NCBI RefSeq assembly: GCF_014779765.1
Contig: NZ_JACXZA010000005.1
Location: 495,013 to 559,012, forward strand
DNA from: Paenibacillus terricola
GTDB taxonomy: Bacteria > Bacillota > Bacilli > Paenibacillales > Paenibacillaceae
DNA length: 64,000 nt
Direction: 5' to 3'
A program made the position numbers and the translations under genes. The first letter of the stretch is position 1; the number at the start of each line of letters is the position of its first letter. The notes beneath the pieces are model-generated. The model was not told the origin of the DNA. It was given only the letters and a program-made list of their open reading frames with translations, and searched no databases. This document shows positions 1 through 64,000 of the stretch, piece by piece.

Positions 1-59
1 CCCTCGTACGCTCTATCGGCGTATGAGCCGATTATGCCGTACAATGAAACGCTTCTCTC

Positions 60-2138
60 TTAAATGCTCCATTTGCCGCCTATATCGATGTCGTAATCCG
101 CGCCAGCCGCTACTTCCAGCTCTGCGCAGCCGAGTTCCTTCAAATACGCCACAATTTGCGGAGCGCTCATCGGCCTGCCGAAATAATAGCCTTGTATAAT
201 AAAGCAGCCCGCTTCAGTGAGCAGTTCAACCTGCTCTTCCTCTTCGACGCCTTCAGCCACAATCTCTAGATTGAGCTGCTGCGCAAGCGTAATGATCGTT
301 CGAATAATGGCGCGTCTTGCCGGGATATGACTCTGACTAATGAACAGTCTATCGATCTTAACGGTATCAATCGGGATAAGGTCCAGCGATCCGAGCGACG
401 AATAGCCTGCTCCGAAATCGTCCATCGACGCCTTCACCCCAATCTCACGCAGCTGATTCAACTGCCGGATCACTTCGTTCATGTCATGAATGACGATCGA
501 CTCTGTAATCTCGAGCTCGAGCCGATCCGAAGGTAGCCTAGACTCCTGCAAACATTCCTTCACCATCTCGAACAAAATCTGACTGTCGAACAGCCGCACC
601 GACGTGTTCACCGATACGGTGTACATGCCTAGTCCACTCCGTTCCCAGCCTATACAGTCGCGGCAGGCCTGCCGAAGAACGAAGCGGGACAAGCCAACGA
701 TCATGCCGGTCTCCTCCGCAATCGGGATAAATTCGGACGGCGCTACGATGCCAAGCTCCGGATGATTCCAACGCACCAGCGCCTCGAAGCCAATCGGCCT
801 GCCTAGTCTTGTATCCCACTTGGGCTGATAATGGACAATGAATTGACCACCGTATTCCATCGCTTTGCGAAGATCGTTCTCAAGCTGCATCCGGCGCAGC
901 AACCGCTCTTGGATATCCGGATTGAATAACTCGCTGCGATTCTTGCCCGCTGCCTTCGCCTCATACATCGCTGCATCCGCTGAACGCATCAGCGATGAAC
1001 GATCGCTTCCATGCTCGGGATATAGCGCGATCCCGATACTGCACGAGACGAACAATTCATTACCTTCAATATAGAAGGGTTGATTAATGCGGGACAGAAG
1101 ACGCTGCGCGAGCCGCTGTGCCTGTGTCTGGTCGGCCCCTTCCGCGATGAGCAGAAACTCGTCGCCGCCAATGCGGAACACCATTAGCTGCTTGTTCGCC
1201 AGCGCCTCGAACCGACGGCTTGCATCCAATACGAGCAAGTCGCCGATATCATGTCCAAGCGTATCGTTAATCGATTTGAATTGGTCAATGTCAATGAACA
1301 GAATCGCGCCGCGGCTTGACTGCGATAGGAATGACTCGAATCGACGGCTCAGCTCATACCGATTCGGCAGACCTGTCAACTGATCCTTATATGCCATCCG
1401 TTCCAAGAAAGCACGGTCGATAAACATGGCCCCCCACGAGACGAGTAGGAGGGTTGCTATCGATAGCGTGACGATTCCCAGCAGATAAATGTTATTGTCT
1501 TCGGCTGCATCGGCTATTGAAGGCACGCTGCACCAGAACGTAACAGATGCCATCCCCGTATAGTGCATCCCGCACACGGCAAGTCCCATGAGCACCGCCG
1601 CGACCATTTTGGATAGGAACAAGCCTTGAAGCCCGCTGCGGAACCGGTTCATGATGAAGAGCGCCGCATAGGATACCGCGATCGCAACAAGAACAGATAA
1701 CGTCCAATAGAATGGGTCATAGTTCATCGTTACGCCAGGAATGCTGACAGCCGCCATTCCTATATAATGCATAGCGGATATGCCTGCGCCCATAACTAAG
1801 CCGCCGATTGCAATTCGTCCCAATCGGATCTGCTCACGCTGCGTAATATAGAACGCAATGAACGAGGCGAATATGCTGGCTAACATCGACAGGGCCGTTG
1901 GCTCCGCATCGAACGTTATAGGCAAATTCAAATGGAAGGCCAGCATACCGACAAAATGCATCGACCATATGCCGCTGCCCATTACGATAGCTCCCGATGC
2001 AATCCAGCCCCATCTTGACCGCCCGCGCGACCGCCAGACCCGTCCGATCATATTAAGTGCCGAGAAAGAAGACAATGTGGCGATGAGGAACGATAATAGT
2101 ACAATTCCAATGTTGTAAGTTCCATGAAGCATGACCAT
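60..2138 (-). CDS. MHYT-GGDEF-EAL cyclic-di-GMP signalling protein
   Basis: A 692-residue membrane protein that probably makes and/or degrades cyclic di-GMP. The first ~245 residues form about seven membrane helices carrying three MHYT-type motifs (SMHFVGM, AMHYIGM, GMHYTGM), a fold proposed to bind metal and sense oxygen, CO or NO. A GGDEF domain follows with an intact GGDEF signature (RIGGDEFLL), then an EAL domain with an intact EALVRW signature and the usual downstream acidic residues (DDFGAGYSSL). Both catalytic motifs are kept, so either activity is possible. The ATG start at 2138 follows a GGAGGAC ribosome site. It is monocistronic and stands back to back with nothing related; the next gene leftward is outside the window. 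A second GGDEF-EAL protein lies at 12.6-15.2 kb with a different sensor. The family call is firm; the signal sensed is not known. Confidence 0.95.
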   Translation of the reverse strand: MVMLHGTYNIGIVLLSFLIATLSSFSALNMIGRVWRSRGRSRWGWIASGAIVMGSGIWSMHFVGMLAFHLNLPITFDAEPTALSMLASIFASFIAFYITQREQIRLGRIAIGGLVMGAGISAMHYIGMAAVSIPGVTMNYDPFYWTLSVLVAIAVSYAALFIMNRFRSGLQGLFLSKMVAAVLMGLAVCGMHYTGMASVTFWCSVPSIADAAEDNNIYLLGIVTLSIATLLLVSWGAMFIDRAFLERMAYKDQLTGLPNRYELSRRFESFLSQSSRGAILFIDIDQFKSINDTLGHDIGDLLVLDASRRFEALANKQLMVFRIGGDEFLLIAEGADQTQAQRLAQRLLSRINQPFYIEGNELFVSCSIGIALYPEHGSDRSSLMRSADAAMYEAKAAGKNRSELFNPDIQERLLRRMQLENDLRKAMEYGGQFIVHYQPKWDTRLGRPIGFEALVRWNHPELGIVAPSEFIPIAEETGMIVGLSRFVLRQACRDCIGWERSGLGMYTVSVNTSVRLFDSQILFEMVKECLQESRLPSDRLELEITESIVIHDMNEVIRQLNQLREIGVKASMDDFGAGYSSLGSLDLIPIDTVKIDRLFISQSHIPARRAIIRTIITLAQQLNLEIVAEGVEEEEQVELLTEAGCFIIQGYYFGRPMSAPQIVAYLKELGCAELEVAAGADYDIDIGGKWSI

Positions 2139-2169
2139 AGAATGTCCTCCGATGCCGTATCCGTTACAA

Positions 2170-2194
2170 ACATAAGTCTTATGTCTTGATTATA
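2170..2194 (-). promoter_or_regulatory. Promoter -10 with 15-bp palindrome before the MHYT gene
   Basis: On the minus strand a TATAAT hexamer (2189-2194) is followed at the expected start point by the perfect palindrome ACATAAGTCTTATGT (2170-2184). No good -35 hexamer is seen 17 bases upstream. The palindrome lies 32-46 bases before the ATG, a position typical of a repressor operator. The regulator is unknown. Confidence 0.4.
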
Positions 2195-2359
2195 CACGGA
2201 CTATCGTCGGTGGACATCTACTTTTATCCTATAATGGTCACATATTCCCCCTATTAGAGGTTGTCAAAAAAAGTCGTCTTTTGATCGCGAAGCAACTCCA
2301 GGCGCTCATTCGACATCGAATCTTACGTTCACCTTCGAATTAGAGGTCGTGTGCACGCA

Positions 2360-2758
2360 CTATGGAGCCGATGACAGCAGTTGCTCATATTGTTCGGCTG
2401 TAAGCAACCTCCGCAGCGCATCCAATGCGTCTCCCGACGGTGCGACTTCAACCAGCCAGCCTTCCTCGTAAGGCTGTTCATTGACGAGCTCCGGCGACGC
2501 GTGGAGCTGCCCATTAACTCGTACAATGACGCCATCCAGCGGACTGAACAAGTCCGATACCGTCTTCACCGATTCAATCGTCCCCATCGGCTGCAAAGCA
2601 GCCACGGGCGTGCCGACGGGCGGCACATCCACATAAACGATGTCGCCAAGCAAACACTGTGCATGATCAGTAATGCCGACCCGAATCGCACCATCCTTCG
2701 ACAACGCTGCCCATTCGTGCTCTTCGGTATATCGAAGCCCTTGCCGAATGTCGCTCAT
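2360..2758 (-). CDS. gcvH: Glycine cleavage system H protein
   Basis: A 132-residue lipoyl carrier protein of the glycine cleavage complex, which shuttles the aminomethyl group between the P, T and L proteins. The sequence starts MSDIRQGLRYTEEHEW, typical of the family, and has the lipoylation motif ESVKTVSDL with the modified lysine at residue 65. The ATG at 2758 is preceded by GGGGAGG with good spacing; longer in-frame versions starting at 2884 lack homology and a ribosome site. It is transcribed away from gcvT-gcvPA-gcvPB, and the two starts are only 154 bases apart, so the cluster probably shares a divergent control region. The L protein (dihydrolipoamide dehydrogenase) is not in the window. 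Confidence 0.95.
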   Translation of the reverse strand: MSDIRQGLRYTEEHEWAALSKDGAIRVGITDHAQCLLGDIVYVDVPPVGTPVAALQPMGTIESVKTVSDLFSPLDGVIVRVNGQLHASPELVNEQPYEEGWLVEVAPSGDALDALRRLLTAEQYEQLLSSAP

Positions 2759-2912
2759 GTTCAACAACCTCCCCGCGTATGCATATAGAACAGCTATCCC
2801 TCTGCAGCCGCTTTTACCCCTATGTCTATGTTGAGAACGAGTCGGATAGCCCTTCATAAGCTCGCCCAAACACTGTAGGTTCACCCTAACCCTTACATGA
2901 TGAGGTGATTCG

Positions 2913-4052
2913 ATGACGATGCGCAGACGAACGTCTCTCTATCCGCTCTATCAAGGGCAGCCAAGCGTGCGCTGCATCGATTTCGCGGGCTGGGAACTGC
3001 CCGTGCAGTTCGCCGGCATTGTGAAGGAACATGAAGCTGTGCGTCAGGCCGCGGGTCTGTTTGATGTGTCGCACATGGGCAGATTTGTTGTAACAGGATT
3101 ATTCGCGGAAGCTTACCTCCAGCGACTAACGACGAATGACGTCGCGCAGCTGAAGGATGGCTTCGCGCAATATTCGCTTCTATGCAGCCCCTCCGGCGGC
3201 ATACTCGATGATTTGCTCGTCTATCGGCTGTCAGCCGATCAGTATATGCTCGTCGTGAATGCCGCGAATACCGCCGCCGATCTCGAGTGGCTTCGCGAGC
3301 ATCTGATCGGCGATGTGTCGATACAAGATCGCACCGAGTCGACCGCTCTTCTTGCCCTTCAAGGTCCTAGTGCTGAAGAAATTCTAATCGAAGCTTCGGG
3401 GCCCTATGCCAATGACCATTTACCGATTACATCGCTCGCTCCATTCCAATTCAAAGCCGACGTGACGATCGCCGGAGCTTCGGTGCTTGTCTCTCGCACT
3501 GGCTATACAGGCGAAGACGGCTTCGAGCTCTATGCGCGCGCGGAGGATGCCACTGAATTGTGGCGCGCTCTGCTGCAGGCGGGTGCAAGCGCAGGTTTGC
3601 AGCCGGCAGGACTCGGCGCGCGGGATACTTTGCGATTGGAGGCAAAGCTGCCGCTGCACGGCCATGAGCTATCCGCTTCGATCACGCCGCTGGAGGCCGG
3701 ACTTCGCGCATTCGTGAAGTTTGATAAGGGCAGCTTCATCGGTCGCCGTGCGCTGCTGACGCAGCTTGCAGATGGCGGACCATTCCGGAGAGTTGTCGGC
3801 ATTGAAGTGCTTGAGCGCGGCATTCCGCGCAGCGGCTGCGATGTCTATACGAGCAGCGGCGTTCGGGCCGGACATGTTACATCCGGTACCCATTCCCCTA
3901 CGTTGAAACGCAATATCGGCCTTGCCCTGCTCAGCGCGGAGTATGCCGAGACCGGTACGCCGCTTCTTGTTGATATACGCGGAACCCAACATAAAGCGGC
4001 CGTAGTGCCAACACCGTTCTATCGCCGCACCCCGTTCTTGCCAGGGAGGTGA
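2913..4052 (+). CDS. gcvT: Glycine cleavage system T protein (aminomethyltransferase)
   Basis: A 379-residue tetrahydrofolate-dependent aminomethyltransferase that releases ammonia and forms 5,10-methylene-THF from the H-protein-bound aminomethyl group. It begins RTSLYPLYQ and shows the family blocks VSHMGRFVVTG, LTTNDVAQL, NAANTAADLEW and RTGYTGEDGFEL, followed by the C-terminal barrel (IGLALL). Length matches the usual 360-380 residues. A GAGGTGA ribosome site precedes the ATG. Its TGA overlaps the ribosome site of gcvPA, so the three genes are almost certainly one operon with translational coupling. No glycine riboswitch fold was recognised in the short upstream region, unlike the Bacillus subtilis gcvT leader. 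Confidence 0.96.
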   Translation: MTMRRRTSLYPLYQGQPSVRCIDFAGWELPVQFAGIVKEHEAVRQAAGLFDVSHMGRFVVTGLFAEAYLQRLTTNDVAQLKDGFAQYSLLCSPSGGILDDLLVYRLSADQYMLVVNAANTAADLEWLREHLIGDVSIQDRTESTALLALQGPSAEEILIEASGPYANDHLPITSLAPFQFKADVTIAGASVLVSRTGYTGEDGFELYARAEDATELWRALLQAGASAGLQPAGLGARDTLRLEAKLPLHGHELSASITPLEAGLRAFVKFDKGSFIGRRALLTQLADGGPFRRVVGIEVLERGIPRSGCDVYTSSGVRAGHVTSGTHSPTLKRNIGLALLSAEYAETGTPLLVDIRGTQHKAAVVPTPFYRRTPFLPGR

Positions 4053-4057
4053 CGGTT

Positions 4058-5425
4058 ATGTCTTCTTATCGTCACCGTTACTTGCCGATGACCGACCAAG
4101 ATGAAGCTGACATGCTGCAGACGGTCGGAGCAGCATCCATAGACGAATTATTCCGCGATATTCCAGACGCCGTTCGCTATCGCGGGACGCTTCCGGTCTC
4201 AGCGCAGCTCGATGAACCCGCGTTGTGGGCACATCTGCGCGAGCTGGCGGAGCGCAATACGGATGTTTCCCGCTGCATCAGCTTTCTCGGAGCGGGGTTG
4301 TACGACCACCATATTCCCGCCGTCATCGGCCATCTCATATCCCGCTCGGAATTTTATACCGCTTATACGCCCTACCAGCCGGAGATCAGCCAAGGCGAGC
4401 TGCAAGCGATATTCGAATTCCAATCCTATATATGCGAGCTCACCGCAATGCCGGTCGCCAACGCGAGTATGTACGACGGTGCGACCGCGCTCGCGGAAGC
4501 GGGCCTTCTGGCTGCTGGAGCCGTACGCCGCAAGCGCCTTGTCGTATCAAGAGGCGTTCACCCCGAAGCTCGGCAGTTGCTGGCGACTACAGCCCGAGGA
4601 ATTGGCCTCGAGATCATAGAGGTCGATTACATCGCTGCCAATGGATCAACCAATCTAGAGCTGCTGGAGCAGACACTGAACGATCAGACCGCAGCGGTCA
4701 TCATACAGTCGCCGAACTTCTTCGGCTGCATTGAGCGTATCGCTGATATCGCAACGCTTGCCCAAGCGCAAGGCGCACTGCTAGCTGTCAGCGTCAATCC
4801 GCTGTCACTGGGGCTGTTAGAGCCGCCTGGCCGCCTCGGCGCCGACATTGTTGTCGGCGACGCACAGCCGCTTGGCATCCCGCAGTCGTTCGGCGGGCCG
4901 ACCTGCGGCTTCTTCGCCGTCGCCGAGCCGCTCATGCGCCGCATGCCCGGCCGAATTGTCGGCCAGACGGTCGACCGCAGCGGCAAACGCGGCTTCGTGC
5001 TTACGCTTCAGGCACGCGAGCAGCATATCCGTCGCGAGAAAGCGACGTCCAATATCTGCTCGAATCAGGCGCTGCTCGCCTTGTGCGCCGCCGTGTACTT
5101 GTCCGTTATGGGCAAGCAAGGCATCCAAGAGGCTGCTCTGCTCAATGCGCGCAAGGCGCATTTTGCGGCTTCTGCTGCCGCTTCGGTTCCAGGCTATTCC
5201 ATGCCGATGGCCGCCCCTTTCTTCAATGAATTCGTCCTCCGTCTCCCAGACAAACTCTCTTATGCAGCACTAAGCGAACGTTTATGGAGCGACGGCATTC
5301 TGGCCGGCTATGACCTGGAACAGTCCTATCCCGAACTGGCAGGCCATATGCTCCTTGCAGTGACGGAGAAACGAACGCGCGCAGACATCGATCGTCTGCT
5401 GGCGCGATTGGAGGAATACGCATGA
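4058..5425 (+). CDS. gcvPA: Glycine dehydrogenase (decarboxylating) subunit 1
   Basis: A 455-residue N-terminal-half subunit of the split P protein, the pyridoxal-phosphate glycine decarboxylase of the cleavage complex. Recognisable blocks are [48 protein letters not shown] and [11 protein letters not shown], with the end of the domain at [18 protein letters not shown]. The ATG at 4058 is chosen because GGGAGGT sits seven bases before it; a GTG nine bases further upstream overlaps that ribosome site. The gene starts just after the gcvT stop and overlaps gcvPB by four bases (ATGA). This half lacks the PLP lysine, which is in GcvPB, as expected for the two-subunit form. Confidence 0.95.
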
Positions 5426-6903
5426 ACGGTAACCAGCCTGTATCGGGTAGCGGCGGACAGCCGTTTATTTTCGACCGGAGCAAACCAGGCCGCATCGCCT
5501 ACTCCCTGCCCGACTGCGATGTGCGCGAGCTGCCTGCCGAACAGCTTATCCCCGCCGAACTGCTACGGACAGTCCCGGCTTCGCTGCCCGAGGTGTACGA
5601 GGTCGATGTGGTCCGTCATTATACGGCGTTGTCTCGGCGTAACTTCGGCGTCGATAACGGCTTCTATCCGCTTGGCTCCTGCACGATGAAATATAACCCG
5701 AAGCTGAACGAAGATGCAGCCAAGCTGCCAGGCTTCGCAAGCATTCATCCCTATCAGCCAGCAACCACTGTGCAAGGCGCACTCGAACTGCTATTTACGC
5801 TTCAAAATGATCTCGCCGCCATTACCGGCATGGACAGCGTAACGTTACAACCCGCAGCAGGCGCACATGGCGAATGGACCGGCCTCATGATTATTCGCGC
5901 TTACCATGAGAGCCGCGGCGAGCAGCGGACGAAGGTGCTCGTTCCCGATTCGTCGCACGGCACGAACCCCGCCAGCGCAGCTGCTGCTGGCTATACAACC
6001 GTAACGATCAAATCGGACGCGCGCGGTCTGGTTGATCTCGATGCTCTTCGCGCCGCGGCGGGTCCGGATACAGCAGCGCTGATGCTGACGAATCCGAACA
6101 CGCTTGGCTTGTTCGAGTCCCATATTGAAGAGATCGCAGCGATCGTCCATCGAGCCGGCGGCTTGCTCTATTACGATGGCGCGAATGCGAATGCGATCAT
6201 GGGGATCGCTCGTCCCGGCGACATGGGGTTCGACGTCGTCCATCTGAATTTGCACAAAACCATGAGCACCCCGCACGGCGGCGGCGGTCCCGGCGCTGGA
6301 CCCGTTGGCGTGAAACAGTTGCTGGAACCTTTTCTGCCGAAGCCTCTTATTGTCTGTCATCCAGTTGGGACTTATGGCTATGACGATAATCGCCCGCACT
6401 CGATTGGCCGGATCAAGCCGTTCCACGGCAATTTCGGCATTCTGGTGCGGGCGTACGCATATATTCGTTCTTATGGCCCGATCGGGCTTCGACGCGTGTC
6501 GGAATGCGCGGTACTGAACGCGAACTATCTATTGAGCCGGCTGAGCACTGCATATGATGTGCCGTATCCGGGTTTGTGCAAGCACGAGTTCGTCCTATCG
6601 GGCGCAAGACAGAAGGCGCTTGGCATACGCACGCTCGACATGGCGAAGCGGCTGCTCGACTTCGGCATTCATCCGCCGACGATTTATTTTCCGCTTATCG
6701 TAGAAGAAACCATGATGATTGAGCCAACGGAAACCGAGAGCAAGGAAACGCTCGATGCGTTCGTCGATGCAATGCTGCAGGTCGCATGGGAAGCGGAGCA
6801 TTCCCCCGAGACGATTCTGCAAGCGCCGAGCACGACGGTCGTGAGCCGGCTGGATGAGGCTCTCGCCGCACGTCGGCCGATCCTGCACTGCGACTGCGAT
6901 TAA
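5422..6903 (+). CDS. gcvPB: Glycine dehydrogenase (decarboxylating) subunit 2
   Basis: A 493-residue C-terminal-half subunit of the split glycine decarboxylase. It carries the cofactor site: [20 protein letters not shown], with the PLP-binding lysine at residue 279. Other family blocks are [31 protein letters not shown] and [12 protein letters not shown]. The ATG overlaps the gcvPA stop as ATGA, so the two subunits are probably made in equal amounts. It is the last gene of the gcvT operon: 274 bases with a separate promoter follow before the next gene. No clear rho-independent terminator was found directly after the stop codon. Confidence 0.96.
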
Positions 6904-6974
6904 CCGGCGATCTTGTCGAATCGGACCGCTTGGTCGAATAAGAAGGCCAGTTCAAATCCTAGACCTTGATCGCA

Positions 6975-7003
6975 TTGAACCGACGTCCAAACAGACGTAT
7001 AAT
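6975..7003 (+). promoter_or_regulatory. Sigma-A-type promoter of the LtaS-like gene
   Basis: TTGAAC (6975-6980), a 17-base spacer and TATAAT (6998-7003) make a near-consensus vegetative promoter. Transcription would begin near 7010, giving an unusually long leader of about 168 bases before the GTG at 7178. No known riboswitch fold was recognised in that leader. Confidence 0.65.
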
Positions 7004-7177
7004 CAACCTATCTAATTGGAAATTACAGGTGGTTTAGCTATTACATTCTTCGATCAGCGTTGCACTGTCAGCCGCGACAAATAATTCGAGTTGTAAATGA
7101 CCGTCCAAATCGCTAAACTTAGTACTTGGTTGTTACTTGATTGTTAACGTTGACGTAAGATCGGAGAGTGTCAGAAA

Positions 7178-9079
7178 GTGAATCGCACTTGGAAGACGTG
7201 GCTGTGGAGTCCGTTCGTAGTTTTTACCGTAATTATGACCTTGAAGTTCTATATGTCCTGGAATGTCATCTATGACATCGGATTCAGCTGGAAGCCACTG
7301 CTCACCGAGCTGCCGATCATTTGGGCCATCTTCGCTGTCATTGAACTGCTGGCGTCCAAACGCAAGCTTGGCATTTATTTATTCGTGAACTTATTGCTGA
7401 CAGCAGTTTATTTTGCCGTCATTATGTACTACAAATATTTTGGCATCATCGTTACGTATCATGCGCTTGCACAAGTCGGGCAGGTAGGCGAAGTGAAGGG
7501 CAGCGTATTCCAGCTCATGCATGCATCGTTCCTGCTTATCTTTATCGACATCGTACTCATCGGACTTGCGCTGACCTTCTATCGCCGCTTCCGCGGTTGG
7601 GCCAAGCTGTCTGCTGTACGAGTGCCAATCATCGCACCGGCTGTACTGTTGGTTATCGCTATCGCCTGTTCCGTCCTTACGATCTGGAAACACGACAGCG
7701 TGCTGAATGAAGTGCGTCAGACGGAAGAGATGGGCATTATCAATTATGAGTTGTACAAAATTGTTCGAACGAGCGACGCGGAACGCACCCTTCCGGTTGC
7801 AGAAGTTACTCGTTCGGCTATTGATGAGCTGAAAGGCTGGACACCAACGACAGCCACCCCTGCCCACTGGGCGGAGGCGAAAGGCCGTAACGTTATCGTC
7901 ATTCAGCTTGAAGCATTCCAGAACTTCTTGATTGGTTTGAATGTGGAAGGCCAAGAGGTAACGCCCGTGTTGAACCAATTGAAGGCGGAAGGCGTATACT
8001 TCAATCATATGTTCCAGATGGCTGGACAAGGCAATACATCCGACGCCGAGTTTATTACGAACACTTCGTTCTACGTGCCGCCTGTCGGCGCTGCGACGGA
8101 TGAATATATCAATTATTCGCTTCCTTCCCTGCCGAAACGGTTCAAGGATGCGGGTTATTTGACTGCAACGTTCCATACGAACGATGTGAAGTTCTGGCAT
8201 CGGGATGAAATGTATCCGGCGCTTGGCTTCGACTATTACTACGATAAGTCGTGGTACGGCGAGGACGATACGATTGCGTTCGGCTCGTCCGATAAGATTC
8301 TGTATGACAAGGCGATTGGCGAAATTGCTGACATTAATAAGTCCGGCAAGTCTGTGTATGCGAACATTATCTCGATGTCTTCGCATCATCCGTTCAACTT
8401 CCTGCCGGAATCGATGCCGAAGCTGAAGCTGCCTGAGAAGTACGAAGGCTCTTTCGCTGGCAACTACATTCAATCCGAGCATTATGCGGATGAAGCGCTG
8501 GGCGTTCTGATTAACAAGATGAAAGAGTCCGGCATTTGGGACAACAGCGTACTCGTCATCTATGGCGACCACATGGGATTGCCGGTTTACTCGCTTGATG
8601 ATACCGACCGCGAGCTGCTTGATTCGGTGCTCGGCAAGCCATATAGCTATTCAAACATGCTGAATATTCCACTGCTCGTCGTTGCGCCTGGCCTGCTCGA
8701 GTCTGAGGTTCGTACGCAGACAGCTGGTCAGATCGACATTATGCCGACGATTGCCAACTTGGCGGGATTGTCGCTCAAGGATGATATTTATTTTGGCCAA
8801 GACTTGTTGAATCATACGAGTAACCTGCTGCCTGAACGTTATTACCTGCCTTCTGGCTCGCTTATTGGCGATAAGAGTATTTTCGTTCCTGGCGAACAGT
8901 ACAAAGACGGTGTCGTTTATCCGCTGCCGGCTGACCCGGATGCACCTGAATATCCGACTGCCGATGAGTTCAATCGTGCGCTTCGCCTGCTGAAGATGTC
9001 TAACAGCTATATCAAGTCCCTCCCGCCTGTGGATGGACATACAGAACCAGGCGCAACGCGTACGACATCACAGAAATAA
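7178..9079 (+). CDS. LtaS-family lipoteichoic acid synthase / sulfatase-like phosphotransferase
   Basis: A 633-residue membrane enzyme expected to polymerise or transfer glycerol-phosphate from phosphatidylglycerol onto a glycolipid at the outer face of the membrane. About five N-terminal helices (to about residue 180) are followed by an extracellular sulfatase-fold domain. Visible catalytic features are the nucleophile threonine in GQGNTSDAEF (about residue 287), the SMSSHHPF histidines and the IYGDHMG metal-binding block. The order and length match LtaS/YfnI/YqgS-type proteins. The start is GTG, nine bases after GGAGAG. A good promoter lies at 6975-7003. The PAP2-family gene follows after 14 bases, so the two are probably co-transcribed. 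Which of the several LtaS paralogue roles it fills (main synthase, primase or stress synthase) cannot be told from sequence. Confidence 0.92.
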   Translation: MNRTWKTWLWSPFVVFTVIMTLKFYMSWNVIYDIGFSWKPLLTELPIIWAIFAVIELLASKRKLGIYLFVNLLLTAVYFAVIMYYKYFGIIVTYHALAQVGQVGEVKGSVFQLMHASFLLIFIDIVLIGLALTFYRRFRGWAKLSAVRVPIIAPAVLLVIAIACSVLTIWKHDSVLNEVRQTEEMGIINYELYKIVRTSDAERTLPVAEVTRSAIDELKGWTPTTATPAHWAEAKGRNVIVIQLEAFQNFLIGLNVEGQEVTPVLNQLKAEGVYFNHMFQMAGQGNTSDAEFITNTSFYVPPVGAATDEYINYSLPSLPKRFKDAGYLTATFHTNDVKFWHRDEMYPALGFDYYYDKSWYGEDDTIAFGSSDKILYDKAIGEIADINKSGKSVYANIISMSSHHPFNFLPESMPKLKLPEKYEGSFAGNYIQSEHYADEALGVLINKMKESGIWDNSVLVIYGDHMGLPVYSLDDTDRELLDSVLGKPYSYSNMLNIPLLVVAPGLLESEVRTQTAGQIDIMPTIANLAGLSLKDDIYFGQDLLNHTSNLLPERYYLPSGSLIGDKSIFVPGEQYKDGVVYPLPADPDAPEYPTADEFNRALRLLKMSNSYIKSLPPVDGHTEPGATRTTSQK

Positions 9080-9093
9080 AGGAGATTTCTTAT

Positions 9094-9762
9094 ATGCACG
9101 CAATTCGAAAGTGGTTCGACCGCGATCGTCTGACGTTCCTGGCTCCGTTGCTGCTGATGCTTGTATTCCCTGTTCTCGGTTACTTGTATAAGGCTTTCAA
9201 CCAGCCGACCGATCAGGTGTACAACTTGGTCACGCCGTTCGATCAGTCGACGCCTTTCCTTAAAGGATTCGCCCTGCCGTACTCGGTCTGGATCGTTTAT
9301 ATTTACATCTGCCTTATTTATTTCTTCTTCAAAGATCGGACATCGTATTATCGCGGTATCGTTCTCTATACGCTGTGCGCGCTGTCCTGCTATATGATTT
9401 ATTCGGTGTTTCAAACGACCGTGCCGCGTCCAGTTGTGGTCGGAGACGATGTTTTCTCGCAACTCATGCGATATATCTATAAGCGGGATCAACCGTTCAA
9501 CTGCTTCCCGAGCATTCACTGCTTCTCCAGCTATCTGATGATCCGCCTGCTGAGCGTTAGTCCGGCTCGGAACAAAGTAAACCGGATTCTGATCTACGGC
9601 ATGTCGACGACGATCATTGCATCGACGCTGTTCGTGAAGCAGCACGTGCTGTGGGACGTTATCGGTGCTGTGACGCTGGTTGAAGTAATGTACCTGCTTG
9701 TGGTGGTGGTTCTGCCGCGCACTGTCGGAGCGAGAGCACGGCAGCGTGGTCTTGATGCTTAA
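9094..9762 (+). CDS. PAP2-superfamily membrane phosphatase / phosphotransferase
   Basis: A 222-residue integral membrane protein with about six helices and the split PAP2 (type 2 phosphatidic acid phosphatase) active site: FPSIHCFSSYL for the central motif, where IH replaces the classical GH, and KQHVLWDVIGA for the last motif with its histidine and aspartate. This variant resembles the PAP2_3 / inositol-phosphotransferase-like branch. AAAGGAGA precedes the ATG. It lies 14 bases after the LtaS-like gene. LTA synthesis releases diacylglycerol, so a lipid phosphatase or phosphotransferase next door may recycle lipid or modify the glycolipid anchor; that link is inference. A strong hairpin terminator lies about 240 bases downstream, after a large structured element. 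Confidence 0.85.
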   Translation: MHAIRKWFDRDRLTFLAPLLLMLVFPVLGYLYKAFNQPTDQVYNLVTPFDQSTPFLKGFALPYSVWIVYIYICLIYFFFKDRTSYYRGIVLYTLCALSCYMIYSVFQTTVPRPVVVGDDVFSQLMRYIYKRDQPFNCFPSIHCFSSYLMIRLLSVSPARNKVNRILIYGMSTTIIASTLFVKQHVLWDVIGAVTLVEVMYLLVVVVLPRTVGARARQRGLDA

Positions 9763-9814
9763 GGGTGAAAGCCTGAGCTTAAACTACTGTTACAAAAGGC
9801 CTGGTTCACTCCGT

Positions 9815-9971
9815 GAGCGAATGTTTCTTACGATCGCTGTTGTCCTCGGATTGTTCTGATTGTATAAATTCAGAAGTGGTAACAATCCGAGTGACAAAGG
9901 CGATCTAAAAGCTTTCCGGAGGAAAGCTACATCGTAAGCATAAGCTGCGCTTCTCCAGAAATCATTCGTTC
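9815..9971. ncRNA. Candidate structured RNA or palindromic repeat element
   Basis: A 157-base segment with nested complementary arms. The outer arms are GAGCGAATGTTTC (9815-9827) and GAAATCATTCGTTC (9958-9971). Inside are CTTACGAT (9827-9834) with ATCGTAAG (9931-9938), and ATCGC with GCGAT (9900-9904). The main stem is TGTC plus CTCGGATTGTT (9841-9855) with AACAATCCGAG plus GACA (9881-9896), capped by TTCTGA/TCAGAA. A separate eight-pair hairpin, AGCTTTCC-GGA-GGAAAGCT, spans 9910-9928. Together they would form a three-way-junction-like fold. A terminator follows at 9999-10030. It could be a transcribed small RNA, a 3' UTR structure of the PAP2 transcript, or a copy of a non-autonomous palindromic element. 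No known Rfam class was recognised by eye. Confidence 0.45.
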
Positions 9972-9998
9972 CCTGCGTTCACTTAGCCTTAATGATGA

Positions 9999-10030
9999 AG
10001 CCTGCAGCGGTCGTCCGCTGCAGGCTTTTT
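9999..10030 (+). terminator. Rho-independent terminator
   Basis: A 12-pair stem AGCCTGCAGCGG/CCGCTGCAGGCT with a four-base loop and a TTTTT tail. It ends transcription coming from the ltaS-like/PAP2 pair and through the structured element. Confidence 0.85.
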
Positions 10031-10259
10031 GGTGTAACTTGGCTCGCGGGATCGGTATCTGGATCCCGCGTCGCTTAGTTTATTTAGTTGGTTCGTTCGT
10101 GCGCGTCAGACTGGTTTATTTAGCCTACCTAGTGCAATGGCAAACTGTACTTTAGAGTGTGCGAGTAACCAATATTACTCATTACTCCAACTACGAGTCC
10201 GAGATATGCTAACAGTTGTGGTGGTGCTTATTCGGCTTTGGAAGAGCTGTTTTCTGCGC

Positions 10260-10392
10260 TAACGGTTGCCGACAGGCTTATGTGGTGATTTTGCGCCTAT
10301 AGAGGGCAGTTTTCGCATCAATAAGTACTCGTGCAACCGTTAGAGTTTGAAAAGGCGTGTTTTTGGCGCAATAGCACTTTTGGCAACCGTTA
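10260..10392. repeat. Three copies of an AACCGTTA-containing repeat
   Basis: Two direct copies (10314-10342 and 10365-10392) share a pattern of GC, CAATA, a variable stretch and GCAACCGTTA. Each ends in CAACCGTTA followed by AGTT one base later, with a 50-base period. A third copy lies inverted at 10260-10297, beginning TAACGGTTGCC and ending TTGCGCC. Copies differ inside but keep both ends. Spacing and divergence do not fit a CRISPR array, and there are no cas genes. Confidence 0.5.
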
Positions 10393-10642
10393 CAGTTACG
10401 GGCATGTCAATGATGGGTGGCACGGCAGCCACGATAAGGAGAGATGGCCAGTGAATCGGCTGCTGTGCGCTTGCAGACCGCGAGCGACATTCACGGCGAT
10501 AGCGAGGCGATAGTCAGGTGGAGCGGAGACACAACGCGGGCGGAAGCCAATAGGCGTGATGGCGAATGACGCGTCAGAAAGGCATTCAGACTTGGGTGTT
10601 ATAGCAATCGGATGAATGAACGATCAGATCTCGGGGAATAAC

Positions 10643-10676
10643 AAAAAGGCAGCCAGCCAATTAAGGCGACTGCCTG
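10643..10676 (-). terminator. Terminator of the cupin gene
   Basis: Read on the minus strand, GGCAGTCGCC and GGCTGGCTGCC pair imperfectly and are followed by TTTTTGT. It lies about 55 bases after the cupin stop codon. Confidence 0.6.
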
Positions 10677-10683
10677 ATAAGCG

Positions 10684-10716
10684 ACGCCTTCGTTATGCTG
10701 CGAAGGCGTTGTTTTT
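10684..10716 (+). terminator. Hairpin with T tract facing the cupin gene
   Basis: ACGCCTTCG, an eight-base loop, CGAAGGCGT and then TGTTTTT on the plus strand. It has no obvious plus-strand gene to serve and may protect the convergent cupin gene from read-through, or fold in its 3' UTR. Confidence 0.5.
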
Positions 10717-10729
10717 GATACATAGGGAC

Positions 10730-11203
10730 TTACTTCTTGTCGACGAGTTTGAAGTCGTCGTAGTGGAAGCCTGGTGCGACTACGCACGAGACGAGTACAG
10801 GCTCGTTGCCGAGCGGGCGGGCTTTCTGCCATACGCGCGAAGGGACAAGCGCCTGCGGGTGCTGACCTGCTGCTACATCGCCGCCGACGATAATTTCCGT
10901 CTCTTCGCCTGGCGTGTCTCCGTCGCCGCCAAGCGTCAGCAGCAGTGGGCTGCCCGAGTGCCACAGCCATAGTTCATCCGATAGAACAGTATGCCAAGCC
11001 GATTGCTCGTCCGGATGCAGGACGAAGTAAATCGACGATGCTGAGAAACGCGGTCCGGAATAATCGCCGCCTAACGTTTCGTGCGGAATCGTGAAGGATG
11101 CTTTCCAAATCTCTTTGTACCAACCGCCCTCAACGTGCGGCTGAAGTCCAAGCTTCTCCACAAGCTCGGAACGTTCCAACGTTGCTGTTGTCGTGTTAGT
11201 CAT
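10730..11203 (-). CDS. DUF985-type cupin protein
   Basis: A 157-residue single-domain cupin of the DUF985 (YML079w-like) family. Typical blocks are LGLQPHVEGGWYKEIW near the N terminus, SASSIYFVLHPDEQSAWHTV, and DELWLWHSGSPLLLTL, which supplies the cupin barrel histidines. The function of this family is not established; structures show a metal-less or nickel-like cupin pocket for a small ligand, so no reaction is proposed. The ATG at 11203 follows AGGAG with seven-base spacing; an in-frame TTG six codons upstream has no ribosome site. The gene stands alone between the repeat island and the solute-binding lipoprotein gene. Confidence 0.85.
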   Translation of the reverse strand: MTNTTTATLERSELVEKLGLQPHVEGGWYKEIWKASFTIPHETLGGDYSGPRFSASSIYFVLHPDEQSAWHTVLSDELWLWHSGSPLLLTLGGDGDTPGEETEIIVGGDVAAGQHPQALVPSRVWQKARPLGNEPVLVSCVVAPGFHYDDFKLVDKK

Positions 11204-11365
11204 CTCGATGCTCCTATCCAATCTAGTCTATAGTCTATTCATACAATAGCTACTAGTGTAGACGGATTGCATAGGAATGTAAATGGAGGAATGTGAGAGC
11301 CCCTCTATCGGTGCAAGTAGGAGATGAACGAACTTGTATAGCAGCAAGCCCCACATTTCCATCCC

Positions 11366-12613
11366 TTATCGACGAGCATTAAGCGGTGATAACAGATCTA
11401 ATCGATCCGCAAGCTGTGACATCATATTGGACTCAATCGTTGATACAATCTGATCCGACGATACTTCAGTTGAAATGCGCCAGCCGATCTCCCGATCCCA
11501 AATGGCACTAGCCGCAGCATCGAGCGGCGTACGACGAACCTCATTCAATTTGTCATACCACTTCGAGATTTTCAGCGATTTCAGATAACCCTCTCTCTGA
11601 TGGAGCTGGAATGTCGAGAACTTCCACGCAAGATCCTTGTTATTGCTCTGCTTCGGAATCGCGGTCACCCAGCCGGTAATAATCGCATATTGATTGAGCG
11701 GAAGCCGAGTCGTCCTCCATAGATTGTAGGTATCCGGCGCCCAGCCCTGCAAGTGTGTATCGCCCCATTCTCCATTCGTAAACATCACGAGCTCGCCATT
11801 GCGAATGGCCTCCTGCCCGGATGCCTCCCAGATCGTTGCCCCAAGCGGCAGATTGAGCTTATTCGATTCCTTCGCAATTGCAATCGCAGAGACAAACTCC
11901 GTCGTATTGCGCGTAAACGAACCATCGTTGTTGAAGAACCCGTTCGACAAGTCCAACACCTGCAGCAAATCGGTCGGCTTCTGCATGATCCGTTTACCCT
12001 TTAATGCCAACCTCTTCGCCATCGACAGCCAGCGCTCGGGACTTTCCATATATTCCCCCAACTCTTCCGGATCATCCGGATAGCCATACTCTTTCATGAC
12101 GTCGGCCCGATAGTACGTGATCCCTGCGTGCAATATCTCCGGCATAAAAACGATGTGTTGACGATCCAATGATCGGAAATAGGACAACTCCAGGCCTGGA
12201 AAATAGCTGTTGATTACGGACTTTCCATCGTATGGCGCCAGATCCAAAGGCTCGAAGATATCATAGTCAATCAGTTCACGAATATGTGAATAATCGAACT
12301 CAATGAGATCTGGAGGACTCGGGCTATCAAGCGCCGCTAAAATATCTTGCACAGTGCTGTTGTTCGCTGAAGTCCATTCAATGTCAACTCCATAATTCTG
12401 CTCAAATCTATCGACATTGCCTTGATCGATTGCATTGCCTGACAAGATACGCAGAACCGGCTTGCTGTCCTGCTTCGTCTCGATATTGTCACTGATAACA
12501 GTAGGTTCCTCAACCACAGTCGACGCATTGCTGCAGCCAGCGAGAAGAAGCGCGAAGGCAGCAACAGTCGGCCATACACGGAGGCCCGCTCGCCGTAATA
12601 TCCGATTCATCAC
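11366..12613 (-). CDS. Extracellular solute-binding lipoprotein coupled to a GGDEF-EAL protein
   Basis: A 415-residue lipoprotein of the family-1 sugar-type solute-binding class. A signal peptide ends in a lipobox (LLLAGC), the cysteine of which would be lipidated, and a two-lobe binding fold follows (LRILSGNAIDQGNVDRFEQN; GELVMFTNGEWGD; WVTAIPKQSNNKDLAWKF). Such proteins normally feed ABC permeases, but no permease or ATPase gene is near. Its ATG overlaps the stop of the upstream GGDEF-EAL gene by four bases, so the two are translated together. The simplest reading is that this lipoprotein senses an external ligand and passes the state to the membrane-bound cyclic-di-GMP enzyme. That role is inference; an orphan binding protein serving a distant transporter is the alternative. 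Confidence 0.88.
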   Translation of the reverse strand: MMNRILRRAGLRVWPTVAAFALLLAGCSNASTVVEEPTVISDNIETKQDSKPVLRILSGNAIDQGNVDRFEQNYGVDIEWTSANNSTVQDILAALDSPSPPDLIEFDYSHIRELIDYDIFEPLDLAPYDGKSVINSYFPGLELSYFRSLDRQHIVFMPEILHAGITYYRADVMKEYGYPDDPEELGEYMESPERWLSMAKRLALKGKRIMQKPTDLLQVLDLSNGFFNNDGSFTRNTTEFVSAIAIAKESNKLNLPLGATIWEASGQEAIRNGELVMFTNGEWGDTHLQGWAPDTYNLWRTTRLPLNQYAIITGWVTAIPKQSNNKDLAWKFSTFQLHQREGYLKSLKISKWYDKLNEVRRTPLDAAASAIWDREIGWRISTEVSSDQIVSTIESNMMSQLADRLDLLSPLNARR

Positions 12614-15195
12614 ACTTCCCTCCCCTTACTCTCGTGATCCCATGCGAACCAGCTCATAATCTGAGCGGCAGGAACCGCCCGCCCATAATAATAGCCCTGA
12701 TGCAGCCAGCAGCCTGCTTCACCTAGCGCATCCGACTCTTCGATGGTCTCCACGCCTTCTGCGACAACCAGCCAGTTGCGCGACCGCGACAGCAGCATCA
12801 TTGTCTCGATAATGGAACGCTTATCCGAATCTTCGTGAAGGTCCTTCACGAAAGTTCGGTCGATTTTGAAGCCGTCTATCGGCATTCGATTAAGCATACC
12901 CAACGAGGAATATCCGGTGCCAAAATCATCGATCCATACCTTCACGCCCCGTCGCTTCAAGCGATGAAGCTCTGCAATAACGCGTTCTGGATACTTGGCG
13001 AACACTTCCTCCGTAATCTCTACCTCGAACAGATCCGGCGGCATGCCGGTTTCCTCAAGCAACTGCTCTAGATATCCGACAATGCCATGCATCTGGATCT
13101 GCGTCGGCGACAAGTTGATCGCCACCGGTGCTGGCGTTAGCCCTTGATCCAGCCATTCTTTCATCTGGCGGCAAGCTTCTTGCGCAACCCATTCCCCAAT
13201 CGGCTTCAACAGTCCACAACTCTCGGCGATCGGAATAAACTGCGCAGGTGAGACAAACCCGAATTCCGGATGCAGCCACCGCAGCAACGCCTCGATCGAC
13301 ACTAATCTCCCCAGTTCCTTGTTATAGATCGGCATGTAATGCAGTTGAATCTGATTGCGATCAAGCGCCTTATGCAGCTCGAACTCCAGCCGCATCTGCT
13401 GCGTGAGATCATTATCTGGCTTCTCGTAGAATCGATAACCATTGCCGCCCGCCGCCTTCGCTTCGTACATGGCAAAGTCAGCATTTTTCACAATCGTCTC
13501 TCTATCATCACCGCTGATTGCCGAAGAACTGATCCCCATGCTAGCTGTTACGAACAGCTCTTCCCCATTAATGAGGAATGGACGCTTTAACTTACTGATT
13601 AAATCCTCGGCAATCGTGCGCACTTCGCTGCGCTGCTTAGTAGAAACAAGTACGAACTCATCCCCGCCTAGGCGGGCGATGAAAGCGCGATCATTTACAG
13701 TCCGCAGAAGCTGGAACGACACTTGTTGAAGCAGCAAATCGCCTACTGCGTGACCAAGCGTATCGTTAATATGCTTGAACCGGTCCAAGTCGATGAACAC
13801 GACGTGGATTTCGTCTTCCGGACCTAGTTCGTCCATCACTTTCGTCAAATGCTCATTGAAATTCCGTCGGTTAGGCAGCCCTGTCAGCATATCGAGATAC
13901 GCCTGTTCACGGGACTCCATGAACATAAGGCCGAGCTTCTCTGTCACAGTCCTGAAGTTGCCAACCAGCGAGTTTATCTCCTCCAGCCGCGACTGCGGCC
14001 AACTCGGTGCAACGCCTGCTTTGACCTTATCCGGAATGCCATGCGATACGACCGCAAGCTTACGGACGCCCGTTATGAAGAAGCGATGAATAATGAGCGC
14101 GAACAGCCCGATAATCGCCGCTACATATAGACAACTCATCATCTGAGCATTGTAGACCGAATACACCTGCTCACGATACGTGTCTAGCGGAACCCGAACA
14201 TACAGCTCGAACTTCCCCATTTGGACAGGGTAGATGAAGGACATCTTCTTCCAACTGGATCCTGTCGTTATCAGCTCTGCCGCGTCAGGACTCCACATTC
14301 TCCGCTCGGAGAAATAGTTCTGCCAGTCGTCCAGCTTCAGCCAATCGTAATCATAGTTTGTACCGCCAATGGTGTGGATCAGCTTCCGTCCATCCTGCCC
14401 TATTAATACAGCCTCATAAGGATCAGAAGCTAAGACGTTGTTAATCATCCGTCTCACCGTTGCCATCTCCATATAACCATTCAAGCGAATGCCTCTTTGC
14501 TCCTCGGGCGACATCGTCTTCATGCCATCTTCAAGCGCAAGCGAGGCTTGATCTGCCGAATTATTAATTTCTTTAATGATGGTGTGCTTGTAGCTGTTGC
14601 TTCCACTTATGAGGAACAGAATCGATGAACCGATCATCGCTGCCGTCATCAAATGGATAAGCGCACGAGAAATACGAAGCGGTGGATTGACCGCAACCCC
14701 GCTCATTCTGTAGAAACGAGCTGGCGTATAATATACGAAAAGCTCGGAGAGCAGCACGTTACATAACCCGCATGCAGTTACGATGTACGTGTAGAATAAC
14801 ATCTCTTGATTGATCGCACCTGAATTGCCGCTAAGCAGCACATACATGGGAACGCCAATCAAGGCCCAGTAGATCGCGCCCGCCCCAATATATCCAAGCT
14901 TCGGCCAGCGTATGTTTAATGCAATAATAAGGGCTGCTTCCACCAGATGACTCCATAGCAAAAAGTCGACATTCTGCGTACCGATCAGCGCCCCATAAAC
15001 AAGCACAAGAAGCAGCAAGCCTGCCCGCCAGCCGAACCAAGCGACTGCGAGAAACAAGAAGCCTGCTGTAAACGATCCGCTAATGCCGAAGAGCGGAGAT
15101 ATCGGAATGGAGTAAGATATGTAGGCTAATAGTCCCATCAATAAATAGACGAAAACAATTTTTCGAAATAGAAATCCGCTAATCCGATTAGTCAT
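12610..15195 (-). CDS. Membrane sensor GGDEF-EAL cyclic-di-GMP protein
   Basis: An 861-residue protein. Residues 1-190 form about six membrane helices, residues ~200-345 form an extracytoplasmic sensor region between helices (possibly Cache-like), and another helix lies at ~350-372. A GGDEF domain has an intact motif RLGGDEFVL near residue 510, and an EAL domain has an intact EALLRW near residue 632 plus DDFGTGYSSL. Both diguanylate cyclase and phosphodiesterase sites look complete. A GGAGCAC-type ribosome site precedes the ATG. The 4-base overlap with the downstream solute-binding lipoprotein suggests a two-part sensory unit. It differs from the MHYT protein at 60-2138 in its sensor and probably answers a different signal. 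Confidence 0.93.
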   Translation of the reverse strand: MTNRISGFLFRKIVFVYLLMGLLAYISYSIPISPLFGISGSFTAGFLFLAVAWFGWRAGLLLLVLVYGALIGTQNVDFLLWSHLVEAALIIALNIRWPKLGYIGAGAIYWALIGVPMYVLLSGNSGAINQEMLFYTYIVTACGLCNVLLSELFVYYTPARFYRMSGVAVNPPLRISRALIHLMTAAMIGSSILFLISGSNSYKHTIIKEINNSADQASLALEDGMKTMSPEEQRGIRLNGYMEMATVRRMINNVLASDPYEAVLIGQDGRKLIHTIGGTNYDYDWLKLDDWQNYFSERRMWSPDAAELITTGSSWKKMSFIYPVQMGKFELYVRVPLDTYREQVYSVYNAQMMSCLYVAAIIGLFALIIHRFFITGVRKLAVVSHGIPDKVKAGVAPSWPQSRLEEINSLVGNFRTVTEKLGLMFMESREQAYLDMLTGLPNRRNFNEHLTKVMDELGPEDEIHVVFIDLDRFKHINDTLGHAVGDLLLQQVSFQLLRTVNDRAFIARLGGDEFVLVSTKQRSEVRTIAEDLISKLKRPFLINGEELFVTASMGISSSAISGDDRETIVKNADFAMYEAKAAGGNGYRFYEKPDNDLTQQMRLEFELHKALDRNQIQLHYMPIYNKELGRLVSIEALLRWLHPEFGFVSPAQFIPIAESCGLLKPIGEWVAQEACRQMKEWLDQGLTPAPVAINLSPTQIQMHGIVGYLEQLLEETGMPPDLFEVEITEEVFAKYPERVIAELHRLKRRGVKVWIDDFGTGYSSLGMLNRMPIDGFKIDRTFVKDLHEDSDKRSIIETMMLLSRSRNWLVVAEGVETIEESDALGEAGCWLHQGYYYGRAVPAAQIMSWFAWDHESKGREV

Positions 15196-15430
15196 GCTGT
15201 GCTCCTTCTAACTCGACGTTTGTAAGGTATATTGTCCGATTATTGTGGTAAATGAGCGCTTTTTGCACTCCTTTCGATGCATAAAGGTAATTCGGTTGAA
15301 TAATCTTTAAGTCCTACTCACTATTAACATCGGCTGTTAACATTCTATATTTCAGTGGGAAATTAGGAAGTACAGGAAAGATTTTCGTTTCGTTAACAAT
15401 TCCCTTTCGTTATGGACGGCCTAACAAATA

Positions 15431-15467
15431 AAAACAGCGATCCAGGAATGCTCCTGAACCGCTGTTC
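15431..15467 (-). terminator. Terminator of the nasBC operon
   Basis: On the minus strand AACAGCGGTTCAGGAGCATTC is followed by the pairing arm CCTGGATCGCTGTT and TTTATT. It begins directly after the nasC stop codon. Confidence 0.8.
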
Positions 15468-15470
15468 TTA

Positions 15471-17636
15471 TTATATTTCATAGGGATGATTCGATATAAA
15501 AGGCCTGATGCGTACCGCACATACTTTGAATCCAGGCATCCGGCACGTCGGATCAAGCGCCTGGTTCGTCAATACATTCACGTTCTGACTGTCGCCCCAA
15601 TGCATCGGCACGAATATGGTATCGTCTCGAATGGTACGCGTGATCCGGCAGCGAACGACGATCTCACCACGCCGCGATGCGACTACAGCCAACTTCCCGT
15701 CCGTTAAGCCATGCTGCTTCGCCGTCTTCGGATGCAGCTCCACGAACGATTCAAAATCCCGCGACGCAAGCGTATGGCTCCGCCGGGTTTGAACACCCGT
15801 TAAATAATGACTTAGCACACGCCCTGTTGTCAGATAGATCGGATACTCTTCGTCCGCCAGTTCCGCAGGCCAATGGTTATCGACCGCAATCAGCTCCGCG
15901 CGTCCATCCGCATGGGCGAAAGAGGCTTCGAACATGCGACCGATTCCTTCCTCTGTCGGATCCGGACATGGCCAGTAAACACCCTCCTCGCGCCGAAGTC
16001 GGTCATACGTAATGCCGTAGTAGTCTGCAATGCCGCCTCGGCTGGCGACCCGAAGCTCTTCGAAGATTTGCTCCGCATGCTCATATCGGAAATAAGTGCC
16101 GCGCCCGAGCCCATGAGCCAGCTCGCACAGAATGCGCCAGTCATTCTTCGCTTCTCCCGGAGCAGGACGATGCGCCTCCCGCAGCAGCACGCGCCCCTCC
16201 AGATTCGTCAGCGTACCTTCATTCTCCAAATAAGCCGTCACTGGCAAAATCAAATCGGCAGAGCGCGCGGTCTCCGACATGAACATGTCCGCTACGACGA
16301 GCAGATCAAGACGCTCCATCGCCGCTTGAACCAAGCTCGCGTTCGGATTCGACACAACCGGATTGGAACCCATGACGAGCAAAGCCCGTATGTCGCCCTC
16401 GTACACCTTCTCCATCATCTCGTAGGCTGATACGCCTTTGCCGGGCAGATCATTCGGGTCAACGCCCCATACGTCTGCAACATAAGCGCGATGCTCCGGA
16501 TTCTCGATTGAACGATACCCCGGCAGTTGATCAGCCTTCTGCCCGTGCTCGCGTCCGCCTTGCCCATTGCCTTGGCCGGTAATCGCGCCGTAACCGCAGC
16601 CAGGCTTGCCGATTTTGCCAGTCAACAGTACTAGGTTAATCAGGTTGCGTACCGCCATATAACCGTCTGTCTGCTGCTCTACGCCACGCGCGGTAAACAC
16701 CATGCCCGTATCCGCCTTGCCGAATGCCGATGCCGCTCTGCGAATCGAGTCCACGGGCACGCCGGTCATCACCGCGATCTCCTCGACCGACTGCTCCAGC
16801 AGATGCGCCTTCAGTTCATCATATCCACGCGTACGAGCCCTTACGAACGCTTCATCGACGAGCCCTTCGTCCAGCAGCGATCGCAGCATTCCATTGGCAA
16901 GCGAAGCGTCCATCCCTGGCCGTACCTTCAGATGCAGGTCAGCCAGCTTCGACGTCCCCGTCTCTCGCGGGTCGATCACAATAATGAACGTTCCATTCTC
17001 CTTCGCTCTCGTAAAATACGGCATTAGCGTCGGCTGGCACTCCGCGATGTTCGTGCCGGCAAGCACAATGCACTTTGCCAGCGGAATATCCGACAATGGA
17101 TTCGTCAGACCGCGGTCGAGACCTAATGCCTTGCTGCCGGCCGACGCCGCAGCGGACATGCAGAACCTTCCGTTATAGTCGATATGCTTCGAACGAAGCG
17201 CGACTCGCGTGAACTTCCCAAGCAGATATGCCGTCTCATTCGTCAACGACCCGCCGCCATATACACCGATCGCATCAGCGCCGGACTCCTGTTCAATCTG
17301 CTTAAAGCGGTTAACGATTAACGCGATTGCACCCTCCCAGGAGATGCGTTCGAATCCACCCTCCCGCTTCACCAGCGGATATAGGATCCGATCCTCGCTG
17401 ACCGCATGCTGATAGGCGTTCATCCCCTTTACGCATAAGCGGCCTTCCGAAGCGCGATTCGGCTTCGCTTCAACGGCGTACTGCGCTTCTCCTCCAGCGC
17501 CGCTACCCGATTCGGTAAGCCTCATCTTGCATTGTACGCTGCAGAACGGGCATTGCGTCTCCATGACGAGCTCCGTAACTACCGCTCCGCCGCCATCCGC
17601 AGCGATGTGTTCACGTGGATATAGCGTCCTCTTCAT
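15471..17636 (-). CDS. nasC: Assimilatory nitrate reductase catalytic subunit
   Basis: A 721-residue molybdopterin oxidoreductase that reduces nitrate to nitrite in the cytoplasm. The N terminus has the [4Fe-4S] motif CPFCSVQCKM plus GRLCVKGMN. The molybdenum-cofactor domains follow (YGGGSLTNETAYLLGKF, RFCMSAAASAGSKALG, LAGTNIAECQPTLMPYF, GCGYGAITGQGNGQGGREHG), and the C-terminal dinucleotide-binding domain has LTTGRVLSHYLTGVQTRR. Length and layout match Bacillus subtilis NasC (about 710 residues); no twin-arginine signal is present, in line with an assimilatory enzyme. The start at 17636 forms an ATGA overlap with the nasB stop and has GAGGTGA upstream. It is the second gene of a GlnR/TnrA-type operon. 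No nitrite reductase or nitrate transporter gene lies in the window. Confidence 0.93.
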   Translation of the reverse strand: MKRTLYPREHIAADGGGAVVTELVMETQCPFCSVQCKMRLTESGSGAGGEAQYAVEAKPNRASEGRLCVKGMNAYQHAVSEDRILYPLVKREGGFERISWEGAIALIVNRFKQIEQESGADAIGVYGGGSLTNETAYLLGKFTRVALRSKHIDYNGRFCMSAAASAGSKALGLDRGLTNPLSDIPLAKCIVLAGTNIAECQPTLMPYFTRAKENGTFIIVIDPRETGTSKLADLHLKVRPGMDASLANGMLRSLLDEGLVDEAFVRARTRGYDELKAHLLEQSVEEIAVMTGVPVDSIRRAASAFGKADTGMVFTARGVEQQTDGYMAVRNLINLVLLTGKIGKPGCGYGAITGQGNGQGGREHGQKADQLPGYRSIENPEHRAYVADVWGVDPNDLPGKGVSAYEMMEKVYEGDIRALLVMGSNPVVSNPNASLVQAAMERLDLLVVADMFMSETARSADLILPVTAYLENEGTLTNLEGRVLLREAHRPAPGEAKNDWRILCELAHGLGRGTYFRYEHAEQIFEELRVASRGGIADYYGITYDRLRREEGVYWPCPDPTEEGIGRMFEASFAHADGRAELIAVDNHWPAELADEEYPIYLTTGRVLSHYLTGVQTRRSHTLASRDFESFVELHPKTAKQHGLTDGKLAVVASRRGEIVVRCRITRTIRDDTIFVPMHWGDSQNVNVLTNQALDPTCRMPGFKVCAVRIRPFISNHPYEI

Positions 17637-20050
17637 GAGCATTCACCTCGTATAGCCATTGACTGTCCAGCTTCGTTCTGGGCTCGCAACAGCAGTGCTC
17701 TGCGGCTGCGCGGATCAAGCGCCCGCTCTCGCAATGCAACAACGCCAATCCGCTCCAGCCACTGCCAGACCGGCTCACCATACAACGCTTCCTCCGCATA
17801 GAGCTGGAGAACGGCGGTTGCTATATCCACGACAGCTCGTTCTTCCGGCTCTGTCAGCAGCAGCTTCGCTTCCTTCACCTCAATGCCAGCAGAGCCGCCG
17901 ATGTACAACTCCCAGCCGCTTGGCACGCCAACGATGCCTATATCACGCACGAGCGAACCAGCGCGATGCAGCGGGCTTGCCGAGACCGCCGCGCTTACCG
18001 TCGTCGGCAGTTGCAACTGCTCCAGCCGTCGTTCCAGCGCGGCCCCCACAGCTATAGAGTCGCGCACAGCGCCTCGCTCGTAGGCAATACCGCCGCAAGT
18101 CACAACTGAAGCGACGGGTCGGCCGTACATATGAGCGGCAACCGGCCCGCCAATGGTCTGCGATACACCCGCCGCTTCAGCCGCCGACAGACCAAGCAGC
18201 TCCAACCGCCCGTCCCCGTTCAACTTCGCAAGCGGCACCTGATATCGCTCGATCGCATCCGCAATACGCCGCAGCTGGTCTGCCGTTGCCACGCCGCCAT
18301 ACAATCGCGGTTGAACCGCATAAGTGCCGTTTGCAAGCGCAGCATAGGCGCCGCCTTCAGCCAACGTGTCCGCCGCTTCCGTGTCGGCTGCCGCTGTCAG
18401 TGCGGCAGTCGAGACTTGATCCCGGCCATTCGCGCTTAATCGTCCCAGCACGCCGATATAATACCGAATCGCCGGACGGCAGAACATGCAGCCATCCGCC
18501 GTCTTCCATCCGAGCGCCGTCACCGCCTCACGGAAACTCGAAGTGCGACTTGCGGCAATCGCATCTTTCAACTGCTCGCGACTGAGCGTTGTGCAACCAC
18601 ATAACGGCGTCACCTGCACTGCGTCCTCGTCACCGCTTTCGAGCACGCACTGAAGCAGCGCCGATACTAGCGGCTTGCAGCCACCGCAGGAGCTTGCCGC
18701 CCGGGTGCATTCACGCACCTGCTCGAACGTTTCGAGCCCCTGCTCCCGGATAACAGCCGTTATCGTCCCTTTGCTGACGCCGTTGCAGGAGCAGATCGTT
18801 TCACTATCCGACAGCCCGCTCACATACTCGGTCGTGCCGCCTCCCGTTCCACCGCTGGAAGTGGGCGCCTCCTGCTGCAGAACGGAAATATCCGCTCCCT
18901 GCTTCACATAACCCAGCAGTTTATTGCTGTCTCCGCTGTCTCCGAACAAGACCGCGCCGACAATCCGGTTGTCACGAATGCCGATTTTGCGATAAGTACG
19001 GCGAATGCCGTCATAGGCCATCTGCATCGTCGACAATTGCGAATCTTCAATGTCGCCGACCGAGAATACATCCACGCCGGACACCTTCAGCTGTGAATAG
19101 AGCACTGAGCCATGATAACCTTCGGTATCTTGCTCGCAGATTGCTTGCGCCAGCACCTTGCCTTGTTCATATAACGGAGCGACTAGTCCATATACCATGC
19201 CCCGATGCTCCGCGCACTCTCCCACGGCATAGACATTCGGAGCACTTGTCTCCATGCGGTCGTTGACGACAATCGCGCGGTTTACCTCAATGCCGCTCTC
19301 CGCGGCAAGCCGTACATTCGGCTTAATACCAACTGCGATTACAACAAGATCGACGTTAAGCCTTGTGCCGTCTGTGAACTGGAGCGCCTCGACCCTTTTG
19401 CGGCCGATGATGCGATCTGTATTTTTCTCCAGCCAAATCTTCATGCCTTGCTGCTCCAGCTCTTGCCTTAGCATATTTGCCGCTTGAGGGTCCAACTGCC
19501 GATTCATCAAGTAGCGGCTGTTATGGATGACATGAACGTCCTCCATCCCGAGATTAAGCAGTCCTCGCGCAGCCTCCAGACCAAGCAGACCTCCGCCGAT
19601 GACAGCAGCACGTTTGTAATTAGCCGCGGTCTCCACCATCAACTCACAATCCTTCATGTTACGAAAAGCGGTAACGCCCGGCTTATCGATGCCAGGCAGC
19701 GGCAGCATGAAAGGAAGCGATCCCGTCGCGATAATAAGCTTGTCATAAGCGGTCGTTCTTCTGCGATCCGTGTGTACGACCTGGTTCGCCGTATCTATAT
19801 AGGTAACCGTCTCGCCCGTATAGAGGGTAATGCCTCGCTCTTCGTACCAGGCGTACTCATTGATCGTAATGGCCGACATGGGCGTATCGCCTTGCAGCAC
19901 CTTGGATAGCATGATTCGGTTATAGTTCGGATGTGGCTCCGCGCCAACAATCGTAATGTCGAACGCATCGGGACGCAGCTTCAATATCTCCTCGATGCAG
20001 CGGACGCCTGCCATCCCGTTTCCGATGAGAACTAGCTTCTGCCTCGTCAT
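17633..20050 (-). CDS. nasB: Assimilatory nitrate reductase electron-transfer subunit (NasD-like fold with degenerate siroheme site)
   Basis: An 805-residue flavoprotein expected to pass NAD(P)H electrons to NasC. Domains in order: FAD-binding Rossmann fold (GNGMAGVRC, residues 11-19), NAD-binding fold (GGGLLGLEAARGL, about 150), two BFD-type [2Fe-2S] domains (CSCNGV...CGGCK and CGCTTL...CMFCRP), then a C-terminal ferredoxin-like plus sulfite/nitrite-reductase-like region. In true nitrite reductases this last region holds four cysteines for the [4Fe-4S]-siroheme centre. Here the matching stretches read TCGGIAYERG and SASPLHRAG, so three of four cysteines are missing. It therefore cannot be a normal nitrite reductase, and its pairing with nasC supports the NasB role. 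GGAGGGG precedes the ATG. Two GlnR/TnrA boxes lie upstream. Confidence 0.88.
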   Translation of the reverse strand: MTRQKLVLIGNGMAGVRCIEEILKLRPDAFDITIVGAEPHPNYNRIMLSKVLQGDTPMSAITINEYAWYEERGITLYTGETVTYIDTANQVVHTDRRRTTAYDKLIIATGSLPFMLPLPGIDKPGVTAFRNMKDCELMVETAANYKRAAVIGGGLLGLEAARGLLNLGMEDVHVIHNSRYLMNRQLDPQAANMLRQELEQQGMKIWLEKNTDRIIGRKRVEALQFTDGTRLNVDLVVIAVGIKPNVRLAAESGIEVNRAIVVNDRMETSAPNVYAVGECAEHRGMVYGLVAPLYEQGKVLAQAICEQDTEGYHGSVLYSQLKVSGVDVFSVGDIEDSQLSTMQMAYDGIRRTYRKIGIRDNRIVGAVLFGDSGDSNKLLGYVKQGADISVLQQEAPTSSGGTGGGTTEYVSGLSDSETICSCNGVSKGTITAVIREQGLETFEQVRECTRAASSCGGCKPLVSALLQCVLESGDEDAVQVTPLCGCTTLSREQLKDAIAASRTSSFREAVTALGWKTADGCMFCRPAIRYYIGVLGRLSANGRDQVSTAALTAAADTEAADTLAEGGAYAALANGTYAVQPRLYGGVATADQLRRIADAIERYQVPLAKLNGDGRLELLGLSAAEAAGVSQTIGGPVAAHMYGRPVASVVTCGGIAYERGAVRDSIAVGAALERRLEQLQLPTTVSAAVSASPLHRAGSLVRDIGIVGVPSGWELYIGGSAGIEVKEAKLLLTEPEERAVVDIATAVLQLYAEEALYGEPVWQWLERIGVVALRERALDPRSRRALLLRAQNEAGQSMAIRGECS

Positions 20051-20106
20051 CGCTTCCCCTCCAGGTTTCTTCTCCGGACCCTATCCCATTTGATCTCTAT
20101 ATATTA

Positions 20107-20123
20107 TGTAAAGATAGTTTACA
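20107..20123 (-). promoter_or_regulatory. Second GlnR/TnrA-type box (promoter-proximal)
   Basis: TGTAAAGATAGTTTACA is a palindrome that fits TGTNA-N7-TNACA exactly. It lies 57-73 bases before the nasB ATG, near or just after the predicted transcription start, where binding would block transcription. Confidence 0.6.
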
Positions 20124-20132
20124 TTCCGCTTC

Positions 20133-20184
20133 ATTCCACAATGACTTGTCATTTTATTTGATATGTATGTTAGAATATATAACA
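20133..20184 (-). promoter_or_regulatory. nasB promoter with upstream GlnR/TnrA box
   Basis: TGTTAGAATATATAACA (20168-20184) fits the GlnR/TnrA consensus TGTNA-N7-TNACA, including the A/T-rich core preferred by TnrA. On the minus strand a TGGAAT -10-like hexamer lies at 20133-20138, which puts the box centre about 50 bases before the predicted start, the usual position for TnrA activation. No -35 consensus is seen, as expected for an activated promoter. Confidence 0.7.
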
Positions 20185-20380
20185 TTAATCTCAATGTACC
20201 CCACTGTGAGGGAATAATCAATAGCGATTTAGCATCGTACAGCCGCGATCTTGGTGCTGAACAACGTCCGTTGTGTCAGTATACGTAACACAAAATTCAA
20301 TTTCGCTTTACAAACGTTTCGGTATCCGTCAATTCATCGAGCCAATCCGATTATTTCCTCGGAAATAGACAAAATAACGC

Positions 20381-20420
20381 AAAAAGCAGCCCCCGCCGTC
20401 GGTTCACGGCAAAGACTGCT
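20381..20420 (-). terminator. Terminator of the 20438-21289 gene
   Basis: On the minus strand AGCAG and GCCGT pair with ACGGC and CTGCT across a short internal loop, followed by TTTTT. It starts 17 bases after the stop codon. Confidence 0.7.
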
Positions 20421-20437
20421 GATTGGCGAGCTTTATC

Positions 20438-21289
20438 TTATTTTTGAACCAGTTTATCCCCGGACGCGTAGACAAACTCAGCAGGCTTGTCGTTAAAAGG
20501 AATGTACGCTTTGAACGTATTCGTTTCATTATTGTAAAGAATACCACCCTTCGCTTGCAGCAGCTCGCCCAAATTGACAGCCTCTAGCTGATCATCCTTC
20601 GGACGAACCAGAATGGCGTTAACCGGTATGCTGGTGTCGGAATAAACGAGTTCTTTGATGCCATCGTGATTCCAATCGCCGATCCACGTGTGATAGTTGA
20701 AGTACAGATTTTGCACCGGAATCCCATTCTCCAACCGTACGTATCGATCGATTGCACAATCTGCGCCACAAATACCCATTAGTCGACTATAGGTTGTGCC
20801 GAACAGATCAGCCTGATCGATCACAATATCCTTCTCGTATACATCACCGCCGATGGTACCCAACTCATAAATGCTATCACCCGCTAATAATCCAATGAAG
20901 CGTTCTGTCGGATCACGGTCTGGCTTCGTATAAACCCAATAGGTTTGATCTTCGAAATCAATGGTTCGAGTACGCTCACGCTCTGGAATACTGGAACTAG
21001 GCACTTTCTGAATAGAGGTTACTGCTTCCTCCAGTGGTCGGAAGGTTAGCTGCAACTCCTGAGGGAAGGTCATCTCTTCCTCTGGCTGTTCAGGGATCGT
21101 TGATTGATCAGGGGCCGCCACCTGTTCATTATTCGACTCTAACTCCGGATAATAGACTTTATTATTCGCATGCCCATCCGCAATAGCTGGCTGTTCCTGC
21201 CGCTGTTGTACAATTGTAACCGCGACAACCACGATCAGTGCCAGCGTAATAGCTCCCCCTGCCCATCCAAGCCAAACATCCTTCCTCAC
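20438..21289 (-). CDS. Membrane-anchored protein of unknown function
   Basis: A 283-residue protein that matches no family recognised by eye. Residues 8-28 form one N-terminal membrane anchor (GGAITLALIVVVAVTIV), followed by an acidic, proline- and glutamine-rich linker to about residue 75. A folded domain follows with two close cysteines (GICGADCAIDRY), and a short FG-GAP/EF-hand-like segment GDWNHDGIKEL that may bind calcium. The domain is predicted to sit outside the membrane. It is a single gene with its own terminator. It could be a sporulation or envelope protein, but nothing nearby supports a specific role. The start ATG begins MRKDVWLGW; a GAGGA-like ribosome site precedes it. Confidence 0.7.
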   Translation of the reverse strand: MRKDVWLGWAGGAITLALIVVVAVTIVQQRQEQPAIADGHANNKVYYPELESNNEQVAAPDQSTIPEQPEEEMTFPQELQLTFRPLEEAVTSIQKVPSSSIPERERTRTIDFEDQTYWVYTKPDRDPTERFIGLLAGDSIYELGTIGGDVYEKDIVIDQADLFGTTYSRLMGICGADCAIDRYVRLENGIPVQNLYFNYHTWIGDWNHDGIKELVYSDTSIPVNAILVRPKDDQLEAVNLGELLQAKGGILYNNETNTFKAYIPFNDKPAEFVYASGDKLVQK

Positions 21290-21586
21290 CGTGCGTTCCT
21301 CATTCCGTTATCATTTTATATAGATAGACTCAACATGCTTGAAGAAGGTTGCAGGCGAGCAGCCCCTCAGCTGCAGGTTATTCGCCTGCTAGCGGCTTCA
21401 AATATCCCGCATAGTTCTGGATTCGCCACATACGATTACACGAAGCAGCGATGCCGAACTTCGGGCCCGGGATTGAGAAGAAACTAAAATTTCGTTAAAG
21501 TACCATTTCTTCTGCAACCATCGGATGGTGTAGGCGTATTTCCTAATACAACCAACATTTTACATACACAGGAGGTAAGCTTAACT

Positions 21587-22510
21587 ATGAGTACAGTAAC
21601 AGATTTCAACCCGAACGCACCTCGACGCGGTTCGCATCCAGGCCGAATTATCGGCTGGAGCATCGGTGCTCTGCTTGTCATTCTAGTTGCTTTCAACAGC
21701 TATACGACCGTCGAATATGGTCATGTCGGCTTGTACAAAACGTTCGGCAAGCTGAACGACAGCGTGCTGGAGCCAGGCATTCATTTGAAAATTCCTTTCT
21801 TCCAGTCCGTCATTGAGGTGAACACGCAAGTTACGAAGGCGGAGACCGACTCGACTGCTTCCTCGAAGGATTTGCAGCCAGTGTCGACGCATGTTGCCGT
21901 TAACTACTCGGTTAACAAAGCGGCAGCATTTAATCTGATGAATAACGTCGGCTCCACCTACGACAACGTCATTATTAACCCTGCTGTGCAAGAGATCGTG
22001 AAAGAAGTGACGGCCCGCTATCCCGCCGAAGATTTGATTGCGAAACGTGACATTGTGGCAGGCGAAATCAGCGATCTGCTGACCAAGCGGCTGGCGAAGT
22101 ATGATCTCCTCGTGAGAGAAATTAACATCGTAAACTTCAAATTCAGCGATGCATTCAACCAATCGATCGAAGCGAAGCAGGTTGCACAGCAGCAGGCGTT
22201 GAAAGCGGAGAATGACCTGAAACGCGTGCAGATCGAAGCAAAGCAGCTCGTCGCGCAAGCTGAGGCCGAAGCTCAATCGCTCAAGCTGAAGAAACAGGAA
22301 GTAACGCCAGAACTCGTACAGCTGAAGCAGATCGAGGTACAGGAGAAAGCGCTGGAGAAATGGGACGGCCGATTGCCAAGCGTTACCGGCGGCGCCACAC
22401 CATTCATCGACTTCTCATCGGTGCTCAATTCCAGCGGAAGCGCAAGCTCCAGTCAGGCGCCTGTTAAACAGCAGTCGACCGAGACGGACACGACGCAAAC
22501 GCAGCCTTAA
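21587..22510 (+). CDS. Prohibitin / SPFH-domain membrane protein
   Basis: A 307-residue prohibitin-family protein. One N-terminal membrane helix (IIGWSIGALLVILVAF) is followed by the SPFH/band-7 domain (VEYGHVGLYKTFGKLND, EPGIHLKIPFFQSV, VNTQVTKAETDSTASSKDLQPV), then a long alanine/glutamate/lysine-rich coiled coil (about residues 180-255) and a low-complexity serine/glutamine/threonine tail. Such proteins form large ring- or cage-like scaffolds in the membrane and often control proteases or membrane domains. The ATG follows AGGAGGT with good spacing. The gene is single, with its own terminator at 22525-22556. The family is certain; the partner is not known. Confidence 0.92.
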   Translation: MSTVTDFNPNAPRRGSHPGRIIGWSIGALLVILVAFNSYTTVEYGHVGLYKTFGKLNDSVLEPGIHLKIPFFQSVIEVNTQVTKAETDSTASSKDLQPVSTHVAVNYSVNKAAAFNLMNNVGSTYDNVIINPAVQEIVKEVTARYPAEDLIAKRDIVAGEISDLLTKRLAKYDLLVREINIVNFKFSDAFNQSIEAKQVAQQQALKAENDLKRVQIEAKQLVAQAEAEAQSLKLKKQEVTPELVQLKQIEVQEKALEKWDGRLPSVTGGATPFIDFSSVLNSSGSASSSQAPVKQQSTETDTTQTQP

Positions 22511-22524
22511 CTATTAAGTCGGTT

Positions 22525-22556
22525 AACGCCTATGGCTTCTCAGCCATAGGCGTTTT
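22525..22556 (+). terminator. Terminator of the prohibitin gene
   Basis: A perfect stem AACGCCTATGGC/GCCATAGGCGTT with a small TTCTCA loop, followed by TTTC. It lies 15 bases after the stop codon. Confidence 0.85.
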
Positions 22557-22721
22557 CATGTTTGAACGGCCATCCCACCCGTTAGAGATAATTTCCCACC
22601 TCTAATTTTCTCACGACCGCAATATGGTATTTGTATATTTATAAATAGGTTTATAATATTGTTAATTTGTGCTCGACAGTGTACACTAGGCTTTAGACAC
22701 ATAAGGGAGGTTGCTCGCCAT

Positions 22722-24272
22722 ATGAAGAAATCGATTAAACTTGCTGCTGCGGCTGTTCTTACGGTTGCAATGTTAAGCGCTTGCAGTGACAGCAGCACCA
22801 ACAAGGACACCACCAACAACACGAATACACAAACCGAGAACCAAGCTGATAATACGAACGAAACAACAAGCCAGACAAGCGACGTCCCGGCTGCAGAAGC
22901 ACCTGTTTTTGAAAACGTATCCGTACATGATCCTTCGGTCATCAAGGTGGACGACACGTTCTATATTTTCGGCTCCCACCTTGCTGCTGCGAAGTCGACC
23001 GACCTGATGAAATGGACGCTCATCGATTCCGGCGTAGCCGATGGCAATGTGCTCATTCCGAACGTTACGGAAGAGCTGAAAGAAACACTCGACTGGGCAG
23101 AGTCCGATACGCTGTGGGCGCCAGATGTCATCCAGCTCGCTGACGGCAAATTCTATATGTACTACAACGCATGCAAAGGCGACTCCCCTCGCTCCGCGCT
23201 TGGCGTTGCCGTTGCAGACAAGCCAGAAGGCCCGTACAAAGATCTCGGCATTATTCTAAAATCCGGCCAATGGGGCGAGATTAGCCCAGACGGCACCGTA
23301 TATGATGCAACCGTTCATCCGAACGTTGTAGACCCTGACGTATTCTTCGACAAAGACGGCAAGCTCTGGATGGTATACGGCTCCTATTCCGGCGGTATCT
23401 TCATCATGCAGATGGATCCGAAAACCGGTATGCCGCTCCCTGACCAAGGTTACGGCAAGAAGCTGCTCGGCGGCAATCACAGCCGCATCGAAGGCCCGTA
23501 CATGCTGTACAGCCCGCAAACGGACTACTATTATCTGTTCCTGTCTTACGGCGGACTTGACGCCAACGGCGGATATAACATCCGTGCAGCACGTTCGAAG
23601 AATCCGGACGGTCCATTCGTTGATTCTGAAGGCCAAGATATGATTGATGCAATGGGTACGCCGGGCACACTGTTCGATGATCCTTCATACGCACCGTACG
23701 GCGTAAAGTTGATGGGCAACTTCACATTCGATTCGGTAGATGGCGAACCTACAGGCAACCCATATGCGATCGACTACGGTTATGTTTCGCCAGGCCATAA
23801 CTCGGCTTATTATGATGAGAAGACCGGCCAATATTATCTCATCTTCCATACTCGTTTCCCAAGCCGCGGCGAAGCGCATGAGGTACGTGTCCATCAGATG
23901 TTCATGAATGCAGATGGCTGGCCAGTCGTTGCACCCCACCGTTACGGTGGCGAGACAATCGGTAAATATGCAACGTCCGATATCGTTGGCGACTATAAGT
24001 ACGTGAACCATGGTCACGACATTACGGCTGATATTGTTCGTTCGTCCGTTATTACCCTGTCTGAGGATGGCAAAGTAAGCGGCGCAGCAACAGGCACATG
24101 GAAGCTGGATGGCGACCATAACGCTGTAATATCGATTGATGGCGTCGACTACAAAGGCGTATTCCTTCGTGAATACGACGAGAGTATGGAAACGCAAGTT
24201 ATGACGTTCTCTGCTTTGTCTGATAAAGGCGTTACCATCTGGGGCAGCCACGTTGCGCTCGAGAAGAAGTAA
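22722..24272 (+). CDS. GH43 arabinan endo-1,5-alpha-L-arabinosidase-like lipoprotein
   Basis: A 516-residue secreted lipoprotein. The signal peptide ends in the lipobox LSAC, followed by an asparagine/threonine-rich linker to about residue 60. The GH43 five-bladed propeller follows, with the catalytic base aspartate in SVHDPSVIKV, the pKa-modulating aspartate in VVDPDVFF and the acid glutamate in RIEGPYMLYS. The C-terminal ~110 residues form the small beta-barrel domain seen in Abn2-type enzymes (DGKVSGAATGTWKL; GVFLREYDE). It should cut alpha-1,5-arabinan from pectin at the cell surface. The ATG at 22722 follows GGGAGG; the longer in-frame start lacks one and would bury the signal peptide. 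It is monocistronic, with a terminator at 24383. Debranching or xylan-type activity cannot be excluded. Confidence 0.9.
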   Translation: MKKSIKLAAAAVLTVAMLSACSDSSTNKDTTNNTNTQTENQADNTNETTSQTSDVPAAEAPVFENVSVHDPSVIKVDDTFYIFGSHLAAAKSTDLMKWTLIDSGVADGNVLIPNVTEELKETLDWAESDTLWAPDVIQLADGKFYMYYNACKGDSPRSALGVAVADKPEGPYKDLGIILKSGQWGEISPDGTVYDATVHPNVVDPDVFFDKDGKLWMVYGSYSGGIFIMQMDPKTGMPLPDQGYGKKLLGGNHSRIEGPYMLYSPQTDYYYLFLSYGGLDANGGYNIRAARSKNPDGPFVDSEGQDMIDAMGTPGTLFDDPSYAPYGVKLMGNFTFDSVDGEPTGNPYAIDYGYVSPGHNSAYYDEKTGQYYLIFHTRFPSRGEAHEVRVHQMFMNADGWPVVAPHRYGGETIGKYATSDIVGDYKYVNHGHDITADIVRSSVITLSEDGKVSGAATGTWKLDGDHNAVISIDGVDYKGVFLREYDESMETQVMTFSALSDKGVTIWGSHVALEKK

Positions 24273-24309
24273 CCTAATCGCCTCATTCATCTGACTATTT
24301 GTTCCTATT

Positions 24310-24354
24310 CCGATGTCCTGTGGTTTGCGCTTCGCAACATTACAGGACATTCGG
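24310..24354. other. Long stem-loop without a T tract
   Basis: CCGATGTCCTGT (24310-24321) pairs with ACAGGACATTCGG (24342-24354), with an inner TTGCG-CTT-CGCAA hairpin. No T run follows, so it is probably not the terminator. It may stabilise the 3' end of the GH43 transcript. Confidence 0.45.
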
Positions 24355-24382
24355 ACTACACATCGATATGCTGCCAAAGTCA

Positions 24383-24413
24383 AACAAGCCGGCCCGCTGC
24401 CGGCTTGTTTGTT
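24383..24413 (+). terminator. Terminator of the GH43 gene
   Basis: AACAAGCCGGC, a five-base loop and GCCGGCTTGTT form an 11-pair stem ending in TTGTT. Confidence 0.75.
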
Positions 24414-24717
24414 ATATATCTTCAGACCCCGATGCATCTCCGCTATATCCAAGTACCCCTTCTCGAATAACTAGCCGCAGTCGAATCCCCTTCTATTTAC
24501 TCGAACGATGACAAAATGTTCATTTACTCACGCGCGTTCAAAAATCTCCCAATCGACTTATAGAAATTTTTACCTAATATGCTAAAATGAAACCGCATAC
24601 ATGTTAAGGTGACCGATAACGCAGATCGCACAGGAGGTGGTTCATTCGGCGCTGCTCGGCCGAGAACATGCCACACGGGGTTGTCCAGCTTTCGAAAGTT
24701 TCCGGCAGCCATTTTTT

Positions 24718-24731
24718 CGAAAACGTTTTCA
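24718..24731 (+). promoter_or_regulatory. CcpA cre-like site before the GH74 gene
   Basis: CGAAAACGTTTTCA matches the catabolite-repression element TGWAARCGYTWWCA at 13 of 14 positions. It lies 48-61 bases before the GTG start, where CcpA would repress xyloglucanase expression on preferred sugars. Confidence 0.55.
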
Positions 24732-24778
24732 GAATATTCAAAATCCATCCCTACTATTATTTGATCGGAGGTTTTATT

Positions 24779-27700
24779 GTGATTCGTACAAGGCTTACCC
24801 GATGGTGCAGCCTGCTGCTGGCAACCATGCTCATTGGCACCTCCCTCTCCATCGTTGCACCTGTCGCGAATGCGGCGGCAAGCGTGCCATACACGTGGAA
24901 GAACGTCGTTACGGGCGCGGGAGGCGGATTCGTGCCTGGCATTATTTTTAACCAAACCGAGAAAGACCTGATCTACGCAAGAACGGATATCGGCGGCTTG
25001 TACCGCTGGAATGCGTCAGACAGCAGCTGGATTCCTCTGCTCGATAACGTTGGCTGGACGGATTGGGGCAAGCTGGGCGTCGATGCGCTCGCGACGGATG
25101 CTGTCGATCCGAACCGCGTCTACATCGCAGCCGGCATGTATACGAATGGCTGGGACCCGAACCACGGCTACATCATGCGATCCACGGACAAAGGCAACAC
25201 GTGGCAAAGCACACAGCTTCCATTCTATGTCGGCGGCAACATGCCTGGCCGTTCGATGGGCGAACGTCTCGCGATTGACCCGAACAAGAACAGCATTCTT
25301 TATTTTGGCGCACGCAGCGGCAACGGTCTGTGGAAGAGTACGGATTATGGCGTAACGTGGAACAAAGTAACAAGCTTCACGAACGTCGGCACTTATGTGC
25401 AGGATCCTGCTTACCCGTACACTGCCGATATTCAAGGCATCGCATGGATCACGTTCGACAAGTCGACCAGCACATCCGGCAATGCAACGCAAACGATCTA
25501 TGTTGGCGTAGCGGACAAAGGCAACAGCGTATTCCGTTCGACGGACGGCGGCGCTACGTGGACAGCCGTGCCAGGCCAGCCAACCGGCTTCCTGCCTCAC
25601 CATGGCGAGATCTCGAACGGCAACCTGTTCATTACTTACAACGATAGCAGCGGCCCTTATGACGGGGTAAAAGGCGACGTCTACCGCTACAATATCGCAA
25701 CTGGCGTATGGACGAACATTAGCCCGATCCCAAGCACGAGCGGAGACGACTACTTCGGCTACGGCGGCTTGGCTGTCGACCGTACGAATCCGAACACGAT
25801 CATGGTCTCGACGCTCAACGCTTGGTGGCCGGACGCGAACATCTACCGCTCCACGGACGCAGGCGCAACATGGACGAGCATCTGGTCGTGGAATGGCTAT
25901 CCGAGCCGCAACCTGTTGTATACGCAAGATATTTCGGCAGCGCCATGGCTGGACTTCGGCTCCAACCCGCAGCCGCCGGAGCCTGCATTGAAGCTCGGTT
26001 GGATGATTGGCGACCTTGAGATCGATCCGCTCAATCCGAACCGGATGATGTACGGCACAGGCGCAACGATTTATGGCACGAACAACTTGCTTGATTGGGG
26101 CACCAGCAAGAAGGTCAATATTACGGTCATGGCCAAAAATCTCGAGGAAATGGCCGTCCTTGACCTGATCAGCCCGCCTAGCGGCGCACCGCTGCTAAGC
26201 GCTATCGGCGACGTCTCCGGCTTCCGCCACGATAGTCTGACGACTTCCCCTGCCAAAATGTTCGTTGGACCAAATGTAACCAATAGCATCGACTTCGCCG
26301 AGCTTAACCCAGGCTTCATGGCTCGCGTTGGTGCAGTTGATGATGCCAACACAGCTTCGATCGCCTTCTCGTATGACGGCGGCGGCAACTGGTATAACCC
26401 GAACCGTCCCTCCGGTACCAAAGGCGGCGGCGACATCGCTGTATCCGCCGATGGCAGCACGCTCGTCTGGAGTACATCCGACCAAGGCGTCTACTATTCC
26501 GCTGGCGGCAACTCCTGGACAGCGATTTCGAACCTCCCGCAAGGCTCGAAAGTAACGGCTGATCGTGCGAATAAGAACAAGTTCTACGCTTTCGGCAACG
26601 GCAAAGTATACGTCTCCACGAACGGCGGCGCATCCTTCACGCAATCCGCAGCAACAGGACTGCCAACGACCGGCGACCTGAAGACGGTGTTCGGCAAGGA
26701 AGGCGAAGTATGGATCGCAGGCGGCAGCGACACGACCGTATACGGCCTGTGGCATTCGTCCGACAGCGGCGCAACGTTCACGAAGCTGTCCAACGTGCAA
26801 GAAGCTGACGTTGTAGGTTTCGGTAAAGCAGCAACCGGCCAGACGTACCCGGCCATCTACACGTCTGCCAAGATCGATGGCGTACGCGGCTTCTTCCGCT
26901 CCGACGATGCTGGCGCATCGTGGGTACGCATCAACGATGACGCTCACCAATATGGCGTTACGAACAGCGTTATTACAGGCGATCCTCGCGTCTATGGCCG
27001 CGTTTACATCGGTACGAACGGCCGCGGTATCATCTATGGCGACCCGAACGGCTCAACGCCAATCAACAACTCGTCGATTACGCCGACGTCCGCAACATTT
27101 GATAAGAAAACGGCTAATCAAGCTGATATTTCCGTTGCATTGACGCTGAACGGCAACACGCTGTCGAGTATCAAGAACGGCTCCGCTTCCCTCATATCCG
27201 GTACGGACTACACGGTATCGGGCACGACGGTTACGATTAAGAAAAGCTATCTCGCTGCACAAGCGGTTGGCACGACGAACCTGACGTTTAACTTCAGCGC
27301 AGGCTCGGCCGTTACACTTGCGGTCTCAGTTATGGATACGACGTCGACGGTTACGAACTCGACGATTACGCCTACAACGGCATCGTTCGATAAGAAAACA
27401 GCGAACCAAGCAAACATCGCTGTTACCATGACGTTGAACGGCAATACGTTGTCCAGCATTAAGAATGGCTCCGCTACCCTCGTGTCCGGTACGGATTACA
27501 CGGTGTCCGGCTCATCAGTCACGATCAACAAATCGTACCTTGCTGCACAAACAGTTGGCACGACGACGCTGACGTTCAACTTCAGCGCGGGCGCTGCTGC
27601 AACGCTTGCGGTTACGGTTGTCGATACGACGTCGACGGTCACAAACTCGACGATTACGCCAACGTCCGCATCGTTCGATAAGAACACAGCGAACCAAGCA

Positions 27701-28672
27701 AACATCGCTGTTACCATGACGTTGAACGGCAATACGCTGTCCAACATTAAGAACGGTTCCGCTGCGCTTGTATTGGGTACGGACTACACGGTGTCAGGCT
27801 CGTCGGTCACGATCAACAAATCGTACCTTGCCGCACAAGCAGTCGGCACAACGACGCTGACGTTCAACTTCAACGCGGGCGCTGCTGCAACGCTTGCGGT
27901 TACGGTTGTCGATACGACGTCTACGGTCACAAACTCGACGATTACGCCAACGTCCGCATCATTCGATAAGAACACAGCGAACCAAGCGAATATCGGTGTC
28001 ACGATGACGCTGAACGGCAACACGCTGTCCAACATTAAGAATGGCTCCGCTACCCTCGTATCCGGTACGGATTATACAGTGTCTGGCTCGTCGGTAACGA
28101 TCAACAAATCGTACCTTGCCGCACAAGCGGTCGGCACAACGACGCTGACGTTCAACTTCAACGCCGGCGCAGCTGCTACCTTGACGGTGACGGTTGTTGA
28201 TACAACGGCTGTGACGACGGGCAGCTTCAAGCTCCAGCTATTCAACAGCCAGACGACAGGTACGACCAACACGCTTAGCCCTCGCATTAAGCTCGTGAAT
28301 ACAGGCACGACGGCACTTAATCTAGCAAACGTCAAGATCCGTTACTACTACACGGCTGACGGCAACCAAACGCAAGTATACTGGTGCGACTGGTCGCAAG
28401 TCGGCAGCGCGAATGTGACAGGCACATTCGTCACGATGCCAACGGCGAAGACAGGCGCGGATACGTATCTGGAGCTTGGCTTCACGAGCGCGGCAGGCAC
28501 ACTGGCTGCCGGCCAATCGATCGACCTGCAGATCCGCATCAACCGCTCCGACTGGTCGAACTATACGCAGACAGGCGACTACTCCTTCAACCCAAGCAGC
28601 ACGAACTATGTGGATTGGAACAAAGTAACGGGTTACCTGTCCGGCGCGCTGCAATGGGGTATTGAGCCATAA
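24779..28672 (+). CDS. Secreted GH74 xyloglucanase with four X2 modules and CBM3
   Basis: A 1297-residue extracellular enzyme that should cleave the beta-1,4-glucan backbone of xyloglucan. A signal peptide ends at VANAAAS. The GH74 twin seven-bladed propeller covers about residues 35-760, with the catalytic aspartates expected in ARTDIGGLYRW and SAIGDVSGFRHD. Four CBM_X2 modules of 96 residues follow (bases 27068-28219), then a C-terminal cellulose-binding CBM3 (FKLQLFNSQTTG to the stop). The GTG at 24779 is chosen because CGGAGG lies seven bases upstream and it opens directly into the signal peptide (VIRTRLTRWCSLLLA). A cre-like site lies just before the ribosome site. The GH74-X2-CBM3 order is known from Paenibacillus and clostridial xyloglucanases; four X2 copies is on the high side. 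Confidence 0.94.
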   Translation: MIRTRLTRWCSLLLATMLIGTSLSIVAPVANAAASVPYTWKNVVTGAGGGFVPGIIFNQTEKDLIYARTDIGGLYRWNASDSSWIPLLDNVGWTDWGKLGVDALATDAVDPNRVYIAAGMYTNGWDPNHGYIMRSTDKGNTWQSTQLPFYVGGNMPGRSMGERLAIDPNKNSILYFGARSGNGLWKSTDYGVTWNKVTSFTNVGTYVQDPAYPYTADIQGIAWITFDKSTSTSGNATQTIYVGVADKGNSVFRSTDGGATWTAVPGQPTGFLPHHGEISNGNLFITYNDSSGPYDGVKGDVYRYNIATGVWTNISPIPSTSGDDYFGYGGLAVDRTNPNTIMVSTLNAWWPDANIYRSTDAGATWTSIWSWNGYPSRNLLYTQDISAAPWLDFGSNPQPPEPALKLGWMIGDLEIDPLNPNRMMYGTGATIYGTNNLLDWGTSKKVNITVMAKNLEEMAVLDLISPPSGAPLLSAIGDVSGFRHDSLTTSPAKMFVGPNVTNSIDFAELNPGFMARVGAVDDANTASIAFSYDGGGNWYNPNRPSGTKGGGDIAVSADGSTLVWSTSDQGVYYSAGGNSWTAISNLPQGSKVTADRANKNKFYAFGNGKVYVSTNGGASFTQSAATGLPTTGDLKTVFGKEGEVWIAGGSDTTVYGLWHSSDSGATFTKLSNVQEADVVGFGKAATGQTYPAIYTSAKIDGVRGFFRSDDAGASWVRINDDAHQYGVTNSVITGDPRVYGRVYIGTNGRGIIYGDPNGSTPINNSSITPTSATFDKKTANQADISVALTLNGNTLSSIKNGSASLISGTDYTVSGTTVTIKKSYLAAQAVGTTNLTFNFSAGSAVTLAVSVMDTTSTVTNSTITPTTASFDKKTANQANIAVTMTLNGNTLSSIKNGSATLVSGTDYTVSGSSVTINKSYLAAQTVGTTTLTFNFSAGAAATLAVTVVDTTSTVTNSTITPTSASFDKNTANQANIAVTMTLNGNTLSNIKNGSAALVLGTDYTVSGSSVTINKSYLAAQAVGTTTLTFNFNAGAAATLAVTVVDTTSTVTNSTITPTSASFDKNTANQANIGVTMTLNGNTLSNIKNGSATLVSGTDYTVSGSSVTINKSYLAAQAVGTTTLTFNFNAGAAATLTVTVVDTTAVTTGSFKLQLFNSQTTGTTNTLSPRIKLVNTGTTALNLANVKIRYYYTADGNQTQVYWCDWSQVGSANVTGTFVTMPTAKTGADTYLELGFTSAAGTLAAGQSIDLQIRINRSDWSNYTQTGDYSFNPSSTNYVDWNKVTGYLSGALQWGIEP
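27068..28219 (+). repeat. Four tandem 288-bp X2-module repeats
   Basis: Exact 288-base period with starts at 27068, 27356, 27644 and 27932, each opening with an NS(S/T)ITPT coding block. Copies 3 and 4 differ at only about five of 96 residues, while copy 1 is the most diverged. This implies recent unequal crossing-over at the 3' side of the array. Confidence 0.9.
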
Positions 28673-28696
28673 TCTAGAGGCTCTCAGCATAAACAA

Positions 28697-28752
28697 GAAG
28701 GCATAATGAAAGGGACCATCCGGCGGATGGTCCCTCTTGTCGTTGAAGCAGA
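28697..28752. repeat. Direct repeat copy 1 (terminator-bearing)
   Basis: A 56-base sequence beginning GAAGGCATAATG and ending GTTGAAGCAGA. The copy at 30004-30059 matches it at 52 of 56 positions. The two copies bracket the MerR/flavin-reductase module. Confidence 0.85.
28712..28740 (+). terminator. Terminator of the GH74 gene
   Basis: GGGACCATCC-GGC-GGATGGTCCC, a perfect 10-pair stem followed by TCTTGT, 39 bases after the GH74 stop. It may also work for the convergent MerR gene. Confidence 0.7.
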
Positions 28753-28776
28753 TAAACTACTGCCATAACCATAAAC

Positions 28777-29190
28777 TTACTTCAATTCTTCGCATCTTTC
28801 CTTGGAAAGCTCCAAATAACCGTTGAGCTTCTCTTGTGCAAGTGAAATCATATGATCCAGCTCCTGACGCTTAGCTTCCAGGTCCAACAAATATTTCGAA
28901 AGGATTTCGGTTCGCTTATTTAATGTTGGAGTAAAGTGGTCAGGGTCTTCCCCCTGCTGTATTCTGTCCATCACACAACCGTCACGGGTAAACTCTGTGA
29001 TTTCCTCGAGTGATAAACCTAATTTTTTGAGAGTAACTAAGCATTGAATATATGAAACATCGCTTTCGGTATAAGAGCGTGCCCCTCCCGCTCTGCGACT
29101 CGGTCCCTTCAGAACACCAATTTTCTCATAATAACGCAATGTATAAGGGGTTAGCCCTGTTCGTTCCGTTACTTGGCTAATGGTTAGCAC
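28777..29190 (-). CDS. MerR-family transcriptional regulator
   Basis: A 137-residue regulator with the MerR winged helix at the N terminus (LTISQVTERTGLTPYTLRYYEKIGVL), the second DNA-contacting segment SYTESDVSYIQCLVTLKKLG, and a long dimerisation coiled coil. The C-terminal effector region has only one obvious cysteine (DGCVMDRI), so it is not a typical metal- or SoxR-type sensor; it resembles the NmlR/AdhR-like aldehyde or quinone branch, but that is uncertain. The GTG at 29190 is chosen because AAAGGAGGG precedes it; the longer frame would run through the promoter. It diverges from a flavin reductase gene, and each direction has a promoter with a 19-base spacer and a similar operator. It looks lower in G+C than the flanking genes. 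Confidence 0.9.
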   Translation of the reverse strand: MLTISQVTERTGLTPYTLRYYEKIGVLKGPSRRAGGARSYTESDVSYIQCLVTLKKLGLSLEEITEFTRDGCVMDRIQQGEDPDHFTPTLNKRTEILSKYLLDLEAKRQELDHMISLAQEKLNGYLELSKERCEELK

Positions 29191-29224
29191 GGGATGCCCT
29201 CCTTTGTCTTGTATGTTTGATAGG

Positions 29225-29255
29225 ATCGTACTCCTTAGAGCTAGATCGAAGTCAA
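29225..29255 (-). promoter_or_regulatory. MerR-type promoter of the merR gene
   Basis: Minus strand: TTGACT (29250-29255), a 19-base spacer and TACGAT (29225-29230). The spacer holds CGATCTAGCTCTAAGG, closely related to the operator of the divergent promoter. The over-long spacer is the hallmark of MerR-controlled promoters and suggests autoregulation. Confidence 0.7.
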
Positions 29256-29296
29256 GCGTCCAAAATAAGGCATGCAATCAATCTTCACATCCTCCC

Positions 29297-29327
29297 TTGA
29301 CTTCGAGTTAGCTCTAACTCGTATACT
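29297..29327 (+). promoter_or_regulatory. MerR-type promoter of the flavin reductase gene
   Basis: TTGACT (29297-29302), a 19-base spacer and TATACT (29322-29327). The spacer is filled by the perfect palindrome CGAGTTAGCTCTAACTCG (29304-29321). This is the classical layout in which MerR twists DNA to realign the -35 and -10 elements. Confidence 0.85.
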
Positions 29328-29378
29328 GCAGCCATATCGGAGTTGCCACGAGCAACAATAAGAAAGGATGAAACTGCA

Positions 29379-29993
29379 ATGGAAATTATGACCGAGAACC
29401 TTACGTGGAAAGACAGCTACAAATTATACACAGGCTCCATTTTGCCTAGACCGATTGCTTTGGTATCCACCATCTCTAAAGGAGGGGTTCCTAATCTTGC
29501 GCCTTTCAGTAATTTTTGCGGCGTATGTCCTCAACCTTTTACCGTAGCGTTCGCCCCTCTCATTCGTCCCGAAGACGGAACCAAGAAAGATACGACACGC
29601 AACATTGAAGAAACAGGACAATTCGTTATTAATATCGTAACAGAGGATATTGTTTCACAAGTGAGTAGGACATCCATCGAATTCGCTTCTGATATAGACG
29701 AGTTTCGAGAGACTGGTTTGACGCCCATTTCCAGCTCGAGCGTAATGCCTTATCGAGTCAAAGAAAGCCCCATACAAATGGAATGCGTATTGGAGAACAT
29801 ACTGACCATCGGGGAAGGAGCCGGATCATCGAACCTCATTATTGGTCGTGTCGTTCAAATACACATCGAAGATGCATTGTACAAAGATGGGAAAATAGAT
29901 TTGGCCGGTCTGAAACCGGTAGGTCGTCTCTCCGGGGAGTATTATGCGAGAATGTCGGATTTATTTACATTGAACCGCCCTGAACTTATCTAG
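29379..29993 (+). CDS. Flavin reductase-like FMN-binding split-barrel protein
   Basis: A 204-residue protein of the flavin_reduct / FMN split-barrel family. It begins with the typical YKLYTGSILPRPIALVSTISKGG and NLAPFSNFCGVCPQPFTVAFA stretch that binds FMN, and keeps ETGQFVINIV and the C-terminal LAGLKPVGRLSGEYYARM. The fold serves NAD(P)H:flavin oxidoreductases and related oxidoreductases; the substrate is not evident. The ATG at 29379 follows AAAGGATGA; an earlier in-frame ATG at 29343 lies too close to the promoter start. Its promoter holds the MerR operator, so it should be induced by the ligand of the divergent regulator. Together they form a small stress- or xenobiotic-response cassette (inference). 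Confidence 0.9.
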   Translation: MEIMTENLTWKDSYKLYTGSILPRPIALVSTISKGGVPNLAPFSNFCGVCPQPFTVAFAPLIRPEDGTKKDTTRNIEETGQFVINIVTEDIVSQVSRTSIEFASDIDEFRETGLTPISSSSVMPYRVKESPIQMECVLENILTIGEGAGSSNLIIGRVVQIHIEDALYKDGKIDLAGLKPVGRLSGEYYARMSDLFTLNRPELI

Positions 29994-30003
29994 AAACGAA
30001 CGC

Positions 30004-30059
30004 GAAGGCATAATGCAAGGGACCCTCCATCGGATGGTCCCTCTTGTCGTTGAAGCAGA
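30004..30059. repeat. Direct repeat copy 2 (terminator-bearing)
   Basis: Second 56-base copy, 11 bases after the flavin reductase stop codon and two bases before the map stop codon. It differs from copy 1 at four positions, all in the 5' half and hairpin loop. Confidence 0.85.
30019..30047. terminator. Shared terminator of flavin reductase and map
   Basis: GGGACCCTCC-ATC-GGATGGTCCC with one mismatched pair, followed by TCTTGT on the plus strand. It lies between two convergent genes. Confidence 0.6.
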
Positions 30060-30061
30060 CG

Positions 30062-30808
30062 TTAATGCGCGGTCAAAATTTGCGGACCTTCAGCCGTAAT
30101 GGCAATCGTATGCTCGTATTGGCAGGCAAGCTTGTTGTCCATCGTCCGCGCGGTCCATCCATCCGCATCGATTGTCATAAGGTGGGTTCCCTCTGTGATC
30201 ATCGGCTCAATCGTGAACACCATCCCCTCCTTGATGCGGAGGCCCTTGCCTGGCTTGCCGACATGCATATATGTCGGCTGCTCGTGCAGGTCGCGGCCGA
30301 TGCCATGGGCAAGAAGGTCGCGAACGACGCCGAACCCGTGCGATTCCGCATGCCGCTGAATCGTGCTCGTCACGTCGCCGAGTCGATTGCCAGGCTGAGC
30401 CTGCTCGATGCCAAGGTCAAGACATTCCTTCGTGACGCGCATCAACTTCTCGGCCGTCGGCGAGATCTGCCCGACCGCATAACTCCATGCCGAATCGCCG
30501 AGCCAGCCATCAAGCTCTGCGACCGTATCGATCGTTACGATATCGCCTTCCACAAGCGGCTTATTGCTAGGGAAGCCATGGGCAATCACATCGTTGGTGG
30601 AGGCACAGGTCGCGTATTGATAGCCCTTATAGCCTTTCTGATATGGCTTGGCCCCATGCTTCAACATAATTTCCTCGAATATGCGCTCAATCTCGTTAGT
30701 AGTAATGCCCGGCTTGATAAGCGGCGCGATCGTGCGATGGCATTCAGCCACCACTTGGCAGGCCTTGCGGATAGCCTCAATTTCATATTTGCTCTTCAGA
30801 ATGACCAT
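30062..30808 (-). CDS. map: Type I methionine aminopeptidase
   Basis: A 248-residue cytosolic metalloprotease that removes the initiator methionine. The metal ligands are visible: the aspartates in TIDTVAELDGWLGD, the histidine in LAHGIGRDLHEQP, and the glutamates in FTIEPMITEG and ACQYEHTIAIT; the substrate histidine is in DVIAHGFPS. It lacks the N-terminal zinc-binding extension. The ATG at 30808 is seven bases after the stop of a TetR-family gene; the nearest ribosome site (AAGGAG) is about 13 bases upstream, a slightly long gap. The essential map gene of bacilli normally lies in the ribosomal protein spc operon, so this is probably a second, regulated copy, comparable with YflG of Bacillus subtilis. 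Confidence 0.9.
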   Translation of the reverse strand: MVILKSKYEIEAIRKACQVVAECHRTIAPLIKPGITTNEIERIFEEIMLKHGAKPYQKGYKGYQYATCASTNDVIAHGFPSNKPLVEGDIVTIDTVAELDGWLGDSAWSYAVGQISPTAEKLMRVTKECLDLGIEQAQPGNRLGDVTSTIQRHAESHGFGVVRDLLAHGIGRDLHEQPTYMHVGKPGKGLRIKEGMVFTIEPMITEGTHLMTIDADGWTARTMDNKLACQYEHTIAITAEGPQILTAH

Positions 30809-30815
30809 GTTCGTG

Positions 30816-31397
30816 TCAGGACTCCTTCGTAATAGCTTGCATGGCGAGTCGGGCGATTCGATCGACGTCCAAGTCGGAATTGCCAGCATAGTAGTGCAGC
30901 CCACAGCAACCGACAAGCACGGCAAGCATATGGTCGAGGTTGTCGTCTTCGCATAGGGTGATCGATTGAAGCGGAACGTATAACCGTTCCCTAAATTCGT
31001 TTTTGGCATGATGGCGATCCTTGTCAGGCAGGCCTGCATAATGTTCCGCCGCCATCTTGTAGACGAGATAGGCGCGGGCGTCCGACTGCCATAGTCGAAG
31101 CAACGCTTTACAGTACGTCGCCAACTGCGAGCCATCCGGGGGGCCGCCGCTACTCGCCCATTGCGCAATCACCTGCTCGCATCGCTCGAAGCCGCTCTCT
31201 AACACATCTTCTATCAATAAATGGCGGTTGGGATAGTAATGGTATACGGTCCCGTAACCAAGCCCTGCCTCGCGGGCGACGTCGCGAATATCAAAGCTGC
31301 CGCCCGTGCGAAAGTAAGAGCGTGCGGCGACATCCAGAATCTGTTCTTTACGCCGCAAGCGTATGAGCTCATTTTGTTCTTTGGAACGGGGGCACAT
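30816..31397 (-). CDS. TetR-family transcriptional regulator
   Basis: A 193-residue regulator with a TetR N-terminal DNA-binding domain (RRKEQILDVAARSYFRTGG; IRDVAREAGLGYGTVYHYYPNRHLLIEDVL) and a helical ligand-binding C-terminal domain of unknown specificity. A 28-bp inverted repeat sits 17-44 bases before its start (31414-31441), pointing to autoregulation. The downstream methionine aminopeptidase gene begins seven bases after its stop, so both are one transcript. A GGAGG ribosome site precedes the ATG. The pairing of a repressor with a peptidase suggests the latter is made only when an inducer is present. Confidence 0.9.
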   Translation of the reverse strand: MCPRSKEQNELIRLRRKEQILDVAARSYFRTGGSFDIRDVAREAGLGYGTVYHYYPNRHLLIEDVLESGFERCEQVIAQWASSGGPPDGSQLATYCKALLRLWQSDARAYLVYKMAAEHYAGLPDKDRHHAKNEFRERLYVPLQSITLCEDDNLDHMLAVLVGCCGLHYYAGNSDLDVDRIARLAMQAITKES

Positions 31398-31413
31398 AAC
31401 CTGTGGGCCTCCT

Positions 31414-31441
31414 TATATTGACCTGCAAATTTGTCGATATA
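31414..31441 (-). promoter_or_regulatory. Likely TetR operator
   Basis: TATATTGAC (31414-31422), a 10-base spacer and GTCGATATA (31433-31441) form a 9-bp inverted repeat with one mismatch. Size and position upstream of the TetR gene fit an autoregulatory operator of the QacR-like 28-bp class. Confidence 0.55.
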
Positions 31442-31525
31442 AAAATAGTAATACACAGGGTGCAGAAATGCAAATGCTTGTTGGAGTTCAATTAACAGAG
31501 CCACACGCGGAACGTTAGCTGAATC

Positions 31526-31577
31526 AAACAGCGGCAGCCTCGGACTTTATGGTTCAGTCCGAAGCTGCCGTTGTTTG
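31526..31577 (-). terminator. Long bidirectional-looking hairpin after the EamA gene
   Basis: CAGCGGCAGCCTCGGACT pairs with AGTCCGAAGCTGCCGTTG through about 16 pairs, with an 8-base loop. It lies 12 bases beyond the EamA stop, and TTTG follows on the minus strand. Confidence 0.7.
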
Positions 31578-31588
31578 TCATTGAACAG

Positions 31589-32473
31589 TTATACTTGTCT
31601 CGGCCTCAAGTTAACGAGCAGGATACTGGCAACGATAAGCGCCATGCCCGCAACTAAGTTGATAGTCAAATGCTCGTTCAAGAACAAAATGCTGCAGATA
31701 ATGGAGACGACCGGAATGAGGAACGTGAACGAACCGACCTTCGATGCCTCGCCTGAACCGATCAGCTTGAAATAAACAAGCCAGCCGAGCGCAATGACGA
31801 ATACGGAGATGAACAACGTGTCATAAACAAAGGCCGCAGTCCAACGTACCTCCGACCAGTTCTCGACGGTCGAACCGTATGACGTCATGACGATGCCGCC
31901 GATCGTGACCTGCATGGCGGTCATCCACAGCGAGTCAACCTTGGCAGCCTGCCGTTTGATGTACACCGTTCCGAGCGCCCAGCTAAGAGCGGATGCCAAG
32001 GCAAGCACAATGCCGATAACCGAGATGCCTCCCTCCAATCCGCCGATGCTCATCGCTGCGACTCCGCCGAAACCGACCAGCAAGCCGACCATTTTGCGAG
32101 CATACATCTTCTCCCCCAGCCACATCCATGCGAACAATCCAAGCAGTACCGGCTGCAGGAACACGATCGCAGAGAATAATCCCGCTGGCATGTATTGTAG
32201 TCCGACTGTCTGGAAGCCGTAATAGAATACGATGCTTAGAAAGGCGGATAGCACATAATACAGCCACGTCTCGCGAAGCCGAAGCTGCTTCCAGCGCGGC
32301 AGCGCAATGATAATAAGCAGCGCACCGCCAATCCATGTGCGAAGCCCCGCGAACAGAAGCGGCGGCGTGAATTCGAGCGCATATTTGGACAAAGGCCAGT
32401 TAATCCCCCACATCAGAATGAGGAAAGCCAAATAAAATAACGTTTGTTTGCGCGATAACGATGAGTCTGACAT
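31589..32473 (-). CDS. EamA/DMT-superfamily transporter
   Basis: A 294-residue membrane protein with ten predicted helices in two EamA repeats, as in the drug/metabolite transporter superfamily (MWGINWPLSKYALEF; LQPVLLGLFAWMWLGEKM; LASALSWALGTVYIKRQ; FLIPVVSIICSILFLNEHLT). Members export amino acids, nucleosides or small toxins; the substrate here is unknown. The ATG at 32473 follows AAGGAG with eight-base spacing and is preferred to a start 18 codons upstream. It diverges from a LysR-family gene with a 97-base gap, a common arrangement in which the regulator controls the exporter. Confidence 0.9.
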   Translation of the reverse strand: MSDSSLSRKQTLFYLAFLILMWGINWPLSKYALEFTPPLLFAGLRTWIGGALLIIIALPRWKQLRLRETWLYYVLSAFLSIVFYYGFQTVGLQYMPAGLFSAIVFLQPVLLGLFAWMWLGEKMYARKMVGLLVGFGGVAAMSIGGLEGGISVIGIVLALASALSWALGTVYIKRQAAKVDSLWMTAMQVTIGGIVMTSYGSTVENWSEVRWTAAFVYDTLFISVFVIALGWLVYFKLIGSGEASKVGSFTFLIPVVSIICSILFLNEHLTINLVAGMALIVASILLVNLRPRQV

Positions 32474-32570
32474 AACATTCACTCCTTGTTCCAAGGTTAA
32501 TCCGAATGATACACTAATTTGCAGCATGAGGAAAATGAATGTTATTTATAGGAGGTATAACCCAAACGTT

Positions 32571-33473
32571 ATGACCTATACACAGATCAAGCTCTTCGTG
32601 AAGATCGCAGAAACGGGCAGCTTTACGAAAGCCGGCCTTGAGCTTAATATGACTCAGCCCGCTGTCAGCCGCGCCATCTCCTCGCTGGAGTCGGAGCTGG
32701 ATATTTTGCTGCTGCTTCGCGACCGTCGAAGCGGCGTGCAATTGACGGATGCAGGCAAGCAGATCGTCGTGTTATTCCGAGAGATTCTTGGCACGTACGC
32801 CAAGGTCGATCAAGTCGTCGCCGAAGAGAAGGGACTTCAAGTCGGTACGATCCGCGTCGGAGCCTTTCCTGTCGCAGCAGCCCACTTCCTGCCTTCTATC
32901 ATTAGCGCTATTGCCAAGCAACATCCGGGTATTGCGTTCGAGCTGTATGAAGGCAGCATCGACGAGCTGAGAAGCTTGCTGGAGACGAGAATGATCGACG
33001 TCGCGTTCCTTATGCCGCCAGATGGCGAATGGGATACGATACATATCTATCGGGAGAAAATGTTCGCGGTTCTGCGAGAGGATCATCCGCTCAGCAGCAT
33101 GTCCGTCGTTCCCGTCAAGCAGCTTTCGGCAGAGCCGTTCATTACGTGCAAAGCCGGTTACGAGCCGCCGATCATGGACTTGTTCGAACGGGCGAAGGCT
33201 CATCTGCAAACCAAATATATCGTGCAAAGCGTCAATATGGCTCTGCGTATGGCAGAGGAGGGTCTAGGATTCCCTATTCTGTCCGAGCTGGCACTCAAGA
33301 CGCTCCCGCCCGGCCTTGTGAAGCGCGAACTGGAGCCGAATGCCTATCGCGACATCCGGCTTGTCGTCCCGTCCGCGGAGGAAGCGTCCCATGCGGTCAA
33401 GCTGTTCATTCGAACGACGCTTGCATTATTTCCGCCACAAGGCATACCGGACTCGGAGCAAGCTGCCCAATGA
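32571..33473 (+). CDS. LysR-family transcriptional regulator
   Basis: A 300-residue LysR-type regulator. The N-terminal winged helix reads MTYTQIKLFVKIAETGSFTKAGLELNMTQPAVSRAISSLE in outline (residues 1-40), and a substrate-binding effector domain follows (VGTIRVGAFPVAAAHFLPSII). The ATG at 32571 gives the canonical family N terminus. The nearest AGGAGG lies about 14 bases upstream, which is long; no better start codon exists between them. It is divergent from an EamA exporter, whose gene it probably controls in response to the exported compound. Confidence 0.9.
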   Translation: MTYTQIKLFVKIAETGSFTKAGLELNMTQPAVSRAISSLESELDILLLLRDRRSGVQLTDAGKQIVVLFREILGTYAKVDQVVAEEKGLQVGTIRVGAFPVAAAHFLPSIISAIAKQHPGIAFELYEGSIDELRSLLETRMIDVAFLMPPDGEWDTIHIYREKMFAVLREDHPLSSMSVVPVKQLSAEPFITCKAGYEPPIMDLFERAKAHLQTKYIVQSVNMALRMAEEGLGFPILSELALKTLPPGLVKRELEPNAYRDIRLVVPSAEEASHAVKLFIRTTLALFPPQGIPDSEQAAQ

Positions 33474-33612
33474 AACGCAGCAAGCGATCATTCAAGTGCA
33501 GGAATGGAATTCTTAACAATGCGAATCGAGCTATTTATAAGCCAATACCATCTCTGTAGTTCGTTGCAACAAATGACATGGCGCTGCTGGCTAAAGAAAA
33601 AGTTGCGGCAAA

Positions 33613-33654
33613 TAAAAAGCCCCGACCCACGTAACGACGTGAGTCGGGGCTTTC
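33613..33654. terminator. Bidirectional terminator between LysR and permease genes
   Basis: AAAAGCCCCGAC pairs with GTCGGGGCTTT and an inner CACGT/ACGTG, with A and T runs on opposite sides. It can serve the LysR gene rightward and the ABC permease operon leftward. Confidence 0.85.
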
Positions 33655-33671
33655 GATTTCAACACACTCCC

Positions 33672-34565
33672 CTACTCCTTCACCGACCCGAGCGTAATGC
33701 CGTGGATGAAGAAGCGCTGGAGGAACGGATAGATGACGAGGATCGGAATCATCGAGACGATGATCTTCGCTGCGCCGAACGTACGGTTGGAGACAGCCAT
33801 CGCTTCGGCAAGCTGTTCAGGCGTCATGGCGGTCATCGCCTGCGCGCTCAGTTGGGCGACGAGCGTCTGGATGTAAGTTTGCAGCGGGTAATGCTCCTGA
33901 TGGTTCATCAGGATGAGCCCGTCGAAGAACGAGTTCCAGTGGAACACGATGCTGAAGAGCGTTACCGTTGCGATTGCCGGCAGCGACAGCGGCACGTACA
34001 GGCGGATCATCGTATACCACGGCCCAGCTCCGTCGATCTCCGCCGCTTCGGACAGTTCCTTCGGCAGGTTGCGGAAGAAGTTCATGAGCAGGATGACGTT
34101 GAACGTCTGCACCGCATGCGGCAGCACGAGCGCCCACATGGAGTCGAGCAGACCGTACGATTTGACCGTCATGAACCATGGCACGATACCGCCGCTGAAC
34201 ATCATCGTGAAGACGAGGAACCACATGTAGACGTTACGCAGCGGGAACTGCTTCGAATCCTTCGATAGCGCGTAGGCCATCATGATCGTAATGACGAAGT
34301 TCAGCAATCCGCCGAGCACAACCCGCTTGATCGAGATGTAGAACGATGTGAAGAACTGCGAGTCGTCAAGCACCTTCGAATAACTTGCAAGCGTCGGCTT
34401 GATCGGCGTCAACAGCACCCTGCCCGCGTCCGCCGCCGATTTATCACTGAACGACACCGCCACCGTATGCAGCAGCGGGATGAGACACGCCAGCGTAATG
34501 ACGACGAGCACCACGAGGATCGATTGGTCGATGATCCGATTCTGAACATTATTTCTTCCTACCAT
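33672..34565 (-). CDS. Sugar ABC transporter permease (LplC-like, YtcP type)
   Basis: A 297-residue inner-membrane permease with six helices and the binding-protein-dependent transport EAA motif (SEAAEIDGAGPWYTMIRLYVPLSLPAI), which contacts the ATPase. Opening residues LACLIPLLHTVAVSFSDKSAA and the length fit the LplC/YtcP branch of the carbohydrate uptake family. The ATG at 34565 follows AGGTGA; a GTG nine bases upstream has a poorer site. It is the last gene of the operon histidine kinase, regulator, binding protein, LplB-like, LplC-like. No ATPase gene is present; in this class a shared MsmX-type ATPase encoded elsewhere usually energises several transporters. Confidence 0.92.
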   Translation of the reverse strand: MVGRNNVQNRIIDQSILVVLVVITLACLIPLLHTVAVSFSDKSAADAGRVLLTPIKPTLASYSKVLDDSQFFTSFYISIKRVVLGGLLNFVITIMMAYALSKDSKQFPLRNVYMWFLVFTMMFSGGIVPWFMTVKSYGLLDSMWALVLPHAVQTFNVILLMNFFRNLPKELSEAAEIDGAGPWYTMIRLYVPLSLPAIATVTLFSIVFHWNSFFDGLILMNHQEHYPLQTYIQTLVAQLSAQAMTAMTPEQLAEAMAVSNRTFGAAKIIVSMIPILVIYPFLQRFFIHGITLGSVKE

Positions 34566-34583
34566 GGAGGTCACCTCATCGCC

Positions 34584-35474
34584 TTAGAAAATCCGATAGT
34601 TCGCGAACCGCGAAGCCAATACGTACGACACCGTCACGAGGACGAAGCTGACGACGGACTTGAGCAGTCCAACCGCGGTAGCCAAGCTGTACTGCAGATC
34701 GTTTAAGCCGACGCGATACACATATGTATCGATAATGTCGGTCGATTGGTAGACGAGCGGGTTATACATGTTGAAGATCTGGTCGAAGTTCGCATTCATC
34801 ACATTGCCAAGCGCAAGCGTCGCCAGCAGGATGACCGTCGTCTTCACGCCAGGAATCGTAACGTGAATCAACTGCCGGAACCGTGAAGCGCCATCGATTT
34901 CCGCCGCTTCGTACAGCACCGGATTAATACCGGTCAGCGCTGCCAGATAAACGATGGCGCCGAACCCGAACTCCTTCCAGACATCCGTACCAATGATGAT
35001 CGCCGGGAACCATTTGTTGCTCTGGTAGAACAAGATCGGATCAACACCGAATAAGCTGATCAATTTATTCATGATGCCGTCCAGCGAGAACACATCGAAG
35101 AAGACCGTAGCCAGCAGCACCCATGACAGGAAGTGCGGCAGATAGACGATCGTCTGGATCCATCTCCGCATGAACCGTACCCTCACCTCGTTAAGCAGCA
35201 GCGCGAATACGAGCGGTACGATCAGGTTGGCAATGATTTTCATAACCGCGAGAAATATCGTATTGAAGAAAATCGTCCGACTGTCAGGCAGCTGGAACAA
35301 ATATTGAAAATTGTCGAACCCGACCCACTCCGAGCCGGTAATGCCGCGTCGAGGCCGAAAATCCTGAAATGCCATCATCGCATAGAACATCGGAACGAGG
35401 CTGAACAAAATCAGGAACACGATGCCCGGCCATACCATCAGATGATAATGAAACGAACGTTTTCTCCACAACAT
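34584..35474 (-). CDS. Sugar ABC transporter permease (LplB-like)
   Basis: A 296-residue permease with six helices, the partner of the next gene in a heterodimeric channel. The EAA loop reads YEAAEIDGASRFRQLIHVTIPGV. The N terminus (FHYHLMVWPGIVFLILFSLVPMFYAMMAF) and the RPRRGITGSEWVGFDNF segment are typical of LplB/YteP proteins. The gene is separated from the binding-protein gene by 125 bases that contain a stable stem-loop (35541-35567), which may lower permease expression relative to the binding protein. The ribosome site is weak (GGTGAG). Confidence 0.92.
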   Translation of the reverse strand: MLWRKRSFHYHLMVWPGIVFLILFSLVPMFYAMMAFQDFRPRRGITGSEWVGFDNFQYLFQLPDSRTIFFNTIFLAVMKIIANLIVPLVFALLLNEVRVRFMRRWIQTIVYLPHFLSWVLLATVFFDVFSLDGIMNKLISLFGVDPILFYQSNKWFPAIIIGTDVWKEFGFGAIVYLAALTGINPVLYEAAEIDGASRFRQLIHVTIPGVKTTVILLATLALGNVMNANFDQIFNMYNPLVYQSTDIIDTYVYRVGLNDLQYSLATAVGLLKSVVSFVLVTVSYVLASRFANYRIF

Positions 35475-35540
35475 CGGTTCTCACCGCTTTTCTGTGTAAT
35501 GGAATCCACTAACCATACTTGTCACAAATGAGACGCCTTC

Positions 35541-35567
35541 GGGGACCCGGCGAACGCCGAAGCCCCC
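35541..35567 (-). other. Intercistronic stem-loop after the binding-protein gene
   Basis: On the minus strand GGGG and CGGCG pair with CGCCG and CCCC around a TT loop. No T run follows, so it is more likely an attenuating or mRNA-protecting structure than a full terminator. Confidence 0.5.
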
Positions 35568-35599
35568 TTCTGGCGAATCTCCTGAACGCAGCTTACTCC

Positions 35600-37327
35600 T
35601 TATCCGGCTACAAGATCGGAAACTTCCTTCGTAATCTGGTCGCCGCCAAGCTTCTTCCAGTCGCTGACGAACGTATCGAATGCATCGACCGGCAAGTCGC
35701 CTACGATAATTTTCAAGAACGTCTCATTCTCCAGCTTCTGCAGCGACGTCCATTTCGTCTCCATCGTCTTCGTTGTGCCGTAGAACAAACTGTAGATTTT
35801 CTCCATGTCCGTCGTGGCAAGTACGCCGCCGCCGAGCTCATACGCCTTGGCTGGTTTCCACGCATCCATGTTCTTCTTCGGATTCTCCTTCTCGATAACC
35901 GAGTAGTCGTATACTTGCTTCGTATCCGGATCGAACGTTGCTGGATCGAGCTCGCCCTTAAGCGCAGCCTGCACGTCTTTGTAACGCTTCACAACCGCGT
36001 CGGAGTAATCGAGCAGCAGGTCAAACGGATAGTAGTTACGGTTCTGCACCGTGTTCGCCGTCGCGTAGTCGTCGAGCTTCTTCATCTCATCCTTGTTCGG
36101 ATCGGAGCGGCGTTCGATGCGCGTGAAAGCATTCAGCAGCTTCACTGCTGCCTCTGGATTTTTGTAGCCTTTACGAACAACGAGGTAGCGGTCCGTCACC
36201 GGCGCCATATGCGTCACGAACTTGCCGTCCTTATCGAGCGGAGTCGCATACGCCTTCCACTCCGCCTTCGTATCGTTCGCCACCGCATCGGCAAGCGGCC
36301 AATACGGCATCCACCAAGGACCGAAGAACATGCCTGTCTTGTTCGCGACGATCGGCTCCTGCGTCTCCTTGTAGAGCGCGAACTGCGGGTCGATCAGACC
36401 GGCTTTGTACATCTCCGCCAGCTTCGCCAATGCGTCCTTATTCTCCGGCGTAATCGAACCGTAAACGACGTTGCCGTCCTTGTCCTTAATCCAGTTCTTA
36501 GGGAAAGCATGGTATGAGCTGAAAATCGAGTCGAAGCCGTTCGGATTCGGCTTTTGTCCATATACAACTTGCTTATCGCCCGTGAGTCCAAGCGTGTCCT
36601 TCTTGCCATTGCCGTCCGGGTCCTGCTCGATGAATGCCTTCGCTATCGCTGCAAGCTCATCAACCGTCTTCGGCGCTTGCAGATTCAGCTTGTCGAGCCA
36701 GTCTTGGCGAATCCAGAGCAGCGAAGGTGCATCCGCCTCGATTGCAACGTTCGGCATGCCGTATATTCTGCCATCGACCGTGGCATCCGCGAGCGCAAGA
36801 CCTTTGGTCGAATCGTACATCGCTCTCACAAGTTCAGATCCATACTTCGCATAGACATCCGTCAAATCTTCAACCATATCGTTGTCGATCAGCTTACGCA
36901 GTTGGTTACGGTCGACCACCATCGCATCAGGCAGGTCGTTACTTGCGATTGCAAGGTTAACCTTCTGTTTGAAGGCGTCATCCCCTTTTGCTTCCCAAGC
37001 GTGCGTCACCTTGATGTTTAGCAGGCCTTCCAAGTAGCGCGATACAGGGTTGTTGTCGTTGGTGTCGCCTGCGCCCAGCTTGTCGTCCGGAATTTTGAAG
37101 CCGACGCTGATCGATACAGGCTCGCTGTACTTCTCATAGGCAAGTGCATCGCCTTTGGCATCCGATGGAGTTGTCGTCGTGCCTTTGTCTCCAGCATCCG
37201 ATGACGTCGAGCTCTTGCCACCGTCTCCAGCATCACTGCCCCCGCCGCTTCCGCAGGCACTAAGCAATACTGCCAGAGCAATTGACGCCGCCATCCATTT
37301 GGACGTTCTGTAGTTTGCCATCACCAT
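35600..37327 (-). CDS. Sugar-binding lipoprotein (LplA-like)
   Basis: A 575-residue extracellular solute-binding lipoprotein. The signal peptide ends in the lipobox LLSAC, followed by a glycine/serine/aspartate linker (about residues 28-55) and a large two-lobe domain (VSISVGFKIPDDKLGAGDTND; YLEGLLNIKVTHAWE; WLDKLNLQAPKTVDELAAIAKAF). Length and style match LplA/YtcQ-type proteins that capture oligosaccharides for the following two permeases. An ATG at 37327 lies four bases after AAGGGGG, while one at 37321 lies ten bases after it; either may be used. The promoter region contains a -10-like TACAAT overlapped by a cre-like site. The sugar is unknown; nearby pectin- and xyloglucan-type enzymes suggest plant oligosaccharides. 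Confidence 0.92.
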   Translation of the reverse strand: MVMANYRTSKWMAASIALAVLLSACGSGGGSDAGDGGKSSTSSDAGDKGTTTTPSDAKGDALAYEKYSEPVSISVGFKIPDDKLGAGDTNDNNPVSRYLEGLLNIKVTHAWEAKGDDAFKQKVNLAIASNDLPDAMVVDRNQLRKLIDNDMVEDLTDVYAKYGSELVRAMYDSTKGLALADATVDGRIYGMPNVAIEADAPSLLWIRQDWLDKLNLQAPKTVDELAAIAKAFIEQDPDGNGKKDTLGLTGDKQVVYGQKPNPNGFDSIFSSYHAFPKNWIKDKDGNVVYGSITPENKDALAKLAEMYKAGLIDPQFALYKETQEPIVANKTGMFFGPWWMPYWPLADAVANDTKAEWKAYATPLDKDGKFVTHMAPVTDRYLVVRKGYKNPEAAVKLLNAFTRIERRSDPNKDEMKKLDDYATANTVQNRNYYPFDLLLDYSDAVVKRYKDVQAALKGELDPATFDPDTKQVYDYSVIEKENPKKNMDAWKPAKAYELGGGVLATTDMEKIYSLFYGTTKTMETKWTSLQKLENETFLKIIVGDLPVDAFDTFVSDWKKLGGDQITKEVSDLVAG

Positions 37328-37353
37328 TTATCCCCCTTGCGTTTCGTTGTGAA

Positions 37354-37372
37354 TGATCACGCTTTCATTGTA
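37354..37372 (-). promoter_or_regulatory. Promoter -10 and cre-like site of the Lpl-type operon
   Basis: Minus strand: TACAAT (37367-37372) runs directly into TGAAAGCGTGATCA (37354-37367), which fits TGWAARCGYTWNCA at 13 of 14 positions. No -35 consensus is seen, in line with activation by the YesN-like regulator. CcpA binding here would cover the transcription start. Confidence 0.55.
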
Positions 37373-37584
37373 GCGAATAAGCAGGAACGGGCGGGATTGA
37401 AAGCTGCCCTTCAATCGCGCAAGCCCGTTTGAGGTTTGTGAACCAAATTCCTACCTCACCTAACCGTTTTCTTACTAGGTATCTTATTGGCGGGTCATTC
37501 GCTTATCGAAAACGTTACCGTATATTGCCATGCCAACTCATCATGCAGACCCTCATTGGCGCAGTCTACAACAATATCTCCTCC

Positions 37585-38988
37585 TTAGCGGTTAGCCGCA
37601 CGGTACTCCGATGGCAGCAGCCCTGCGTACTCGCGGAATACGCGGCTGAAATACTTGTCATCCTCGAAACCTGCCCGTTCCGCAATCTCATAAACGGGTG
37701 CATCCGTCTCTCGCAGCAGCCGCTTGGCAAGATCAATCCGCATCGTTCGAAGCGTATCGCCGAACGATGCGCCTGCAAGCTTCGCGAAGCATTGGCTGAA
37801 GTAGCTGCGGCTCATCGAGACATGCGATGCAACGTCAGACTGATTGATTTTGTCCCCTGCGTGCTGCCGCATGTAGATGACTGCGCCAATCAAGCAGCCC
37901 ATTACCTCGCGAGACATCGCCAATTCATCCATTCGGCTGCGAATAAGCGATGCCGCACGGCCCAGCCAATCCCGCCAGTCCCGCCATGTCCGGCAGCGTT
38001 CGCGTTCCTCAAGCAGACGGTGGCTCTCGGCCGTTGCGAACAGCAGGCCGGACCAATCCATACCTAATCGGCCAGTGAATGCATGCCAGGCTTCAGGCTC
38101 TACAGTCAGCCGCTCTGCTTCTGCAAGCATCGTCTTCCATTCGTCTGTATGCAGGGCCCAACGGAGCGTGTACCAATGCTCAGGCACAATGCCGCCATGG
38201 TCCAAGCGGCTCCGCTGCTTAAGCTCGCTAACTGCGAACGTCAATGTACCCGTCTGTTCAGGGGCATAGAACAGACAGTTCAGCAGCGTTGAGCCTTCGA
38301 CGAGCCGGCCAATCTCCTCAACCGATCCTGCCCCCTCAAGGCCGGTCACCATAATCGGCCGCCATATAGCAAGCAGACGGTCGCCTAGTTCTCGGTCGAT
38401 CTCGGCCGCTGTATTGGATGTGGTCGGCTGGGTCAGCCATATGCCAGTTGATGCAAGCCGAATAAGCCGGCTGCCCTTGGCCAGCGGAAGGCGGAACAAT
38501 TCCCCGCTGTCTTCACCTCGCTCGCGCGGGACGAAGACAATCGCCTGTCCAGCTGAAGGCGATGCCTGCCGGGAAGCCGTCTCGGCGGAGCTGGTTATTT
38601 TGCCCCGTTCCCAATGGCAGCGTTCCACGATCCGACGAATAACCGTATCGCTGCTGTCCACCTCGAGCAGCGTCTTCACGATGTAATCGATAGCGCCAAG
38701 GCGCATCGCTTCCTGCACGTAGTCGAATTCATGATGACAGGTCAGCACGACCGACTGCACCTGCGGAAACTGCTGGCGAACTTGGCGGATCAGCTCGAAG
38801 CCGTCCATTCGCGGCATCGTAATGTCTGTGAACAACAGATCGATCTCACTGCTCTTCATCCATTCGAGCGCAGCGGCGCCATCGCCAGCCTCGCCGACGA
38901 TCACAATGCCAAGCGAAGCCCAATCGATGATCGAGATAAACCCTTTGCGTACAAGCTTCTCGTCGTCTACGACCAGTGCTCTAAGCAT
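37585..38988 (-). CDS. YesN-like response regulator (REC + AraC helix-turn-helix)
   Basis: A 467-residue response regulator. The receiver domain opens MLRALVVDDEKLVRKGF, with the phosphoacceptor aspartate in LLFTDITMPRMDG. A ~230-residue middle region has no clear family, and the C-terminal AraC-type double helix-turn-helix (INQSDVASHVSMSRSYFSQCFAKLAG; YEIAERAGFEDDKYFSRVFREYAG) binds the target promoter. The ATG at 38988 has GGAGGAGG upstream and overlaps the end of the histidine-kinase gene by eight bases, so the pair is translationally coupled. The expected target is the binding-protein/permease operon starting at 37327, 257 bases downstream. Confidence 0.94.
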   Translation of the reverse strand: MLRALVVDDEKLVRKGFISIIDWASLGIVIVGEAGDGAAALEWMKSSEIDLLFTDITMPRMDGFELIRQVRQQFPQVQSVVLTCHHEFDYVQEAMRLGAIDYIVKTLLEVDSSDTVIRRIVERCHWERGKITSSAETASRQASPSAGQAIVFVPRERGEDSGELFRLPLAKGSRLIRLASTGIWLTQPTTSNTAAEIDRELGDRLLAIWRPIMVTGLEGAGSVEEIGRLVEGSTLLNCLFYAPEQTGTLTFAVSELKQRSRLDHGGIVPEHWYTLRWALHTDEWKTMLAEAERLTVEPEAWHAFTGRLGMDWSGLLFATAESHRLLEERERCRTWRDWRDWLGRAASLIRSRMDELAMSREVMGCLIGAVIYMRQHAGDKINQSDVASHVSMSRSYFSQCFAKLAGASFGDTLRTMRIDLAKRLLRETDAPVYEIAERAGFEDDKYFSRVFREYAGLLPSEYRAANR

Positions 38989-40774
38989 GGAACTCCTCCT
39001 CCGTCCTTCTCGGGATCGTAATGGCAATCACTGTGCCTTGGCCCGGCTTGCTGCCGATATGCATTGTCGCAAGCTCTCCATAGAATCGCTTCAGCATCCG
39101 ATTCACGTATGACAAGCCGATGCCGAGCCCTTGTTTCCGACCTTCCGGATCTTCCTCCAGCAGCTTCCTAGCCTTCTCTTCGCTGATGCCCTCGCCATTG
39201 TCCTCAACGACGAGCATCAGTCGATTGCCTGTCTCCTCCCGAACGGCAACGGTCACGCAGCCATTCGATTCGCTTGCCCCGTGGTAAATGGCATTCTCGA
39301 CCAACGGCTGCAGCAAGAAGCGAGGCACTGCCGCCCCCATGGCCGCCTCGTCCAGCTCCAGACGAAACTCGAATTCGTAATCGTAGCGGATACGCTGCAG
39401 TTCCATGTAATTTTGTACCGCTTCGATTTCTTCGCGCATCGTCACGATCAGGCTTTGCTTGCCAAGGTTGTACTGGAGCACCTTCACGAGCAGCGTAACG
39501 AGTCGGTCAATCTCCTTCTGACCGTTCATCCGCGCCAGCCACTGCACCGTATTAAGCGTATTGTGCAGAAAATGAGGATTGATCTGGCTCAGCAGCTTCT
39601 CGATCTCGATTCGGCTCTTTTCCTTCTCCTTGTGCTCCACCTCATCGATCAGATCGTTAATGCGCGTCTTCATCTCCTTGAAGCTCGTCAGCAGCAGGTC
39701 GAACTCTTCTACATTCGTAAAAGATACCGGCGTCGTCCGATTGTCCGACATGCGAACGATCTGCTGATTAACCTTGTTCAGCGGCCGATAAATCCACCGC
39801 CAGATGAGCAGCGCCAGCAACACGGCAAAGCCAAGCGTCGCGAACCCGAGCAGCGCCAATTGGACGAACCATGCATTGATCTCGCTGTTGAACGCCGACT
39901 TCTTCACAAGCGTCACAAGCTGCCATCCTTGTTGGCTTGTATAACGAAAATCGCGATAGCCCTTGTAGGCATCCGCAAGCGGCTGACCGCTTTTCCACTT
40001 GGCGTTAAGGCCGATCTCCGGCTTGTCATTCAGATCGATATAGGTCGCTTCTCCATCGCCATTGATGAGCAAGTGCGACACTTTGATGCCGTACGACTCG
40101 GTATTTAATATTTTGCGAAACTGATTGTAGTTCGTCTCCAGGTAGACGTACACTTCGCTGTCATCATCCATGCGCACCTTGCGGACGACCGAGAACACCG
40201 TGTTATCGCTGGCGCTGTAAAGCGTTCGATGGGGTCCATAGTAAGCGCCTCCGTTGTACGTCGTGAATGGCGGCAGTTTATCGAAGCTAACGTCGCTATA
40301 CAGATTCAAGTTCGAGAATAAGACCGGATCCGACGCCTTCGGCATAATGTAAGCGGTTACACCAAGGTACGGATTCGTGAAGTTCACGAGGTTAATCTTC
40401 TCATTGATGCGGGTCATGATTTGCAGCTTCTTGTACACTTCAGGCTCCTGCAGGAAAGCAGAAACTTCATCCACCACTCCGCCATCAAGCGCGAATTGCT
40501 TCGAAGCGAAGTCAAGATTGTTGATCGTATTCTCCAGGCTTGCCGCCTCTTGCTTCAGCGTGGCCTCTATACCGGTCTGGACTTTGTTCGTCATGACATT
40601 ATAGATGAGGCTGTACGTCATCACGCTCAGCAGCGCCAGCGGCAGCAAGCTTCCAAGCAGCACATAGACGACGACGGTCCGCCGCAGCGACCTTTTGTCC
40701 GGCTGATGTGTACCGAGATTGCCTGTCCGAAACGGAGATAACTGCTGTCCAAGCCTGCCAAGCTTTATCATCAT
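38981..40774 (-). CDS. YesM-like sensor histidine kinase
   Basis: A 597-residue membrane kinase of the YesM/LytS (HPK7-type) class. An N-terminal helix (VVYVLLGSLLPLALLSVMTYSLI) is followed by a ~250-residue extracellular dCache-like sensor, a second helix, a HAMP domain, the His_kinase block with the phosphorylated histidine in LLSQINPHFLHNTLNTVQW, and a C-terminal ATPase domain (LVENAIYHGA; DNGEGI; GIGLSYVN). The ATG at 40774 follows AAAGGTG with eight bases between; a GTG one codon upstream and an ATG one codon downstream are also possible. It pairs with the YesN-like regulator and senses an external sugar or the loaded binding protein. Confidence 0.94.
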   Translation of the reverse strand: MMIKLGRLGQQLSPFRTGNLGTHQPDKRSLRRTVVVYVLLGSLLPLALLSVMTYSLIYNVMTNKVQTGIEATLKQEAASLENTINNLDFASKQFALDGGVVDEVSAFLQEPEVYKKLQIMTRINEKINLVNFTNPYLGVTAYIMPKASDPVLFSNLNLYSDVSFDKLPPFTTYNGGAYYGPHRTLYSASDNTVFSVVRKVRMDDDSEVYVYLETNYNQFRKILNTESYGIKVSHLLINGDGEATYIDLNDKPEIGLNAKWKSGQPLADAYKGYRDFRYTSQQGWQLVTLVKKSAFNSEINAWFVQLALLGFATLGFAVLLALLIWRWIYRPLNKVNQQIVRMSDNRTTPVSFTNVEEFDLLLTSFKEMKTRINDLIDEVEHKEKEKSRIEIEKLLSQINPHFLHNTLNTVQWLARMNGQKEIDRLVTLLVKVLQYNLGKQSLIVTMREEIEAVQNYMELQRIRYDYEFEFRLELDEAAMGAAVPRFLLQPLVENAIYHGASESNGCVTVAVREETGNRLMLVVEDNGEGISEEKARKLLEEDPEGRKQGLGIGLSYVNRMLKRFYGELATMHIGSKPGQGTVIAITIPRRTEEEFHA

Positions 40775-40871
40775 CACGCTCGCACCTTTCCAACTGCCAA
40801 TGTCACCTGTCGTATTATAGTTATAGCACACCCAACCTATCACGTGAATGCAGGTATCAAGACCCACACGC

Positions 40872-40890
40872 AAAAAAGCCTCCCGGCTTC
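40872..40890 (-). terminator. Short terminator-like hairpin
   Basis: Minus strand: AAGCCGGGAGGCTT followed by TTTTG. The stem is short. It would end the transcript of the 48-aa gene before the kinase promoter. Confidence 0.4.
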
Positions 40891-40954
40891 GCAACTGCTG
40901 CGCGCTCAGGATGGCTATGGAGTGATTCTTATTTAGCGACGTGAATGTTTCACG

Positions 40955-41101
40955 TTATGGATTGTTCGTGTGCTGCTTCGTTTGCAGCTTCTGGCTTGGC
41001 GCGCCTTTGCCGAAACGCTCTTTGTTCTTCCGCTGCCTGTACTGCTGCTCGTTAATCGAGTTAACGAATTGGCTAGTGTCGCCGCTGTGGATGTTGCACA
41101 T
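40955..41101 (-). CDS. Small hydrophilic protein (48 aa), possibly DUF4023-like
   Basis: A 48-codon frame with a very strong ribosome site (AAAAGGAGG, eight bases before the ATG) and a short terminator-like hairpin downstream. The product is basic and polar: an N-terminal segment CNIHSGDTSQFVNSINEQQ and a lysine/glutamine-rich C terminus with KNKERFGKGAP and TKQHTNNP. It has no membrane segment or signal peptide. The FVNSINE...KNKERFGKG...KQHTN pattern resembles the short DUF4023 proteins of Bacillales, whose function is unknown; this match is from memory and not firm. It stands alone between the kinase operon and the HAD phosphatase gene. Confidence 0.6.
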   Translation of the reverse strand: MCNIHSGDTSQFVNSINEQQYRQRKNKERFGKGAPSQKLQTKQHTNNP

Positions 41102-41269
41102 GGTTTTCGCCTCCTTTTCCAACCCTTAGGTTATCCGCAGTCCAAGCCGCTTATGCTTCCAATATCGCCCTCATGTCTCGACGCAAGGCGTATTTCCATA
41201 GTATGATAGGCCGTATAAAAGTTCGGAGTCTTGATAAATAGAGATAATAGAATAGGAGACGGAGACAAC

Positions 41270-42043
41270 ATGAGCTATAAAATCGTTTTTTTCGATATTG
41301 ACGGCACGCTTGTAAACGAAGAGAAGCAAATCCCGCAGGACACGATTGACGCGATCCGCGAGCTGAAGCAGACGGACGTTATTCCCGTTATCGCGACGGG
41401 CCGCGCCCCTTACTTCTTCAAGCCTATTGCCGAGCAGCTTGGCATTGATTCGTATGTGAGCCTGAACGGCGCATACGTGGTGCACGACGGCCGCGTTCTG
41501 TTCGAGCGTCCGATAGCGCGCGAATGCCTCGAGGCACTCGTTGAGCATGCTGGCAAGAACAATCATCCGCTCGTGTTCGAGGGCGGAGAATCTTATTATG
41601 CGAATACGCCTGATAATACGAACATGATGACATCGGTTAACTCGCTGCGCATCACACCACCGGGACATGATCCCGACTTCTGGCAAAAAGAGAGCATCTA
41701 TCAAGCATTCCTCCACTGCGAAGCGCATGAGGAAGAATTGTACGCAGACGCTCTGCCGGGCCTTCGCCTTGTTCGCTGGCACAAGAACGCAATGGATGTC
41801 CTTCCCGAGGACGGCTCCAAGGCGCTTGGCATTGATGCGATGCTGCAGCATCTCGGCATCTCCGTTGAAGAAGCGGTTGCCTTCGGCGACGGCTTGAACG
41901 ATAAAGAAATGCTCGAAGCGGTTGGCCTCGGCGTTGCAATGGGCAACTCGCATCCCGAGCTCATTCCGCATGCCGACTACGTGACTGCACACGTGAATGA
42001 AGGCGGCATTCGCCAAGGCCTTAAGCACGCTGGACTTCTGTAA
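41270..42043 (+). CDS. HAD-superfamily Cof-type sugar phosphatase
   Basis: A 257-residue phosphatase of the Cof/IIB subfamily of the HAD superfamily. Motif I is FFDIDGTLVN with the nucleophile aspartate, motif II the threonine in VIATGRAP, motif III a lysine near ALGIDAML, and motif IV GDGLNDKEML. A type-2 cap domain lies between motifs II and III. These enzymes dephosphorylate sugar phosphates, flavin mononucleotide or PLP in the cytoplasm; the substrate here is unknown. GGAGACGGAGA precedes the ATG at 41270, which is preferred to the longer start because residues upstream are not conserved. It is a single gene with its own terminator. Confidence 0.92.
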   Translation: MSYKIVFFDIDGTLVNEEKQIPQDTIDAIRELKQTDVIPVIATGRAPYFFKPIAEQLGIDSYVSLNGAYVVHDGRVLFERPIARECLEALVEHAGKNNHPLVFEGGESYYANTPDNTNMMTSVNSLRITPPGHDPDFWQKESIYQAFLHCEAHEEELYADALPGLRLVRWHKNAMDVLPEDGSKALGIDAMLQHLGISVEEAVAFGDGLNDKEMLEAVGLGVAMGNSHPELIPHADYVTAHVNEGGIRQGLKHAGLL

Positions 42044-42060
42044 GTTGTACATGGATTGGA

Positions 42061-42093
42061 ATGCCCTAACCCGCAACGGGTTAGGGCATTTTT
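42061..42093 (+). terminator. Terminator of the HAD phosphatase gene
   Basis: ATGCCCTAACCCG-CAA-CGGGTTAGGGCAT, a 13-pair stem followed by TTTTT. Confidence 0.9.
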
Positions 42094-42121
42094 AATATGC
42101 GCGCTATTCGGTTAACTAATA

Positions 42122-42155
42122 AAGCCCTCAACCGCAATACATTGCGATTGAGGAC
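42122..42155 (-). terminator. Terminator of the RDD gene
   Basis: Minus strand: CCTCAATCGCAA-TGTA-TTGCGGTTGAGG followed by GCTTTA, about 25 bases after the stop. Confidence 0.7.
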
Positions 42156-42180
42156 TCCTCTTGACCAACCTATAAACAAC

Positions 42181-43326
42181 CTATAAACTTACTACGCCTC
42201 GCACCGACTTGAAGGTTCCGACGATCTCATCGAGGTGATCCAGCTTGCCCTGCCAACGCGTCCGAAAATCACCGATCGACCCATTCGTTTGGTCTGTCTT
42301 CGATATCCACGAAACAATGAAATAGTATTTGTTCTGATCACCGGTTACCGTCACATTATAAGCTTGCCGCTCGCCATCTCCATAGCCATTCATCGTGAAT
42401 CGGTAGGCAGGCAATCCGTTTAAGCTAATCTTCTCGGACGCTGTCCCGTCCAGTTCAACCTCTAGTGCGTTAGGAAGCCAATCCGCTATGATGTCATTGT
42501 ACTCCTCAAGCGTCACCCAGCCATCGAGCGTATATTCATCATCGGATCCGATGAGCACGAGCTCATCGCTCAACAGATTGCTAATGAACAACTCGCCTTC
42601 ATAATCATCCGCAGCAGCGCTCCAGGTCATAGGCGCCTGCAGCTCGTATTGCCCATCAGCCGTCTTATAATGACTGGGCTCCTTCACGATCGTACCAATG
42701 CAAATGACCAACATGATAACGGCAGCAGCTGTAATGGCGACAAATGAAATGTAAGTCATAACAAGACGACCTCTGCTTGGCTGCCTTGCATCCTTTACTT
42801 TAAGCACGAACGTACCTGCTGCCATATCGCCAAGCCGTTGTTTCTTCCTCGTCACGAGTATGAGAATCGTAGACACGATGCCGCACAACATGAAGAGGCT
42901 CAACTCTAGCAGCTTGATTAGGTTTCGGAGCAATGTCTTGCCAACACCCGGAACGGAGCGGTCCTGCCTCACGACACGAATACGCAGCACCCATTTGCCG
43001 ATCGTAAATCCGCCAATCGATTCCAATATGGCAAAGTAACCAAATAATATGGCAAAAGAAACACCCATGATCGGCAAAGGATTAGGTGCCCAATCGTCCT
43101 GCATAGCCTCCGGCAGAATCATCGGAAACATCGCACCGGCCAATAACATGCCAACAATCAAATAATCAATCAGATAGGCCCCAAGCCTTCTCAGATAAAC
43201 GGACTCGCTGTATCGCGAAACGATGCTTTCCGCATCAGGATCCTCGCCTGCCGCTTTCCACCGCTCCGTGAATTCAACAGGCGTGAATGCAAACTCCTTC
43301 TCTGAACGTTCTGGTATATGCTCCAC
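42181..43326 (-). CDS. RDD-family membrane protein with extracytoplasmic tail domain
   Basis: A 381-residue protein. After a soluble ~45-residue N terminus comes an RDD domain (RLGAYLIDYLIVGMLLAGAM; SIGGFTIGKWVLRIRVVR; KKQRLGDMAAGTFVLKV) with about three helices carrying the conserved R, D and D. A further helix (ISFVAITAAAVIMLVICIGTIV) precedes a C-terminal ~150-residue domain with no recognised family. The GTG at 43326 is chosen because AGGAGAGAGG lies just upstream; a TTG 16 codons earlier has no ribosome site. RDD proteins include sodium antiporters and proteins of unknown transport role. The tail (YELQAPMTWSAAADDYEGELFIS) looks like a PsbP/MOG1-type small domain, but this is uncertain. 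Confidence 0.85.
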   Translation of the reverse strand: MEHIPERSEKEFAFTPVEFTERWKAAGEDPDAESIVSRYSESVYLRRLGAYLIDYLIVGMLLAGAMFPMILPEAMQDDWAPNPLPIMGVSFAILFGYFAILESIGGFTIGKWVLRIRVVRQDRSVPGVGKTLLRNLIKLLELSLFMLCGIVSTILILVTRKKQRLGDMAAGTFVLKVKDARQPSRGRLVMTYISFVAITAAAVIMLVICIGTIVKEPSHYKTADGQYELQAPMTWSAAADDYEGELFISNLLSDELVLIGSDDEYTLDGWVTLEEYNDIIADWLPNALEVELDGTASEKISLNGLPAYRFTMNGYGDGERQAYNVTVTGDQNKYYFIVSWISKTDQTNGSIGDFRTRWQGKLDHLDEIVGTFKSVRGVVSL

Positions 43327-43494
43327 GTCCCATGTCCTCTCTCCTATATGTCCAATAGATTGATCGTAGCACAAAAACCAAAAAGTGGATACACTTGCAG
43401 CCTCCTAACGACATAATGACGCATGTGCATTTGTGTAATTGTTTCCTGTCCATTGATGCAAACTAGATGAAGCCCTCTTCCGAAGGAGTTCCTG

Positions 43495-44565
43495 ATGTAT
43501 AAACGATGGACAACGCTCGTTTCCTTGCTTTTGCTTGCGGCATTCGCCGCTCTGCTGACCTTATTCTTCATCTCTGCTTTCCATATCCGGCAGCTTGCGC
43601 AATCGCTTGTCAGCATGCCATCCGTCGAGCAATCGCAGCAGCCTCGCGTCGTGCTCATTGCACAAGAGGCCGACAATCCGTTCTGGCGCGAAATCGAGCA
43701 AGGCGCCAGGGCCGCAGCGGAAACATTCGCACTATCGCTCTCGTATATCGGGCCCAGCAGGATCAACCCCGAAGAACAGATACGTCTGTTGTCCAAAATC
43801 ATTACGTCGAAGCCTTACGCCATCGTCGTGCAAGGACTTAATAATCCAACCTATCGTGCTCTAATCGACGAAGCGTACAGCCTCGGCATCGTCATCGTTA
43901 CGATTGACGCCGACGAACAAGACAGCAAACGCCTCGCTTATGTAGGCAGCGACAACCGCAAGGCCGGACAGCAGCTCGGCGAGCAGGTCGTCTCAGCCAC
44001 TGGCGGCAGCGGGCAGATCGGCGTGCTCATGGGCAGCAGCGCGATTAACCAGAAGCTGCGGCTGCAAGGCTTCAAGGATGCGATCGCGCCCTATCCGCTG
44101 CTGCGCATCGTCGATATTCGCACGACTAGCAACTCGCGGCTGCGAGCCGCCGAGCAGACAGCCGAGCTGCTTCAGGAGCATCCCGCTGTACGTGCAGTCG
44201 TTGGTCTTAGCGCACTCGATGGCCCTGGCATGGCAGAGGCGGTACGCCGACTCGAAGGCCGCTCAGCATCTGATTCGGACTCGCTGGGCTTAAACAACAG
44301 CAGGACGCTTCAAAAAGCGGCCGATTCCGCGTCCACCTTGAATCGGCCTGCTCTATACGCTTTCGACCTTTTGCCGGGCACGCGTGACGCCATCTCGCAA
44401 TGCGATATCGCTGCAACAATCTTGCAGAAGCCCTATGAGATTGGCTATGAAGCCGTTAAGCTGCTTCAAGGACTGGCGCCTGCGGGACAAAAGCCTGCGA
44501 GTATCTTCACCGAGACGACCGTGATGACGAGACAGAAGCTCGGACTGCAGGGGAGCTGCCCATGA
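43495..44565 (+). CDS. Membrane-anchored periplasmic-type sugar-binding protein (sensor component)
   Basis: A 356-residue protein with an N-terminal membrane anchor (VSLLLLAAFAALLTLFFISAF) and no lipobox, followed by a type-1 (ribose/xylose-like) periplasmic-binding fold: VVLIAQEADNPFWREIEQGA, VVQGLNNPTYRALIDEAYSLGI and YVGSDNRKAGQQLGEQV. A ~30-residue serine/aspartate-rich insertion (after RRLEGRS) interrupts the C-terminal lobe. Its stop overlaps the kinase ATG by four bases (ATGA). The layout matches the XylFII-LytS-YesN three-component systems, in which an anchored binding protein hands the sugar signal to the kinase instead of to a transporter. GAAGGAG precedes the ATG. Confidence 0.9.
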   Translation: MYKRWTTLVSLLLLAAFAALLTLFFISAFHIRQLAQSLVSMPSVEQSQQPRVVLIAQEADNPFWREIEQGARAAAETFALSLSYIGPSRINPEEQIRLLSKIITSKPYAIVVQGLNNPTYRALIDEAYSLGIVIVTIDADEQDSKRLAYVGSDNRKAGQQLGEQVVSATGGSGQIGVLMGSSAINQKLRLQGFKDAIAPYPLLRIVDIRTTSNSRLRAAEQTAELLQEHPAVRAVVGLSALDGPGMAEAVRRLEGRSASDSDSLGLNNSRTLQKAADSASTLNRPALYAFDLLPGTRDAISQCDIAATILQKPYEIGYEAVKLLQGLAPAGQKPASIFTETTVMTRQKLGLQGSCP

Positions 44566-46037
44566 CGATCCGCATGAAGCTGCTGCTGTTCATCCCGCTG
44601 CTTGTGCTGCTCGTCGGATCGATCTCCCTCCTGTTGTTCCGCAGCACGAACGTCGTACAGCGCAGCTACGATCAGATGATGGGACGCATGCTGCTGTACA
44701 AACAGGCGTCCCAAACATCCAGCCAGCTGATGCAGACGTTGTACAGCAATCGCGATAACCCGACCGATGCGACTGGCGCCTTGCTGCAGCAGCTGGAACA
44801 AGACCTGCGCGCGCTGCAAGCGCAGCTGCTTGGTGGAGGCTCAACGGTTTCAACCGCATCCGCCTCCATCGGTTATGCTTCGATGATCGAAACCTTGCTC
44901 GATCAAGAACAGGCGGCACTGGCATCTGCCACGCCTGCCGAAGCGCTTAATCTGTATGAGAAGGCGGATGCCACCGCCGCATTCATCTTCGAGGAGGGCA
45001 GCCAGCTGGTCGATGCCGAGCTGGCCGCCGATCAGCCCGTCTTCCGCCGCATTCAGCGCGAGAATGTGCGGCTGTTAAAGCTTGGCGCCGCTGTACTCGT
45101 CGCGGAGACGGTGCTCGCGGCCCTGCTCGCCCTCTGGATCTCGCGCAGCATTACGCGCCCGATCGGCATGCTCGTACAATCAGCCGGACGCATCGCGCGC
45201 GGCGATCTCGCTGCCGAACCGCCGCAGCTTGGCAGCCGCGATGAGCTTGGCATGATGGCCGAAGCGTTCGGCGGCATGCTCAGCGGGCTGCGCGAGACCG
45301 CGCGGCTCGAGCGCGAACGCGGCGAGCAGCAGCGGCTGCTCGGCGAGCTGGAGCTTCGCTCGCTGCAGAGCCAGATTCGCCCGCATTTTCTGTTCAACTC
45401 GCTTAATGCGCTGGCCAAGCTTGCTCTAATCGAAGGCGCAGAACGGACAAGCGACTTGATCGTGTCGATGTCCTCCCTGCTTCGCTACAATCTGCAAAGC
45501 CTCGACCGTCCTGTCACGCTGCGCGAAGAACTGGCACATGTTGATGCCTATATGACCATTCAACAGGCAAGATTCCGCGACCGGATCACATTCGAACGAC
45601 ACATTGATGAGCGGGCGCTCACTGCCATGCTGCCTCCGCTCACTCTGCAGCCGATCGTCGAGAATGCCTTCGTTCATGGCGTAGAAGAAATGGAGCGTGG
45701 AGCCATCATCTCACTGTCGATCGAGTCTCACGAAGACGACCATTCGGTTGTCATTACGGTTGCAGACAATGGCAAAGGCATGACCGAGCAGGTGCGGCAG
45801 CGTCTGCTTCATGCCGATTCTGACGCTTCTCGAGCCACTGCAACGACAGGCGACTACTTAGCATCGGACCGCAAGCCTTCACAGTCCGCAGGGCTAGGCA
45901 TGCGCAACGTATTCCGCAGGCTGGAGCTTTTCTTCGGGCAACGGGATTTGATTACAATCGAGAGCGCCCCCGGACAAGGCACACGCCTCACCATTACGCT
46001 GCCGGAATCAAGTAAACGGGATTCATTATCGACATAA
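44562..46037 (+). CDS. LytS/YesM-type sensor histidine kinase
   Basis: A 491-residue membrane kinase: first helix LLLFIPLLVLLVGSISLLLF, a ~130-residue helical extracellular region rich in glutamine and leucine, second helix LGAAVLVAETVLAALLALWIS, HAMP (RSITRPIGMLVQSAGRIARGDL), His_kinase block with QSQIRPHFLFNSLNALAKL, and ATPase domain (IVENAFVHGVEE; DNGKGM; GLGMRNVFRRLELFFG). It is coupled by ATGA to the upstream anchored binding protein and lies 94 bases before the regulator gene. The small sensor region fits signal input from the binding protein rather than direct ligand binding (inference). Confidence 0.94.
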   Translation: MTIRMKLLLFIPLLVLLVGSISLLLFRSTNVVQRSYDQMMGRMLLYKQASQTSSQLMQTLYSNRDNPTDATGALLQQLEQDLRALQAQLLGGGSTVSTASASIGYASMIETLLDQEQAALASATPAEALNLYEKADATAAFIFEEGSQLVDAELAADQPVFRRIQRENVRLLKLGAAVLVAETVLAALLALWISRSITRPIGMLVQSAGRIARGDLAAEPPQLGSRDELGMMAEAFGGMLSGLRETARLERERGEQQRLLGELELRSLQSQIRPHFLFNSLNALAKLALIEGAERTSDLIVSMSSLLRYNLQSLDRPVTLREELAHVDAYMTIQQARFRDRITFERHIDERALTAMLPPLTLQPIVENAFVHGVEEMERGAIISLSIESHEDDHSVVITVADNGKGMTEQVRQRLLHADSDASRATATTGDYLASDRKPSQSAGLGMRNVFRRLELFFGQRDLITIESAPGQGTRLTITLPESSKRDSLST

Positions 46038-46131
46038 ACCATGAAGCTGCCGCTTGCATCCGGGCATCCATTTGATGCTTAATGAGGTTTATGACTTATG
46101 CGGCTAACGCAAGAAAGGAGGAATCACCGTT

Positions 46132-47514
46132 ATGTACCGACTGCTAATTGCCGATGACGAAGCCCTTGAACGGGAAGGGCTCGAGTGGATCGTCCGCCGC
46201 GCGATGCCGGATACGTTCCAGATGATATTCGCCGAGAATGGCCGCAGGGCACTAGAACTCGCCGACGAACACCGTCCCCATATCATCTTCATGGACATCC
46301 ACATGCCTGGCATCCAAGGCCTTGAGGCGCTTCGGCGAATTCGGGACCGGATGCCCGATGCGAAGCTTGTGCTCGTCACCGCTTACGATTATTTCGCCTA
46401 TGCGCAAGAGGCCGTCGCCATTGGCGTCAAAGAATACATCGTGAAGCCAGCCAGCCGCGAACAGATCACTTCGCTGCTGCAGCGGCTTGTTCAAGAGCTG
46501 GATCGCGAGAAGCAGACGCGCAATGAGCGGCTGCAGCTGATCGACCGCCTCTCGGAGCTGGAGCCCATTATGGAGAACGAGCTCGCGCTCATGTTCATGG
46601 TCGATCAGATCATCGGCGCTGAAGCCGAGCAGCTTGCCGAGTGGATCCGCTTTCCGCTTGATGGCGGCTTCGCTGTTGTCGCTGCATGGGCGGAGCTTCC
46701 GTCCGATTCGAAACAACGGCGCACCTTGTTCGAGGAAGTACGGGCATTCGCCAAATCGCTCGGCGGATGTTTAGTCAGTTCCATCATCGATCGGCATATG
46801 GCGTTGTTCTTCCCGACGCCTAAGCAAGGAGCAGCGTCACCGCCAACTGCGAACACAATTGGTCAGCGGCTCGCCCAATGGACAGCCGAACGACTCGAGC
46901 AGCCCGCATCTATCGGCGTCGGAGTGCAGCACTCAGGCATTGAGGGGCTCCGCCGATCCTACGTCGAAGCGGTATTCGCCTCCTCGTGCTGCGGCAGCGG
47001 CGGCGGACTGTGCCTATTCGCCGAGCTTCAGCGCAGCGGCCCGAGCGCCAGCACAACCGCCGCAGCGGCTGGCAGTGCTGCTGGACCGGCGGATCAATCA
47101 GCCGCCAGCGCAGATGAGGCGACGAACGCCTATGTGCTGTCCGCCTTGAGGCGAAGCCGCGAAATGCGCGAGCATCAGACGATATCGGCGCTGGATCGCG
47201 CCAGACGCTATATTGAATCGCGCTTCACCGAGGAGCTGTCGCTCGAAGAGGTGGCGGATCACGTGCACTTGAACTCTTTTTATCTAAGCAAGGTATTCAA
47301 GCAATATGTTGGCGAGACGTTCATCGACTATCTCACCTCTCTGCGCATCAAGCGGGCGAAGCAGCTCATCGAGGAGGATTCGCTCAGCCTGAAGGAAATT
47401 TGCTATGAGGTCGGATACAAAGATCCGAATTACTTCAGCCGCGTGTTCAAGAAAGTAACCGGGGTCACCCCGTCGGACTATCGGACGAGCAGCTTGAAGG
47501 GGAGCGATTCCTAG
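46132..47514 (+). CDS. YesN-like response regulator (REC + AraC helix-turn-helix)
   Basis: A 460-residue regulator with a receiver domain at the start (MYRLLIADDEALEREGLEW; phosphoacceptor aspartate in HIIFMDIHMPGIQG; KEYIVKPAS) and a C-terminal AraC-type DNA-binding domain (LSLEEVADHVHLNSFYLSKVFKQYVG; LKEICYEVGYKDPNYFSRVFKKVTG). The middle region carries an alanine/serine-rich stretch around residues 300-325. GAAAGGAGG precedes the ATG. It completes the three-gene sensory unit, and the likely target is the MFS sugar porter 234 bases downstream, whose promoter has a good -10 but no -35. Confidence 0.94.
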   Translation: MYRLLIADDEALEREGLEWIVRRAMPDTFQMIFAENGRRALELADEHRPHIIFMDIHMPGIQGLEALRRIRDRMPDAKLVLVTAYDYFAYAQEAVAIGVKEYIVKPASREQITSLLQRLVQELDREKQTRNERLQLIDRLSELEPIMENELALMFMVDQIIGAEAEQLAEWIRFPLDGGFAVVAAWAELPSDSKQRRTLFEEVRAFAKSLGGCLVSSIIDRHMALFFPTPKQGAASPPTANTIGQRLAQWTAERLEQPASIGVGVQHSGIEGLRRSYVEAVFASSCCGSGGGLCLFAELQRSGPSASTTAAAAGSAAGPADQSAASADEATNAYVLSALRRSREMREHQTISALDRARRYIESRFTEELSLEEVADHVHLNSFYLSKVFKQYVGETFIDYLTSLRIKRAKQLIEEDSLSLKEICYEVGYKDPNYFSRVFKKVTGVTPSDYRTSSLKGSDS

Positions 47515-47673
47515 TCGGCGGACACGTGGGAAGAGGACATTTTTGTGCTGAATGAACAAAATAGTGATAGCGCTCGGAATCGCTGGCCAATAATCAATCG
47601 AGCGGTACGAAATGTGCGGCAATCCCGCAATATAGTGCTGTTCATCGTCCCCTGCGCTCCATCATCCCGATGC

Positions 47674-47679
47674 TATAAT
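47674..47679 (+). promoter_or_regulatory. -10 element of the sugar porter promoter
   Basis: TATAAT at 47674-47679 in a context with no recognisable -35 hexamer, 70 bases before the ATG. That pattern suits an activator-dependent promoter under the YesN-like regulator encoded just upstream. Confidence 0.45.
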
Positions 47680-47748
47680 GAGTGACGCCGCCACCTTGTC
47701 TCATACACGGGCGGTTCATTCATCTTCGAGAAAAAGGAGCAAAGATCT

Positions 47749-49164
47749 ATGGCTGCCCCTATAACTGCAACGCAATCGCAGCACAACCCTATCGCTGAAG
47801 ATAGCGGAATCAATATGAAGTTCGTCATGCTCGCATCCATTATCGCCGCCCTAGGCGGGTTGTTGTTCGGCTTCGATACGGCTGTCGTCTCCGGCGCTGT
47901 CGGCTTTATGCAGGACCGATTCGACCTTAGCGAGGTACAGGTCGGTTGGGCCGTGTCCAGCCTGATTGTCGGCTGTATCGTCGGCGCAGGCGCATCCGGC
48001 ATTATAAGCGACCGTTACGGCCGCAAAAAAGTGCTGATCGCCGCCGCGCTGCTGTTCATCATCGGCTCGATCGGCTCGGCGCTGCCGAGTACGTTTACGG
48101 GTTATATTATTTTCCGCATGATCGGCGGTCTTGGCATCGGGATTACATCCACGCTATGCCCGCTGTACAATGCAGAGATCGCGCCAACGCGTTACCGCGG
48201 TCGACTCGTTGCATTCAACCAGCTTGCGACGGTAACCGGCATCTTCCTGACCTACTTCGTCAACAACGCATTCGCCTCGATGGGCGATGATGCGTGGGAC
48301 ATCTCAACCGCTTGGCGCTGGATGCTCGGCGTTGGCGCAGTCCCTGGCGCATTGTTCATGGTGCTCCTATTTCTCGTGCCGGAAAGCCCACGTTGGCTTA
48401 TTAAGCAGGGTCGTGCGGAGCAAGCGCTTGATATTCTTGTGAAAATCCACGGCGAGAACGGCGCTCGTCAAGAAGTGCTCGACATCAAAGAATCGTTCAA
48501 GCAGGAACACCGCGGCTCGCTGCGCCAGCTGTTCAAGCCAGGCCTTCGCACTGCGCTCATCGTTGGTGTCGTCATCGCTGTGCTTCAGCAAGTAACGGGT
48601 ATTAACGCGGTGCTGTACTATGCGCCGGAGATTCTCAAACAAACAGGCGCAGGCACAAACGCCGCGCTCGTCCAGACGATTCTTGTCGGTCTGATCAACG
48701 TCGTATTCACGATTATTGCCATTCGGCTCATCGACCGTGTCGGTCGTAAAGCACTGCTGCTGATCGGTTCCGCGCTCATGACGCTGTGCTTGCTGTTCAT
48801 CGGTCTGGCGTTCCATACGGGCCATACATCCGGCATTCTCGTACTCATCCTATTGCTCGTCTATGTTGCGGCTTTCGCAATTTCGCTTGGACCCGTCGTC
48901 TGGGTGCTGCTTGCAGAGATTTTCCCGAACCATATTCGCGGACGCGCAACAGCCATTGCATCGATGGCGCTGTGGGCGGCCGACTATGTCGTCTCGCAGA
49001 CGTTCCCGCCGATGCTGAAATCGGCAGGGGCCGCTTCGACGTTCTGGATCTATGCGGTAATGGGTCTCATCACGGTGGTCTTCACATGGCGCATGATTCC
49101 GGAAACGAAAGGCAAATCGCTCGAGGAAATCGAGACGATGTGGAAATCTGGCGTTAAGCACTAA
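47749..49164 (+). CDS. MFS sugar porter (sugar:proton symporter)
   Basis: A 471-residue major-facilitator sugar porter with 12 helices. Family signatures include GGLLFGFDTAVVSGAVGFM in helix 1, SDRYGRKKVL in the 2-3 loop, PESPRWLIKQGR at the end of helix 6, QQVTGINAVLYYAPEI in helix 7, DRVGRKALLLIG in the 8-9 loop and PETKGKSLEEIETMW at the C terminus. This places it with XylE/AraE/GlcP/IolT-type symporters for xylose, arabinose, glucose or inositol; the sugar cannot be fixed from sequence. AAGGAG precedes the ATG. Its place behind a XylFII-LytS-YesN-like unit makes a pentose a reasonable guess. Confidence 0.93.
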   Translation: MAAPITATQSQHNPIAEDSGINMKFVMLASIIAALGGLLFGFDTAVVSGAVGFMQDRFDLSEVQVGWAVSSLIVGCIVGAGASGIISDRYGRKKVLIAAALLFIIGSIGSALPSTFTGYIIFRMIGGLGIGITSTLCPLYNAEIAPTRYRGRLVAFNQLATVTGIFLTYFVNNAFASMGDDAWDISTAWRWMLGVGAVPGALFMVLLFLVPESPRWLIKQGRAEQALDILVKIHGENGARQEVLDIKESFKQEHRGSLRQLFKPGLRTALIVGVVIAVLQQVTGINAVLYYAPEILKQTGAGTNAALVQTILVGLINVVFTIIAIRLIDRVGRKALLLIGSALMTLCLLFIGLAFHTGHTSGILVLILLLVYVAAFAISLGPVVWVLLAEIFPNHIRGRATAIASMALWAADYVVSQTFPPMLKSAGAASTFWIYAVMGLITVVFTWRMIPETKGKSLEEIETMWKSGVKH

Positions 49165-49177
49165 CTGTTCCTATATA

Positions 49178-49227
49178 TAAAAAGCGGTCTGCCTCTTCCC
49201 TTATGGGATCGGGTTGACCGCTTTTTT
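49178..49227. terminator. Bidirectional terminator
   Basis: AAAAGCGGTC and CTTCCC pair with GGGATC and GACCGCTTTTTT, with A and T runs at opposite ends. It lies between the convergent sugar porter and NadM-like genes. Confidence 0.85.
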
Positions 49228-49250
49228 GGCACGTACACCTGTATCATTCA

Positions 49251-49856
49251 TCATGGCTCCAGACTAGCCGCTTCCGCCTCCGCCTCAGCCCGCTCCCGAT
49301 AATAGTCGATTTCCAGCAGCGCCAAGCGTATCGTCTCGAACTCGTCATGTATGGCCGGATTCGTGTACACCTGCCAATACCCTTCATCACCGGCGATAAC
49401 GGCCTCTCGCAGCAGCGTAGCGCTGATCGGAATATCCGCTCGCGGAACCGCCAGCTGATGAATACCCGCCACGGCATCATCCGGGAACCACTGTCCCCGT
49501 TCCTCATCGTCGCCCGCGATCATCAGGTCTAGCGGAGGGAAACCTCTGTCTATCCCGTATTGCTTCGCAGCATGGAGCAAATACATCCCCCACGCATGGC
49601 TGTGGTCGCCTTCATGCGAGTAGTCTGTAAGTGGTGCCACCTCGATCCGATTGCCATACACTTTGCGCAGCAGACGAACGCGCGTCTCGATATCAAATGG
49701 ATTGCGCACCGTCCTCCTCAGCTGCGCAGAGCCAACGAGCACCAGCACTTTGTCGCATACATCCAGTGCTGTATCAATCATTCGTTCATGGCCGATATGC
49801 AGCGGCTGAAACCGTCCTAGAATAAAACCATATCGATAAGGCTTGATTGTCGACAT
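49251..49856 (-). CDS. Nicotinamide-nucleotide adenylyltransferase (NadM-like)
   Basis: A 201-residue nucleotidyltransferase that should join NMN with ATP to form NAD. The fold signature is YGFILGRFQPLHIGHERMI, with the GRFQPLHxGH ATP-binding motif, and the C-terminal block ISATLLREAV matches the ISxTxIR motif. It resembles archaeal NadM and the NMNAT domain of NadR more than the usual bacterial NadD. AAGGAGG precedes the ATG. It lies 44 bases after the NadV-like gene, so the two enzymes would complete nicotinamide to NMN to NAD in one operon. Confidence 0.88.
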   Translation of the reverse strand: MSTIKPYRYGFILGRFQPLHIGHERMIDTALDVCDKVLVLVGSAQLRRTVRNPFDIETRVRLLRKVYGNRIEVAPLTDYSHEGDHSHAWGMYLLHAAKQYGIDRGFPPLDLMIAGDDEERGQWFPDDAVAGIHQLAVPRADIPISATLLREAVIAGDEGYWQVYTNPAIHDEFETIRLALLEIDYYRERAEAEAEAASLEP

Positions 49857-49900
49857 CGTCAGCGCCTCCTTGTGTACATATGAGCTTTATAGCTTCTAGC

Positions 49901-51310
49901 TTACAGATACTTTTCCGCAAGCGCAGCGATTTTCCTCTCAATGGCAGCCGATAATTTGATCGCTTGCTGCTGTGGATTTTGCACCCGAATCCGATCGCGT
50001 ACTTCATTCCAGAAAGCTGCCCCAGCATTCATCATATGCGGAACGCCCACTCCTTCGTGCATGTAGATCGTTTCGTACACATTGTCGCCTACCGTTTCGG
50101 TTTCCGTTTCCTCGTATGCTACGGCAGTCAATTCGCCATTCAGGCGCACTAGCCTCACGCGGCCCGGAATGCTCCGTTTCAGCGCAACCATCGCGAACTT
50201 CATCCGATCTTTGCCGTTGCTGTATGCGGTCTTCATCGCCCATCCATGCGTATCGCGGTCGATATGGTTGTAGAAGCCCGATCCGACGCCGTACGCAACG
50301 AACGCCAGCGGCACGCCTTCCGCCTCAAGTCTTGCATCGTAACGTTTCACCTGCTCGAAGTTCATGCCCTCGCCGATAATAACGCCAACTGCATCCAGCA
50401 GATCATTCGCTTGAGCAACGCGGTAAATCGCAATCGCCTGCTCCAGCACATCGCCGCTGTCAGGACGCATGACAATCCTTATGCCCCGCTGACGTGCATG
50501 ACGGCCAAGCTCCGGCAAATACTGTTCAATCACACGGTTCGCATCATACGTATCGATAACGAGAGCAACGATCTTCTCGCCAGCATCCGCCGTCGAATCA
50601 ATCGCGTGCATGAAGCATGCCATTTCGTCGTCATACTGCTGCGTTACTTTATGCGCCAATGCCGCGATGCTGCCAATCATGGCGTGTGGCGTGTGATGCG
50701 TTGTGTGAAAATCGTCCGTTCCTTGCAGCGACAGATTCCAAGCCGTTCCCGCCCAATACGCATCCTCCAAGCTCCGGTGTCCACGGAATCCGAAGCTGTG
50801 AATGCGCCAGAGGAAGCCATCGTCGCAGCCATGCTCCATCTGTTTCTCCTCCAAGTAGCGGCGCATATGGAACGCCTCCGTCGCGCATCCGCTTGGGAAA
50901 TACGCATGCATGAACATGCCCTCCCACCATGTCACCAGTTCACCGAATCCTTCAACCGTATTGTACACTTGGGCAAAAGGCGTACCCGCCGGGCACCATG
51001 TACCTTCCGGTACCGACTCCACCGCGATCGGCGCATAACCGTTGCACTCATTCACCACCCGAAGGAACAGCTCGGTCGGGAAGATGAGGCCCTGCATCGC
51101 CGCGCAGCGCTCGGCTTCTTTCACATGCGCCTCCGTAATCTGAATCGATATCAGCTCCGTAACCATCTCGCGAAGACCGTACAGGATCATGCCTTCCTTG
51201 CGGTTGTACAGGTGGCTGACTTCCCAGTCCATATTGCATTTCAGTCGAGCATGCGACAGGTTATAGCTGTCCGTCAGAAGCAGCGGGTTATTGCGAAGTG
51301 TATTTAACAT
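49901..51310 (-). CDS. nadV: Nicotinamide phosphoribosyltransferase (NadV/NAMPT-like)
   Basis: A 469-residue enzyme that should convert nicotinamide and PRPP to NMN. The N-terminal block NPLLLTDSYNLSHARLK, the IHSFGFRGHRSLEDAYWAGTAWN core and the RPDSGDVLEQA phosphate-binding segment point to the NAMPT/NadV branch; the length is near NAMPT (about 490) and longer than many nicotinate phosphoribosyltransferases. The ATG at 51310 follows GGAGGT with seven bases between; a start 15 codons upstream lies inside the operator region. A 19-bp palindrome at 51347-51365 precedes it. Some nicotinate phosphoribosyltransferases look similar, but the NMNAT neighbour supports the nicotinamide route. Confidence 0.87.
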   Translation of the reverse strand: MLNTLRNNPLLLTDSYNLSHARLKCNMDWEVSHLYNRKEGMILYGLREMVTELISIQITEAHVKEAERCAAMQGLIFPTELFLRVVNECNGYAPIAVESVPEGTWCPAGTPFAQVYNTVEGFGELVTWWEGMFMHAYFPSGCATEAFHMRRYLEEKQMEHGCDDGFLWRIHSFGFRGHRSLEDAYWAGTAWNLSLQGTDDFHTTHHTPHAMIGSIAALAHKVTQQYDDEMACFMHAIDSTADAGEKIVALVIDTYDANRVIEQYLPELGRHARQRGIRIVMRPDSGDVLEQAIAIYRVAQANDLLDAVGVIIGEGMNFEQVKRYDARLEAEGVPLAFVAYGVGSGFYNHIDRDTHGWAMKTAYSNGKDRMKFAMVALKRSIPGRVRLVRLNGELTAVAYEETETETVGDNVYETIYMHEGVGVPHMMNAGAAFWNEVRDRIRVQNPQQQAIKLSAAIERKIAALAEKYL

Positions 51311-51346
51311 TTGGATGACCTCCAGAGTGTTTGGATTTGTATTATT

Positions 51347-51365
51347 TATAGTCAATTAGACTATA
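51347..51365. promoter_or_regulatory. Candidate NrtR operator upstream of nadV
   Basis: TATAGTCAATTAGACTATA is a palindrome of 7-bp arms with a 5-base centre, 37-55 bases before the nadV ATG. A related copy precedes the Nudix regulator gene (52212-52230). Confidence 0.6.
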
Positions 51366-51390
51366 TAGTTGGCTTAAAATATATCCGAGC

Positions 51391-52167
51391 TTAGAAAAGC
51401 CCGGAGTTATAGATCGAGATGCGCGGCTCGTAGTCGGTGTAAACATACAACTGTGCGGGGCGGTTCGAATTCCGATCGGTCGTCTTCGGCTGACCGTCTG
51501 CGGTTACCGCTTCGCGGATCAGTCCTTGTCTTGCCTTCGTCGTCATCAGGTTCCGCTTGAAGTTCGCGATGTCTTCCTCGAAGGAAGGAACGACGGTCTG
51601 AATCACTTGGTACAGCTCGCGGATCGTGAATTCCTCCGGCAGAAACTGCTTCGCAATCGTCGTCGTCATCATCTTCGTCTGCACATAATTAAGCGCATCT
51701 TGCAGCAGTTCGTTATGATCGAAAGCAAGCTTCATCTTCAGCGCTTCATCGAGCGGGAACAATCGCACCTCGTCAGCATCCGTGTCAGCGGCAAGCTTGA
51801 GCAGATAAGCTTCCTTCACCAGCGTGCAGTAGAGGACGGAAGGCATCCATCCGCGTGGATCGCGGCCAGGATAGTACACCGTCTTGATCTGCTCGATCGT
51901 AACGTCGCGGTCGACGTTCGTCTCTTCCTTCAGCTCGCGGTAGGCGGCTTCGAGCAGCGTCTCCCCTTCCTTCGAGAACCCGCCCGGCAGCGCCCAGCAG
52001 CCTGGGAACGCTTCGGAGGATGCGCTGCGCCGAACGAGCAATACGTCGAGCCTGCGATCGGCGAGCATTCGGTAATTGCCCAGCTTCGCGTGCGATGTTA
52101 TCGTGAATATAGCGATGTCGACCGGCAGTCCGTCCGGTGACCGGTATTGTTGGGGTTGGTGTGTCAT
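51391..52167 (-). CDS. Nudix-domain protein, NrtR-like regulator or ADP-ribose hydrolase
   Basis: A 258-residue protein with an N-terminal Nudix domain and a C-terminal winged helix (FTIRELYQVIQTVVPSFEEDIANFKRNLM), the two-part plan of NrtR regulators of NAD metabolism. The Nudix box GGFSKEGETLLEAAYRELKEETNV keeps the REL-EE residues needed for hydrolysis, with N in place of the late G, so it may still cleave ADP-ribose or a related nucleotide. GGAGGTG precedes the ATG. It heads a NAD-salvage cluster with NadV- and NadM-like enzymes, and a palindrome related to that before nadV overlaps its own promoter. Autoregulated repressor is the favoured role. Confidence 0.85.
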   Translation of the reverse strand: MTHQPQQYRSPDGLPVDIAIFTITSHAKLGNYRMLADRRLDVLLVRRSASSEAFPGCWALPGGFSKEGETLLEAAYRELKEETNVDRDVTIEQIKTVYYPGRDPRGWMPSVLYCTLVKEAYLLKLAADTDADEVRLFPLDEALKMKLAFDHNELLQDALNYVQTKMMTTTIAKQFLPEEFTIRELYQVIQTVVPSFEEDIANFKRNLMTTKARQGLIREAVTADGQPKTTDRNSNRPAQLYVYTDYEPRISIYNSGLF

Positions 52168-52190
52168 TCGAGCACCTCCTTGATGTTTCC

Positions 52191-52230
52191 AGTATACGAC
52201 AACGGATTCTATATTGTCAATACGACTTTA
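52191..52230 (-). promoter_or_regulatory. Promoter and candidate operator of the NrtR-like gene
   Basis: Minus strand: TTGACA (52215-52220), an 18-base spacer and TATACT (52191-52196), a strong promoter. The imperfect palindrome TATTGTCAATACGACTTTA (52212-52230) covers the -35 element and matches the nadV palindrome at 15 of 19 positions. Confidence 0.65.
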
Positions 52231-52508
52231 TAAAAATAATGCCCAATATTTTAGTCTTAATGAGATGTACACGCGATAAGATTGACCAATGGTAAACCTA
52301 TGAATGCCTCCCTGACGAAAGTTATCCGAGTAATACGCTTATGGTTTGGATCCCTACAGGTTGTCACCATGCCTATTTCCTTCAAAGCGCGACTCTTTCA
52401 GACTAACGGATGTGACAGTGCTTATCCTCTCTGTTTACTTAATAAATCGGTACATTGTAACGTACTAGCTTCACTGACAACCGTCGAATGCCTCTTTGTT
52501 CAAAATAG

Positions 52509-52557
52509 AAAGGCGCAGGTCATAAGAGATTTCTCTCCCATGTTCTACGCCTTTCAT
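52509..52557 (-). terminator. Possible terminator of the SLH protein gene
   Basis: Minus strand: GAAAGGCG and GCGCCTTTC arms about 30 bases apart, with an inner AGAGA/TCTCT pair, followed by TATTTT. The loop region is large, so confidence is modest. Confidence 0.4.
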
Positions 52558-52592
52558 TAACTCTCTGCCTATCTATTCCATTGATCTCGCTC

Positions 52593-55500
52593 TTATTGAT
52601 CCGTCAGACTGAGCATCAGCAGAGCAAGCAGCTTCGCTGTCTCTGCACGTGTTGCCGAAGCATTCGGAGCGAAGGCAACGCCTTCGCCGCCAGCAACTGG
52701 GCGGCCTGTAATAAAGCCTGCTTGCTGAGCAGCATTAACTGCGTCAGCTGCGTAGCCAGCAATCGCTTCTGCGTCGACGAATTGGATTGGCGCCACAACT
52801 GGCTGCAGCTCATAACCCAAAGTACCCAAGAAACGGACAAGCATCGTTACAAGTTGTTGACGCGTTACTGGTGCGTTCGGCTGGAATGCACCGCCGCCTG
52901 TACCAGATACGATACCAAGATCCGCTGCCCACTCTACTGCCTGTGCATAGTACGCATCGGCATCAACGTCGCTGAAGCTTGTGCTCGTATATGCACCAGG
53001 CTGTACACCCGCAATGCGCGACAGCATCAGGACGAGATCAGCGCGCGTCAGATTTGCTGCCGGTGCGAATCTGTCGTTGCCTACACCGCCTATAATGCCG
53101 CGTGCCGCGAGATACGTGATCGCTTCGGATGCGAAGTTGTTCTTCGTGTCCGAGAACGATTTCTCGTTATAGCCAACTGCATAACCATTCCGAAGTGTAT
53201 CGGCACTGAACAGAACCTGACCGGATTCCGTATCATAGATGCCTAGAATGATTGGAGTTGCCGATCCATTCGCTGCTACCGTGTACGGAACAACAGCAAG
53301 CGGATTATTGCCTTGCGCCAGCTTATACGGCAGACCAATATATACACTGCCTTGCGGTGTATTCAACTCTTTGCCATCCGCGAGCAGATGGAAGCGAATG
53401 ACTTGTTGACCCGCAAGCGAACCCGCACCCTCTTCGCTTGTCTGCCCAATCGAGATGCTGCCTTTGCCGCTCGACGAGAGAAGGCTCTTCCAAGCGTCTG
53501 CATCCAACGCGATCATTCCCAGATTCGTCTCCAGCACGACCGTCTCGATGCCCGTCACACCTGCAAGAAGCGCAACAGCATCCGCATTCAACACGAGCGT
53601 ACCGCCGTCAGTTATATCAGCATGAATGACTAGCTCTTTCTTATCTGTACCCGCTTCATTCAGCGCCTTCAGTGCTTGGTTCACAAGACCAGCCGACAAC
53701 ACAGCTTGCGGACTTCCTTCATGATCCGCCGATGGCAAATCGAAAGTCGCTGTTGTCGTGCCTTCGCTTGTACTCGTTTTAACCGTTCCTACGCCTACTG
53801 TAGCTTCGCCGCTATTGCCGTTGCCGTTATTGGTTCCTGTGTTGCCAGCGTCAGGATTAACAGGCGTAGTCGACGTTGAGGAATTGACCGTTACGACAGC
53901 AGAAGCCAATGCGTATTGATCAGCGCTGACTGCCTTGATAACAGCAGTTCCTGCTATGATTGGCGTTACTTTACCTGTGTTGTCAACCGTTGCCACGGAT
54001 GGGTCGGACGACGTCCAAGCAACTGACGAAGAGCTGCCCGCAGCCGGTACAACCGAAGCCGTCAATTGACCTGCCGTACTGCCAGCTGTCAAAGTAAGTG
54101 TCGTTTTATCCAACGACAGCTTCGATACGTTCAATTGGAACACAGCCACCGTACCGCTCACTTCATAAGCGACGAGCAGCAATGGCAGCCCCGTTGGGCT
54201 AATAGCTGCCGGAATAAACTCGAGACCTTCAGGGCCGGTATCGGTGTTCAGGTTATTGGTCGGCGTAAAGACCCTGGAGTTCGTGTAGTTCAAGAAAGTT
54301 GCTTGCTTAGGGTCCGTCACATCATACATCATAACGCCGCCGATCCGCTCCAAGCCTACGAATGCAACAGACCGTTCGCCAACCTGTCCGATCTTCACAT
54401 CCTCTGGTTCAGGCCCTTTCTTGCTGCTGCGGTTATCCTTCGCCGTCTTGTCATGCCCGGAGTTGAAGAAATCCGGAATCCGCTCTGCCGTAATTTTCTC
54501 AAAATCGTTGCCGCTGTCATACGTCTGCTCCATCGTGTTCGCGTCCCAGATCGAGAACGAGCGACCGCCGAACATATAGATGCTGTCCGTTCCCATATCC
54601 GTCATGACTTCGACGCCGTCATAGGCCGTTGTACTGTTCACCAGCTTGGCCGCAGCCGAATTAGGATCAAGACTGCTCTTCACGCTAGAGATTTTGCCCA
54701 CGTTCGTGCGACCTGGCCAATCCGTGGCATCACCTTCGTTCGCGCTGATGACATAGTTCTGACCATCGACCGTGTAGGAGGCAATGCCGTCCGGCATATA
54801 AACGCCGAAGAACGGTACGTTCTCAAGCTTGATTACGCCATCATTCACTAAGTCCAGACTGTTGCGCGGGTTGCTTAGATCCTTCAGACCAAGCCCCTTC
54901 ACCGAAGTGAATTTCTTGCTAGCCAGATCCAGTGTTGCGATCGCATTATTCTCTTGCAGCGAAACATACGCCATCAAAGCGTCGCCCGATAGCGCGATGT
55001 ATTCTGGTTCAAGATCATACAGTGCATCTGCCTTCGAACCGCTGCCTGTAATAAGCCCCGTCTTAGGGTCGGATGCGCCACGGATATGCACCTTGTCGTC
55101 AATAATGGACGGGTCGTCAAACTCTACGTTAGTTGCCGTGCCTGCAACCGTATCAAGGATCGTAACACTGCCCTTCGGATCAACACCCGCGCGTGGCTCT
55201 CCTTCATTAGCCGTCAGCACGTACTTGCCATCAGGCGTCGATTTGATCATATCCGGCTGTGCACCTGCTGCATAAGAAGCAATCAAATTGCCGTCATAAT
55301 CAAGTGCCAGGATGAGGCCATTCTTCGTAGGATCCTTCTCTTGCACGGACAAGTAGATCCGTTTATTGGTATAGTTAATATCAATGCTCGTCAGATCGCC
55401 GTAATCGAAACCTTCGGTTCTCTCCGCCATCTCCTTGATGTTCTTCGTGTCATCCTTCTGCATTTGGTTCGTACCGCTGCCATCTCCTACTGTCAAGCTG

Positions 55501-56765
55501 ACGATATCCAGACTTGCCGGGTCAGAGGAGCCGTTCACGAGATAAAATCTGCCGTTATCCTTGTTAAATTTCACGATCTCCGCTACGCCGCCGGCAGGGT
55601 TGGTTACACCAACGGAGTAACCGCCGATCTTGCTAACCGTGAACTTATCCGTATACGCACTTGCTGCTGCGTTGAGCGTGTACGTATGCGAATCCGTCAA
55701 TGCTGGCGTGGATGCATCTGTTACGGTAATCGTAACAGATGCCGCATCGACCGGGCTGCTTACCGTTCCAGAGATAACCCCTGTCGTCGGATTGATGCTA
55801 AGTCCTTGCGGCAGACCTTCTGCCGAGAACGTATAAGGCGCAACACCGCCAGAAGCGGCTACCGTTGCAGCGTATGGAATACCAACCGTTGCGACAGGCA
55901 GCGATTGCGTCGTAATGCTAGGCGGAGTTACCGTTACGCCCCATGGACCATATGCGCTGTTGCGGGGCCCCTTATCGGCAATAACTGCTGGAGTTGCTGC
56001 TTCGTAATCAATTTGCTGGAAGTCAGCCTTGTTGACATCCGTATCCGCGAGGTCGATGCGGCGAATCGACTTTTTCTTCGAGGTGCCTTCCGACGATCCT
56101 GTTGGATAATCGGTCTCATACCCGTCAATTGTGCTGCCCCCGTCGTTACTGCCCGTCCCGACCATGTCGACATAACCCGCTGCTTTGGTGCCCTTGCCGT
56201 CGATATCGAATGGATTCACGGCTGCCAGCTTGTCCGTTCCGTAGACGAGCGCAACCTTCATGCCCTTATTATTAATATAGCGATCCCAAACAAGATCGCC
56301 CTTATTGGTCAGATCAATCTTCGCGTTCGCAACCGCTGTCCCCGTTGCTTTGCCTACGATAAGGAAGCTCGAATGCGCCTTTACAACACCGCTCAGGTCC
56401 AGCTTCTCCCAATCATTCGTCGGCCCTGTTGTGTCGCTCGTTCCGCGGTCCGCATACTGCAGCGACCAACCTGAAAGATCAATATCCGCACCGGTCGGAT
56501 TGTACAGCTCGATAAAGCCATGCGTAGCATAGGCATCCGTAACAGACTTCAAGCCTGCGCCATATAGCTGATTAATGATAATATGCGGTACCGTGCGATC
56601 ATAGCTGCCATCAGCCTTGTAAGGTATACCAATCACAGGGGCCTCGGCAGCGAATGCGGCCGGAGCGCTGAATGCCGAAGTCGTGCTGAGAATAACTGCC
56701 GATAACGCGATAGCCGTACCGAATTTCCGAGTATAACGCGTGAACATGAATTCAAAACCTCCCAT
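52593..56765 (-). CDS. Large S-layer-anchored choice-of-anchor-I surface protein
   Basis: A 1390-residue secreted protein. In order: signal peptide (cut near FAAEAP), a lamin-tail domain (HGFIELYNPTGADIDLSGWSL), a putative Ig module of the He_PIG type (GLPQGLSINPTTGVISGTV), a long beta-propeller of the choice-of-anchor-I type (about residues 375-880; EPEDVKIGQVGERSVAFVGLERIGG), a Big2 Ig-like module (LTLTAGSTAGQLTASV), a ~220-residue linker domain, and three C-terminal SLH modules (FSDTKNNFASEAITYLAARGI; FSDVDADAYYAQAVEWAADLGI; FVDAEAIAGYAADAVNAAQQAG) that bind pyruvylated wall polymer. Two starts have good ribosome sites: ATG at 56765 after AAGGAG and ATG at 56747 after GGGAGG. Its enzymatic or adhesive role is unknown. 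Confidence 0.9.
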   Translation of the reverse strand: MGGFEFMFTRYTRKFGTAIALSAVILSTTSAFSAPAAFAAEAPVIGIPYKADGSYDRTVPHIIINQLYGAGLKSVTDAYATHGFIELYNPTGADIDLSGWSLQYADRGTSDTTGPTNDWEKLDLSGVVKAHSSFLIVGKATGTAVANAKIDLTNKGDLVWDRYINNKGMKVALVYGTDKLAAVNPFDIDGKGTKAAGYVDMVGTGSNDGGSTIDGYETDYPTGSSEGTSKKKSIRRIDLADTDVNKADFQQIDYEAATPAVIADKGPRNSAYGPWGVTVTPPSITTQSLPVATVGIPYAATVAASGGVAPYTFSAEGLPQGLSINPTTGVISGTVSSPVDAASVTITVTDASTPALTDSHTYTLNAAASAYTDKFTVSKIGGYSVGVTNPAGGVAEIVKFNKDNGRFYLVNGSSDPASLDIVSLTVGDGSGTNQMQKDDTKNIKEMAERTEGFDYGDLTSIDINYTNKRIYLSVQEKDPTKNGLILALDYDGNLIASYAAGAQPDMIKSTPDGKYVLTANEGEPRAGVDPKGSVTILDTVAGTATNVEFDDPSIIDDKVHIRGASDPKTGLITGSGSKADALYDLEPEYIALSGDALMAYVSLQENNAIATLDLASKKFTSVKGLGLKDLSNPRNSLDLVNDGVIKLENVPFFGVYMPDGIASYTVDGQNYVISANEGDATDWPGRTNVGKISSVKSSLDPNSAAAKLVNSTTAYDGVEVMTDMGTDSIYMFGGRSFSIWDANTMEQTYDSGNDFEKITAERIPDFFNSGHDKTAKDNRSSKKGPEPEDVKIGQVGERSVAFVGLERIGGVMMYDVTDPKQATFLNYTNSRVFTPTNNLNTDTGPEGLEFIPAAISPTGLPLLLVAYEVSGTVAVFQLNVSKLSLDKTTLTLTAGSTAGQLTASVVPAAGSSSSVAWTSSDPSVATVDNTGKVTPIIAGTAVIKAVSADQYALASAVVTVNSSTSTTPVNPDAGNTGTNNGNGNSGEATVGVGTVKTSTSEGTTTATFDLPSADHEGSPQAVLSAGLVNQALKALNEAGTDKKELVIHADITDGGTLVLNADAVALLAGVTGIETVVLETNLGMIALDADAWKSLLSSSGKGSISIGQTSEEGAGSLAGQQVIRFHLLADGKELNTPQGSVYIGLPYKLAQGNNPLAVVPYTVAANGSATPIILGIYDTESGQVLFSADTLRNGYAVGYNEKSFSDTKNNFASEAITYLAARGIIGGVGNDRFAPAANLTRADLVLMLSRIAGVQPGAYTSTSFSDVDADAYYAQAVEWAADLGIVSGTGGGAFQPNAPVTRQQLVTMLVRFLGTLGYELQPVVAPIQFVDAEAIAGYAADAVNAAQQAGFITGRPVAGGEGVAFAPNASATRAETAKLLALLMLSLTDQ

Positions 56766-56973
56766 GGTTTCTCCTTATTCCGAGCAAGAATAGCATGGGC
56801 TTGTAAACGGGACATGTTCATTTTCTAAAAGGTTTGTAAAGATAGGGTCAAATTTCAATAACAAATTAACAACTTATAGCAATAGTTTCTGAACAACCAA
56901 AATAGGCTGACACCCTCATGCCACCCCCGAAAGGTAGCACAGTCCCCATCAGCCCATAAAACCTGCGCACAAC

Positions 56974-57004
56974 AAAAAGGCCAGCACTATTCGTGCCAGC
57001 CTTC
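56974..57004 (-). terminator. Terminator of the FNT-ldh operon
   Basis: Minus strand: GGCTGGCAC-GAATA-GTGCTGGCC followed by TTTTTG, about 25 bases after the ldh stop. Confidence 0.9.
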
Positions 57005-57029
57005 TTCATGCTATCTAATCAAACAATCC

Positions 57030-57953
57030 TTAGTTCACGGTAGCCTCAATCGACTGAATAAGCGACTTCAGCTTATCCGCCGATTTGTGAAGCAGCGTTG
57101 TTTCTTCGTCCGTCAGGACGATGTCGAGCACTTCGCGGACGCCTTGGCGATCAACAACGCACGGTACGCCTAGGTACACATCCGATACGCCATGATATTC
57201 CGTCAACAGCGTCGATACGTTCAGAACAGCGGCTTCGTTGTGCAGGATCGCCGTTACAATCCGATCCAGCGCCAGCGCGATCGCATAATAAGTCGCGCCT
57301 TTCGCTTCAATAATTTGATAAGCGGCATCGCGTGTATTCGTGTAGATGCGAGTCTTCGCTTCTTCATCCAGCTTCAACTGCGAGCCGGCTACATTGGCAA
57401 GGCTCCATACCGGCAGCTCCGAGTCGCCATGCTCCCCGATAATGTGCGCGTGAACGCTGCGCGGATCGAGCTCCAGCTCTTCGCCGATCAGATAGCGGAA
57501 TCGAGCGCTGTCAAGCAGCGTACCCGAACCGATAACACGGTTCGTTGGCCATCCCGATTTGCGTAAGCAGAAGTAGCTCATCACATCAACCGGATTCGTC
57601 GCGATTAACAGAATGCCGTCTTCGTTATATTTCAATACTTCCGATACGATGCTGTCATAGATCGCAATATTGCGTTTCAACAGATCAACGCGCGGTTCGC
57701 CTGGTTTCTGCGCAGCGCCTGCTGTAATGATAATAATGTCCGCACCTGCACAATCCTCATAGGTGCCTGCCCATACCTTCGTCTGGCCGACGAATGGCAT
57801 GCCATGATTCATATCCAGTGCGTCGCCGACCGCCTTCGCTTGATTCGCGTCAATAAGCACTAATTCATCTGCGCGTTCCCGCAGCAGCAATGTATATGCA
57901 GTAGTCGAACCAACTGCGCCTACCCCGATTACAACGACTCTTGTTTTCTTCAT
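57030..57953 (-). CDS. ldh: L-lactate dehydrogenase
   Basis: A 307-residue NAD-dependent dehydrogenase that reduces pyruvate to L-lactate in fermentation. The N-terminal Rossmann motif GVGAVGSTTAY, the adenine-site aspartate in VLIDANQAKA, the substrate arginine in VDLLKRN, and the catalytic block IIGEHGDSELPVWS with its histidine are all present. Length is slightly short of the usual 312-320. AGGGGA precedes the ATG. The gene overlaps the upstream formate/nitrite-transporter-family gene by four bases, so channel and enzyme are translated together. The operon promoter has an Fnr-like box, fitting anaerobic induction. Confidence 0.94.
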   Translation of the reverse strand: MKKTRVVVIGVGAVGSTTAYTLLLRERADELVLIDANQAKAVGDALDMNHGMPFVGQTKVWAGTYEDCAGADIIIITAGAAQKPGEPRVDLLKRNIAIYDSIVSEVLKYNEDGILLIATNPVDVMSYFCLRKSGWPTNRVIGSGTLLDSARFRYLIGEELELDPRSVHAHIIGEHGDSELPVWSLANVAGSQLKLDEEAKTRIYTNTRDAAYQIIEAKGATYYAIALALDRIVTAILHNEAAVLNVSTLLTEYHGVSDVYLGVPCVVDRQGVREVLDIVLTDEETTLLHKSADKLKSLIQSIEATVN

Positions 57954-58741
57954 GGATGATTCCCCTCTTCTTCGAATGGTTTGTTAACCGTGTGATACAT
58001 GAAGCCCATCAAGATCGCGCCGCCGACCATATTACCGAGCGTCACTGGAATGAGATTATGAATAATACCGCCAAACGTAACCTGCCCTGGCTCACCAACG
58101 ACCAAGCCGATTGCGAACGTACACATATTAGCGACGCTATGCTCGTACCCGGATATGAAGAAACAGAAGACGAACAACATCATCGTGAACAGCTTCGGCC
58201 CGTCACCTCGCAGTGACATCGGGATAAAGAAAGCTAGACACACAAGCCAGTTACAAAGTATCGCGCGGAAGAACAGTTCGAATGTATCAGCGTGCAGCTT
58301 CTTATCAACGACACTTAACAGAAACCCGTTCACTGAAGCCTCGCGGAACAAACCGGTCGACCAGATAAGAAACGCAAATGCGAATGCCCCTAGCACGTTG
58401 CCGATATAGCACAACAACCACATGCGGGCAACGGTTCGCCATGCCAGCTTCTTACGAAGTGCCGCGAGCGTGAAATAAAACGTGTTGCCGGTAAACAGGT
58501 CTCCGCCGCCATACGAGATTAGAATGATGGCCGACCCGAACGTCAACGCCGCCATTGGATACGCCAGCGGGCTGTGTTCGTTAAAGAAAGCGCCGCCCGA
58601 CTTGAACGCTACAATAACGCCGAAGCCGATGAACATACTGGCTAGCATTGCGCGGAGCAGAGAGGTCAGCTTGCTTACCTCATAAATATGATGCTTCTTA
58701 AGTGCAAGCTTCACGACCCGTTGCAAAGGAATTTGCTCCAT
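57950..58741 (-). CDS. FNT-family anion channel (formate/nitrite/lactate)
   Basis: A 263-residue channel of the formate-nitrite transporter family with six helices. The constriction and omega-loop regions are visible: GGGDLFTGNTFYF, the central-histidine segment SGYEHSVANMCTFAIG and IIHNLIPVTLGNMVGGAI. FNT channels pass formate, nitrite, hydrosulfide or lactate, usually with a proton. The gene overlaps ldh by four bases, so export of lactate (perhaps with formate) is the most likely role; nitrite uptake is less likely because the nas genes are far away. AGGAGG precedes the ATG. The start agrees with an N-terminal amphipathic helix typical of the family. Confidence 0.92.
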   Translation of the reverse strand: MEQIPLQRVVKLALKKHHIYEVSKLTSLLRAMLASMFIGFGVIVAFKSGGAFFNEHSPLAYPMAALTFGSAIILISYGGGDLFTGNTFYFTLAALRKKLAWRTVARMWLLCYIGNVLGAFAFAFLIWSTGLFREASVNGFLLSVVDKKLHADTFELFFRAILCNWLVCLAFFIPMSLRGDGPKLFTMMLFVFCFFISGYEHSVANMCTFAIGLVVGEPGQVTFGGIIHNLIPVTLGNMVGGAILMGFMYHTVNKPFEEEGNHP

Positions 58742-58776
58742 ATTACCGCCTCCTGCCGCCGTATAGGATAGCCTTC

Positions 58777-58819
58777 ATTATAGAGCCGGCCTATACGTTC
58801 CGCTGTGATGTTTGTAACA
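58777..58819 (-). promoter_or_regulatory. FNT-ldh promoter with Fnr-like box at -41.5
   Basis: Minus strand: TATAAT at 58777-58782, with TGTTACAAACATCACA (58804-58819) upstream. The latter fits the Fnr/Crp consensus TGTGA-N6-TCACA with one mismatch. Its centre would be at -41.5, the class II activator position that replaces the -35 element. Confidence 0.65.
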
Positions 58820-58918
58820 ATTTACCTACCTTTAGCAGCAAAAGCCACATAGTATAATTTTAACAAAAATAAGAAGTCGATCCATAAGCCGAAAGTACTA
58901 GGCAAGCGATAAAGCACA

Positions 58919-58970
58919 AAGGGCCGCTCCTATACCCACCGTGATGGCAGACATAGGAACGGCCCCTCAT
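58919..58970 (-). terminator. Terminator of the thioredoxin-like gene
   Basis: Minus strand: GGGCCGTTCCTAT and ATAGGAGCGGCCC arms with one mismatch, about 25 bases of loop, then TTTG. Confidence 0.65.
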
Positions 58971-58994
58971 TAAATTACAAGGCTGGTGCTCTTG

Positions 58995-59303
58995 TTATTG
59001 CAGCATACGGTACAAATGATCCACCGATCCCATCGCATATTCCATGCGGATCGGCTCACCATCCTCCAGCAGCACGAGGCACGGTACGCTCGCCACACGC
59101 CAACGCTCGCGCAGGATCGGCGCGTAGTTAATATTGATTCGATGAATGCCGATCGGGACGCCCGTCGCCTCGACAATTTCCAGCATTCGCTCCGCCACCT
59201 TGCACGTTCCGCACATCGCCGTGTAGAACAGCACCGCCTCGCGGCCTTCTTTCTTCTCTACCTGTCCAAGTAATTCCTTCTCCGTCCACTCGGCAATCGC
59301 CAT
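58995..59303 (-). CDS. Thioredoxin-like protein with CGTC active site
   Basis: A 102-residue thioredoxin-fold protein, cytoplasmic, with no signal peptide. The redox motif is FYTAMCGTCKVAERML, and the conserved cis-proline lies in RVASVPCLVLLEDGEP. CGTC instead of CGPC suggests a more oxidising or specialised partner. The ATG at 59303 starts the conserved domain (MAIAEWTEKELL), with a weak GAGAG ribosome site; a GTG 26 codons upstream (59381) has no better site, and its extension is not obviously conserved. It is a single gene. It could serve as a bacilliredoxin-like reductant or in stress repair. Confidence 0.85.
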   Translation of the reverse strand: MAIAEWTEKELLGQVEKKEGREAVLFYTAMCGTCKVAERMLEIVEATGVPIGIHRININYAPILRERWRVASVPCLVLLEDGEPIRMEYAMGSVDHLYRMLQ

Positions 59304-59491
59304 ATTGTCCACTCTCTCTTCCACGTCTGCTGGTCCCTTCAATGTAGCGATTTCCTCAACAAGATTCAATAGCTCAAACACTGATTAATTCCAGACAGTG
59401 AGACCATAGCTATAATCAACAAAGATTTATTGTAAAACGATATACCCTATGTTAAGTTCTTAAAGGAACATAACGAAACGAGGTGCATGAC

Positions 59492-59968
59492 ATGGAACGT
59501 GGAACGACCCTTTTTCTCAAATTGACGCTCATTGTAATTGCCCTCCCGGCGCTTGCATTATGCGTATATGGACTGCCCGTTATCGCAACGGACTCAAGCG
59601 ACAATTACCCTGCTTATTGGGCGTATCTCCTAATCGCACTTAGGTACGCAACGGCCATCCCGTATTTCATTGCATTGTATCAATCCTACAAGCTTCTGAG
59701 CTACATTGACAAGAACGTCGCTTTCTCCGAGCTGTCCGTGAAAGCTTTGAACAACATCAAATACTGCGCATTCACATTCAGCTTCTTGTATATAATCGCT
59801 TTGCCGCTCTTCTATTATATAGCTGAGAACGACGATGCCCCGGGCGTAATTATAATCGGATTGGCCTTTGCCTTCGCCGCATTCGTCGTTGCCGTGTTCG
59901 CCGCCGTTCTTCAGAGGCTGTTAAAGAACGCCATCGATATTAAATCTGAGAACGATTTGACAGTCTGA
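59492..59968 (+). CDS. DUF2975-family membrane protein
   Basis: A 158-residue protein with four predicted helices in the DUF2975 pattern: LFLKLTLIVIALPALALCVYG, LRYATAIPYFIALYQSYKLLSYIDKN, FSFLYIIALPLFYYI and GLAFAFAAFVVAVFAAVLQRLL, ending in a short charged tail. The family is nearly always followed by a small Cro/CI-type regulator, as here. The ATG at 59492 follows GAGGTG by six bases. A TATAAT at 59411-59416 may be its -10 element. Function is unknown; antitoxin-like or stress-linked roles have not been shown. Confidence 0.85.
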   Translation: MERGTTLFLKLTLIVIALPALALCVYGLPVIATDSSDNYPAYWAYLLIALRYATAIPYFIALYQSYKLLSYIDKNVAFSELSVKALNNIKYCAFTFSFLYIIALPLFYYIAENDDAPGVIIIGLAFAFAAFVVAVFAAVLQRLLKNAIDIKSENDLTV

Positions 59969-59979
59969 GGTGACCGAAC

Positions 59980-60195
59980 TTGACCATTATTATTAATATC
60001 GACGTCATGCTGGCGAAACGGAAAATGAGCGTAACGGAGCTGTCCGAGCGAGTTGGCATCACGATGGCTAACCTTTCAATCCTAAAGAATGGCAAAGCAA
60101 AGGCGATCCGGATCTCGACGTTAGAGGCGATCTGCAAAGCATTGGACTGCCAGCCCGGGGATGTACTCGAATATCGAACGGATGAGGAATCTTAA
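59980..60195 (+). CDS. YozG-like Cro/CI helix-turn-helix regulator
   Basis: A 71-residue single-domain regulator. The helix-turn-helix reads KMSVTELSERVGITMANLSILKNGKAKAIRISTLEAICKAL, then DCQPGDVLEY, as in YozG/YvaO-like proteins that accompany DUF2975 genes. The start is TTG (59980) six bases after GAGGTGA. It lies 11 bases after the DUF2975 gene and two bases before the next gene, so three genes are probably co-transcribed. It may repress its own operon. Confidence 0.9.
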   Translation: MTIIINIDVMLAKRKMSVTELSERVGITMANLSILKNGKAKAIRISTLEAICKALDCQPGDVLEYRTDEES

Positions 60196-60196
60196 A

Positions 60197-60703
60197 ATGG
60201 ACTTCAATCCCGCTGCTTGGCAGGAAATGAGGTCCATTTGCAGTATAAGTAGAAATTACGAAATCGCGCAGTTGCTCATTCGAATCCGAGGAGGTACTCC
60301 CCCACTCATGCTTCCGATTCCTGCAGCAAGAAGCAATAGCTGGTATAAGTTTATCATTCCAGCAACATCTATCCTTGCAATCATCCTCATCCTATTCACC
60401 CGCTTCGTGTTGTTCGATCAGCCGTTCACGCTCGTCATTGCGCTGCGCTTCACATTGCTCGCCATCGTACCGTGCATCATCGCCGGAGCAGCAGGTTGGT
60501 TGGGCGCTCGAATCATGTGGCTGATTATGACGCTAAGCGTTCTAATCGGTCTTATCTGGATGGCTTACTTATCAACGGGCCATACAGGCTGGGAAGATCT
60601 CTCGAGTCTGCTGGTCTTCTTCTTGTCCATCCTGCTTGGCGTGATCATCGGCTTGATCGCCGAGCTCGCTGCTTTCTTGTATAGGAGACTCGCAAGACGG
60701 TAA
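60197..60703 (+). CDS. Hypothetical membrane protein of the DUF2975/HTH operon
   Basis: A 168-residue protein with no recognised family. The first ~45 residues are soluble and include an RNYEIAQLLIRIRGGTPPL segment. Four hydrophobic helices follow (YKFIIPATSILAIILILF; LVIALRFTLLAIVPCIIAGA; ARIMWLIMTLSVLIGLIWMAY; LLVFFLSILLGVIIGLIAELA), and the tail is RRLARR. The ATG at 60197 starts one base after the HTH stop and follows a GAGGA-type ribosome site. The tight spacing ties it to the DUF2975/HTH pair; pairs of this kind are common, but a third membrane gene is less so. Confidence 0.75.
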   Translation: MDFNPAAWQEMRSICSISRNYEIAQLLIRIRGGTPPLMLPIPAARSNSWYKFIIPATSILAIILILFTRFVLFDQPFTLVIALRFTLLAIVPCIIAGAAGWLGARIMWLIMTLSVLIGLIWMAYLSTGHTGWEDLSSLLVFFLSILLGVIIGLIAELAAFLYRRLARR

Positions 60704-60790
60704 TCCGTCCTATCCTCTATTCTTTCATCCATTCATAGAGACGAATGGACCTCACCTCTGCAGCTAAGCCGAGAATGAGGTCCATTTGTT

Positions 60791-61648
60791 TTAAGCAACC
60801 GTATCACTGATGATTTTCACTAGACCACTCACCCAAGCCCTGTCTACTTGGTCGTTAATAGAACGAATCGGGATATCGCTAAACAAATACCACTGATCCT
60901 CAGTCGCATCATGAAGAAGCACAGCCGGATACCCATCTAATACATCTGAAGGAAAGGCATTTACTAATGTATAAATATCATACCGCTGCAAGCTTTTCTC
61001 TTTACCGTCCAGGAAGTCATATTGCCCGACCTTGGCATAGGACCCCGGCACATCTATGTTAGCCCTCCACGAGTAACTGGCAGGAGCGTCGACCTTCTCT
61101 CCTTTGTTGTTCTCAAATAGATTATAGATCGTTTTGTTCGTCGTATTGCCGCTAATCTGCTGGACGACTCCGCCCATCGTCATGTGGTATTCCTGCTGCA
61201 ATGCTTTCACCTGTACACCATCAATAACTAATGGCGCGGTGCTGACAGTCACCGTGGAGTTGCTGTAGCTTACTTCACAGTCGAAAGTCTCAGCAATAAA
61301 GCGAAGAGGGACGACAACACGACTGTTCTTCACATAAGGAGCGGCATCCAATGTTACCGTCTTGCCGTTTACCACTGCGGTCTTGGTGTTCAGCTTCAAT
61401 ATTACCTTCAATCCGTCCTTCGTAATCGTCGCTTCCGAGTTCGACCAGTTAACCTTTGCACCCAGATTCTCGCTGATGACACGTAACGGGACCATCGTTC
61501 GGTTGTTCTTCACTTCCGGTCGTACATCCGACCCAATAGCGACACCGTCAATTTTAATAACAGGATTGTCCGCAGCGTATGCAGGCATTGATGCAAAAGC
61601 CAACATCAAGCCAAGAGCGATACCAGGGATCATCTTCTTCATTTTCAT
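60791..61648 (-). CDS. Secreted copper-amine-oxidase-N domain protein
   Basis: A 285-residue exported protein. The signal peptide ends at PAYAADN, followed by two half-repeats of the copper amine oxidase N-terminal domain, a wall- or stalk-type module common in Paenibacillus: MVPLRVISENLGAKVNWSNSEATI and VVPLRFIAETFDCEVSYSNSTVTV. The C-terminal ~150 residues (VQVKALQQEYHMTMGGVVQQ; SYAKVGQYDFLDGKEKSLQRYDIY) match nothing recognised. Despite the domain name there is no amine oxidase catalytic part. The ATG at 61648 follows AAGGA. It is a single gene; the role is probably in the envelope. Confidence 0.85.
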   Translation of the reverse strand: MKMKKMIPGIALGLMLAFASMPAYAADNPVIKIDGVAIGSDVRPEVKNNRTMVPLRVISENLGAKVNWSNSEATITKDGLKVILKLNTKTAVVNGKTVTLDAAPYVKNSRVVVPLRFIAETFDCEVSYSNSTVTVSTAPLVIDGVQVKALQQEYHMTMGGVVQQISGNTTNKTIYNLFENNKGEKVDAPASYSWRANIDVPGSYAKVGQYDFLDGKEKSLQRYDIYTLVNAFPSDVLDGYPAVLLHDATEDQWYLFSDIPIRSINDQVDRAWVSGLVKIISDTVA

Positions 61649-61802
61649 TGTTATCAATCCTTCTTTGTCGAGAAATGGGCCGAGTGATGCATGCCATTGC
61701 ATGGATTCATCCCCACGAATGTTATTCCAGCCAATCTATAGACGATGGGTATGCAGCGAATGTTCATGAAAAAGTTCTCATGGATCTCAGAATCAACTAT
61801 GA

Positions 61803-61838
61803 AAAAGGATAGAGCAGCTAGAATAGCCGCTCCATCCC
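61803..61838 (-). terminator. Terminator of the RNase H1-like gene
   Basis: Minus strand: GGATGGAGCGGCT and AGCTGCTCTATCC arms with two mismatches and a TATTCT loop, followed by TTTTTC. Confidence 0.8.
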
Positions 61839-61852
61839 GATATCGTAAAACC

Positions 61853-62548
61853 TTATTTGCGTCCATAGTCCGCTTTAATTTCGCCCCACAGCTTCGTCTG
61901 CCATTTGAGCACCTTGTTGTCGTACCGGTTCGTCCGCAGCCAGGCCTCTGCTTCATCAACAAGTCGCCAAATCTCTGCAGTCGAGGCGTTGCGCACCAGC
62001 GTTGTCGCGACTTTCTTCTCACGCAGCCATTTCATCGCATTCATGGAATCGCTGTAGATGGTACTTGTGCTTCCCCGTTCCTGCGTATACCTAAGCGCAT
62101 GCACAATCGCTAGAAACTCGCCAAGGTTATTCGTCCCCATCGGAATTGGACCAACCGAGAACAACACCTCGCCCGTACGGGTATCAACACCTTTGTATTC
62201 AACCGGACCCGGATTCCCTCTCGTGCCAACGTCGACGGAGATGCTGTCATAATCAATTTCTCCTACCTCTTGTGTTGCAGCCGAGCTTGTCCGCCCTGCC
62301 GAACGGAAGCGATTCGATGCCGAGGCTCCTGCACCTGCACCCGATCCAGCCGCCTTGCTGCCGCCAGACGATTTGCCCCAATGCTTCTCCCAACCGTCGC
62401 GGAACGCACTATCTGCCGCCGCTTTCGACTCAAACGATTTGAACTTTGCCCCTTCGAATCCATTCGTCTGCTTCTGGCATTCTGCCCAAACCGAATAGAC
62501 TCCTGGCTTACGGCCAACCCATACCACATAATGCTTACTGCCCGCCAT
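61853..62548 (-). CDS. Ribonuclease H1-like protein with viroplasmin N-domain
   Basis: A 231-residue protein. An N-terminal viroplasmin/caulimovirus-type hybrid-binding domain (KHYVVWVGRKPGVYSVWAECQKQTNGFEGAKFKSF) is joined by a glycine/serine/alanine linker to an RNase H fold. The acidic catalytic residues are visible in SVDVGTRGNPG, NLGEFLAIVHAL, IYSDSMNAMKW and LVDEAEAW. It should cut RNA in RNA:DNA hybrids. Unlike the usual Bacillus RNase HII/HIII, this type I layout resembles eukaryotic RNase H1, known in several Bacillales. The ATG at 62548 is chosen because GGAGGG precedes it by about ten bases; an ATG three codons upstream abuts the ribosome site. Confidence 0.9.
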   Translation of the reverse strand: MAGSKHYVVWVGRKPGVYSVWAECQKQTNGFEGAKFKSFESKAAADSAFRDGWEKHWGKSSGGSKAAGSGAGAGASASNRFRSAGRTSSAATQEVGEIDYDSISVDVGTRGNPGPVEYKGVDTRTGEVLFSVGPIPMGTNNLGEFLAIVHALRYTQERGSTSTIYSDSMNAMKWLREKKVATTLVRNASTAEIWRLVDEAEAWLRTNRYDNKVLKWQTKLWGEIKADYGRK

Positions 62549-62700
62549 TAGCTGCATCCCTCCAATGCTACTAGATTACCGCATTAGGCGACCGTTCGCC
62601 AACTGGCTTCCGAACGACATTGCACATCCGCCATAGCATACACGCCAGGCAGATGTGGTATACTCAATCGCATAGATGTCCCGCTAGGAGGCAAGCTTTC

Positions 62701-62811
62701 ATGAATTTCGTTGTCTATATGGCGATCATTCAAGTCATTCTGTTCGTCGCCGTCGGCACGTTCGTCTTCCGAATGATTCAGCGCGCCAGGAAGAGAGAGA
62801 AAGATAACTAA
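62701..62811 (+). CDS. 36-residue single-pass membrane peptide
   Basis: A short frame with a strong TAGGAGG ribosome site ten bases before the ATG and a long hairpin terminator directly after it. The product has one membrane helix (VVYMAIIQVILFVAVGTFVF) and a basic, charged C-terminal tail (RMIQRARKREKDN), so it would sit with the tail inside. Many such small membrane proteins regulate a larger partner; none can be named here. It is a stand-alone gene. The ribosome site and terminator make it more credible than its size suggests. Confidence 0.7.
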   Translation: MNFVVYMAIIQVILFVAVGTFVFRMIQRARKREKDN

Positions 62812-62828
62812 AACACGCAGCAAACAAC

Positions 62829-62886
62829 AAAACCGTCCAATCTAATTACCCCAGGTGCAAACACGGGATAGACTGGACGGTTTTTT
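62829..62886 (+). terminator. Terminator of the membrane peptide gene
   Basis: AAAACCGTCCA and TGGACGGTTTT arms, with an extra TCTA/TAGA pairing and a longer loop, followed by TT. The A-rich left arm means it could also work leftward for the NlpC/P60 gene. Confidence 0.75.
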
Positions 62887-62935
62887 CATCTTTCGTGGTT
62901 TCAATCCCACTAACTCAACCTTGCCTGCAATTCGG

Positions 62936-63901
62936 CTATCTCCCCATCCGTTTGCCGAACAGGAATCGCCCCTTCCAATACCCGTTCAGATCGGTTATAA
63001 CAACGCCCGGATCCCCATAGGTTTGAATAAATTTGCCCATTCCCAAATACATGCCGACATGTCCGACAACCTTGTTGCTGTCATATCGGCCAGGCGTATA
63101 GAAGAACATCAAATCCGCTGGCTGCAGATCGCCAAGCTCCACCCTCGTTCCCATTGCCGATTGCGCGCGTGACGAGCGCGGCAGATCGACGCCGAATCGA
63201 CTGTACACATATTTCGTAAATGATGAACAGTCAAACCGATGCGACTTGTTATAAAAATCAGCATCGAACTCATATGGCGTTCCTAAGAATGTCTTCGCAT
63301 ATCGAACCACATCCTGCGGATCAATGTCCACCTGCACAAACGGCTTGAAGCCTCCTCCCGGCCCGCTTGCAAGTTCCGACTCTCGAATCAGCATTTGTTT
63401 GGTATGATAGCTGTCGTCCAGCATCCGAATATGCAGATCGGACGTCTGGTTGTCCCATTTCACTTCAGTCTGCAGCAGCGAGGCCAGCGCACGCGGCGTC
63501 AAATACAGTTCACCATTGATCTTCCTGGGCGCATCAGGCAATGTGATCTTCGTATCGCCGGACATCGCCTCCTTGCTGCTCGCACGAACCGAATATGCCG
63601 CATCGGAATCCCCCACCGCGACGCGGTCCTTCGTTTCATGCAGACGCAGTCCCATAGGTGCAACTGCTTCATCCAGCGGGATCCAGACGCGGCCGTTCAG
63701 CTTTTCCTCCAGAATCGGTATGCGGCGCGAGGGAATGGCCGAGTCTGCCGCCATAATACGTGCCGAGCGCTTCGCTAATGCAACTGGCGATGTACGTGAA
63801 CGTTCTGCATCCGCTGCGCCGCAGCCACTGACGAACAGCAGCGCGCCGCAGGCTGCTGCAAGGAGAACATAAGATTGTGCTGAGAACGGAATTGTCGGCA
63901 T
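62936..63901 (-). CDS. NlpC/P60 peptidase lipoprotein with stalk domain
   Basis: A 321-residue lipoprotein. The signal peptide ends in the lipobox FVSGC. A copper-amine-oxidase-N-like module follows (VWIPLDEAVAPMGLRLHETKDRVAV and LYLTPRALASLLQTEVKW), and residues ~200-321 form an NlpC/P60 cysteine peptidase: catalytic cysteine in HRFDCSSFTKYVYSRFG, histidine in VVGHVGMYLG, and a polar third residue near the QTYGDPG segment. It should cut peptidoglycan stem peptides (D-gamma-glutamyl bonds). AAGGGG precedes the ATG, but the ribosome site lies in the 3' arm of a stable hairpin (63909-63936). It is a likely wall-remodelling enzyme. Confidence 0.9.
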   Translation of the reverse strand: MPTIPFSAQSYVLLAAACGALLFVSGCGAADAERSRTSPVALAKRSARIMAADSAIPSRRIPILEEKLNGRVWIPLDEAVAPMGLRLHETKDRVAVGDSDAAYSVRASSKEAMSGDTKITLPDAPRKINGELYLTPRALASLLQTEVKWDNQTSDLHIRMLDDSYHTKQMLIRESELASGPGGGFKPFVQVDIDPQDVVRYAKTFLGTPYEFDADFYNKSHRFDCSSFTKYVYSRFGVDLPRSSRAQSAMGTRVELGDLQPADLMFFYTPGRYDSNKVVGHVGMYLGMGKFIQTYGDPGVVITDLNGYWKGRFLFGKRMGR

Positions 63902-63908
63902 AAAGAAA

Positions 63909-63936
63909 GACCCCTTTCTACAATAGAAATAGGGTC
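63909..63936 (-). terminator. Terminator-like hairpin overlapping an NlpC/P60 ribosome site
   Basis: Minus strand: GACCCTATTTCTA-TTG-TAGAAAGGGGTC with one bulge, then TTTCTTT. It could end the upstream gene at the window edge. Its right arm includes the AAGGGG ribosome site of the NlpC/P60 gene. Confidence 0.55.
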
Positions 63937-63952
63937 CTCCATCTTTCCAAAA

Positions 63953-64000
63953 TTATTCAGCAATAAAGTGAACGCGCATCTGAATGTCCTGGTCATAATC
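63953..64000 (-). CDS. C-terminal end of a gene cut by the window edge
   Basis: Sixteen codons including a TAA stop, reading DYDQDIQMRVHFIAE. The frame is open to the edge, and a terminator-like hairpin follows 17 bases later, which supports a real gene end. Too short for any functional call. Confidence 0.35.
   Translation of the reverse strand, partial: DYDQDIQMRVHFIAE

Follow-up and report, generated by a model that had tools for sequence, protein, structure and literature searches.

Three GlnR boxes before nasB of Paenibacillus terricola and the helical phasing of GlnR box pairs in Paenibacillaceae

The nasBC locus and its GlnR boxes

The stretch of Paenibacillus terricola DNA analyzed here, in the following called the window (64,000 nucleotides), carries the genes nasB and nasC on its minus strand (Table 1). 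The name nasB is based on the domains of the encoded protein and on the neighboring nasC, and because of this place beside nasC we call its product an electron-transfer subunit. Its start codon lies at 20050 on the minus strand. Directly 3' of nasC a strong hairpin with a U-rich tail probably marks the end of the nasBC transcript, while a simple terminator scan of 15150-15520 listed no terminator. Further downstream on the same strand (11366-15195) follow a gene for a membrane GGDEF-EAL protein of 861 aa and a gene for a solute-binding protein, homologs of which are found after nasC in 6/6 genomes of the genus, with some of the matches ending at the fetched stretch. A c-di-GMP enzyme is conserved beside nitrate assimilation, here behind a strong terminator-like hairpin.

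Table 1. Features of the nasBC locus, in positions of the window.
Feature	Position	Strand	Remarks
Strong hairpin and U-rich tail directly 3' of nasC	15420..15470	-	fold -27.8 kcal/mol, z -8.8
nasC, assimilatory nitrate reductase catalytic subunit	15471..17642	-	NCBIfam NF047855, 1175.8 bits (cut-off 1100); overlaps nasB
nasB, 805 aa	17633..20050	-	NAD(P)H/FAD and BFD [2Fe-2S] domains, nitrite-reductase-like C-terminal part
Proximal GlnR box TGTAAACTATCTTTACA (minus-strand reading)	20107..20123	-	exact match; same place in 6/6 genus genomes, 1 mismatch in 2
Middle GlnR box TGTTATATATTCTAACA	20168..20184	-	exact in 6/6 genomes; begins 8 nt past the -10 element in each
Predicted transcription start	20186	-	inferred, set 7 nt past the -10 element
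Predicted -10 TACATT	20193..20198	-	TACAGT in 4/6 genomes
Predicted -35 TTGATT	20216..20221	-	inside the invariant 12-mer TCGCTATTGATT (20216-20227), 6/6 genomes
Distal GlnR box TGTTACGTATACTGACA	20274..20290	-	exact; found in 6/6 genomes, 1 mismatch in 2
Terminator-like hairpin after the upstream gene 20438-21289	20385..20420	-	1 found, 0.4 expected in shuffles

Upstream of nasB lies an intergenic region of 387 bp, followed by a gene (20438-21289) that points toward nasB and is separated from it by a terminator-like hairpin. Since this gene faces nasB and ends in such a hairpin, the boxes described below are not its promoter. When 19990-20450 was searched against Rfam for a leader RNA element, no match was obtained up to an E-value of 1.

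The box pattern TGTNA-N7-TNACA is a 17-bp palindrome with eight fixed bases, and the region before nasB holds three exact matches to it: TGTAAAGATAGTTTACA (the proximal box), TGTTAGAATATATAACA (the middle box) and TGTCAGTATACGTAACA (the distal box, 20274-20290). The first two had been named in an earlier sequence-only reading of this DNA, and their exact fit and centre-to-centre distance of 61 bp are confirmed here at 20107-20123 and 20168-20184; the third was absent from that reading. A degenerate box with one mismatch (20147-20163) was discarded because it is not kept in relatives. In the 387-bp region the mean number of chance boxes is 0.007, and among 20,000 dinucleotide shuffles 142 contained one box and none contained two or more. 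When one mismatch is allowed, the number of matches in the full window of 64 kb stays at chance level (15 found, 16.4 expected), and thus it is the clustering before nasB that carries the weight. With no more than eight fixed bases, the pattern occurs in its exact form 93 times in the genome, compared with 67 times for a reversed control, which would fit fortuitous AT-rich palindromes, or sites for another regulator or the upstream gene. However, the presence of three boxes in 387 bp argues against such an explanation, as does their conservation in six genomes with different upstream neighbors, while the orientation of the upstream gene and its terminator-like hairpin speak against sites of that gene; we consider this explanation very improbable. 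By sequence, with three exact matches to the palindrome, the cluster is a set of predicted GlnR/TnrA operators.

A protein search gave six genomes of the genus, this genome included, and in 6/6 of them the three boxes lie upstream of the nasB ortholog, including the pair that the sequence-only reading had proposed to look for in other Paenibacillus. Counted from the start codon, the distal box is found at -232 to -243, the middle box at -119 to -126 and the proximal box at -57 to -65; 14 of the 18 boxes are exact and 4 have one mismatch. The spacing between the middle and the proximal box is 61, 61, 62, 62, 63, and 61 bp, and that between the distal and the middle box ranges from 106 to 123 bp. 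Pairwise identity amounts to 0.76-0.78 within the boxes, 0.48 between the distal box and the -35 element and 0.41 between the middle and the proximal box, the latter being the least identical segment between the distal box and the start codon, with 1/46 aligned columns invariant. The upstream neighbor in turn varies, from a related same-strand ORF (this genome and G001) to divergent ORFs (G002, G003, G004) and other same-strand ORFs (G005). Since the boxes are kept while this neighbor changes, they serve nasB.

Within the family, a nasB ortholog was found in 30/394 genomes (E up to 1e-240), and the 24 of these from outside the genus were all inspected. In 18 of the 24, an open frame on the same strand, 250 codons or longer, has its end at most 107 nt upstream of nasB, and these 18 have no exact box within 600 nt (three have a box with one mismatch). 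In four genomes of other genera (L038, L040, L041, L044) nasB is preceded by a promoter-like element, and 14-16 nt past its -10 follows a box that is exact or has one mismatch. Of the last two, L048 has exact boxes farther upstream and L129 has none.

A gene for the cognate regulator is present. Two glnA genes of this genome score above the model cut-off, and the glnA of L069 is directly preceded by a GlnR-type gene encoding 137 aa. Against the TnrA model this protein gives an N-terminal match of 78 bits (cut-off 140), and none of its other relatives in the genome exceeds 32% identity. No protein of this genome scores above the TnrA model cut-off, and TnrA was consequently dropped as regulator of nasB. 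The GlnR-type protein ends in IQGQLSRF, which resembles IQGELSRF, the tail by which P. polymyxa GlnR binds the glutamine synthetase active site (PMC9249791). Before glnR, at L069 1480, lies TGTTA-N6-TTACA, one base shorter than the box, and no exact 17-bp box occurs in 1300-1530. That GlnR controls nas genes is already known (PMC9948412).

Promoter position relative to the boxes

The six genomes share the element TTGATT-N17-TACAKT, and in 6/6 of them 8 nt separate its end from the middle box. It agrees with 8/12 consensus bases, and no other element with at least 8/12 is found at a constant position throughout the six genomes; we treat it as a candidate for a weak nasB promoter. A simple sigma-A weight matrix ranks it top in 4/6 genomes. 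In this genome TTGAGA-N16-TAACAT, which overlaps the middle box, scores 10.7 and the conserved element 9.8, and in L006 two elements outscore it (10.7, overlapping the middle box, and 10.1). A pattern for this promoter with a box after it matched in 30/148 family genomes, among them 6/6 of the genus at nasB, while the reversed control gave 3 matches in all. The invariance around the -35 hexamer extends beyond the hexamer itself: the 14-mer TCGCTATTGATTRT has one copy per genome in the six genomes, only at nasB. The block TCGCTATTGATT as a general regulator site is ruled out by this restriction; it is possibly recognized by another factor specific for nas.

From the predicted start, the distal box is centred at about -96 (-108 to -113 in the relatives), the middle box, which begins at about +3, at about +11, and the proximal box, 65 nt upstream of the nasB ATG, at about +72 (relatives +72 to +74). 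The distal box precedes the predicted -35 by 52 bp here and by 64-69 bp in the relatives. Consequently, the distal and the middle box sit either side of the predicted promoter in 6/6 genomes, as in the nif-type two-site layout, while the middle and the proximal box both lie downstream of it. The sequence-only reading had assigned the flanking role to the latter two, which is probably wrong: the conserved element places both on one side of the promoter, the very arrangement which that reading had said would refute it, as judged by a predicted start rather than a mapped one. It had also expected an activating box at about -50, which does not agree with centres of -96 to -113, +11 and +72 to +74, and a TnrA-type activating box some 50 bp before the predicted start occurs in none of the six genomes. 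Thus, box positions are easily misread unless the promoter is located first.

One might nevertheless keep close to this earlier layout and place the promoter between or in the named boxes, so that the box at 20168-20184 would activate from upstream and the one at 20107-20123, located at the core promoter or over it, would repress. In favor of this, TnrA classically activates from a box near -50. Furthermore, the proximal box contains a -10-like stretch, TATCTT with a score of 5.8 in the window, and such a stretch recurs there in 6/6 genomes (5.8, 5.4, 8.2, 5.1, 9.6 in P. kobensis, and 4.4). Because of this recurrence a second promoter is kept as a rival. However, its -35 partners vary in sequence and in spacing (16-19 bp), the AT-rich core of the box makes -10 matches easy, and a -10 in the proximal box would put this box over the -10 and the middle box at about -72, not at -50. 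The -10-like hexamer that had been claimed about 50 bases past the 20168 box could not be confirmed, given the low identity and the nearly complete lack of invariant columns between the boxes, which also speaks against a promoter there. With the -10 between the boxes, the best scores in the window are 10.7, for the element that overlaps the middle box and does not place that box at -50, and then 5.4; hexamer and weight-matrix scans of the six genomes found nothing with at least 8/12 consensus bases that recurs between the two boxes. Other GlnR pairs of the family allow for such a layout: among 115 oriented pairs the best promoter lies between the boxes in 15 and has its -10 end inside the downstream box in 19. 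However, 54 pairs have it downstream of the two boxes and 21 have it upstream of them. Altogether we regard a promoter between or in the named boxes as rather unlikely.

Helical phasing of GlnR box pairs

The middle and the proximal box of nasB are in phase: their spacing of 61-63 bp corresponds to six helical turns (R 0.90 over the six genomes). Phasing of the distal and the middle box was in turn rejected (R 0.18). The same kind of spacing is found far beyond nasB. A search of 98 family genomes for exact pairs 42-102 bp apart gave 243 pairs, compared with 13 for the reversed control (summed by eye). All 75 pairs listed outside this genome were used; 19 genomes from five genera contributed them, and they include repeated orthologous promoters. 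Among these listed pairs, 71/75 deviate by at most 2 bp from a multiple of 10.5 bp, where 41% are expected, with R 0.79 and a best period of 10.6. The null throughout is a uniform spacing from 42 to 102 bp, of which any intrinsic 10-11 bp sequence periodicity is not part.

When the listed pairs are reduced to the distinct spacings per genus, 15/18 of these spacings are in phase, a value reached by 7/20,000 random draws. To count each orthologous promoter once, the 75 listed pairs and 6 pairs of this genome (nasB excluded) were grouped by flanking protein and shared DNA, using single linkage and automatic ORF calls, into 25 approximate clusters. With one pair per cluster, 22/25 are in phase (median over random picks; R 0.69), and 0/100,000 draws were as high; among the clusters with a pair outside long ORFs, 15/17 are in phase (8/100,000 as high). 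The best period over 6-20 bp is 10.8, and the three out-of-phase clusters have single spacings of 66, 78, and 90 bp. Within single clusters the spacing shifts by whole turns, for example 43, 52, 62, 73, and 84 bp.

In this genome seven exact pairs at 42-102 bp were found, the same number as counted for it in the 98-genome search, with spacings of 61, 61, 73, 74, 74, 85, and 96 bp. In 60 nasD-like upstream regions, hand-picked from the match list and sharing some genomes with the 98-genome search, 25 of 29 adjacent exact-box spacings (30-140 bp) are in phase and four are not (56, 59, 60, and 92). Outside the family the effect is weaker: of 89 pairs, compared with 17 in the reversed control (both summed by eye), 49 were among the pairs listed, and 35/49 of these lie within 2 bp (R 0.41, 18/50,000 as high, best period 11.0). 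Among the open-licence papers listed in searches for earlier reports, none describes helical phasing of GlnR sites in its title or abstract opening.

Three exact boxes also occur in the nasA/nasD region of this genome (L068 5507-6263), and in nasA/nasD and related promoters the 3' half of the box can act as -35 hexamer, with a good -10 following 17 bp on. Another phased array, of three exact boxes 74 and 73 bp apart, precedes a gene for a periplasmic binding protein (Peripla_BP_5; L066 10256-10403).

Taken as comparative sequence evidence, the phasing suggests same-face contact between GlnR dimers. Since whole-turn spacing is a habit of GlnR pairs in the family, the 61-bp distance of the two boxes named at the outset becomes meaningful. 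For the Paenibacillaceae we propose, as a view that we hold to be evenly balanced between right and wrong, that the regulon-wide unit of GlnR would be a phased, contact-making pair. In such a unit, four to nine helical turns would separate two dimers bound to one side of the DNA, which would be linked either by direct contact or through a single glutamine synthetase (GS) oligomer; insertions and deletions between the sites would be tolerated only as whole turns. nasB would be an instance in which the pair lies wholly downstream of the promoter, as a block to elongation or escape.

Known systems and a proposed control of nasBC

The closest layout known to us from the sources consulted is that of the nif promoters. 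In P. polymyxa WLY78 nif, 58 bp separate site I from the -35 downstream of it, and site II is located 24 bp beyond the start (PMC6191146). As at nasB, nif of WLY78 and of P. riograndensis SBR5 has one box ahead of the -35 and another shortly after the start. Compared with nif as described there, the downstream box of nasB begins at about +3 instead of +24, its three boxes are exact while nif site I of WLY78 is degenerate, and a third, phased box is added at about +72. In addition, unlike the nif hosts, this genome has no nifH above the family cut-off, and nif genes were dropped as origin of the layout for this reason. The earlier suggestion of GlnR control with a nif-like two-site logic is reasonable in its principle, but its partners would be the distal box upstream and the middle box downstream.

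B. subtilis offers a second comparison: the consensus and the target genes are the same and the response is to nitrogen, and PMC4475385 describes a single TnrA site between the divergent nasA and nasB. In contrast, the genome studied here has no TnrA above cut-off, and its nasB has three boxes, none of them about 50 bp before the predicted start. The regulator and the pathway are shared with the nas genes of P. polymyxa WLY78, where, according to PMC9948412, GlnR binds the nasA, nasD1, and nasD2EF promoters and the shared nasA-nasD1 region holds two boxes. While those boxes are shared by divergent genes, nasBC has its own three-box promoter region, with no divergent sharer in the window.

For nasBC we propose a control region with three GlnR operators, in which the phased pair of middle and proximal box would repress and the distal box would possibly activate; we put its chances just short of even. 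GlnR would bind the middle and the proximal box together on one helix face. Because the two sites share this face, the two dimers could touch directly or be bridged by one GS oligomer, and the bound pair would block promoter escape or elongation. At high nitrogen, feedback-inhibited GS would strengthen the hold of GlnR, while GlnR bound to the distal box may aid a weak promoter when nitrogen is low, like nif site I. The repressing half of this proposal is better supported than the activating half, which is a guess by geometry. Against the three operators speak the unphased spacing between the distal and the middle box and the mismatch in the distal box of two genomes.

Alternatively, the three boxes might only repress. 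nasBC would then be turned on simply as GlnR repression is lifted, and another activator might act at the invariant TCGCTA block. Pure repression agrees with the P. polymyxa transcripts of nasA and nasDC, whose levels are reduced by GlnR under both nitrogen conditions (PMC9948412), a result that speaks against activation and for repression. The lack of a box at -50 from the predicted start in the six genomes points the same way. In addition, 31 of the 115 oriented pairs (counted by eye, orthologs repeated) have the best -10 end at +39/+40 relative to the beginning of the box, which thus contains the -35, a repressing position. However, the distal box is retained in 6/6 genomes at a considerable distance (-96 to -113) from the core promoter, and nif site I activates from a similar position (PMC6191146). 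Furthermore, the wild type outgrew the glnR mutant on nitrate and nitrite (PMC9948412), which leaves room for a positive role of GlnR. Repression by all three boxes thus appears unlikely to us, yet clearly more plausible than a promoter between or in the named pair. In PMC9948412 the ChIP signal at nasA, nasD1, and nasD2EF of WLY78 is reported under nitrogen limitation, not excess, which is a poor fit to repression mainly at high nitrogen. Together with the recurring -10-like stretch in the proximal box, this signal takes weight from the three-operator proposal and adds some to both alternatives, the promoter flanked by the named pair and repression by all boxes.

Joint action of two GlnR sites on one DNA has been envisioned before. 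Looping at nif through feedback-inhibited glutamine synthetase was proposed for P. riograndensis by Fernandes et al. (2017), as cited in PMC6191146 and PMC10789242, while P. polymyxa mutants were reported to give no support for it by Wang et al. (2018; PMC6191146). Phasing as observed here is a prediction of such contact. However, looping was proposed for nif and is disputed, whereas the support presented here is comparative and comes from many promoters. The rarity of out-of-phase spacings (4/75 of the listed pairs) and the jumps by whole turns between orthologous promoters are evolutionary evidence for paired sites on the same face. Phasing consequently bears on the disputed looping question, which can be tested by half-turn spacing changes at a simple promoter like that of nasB.
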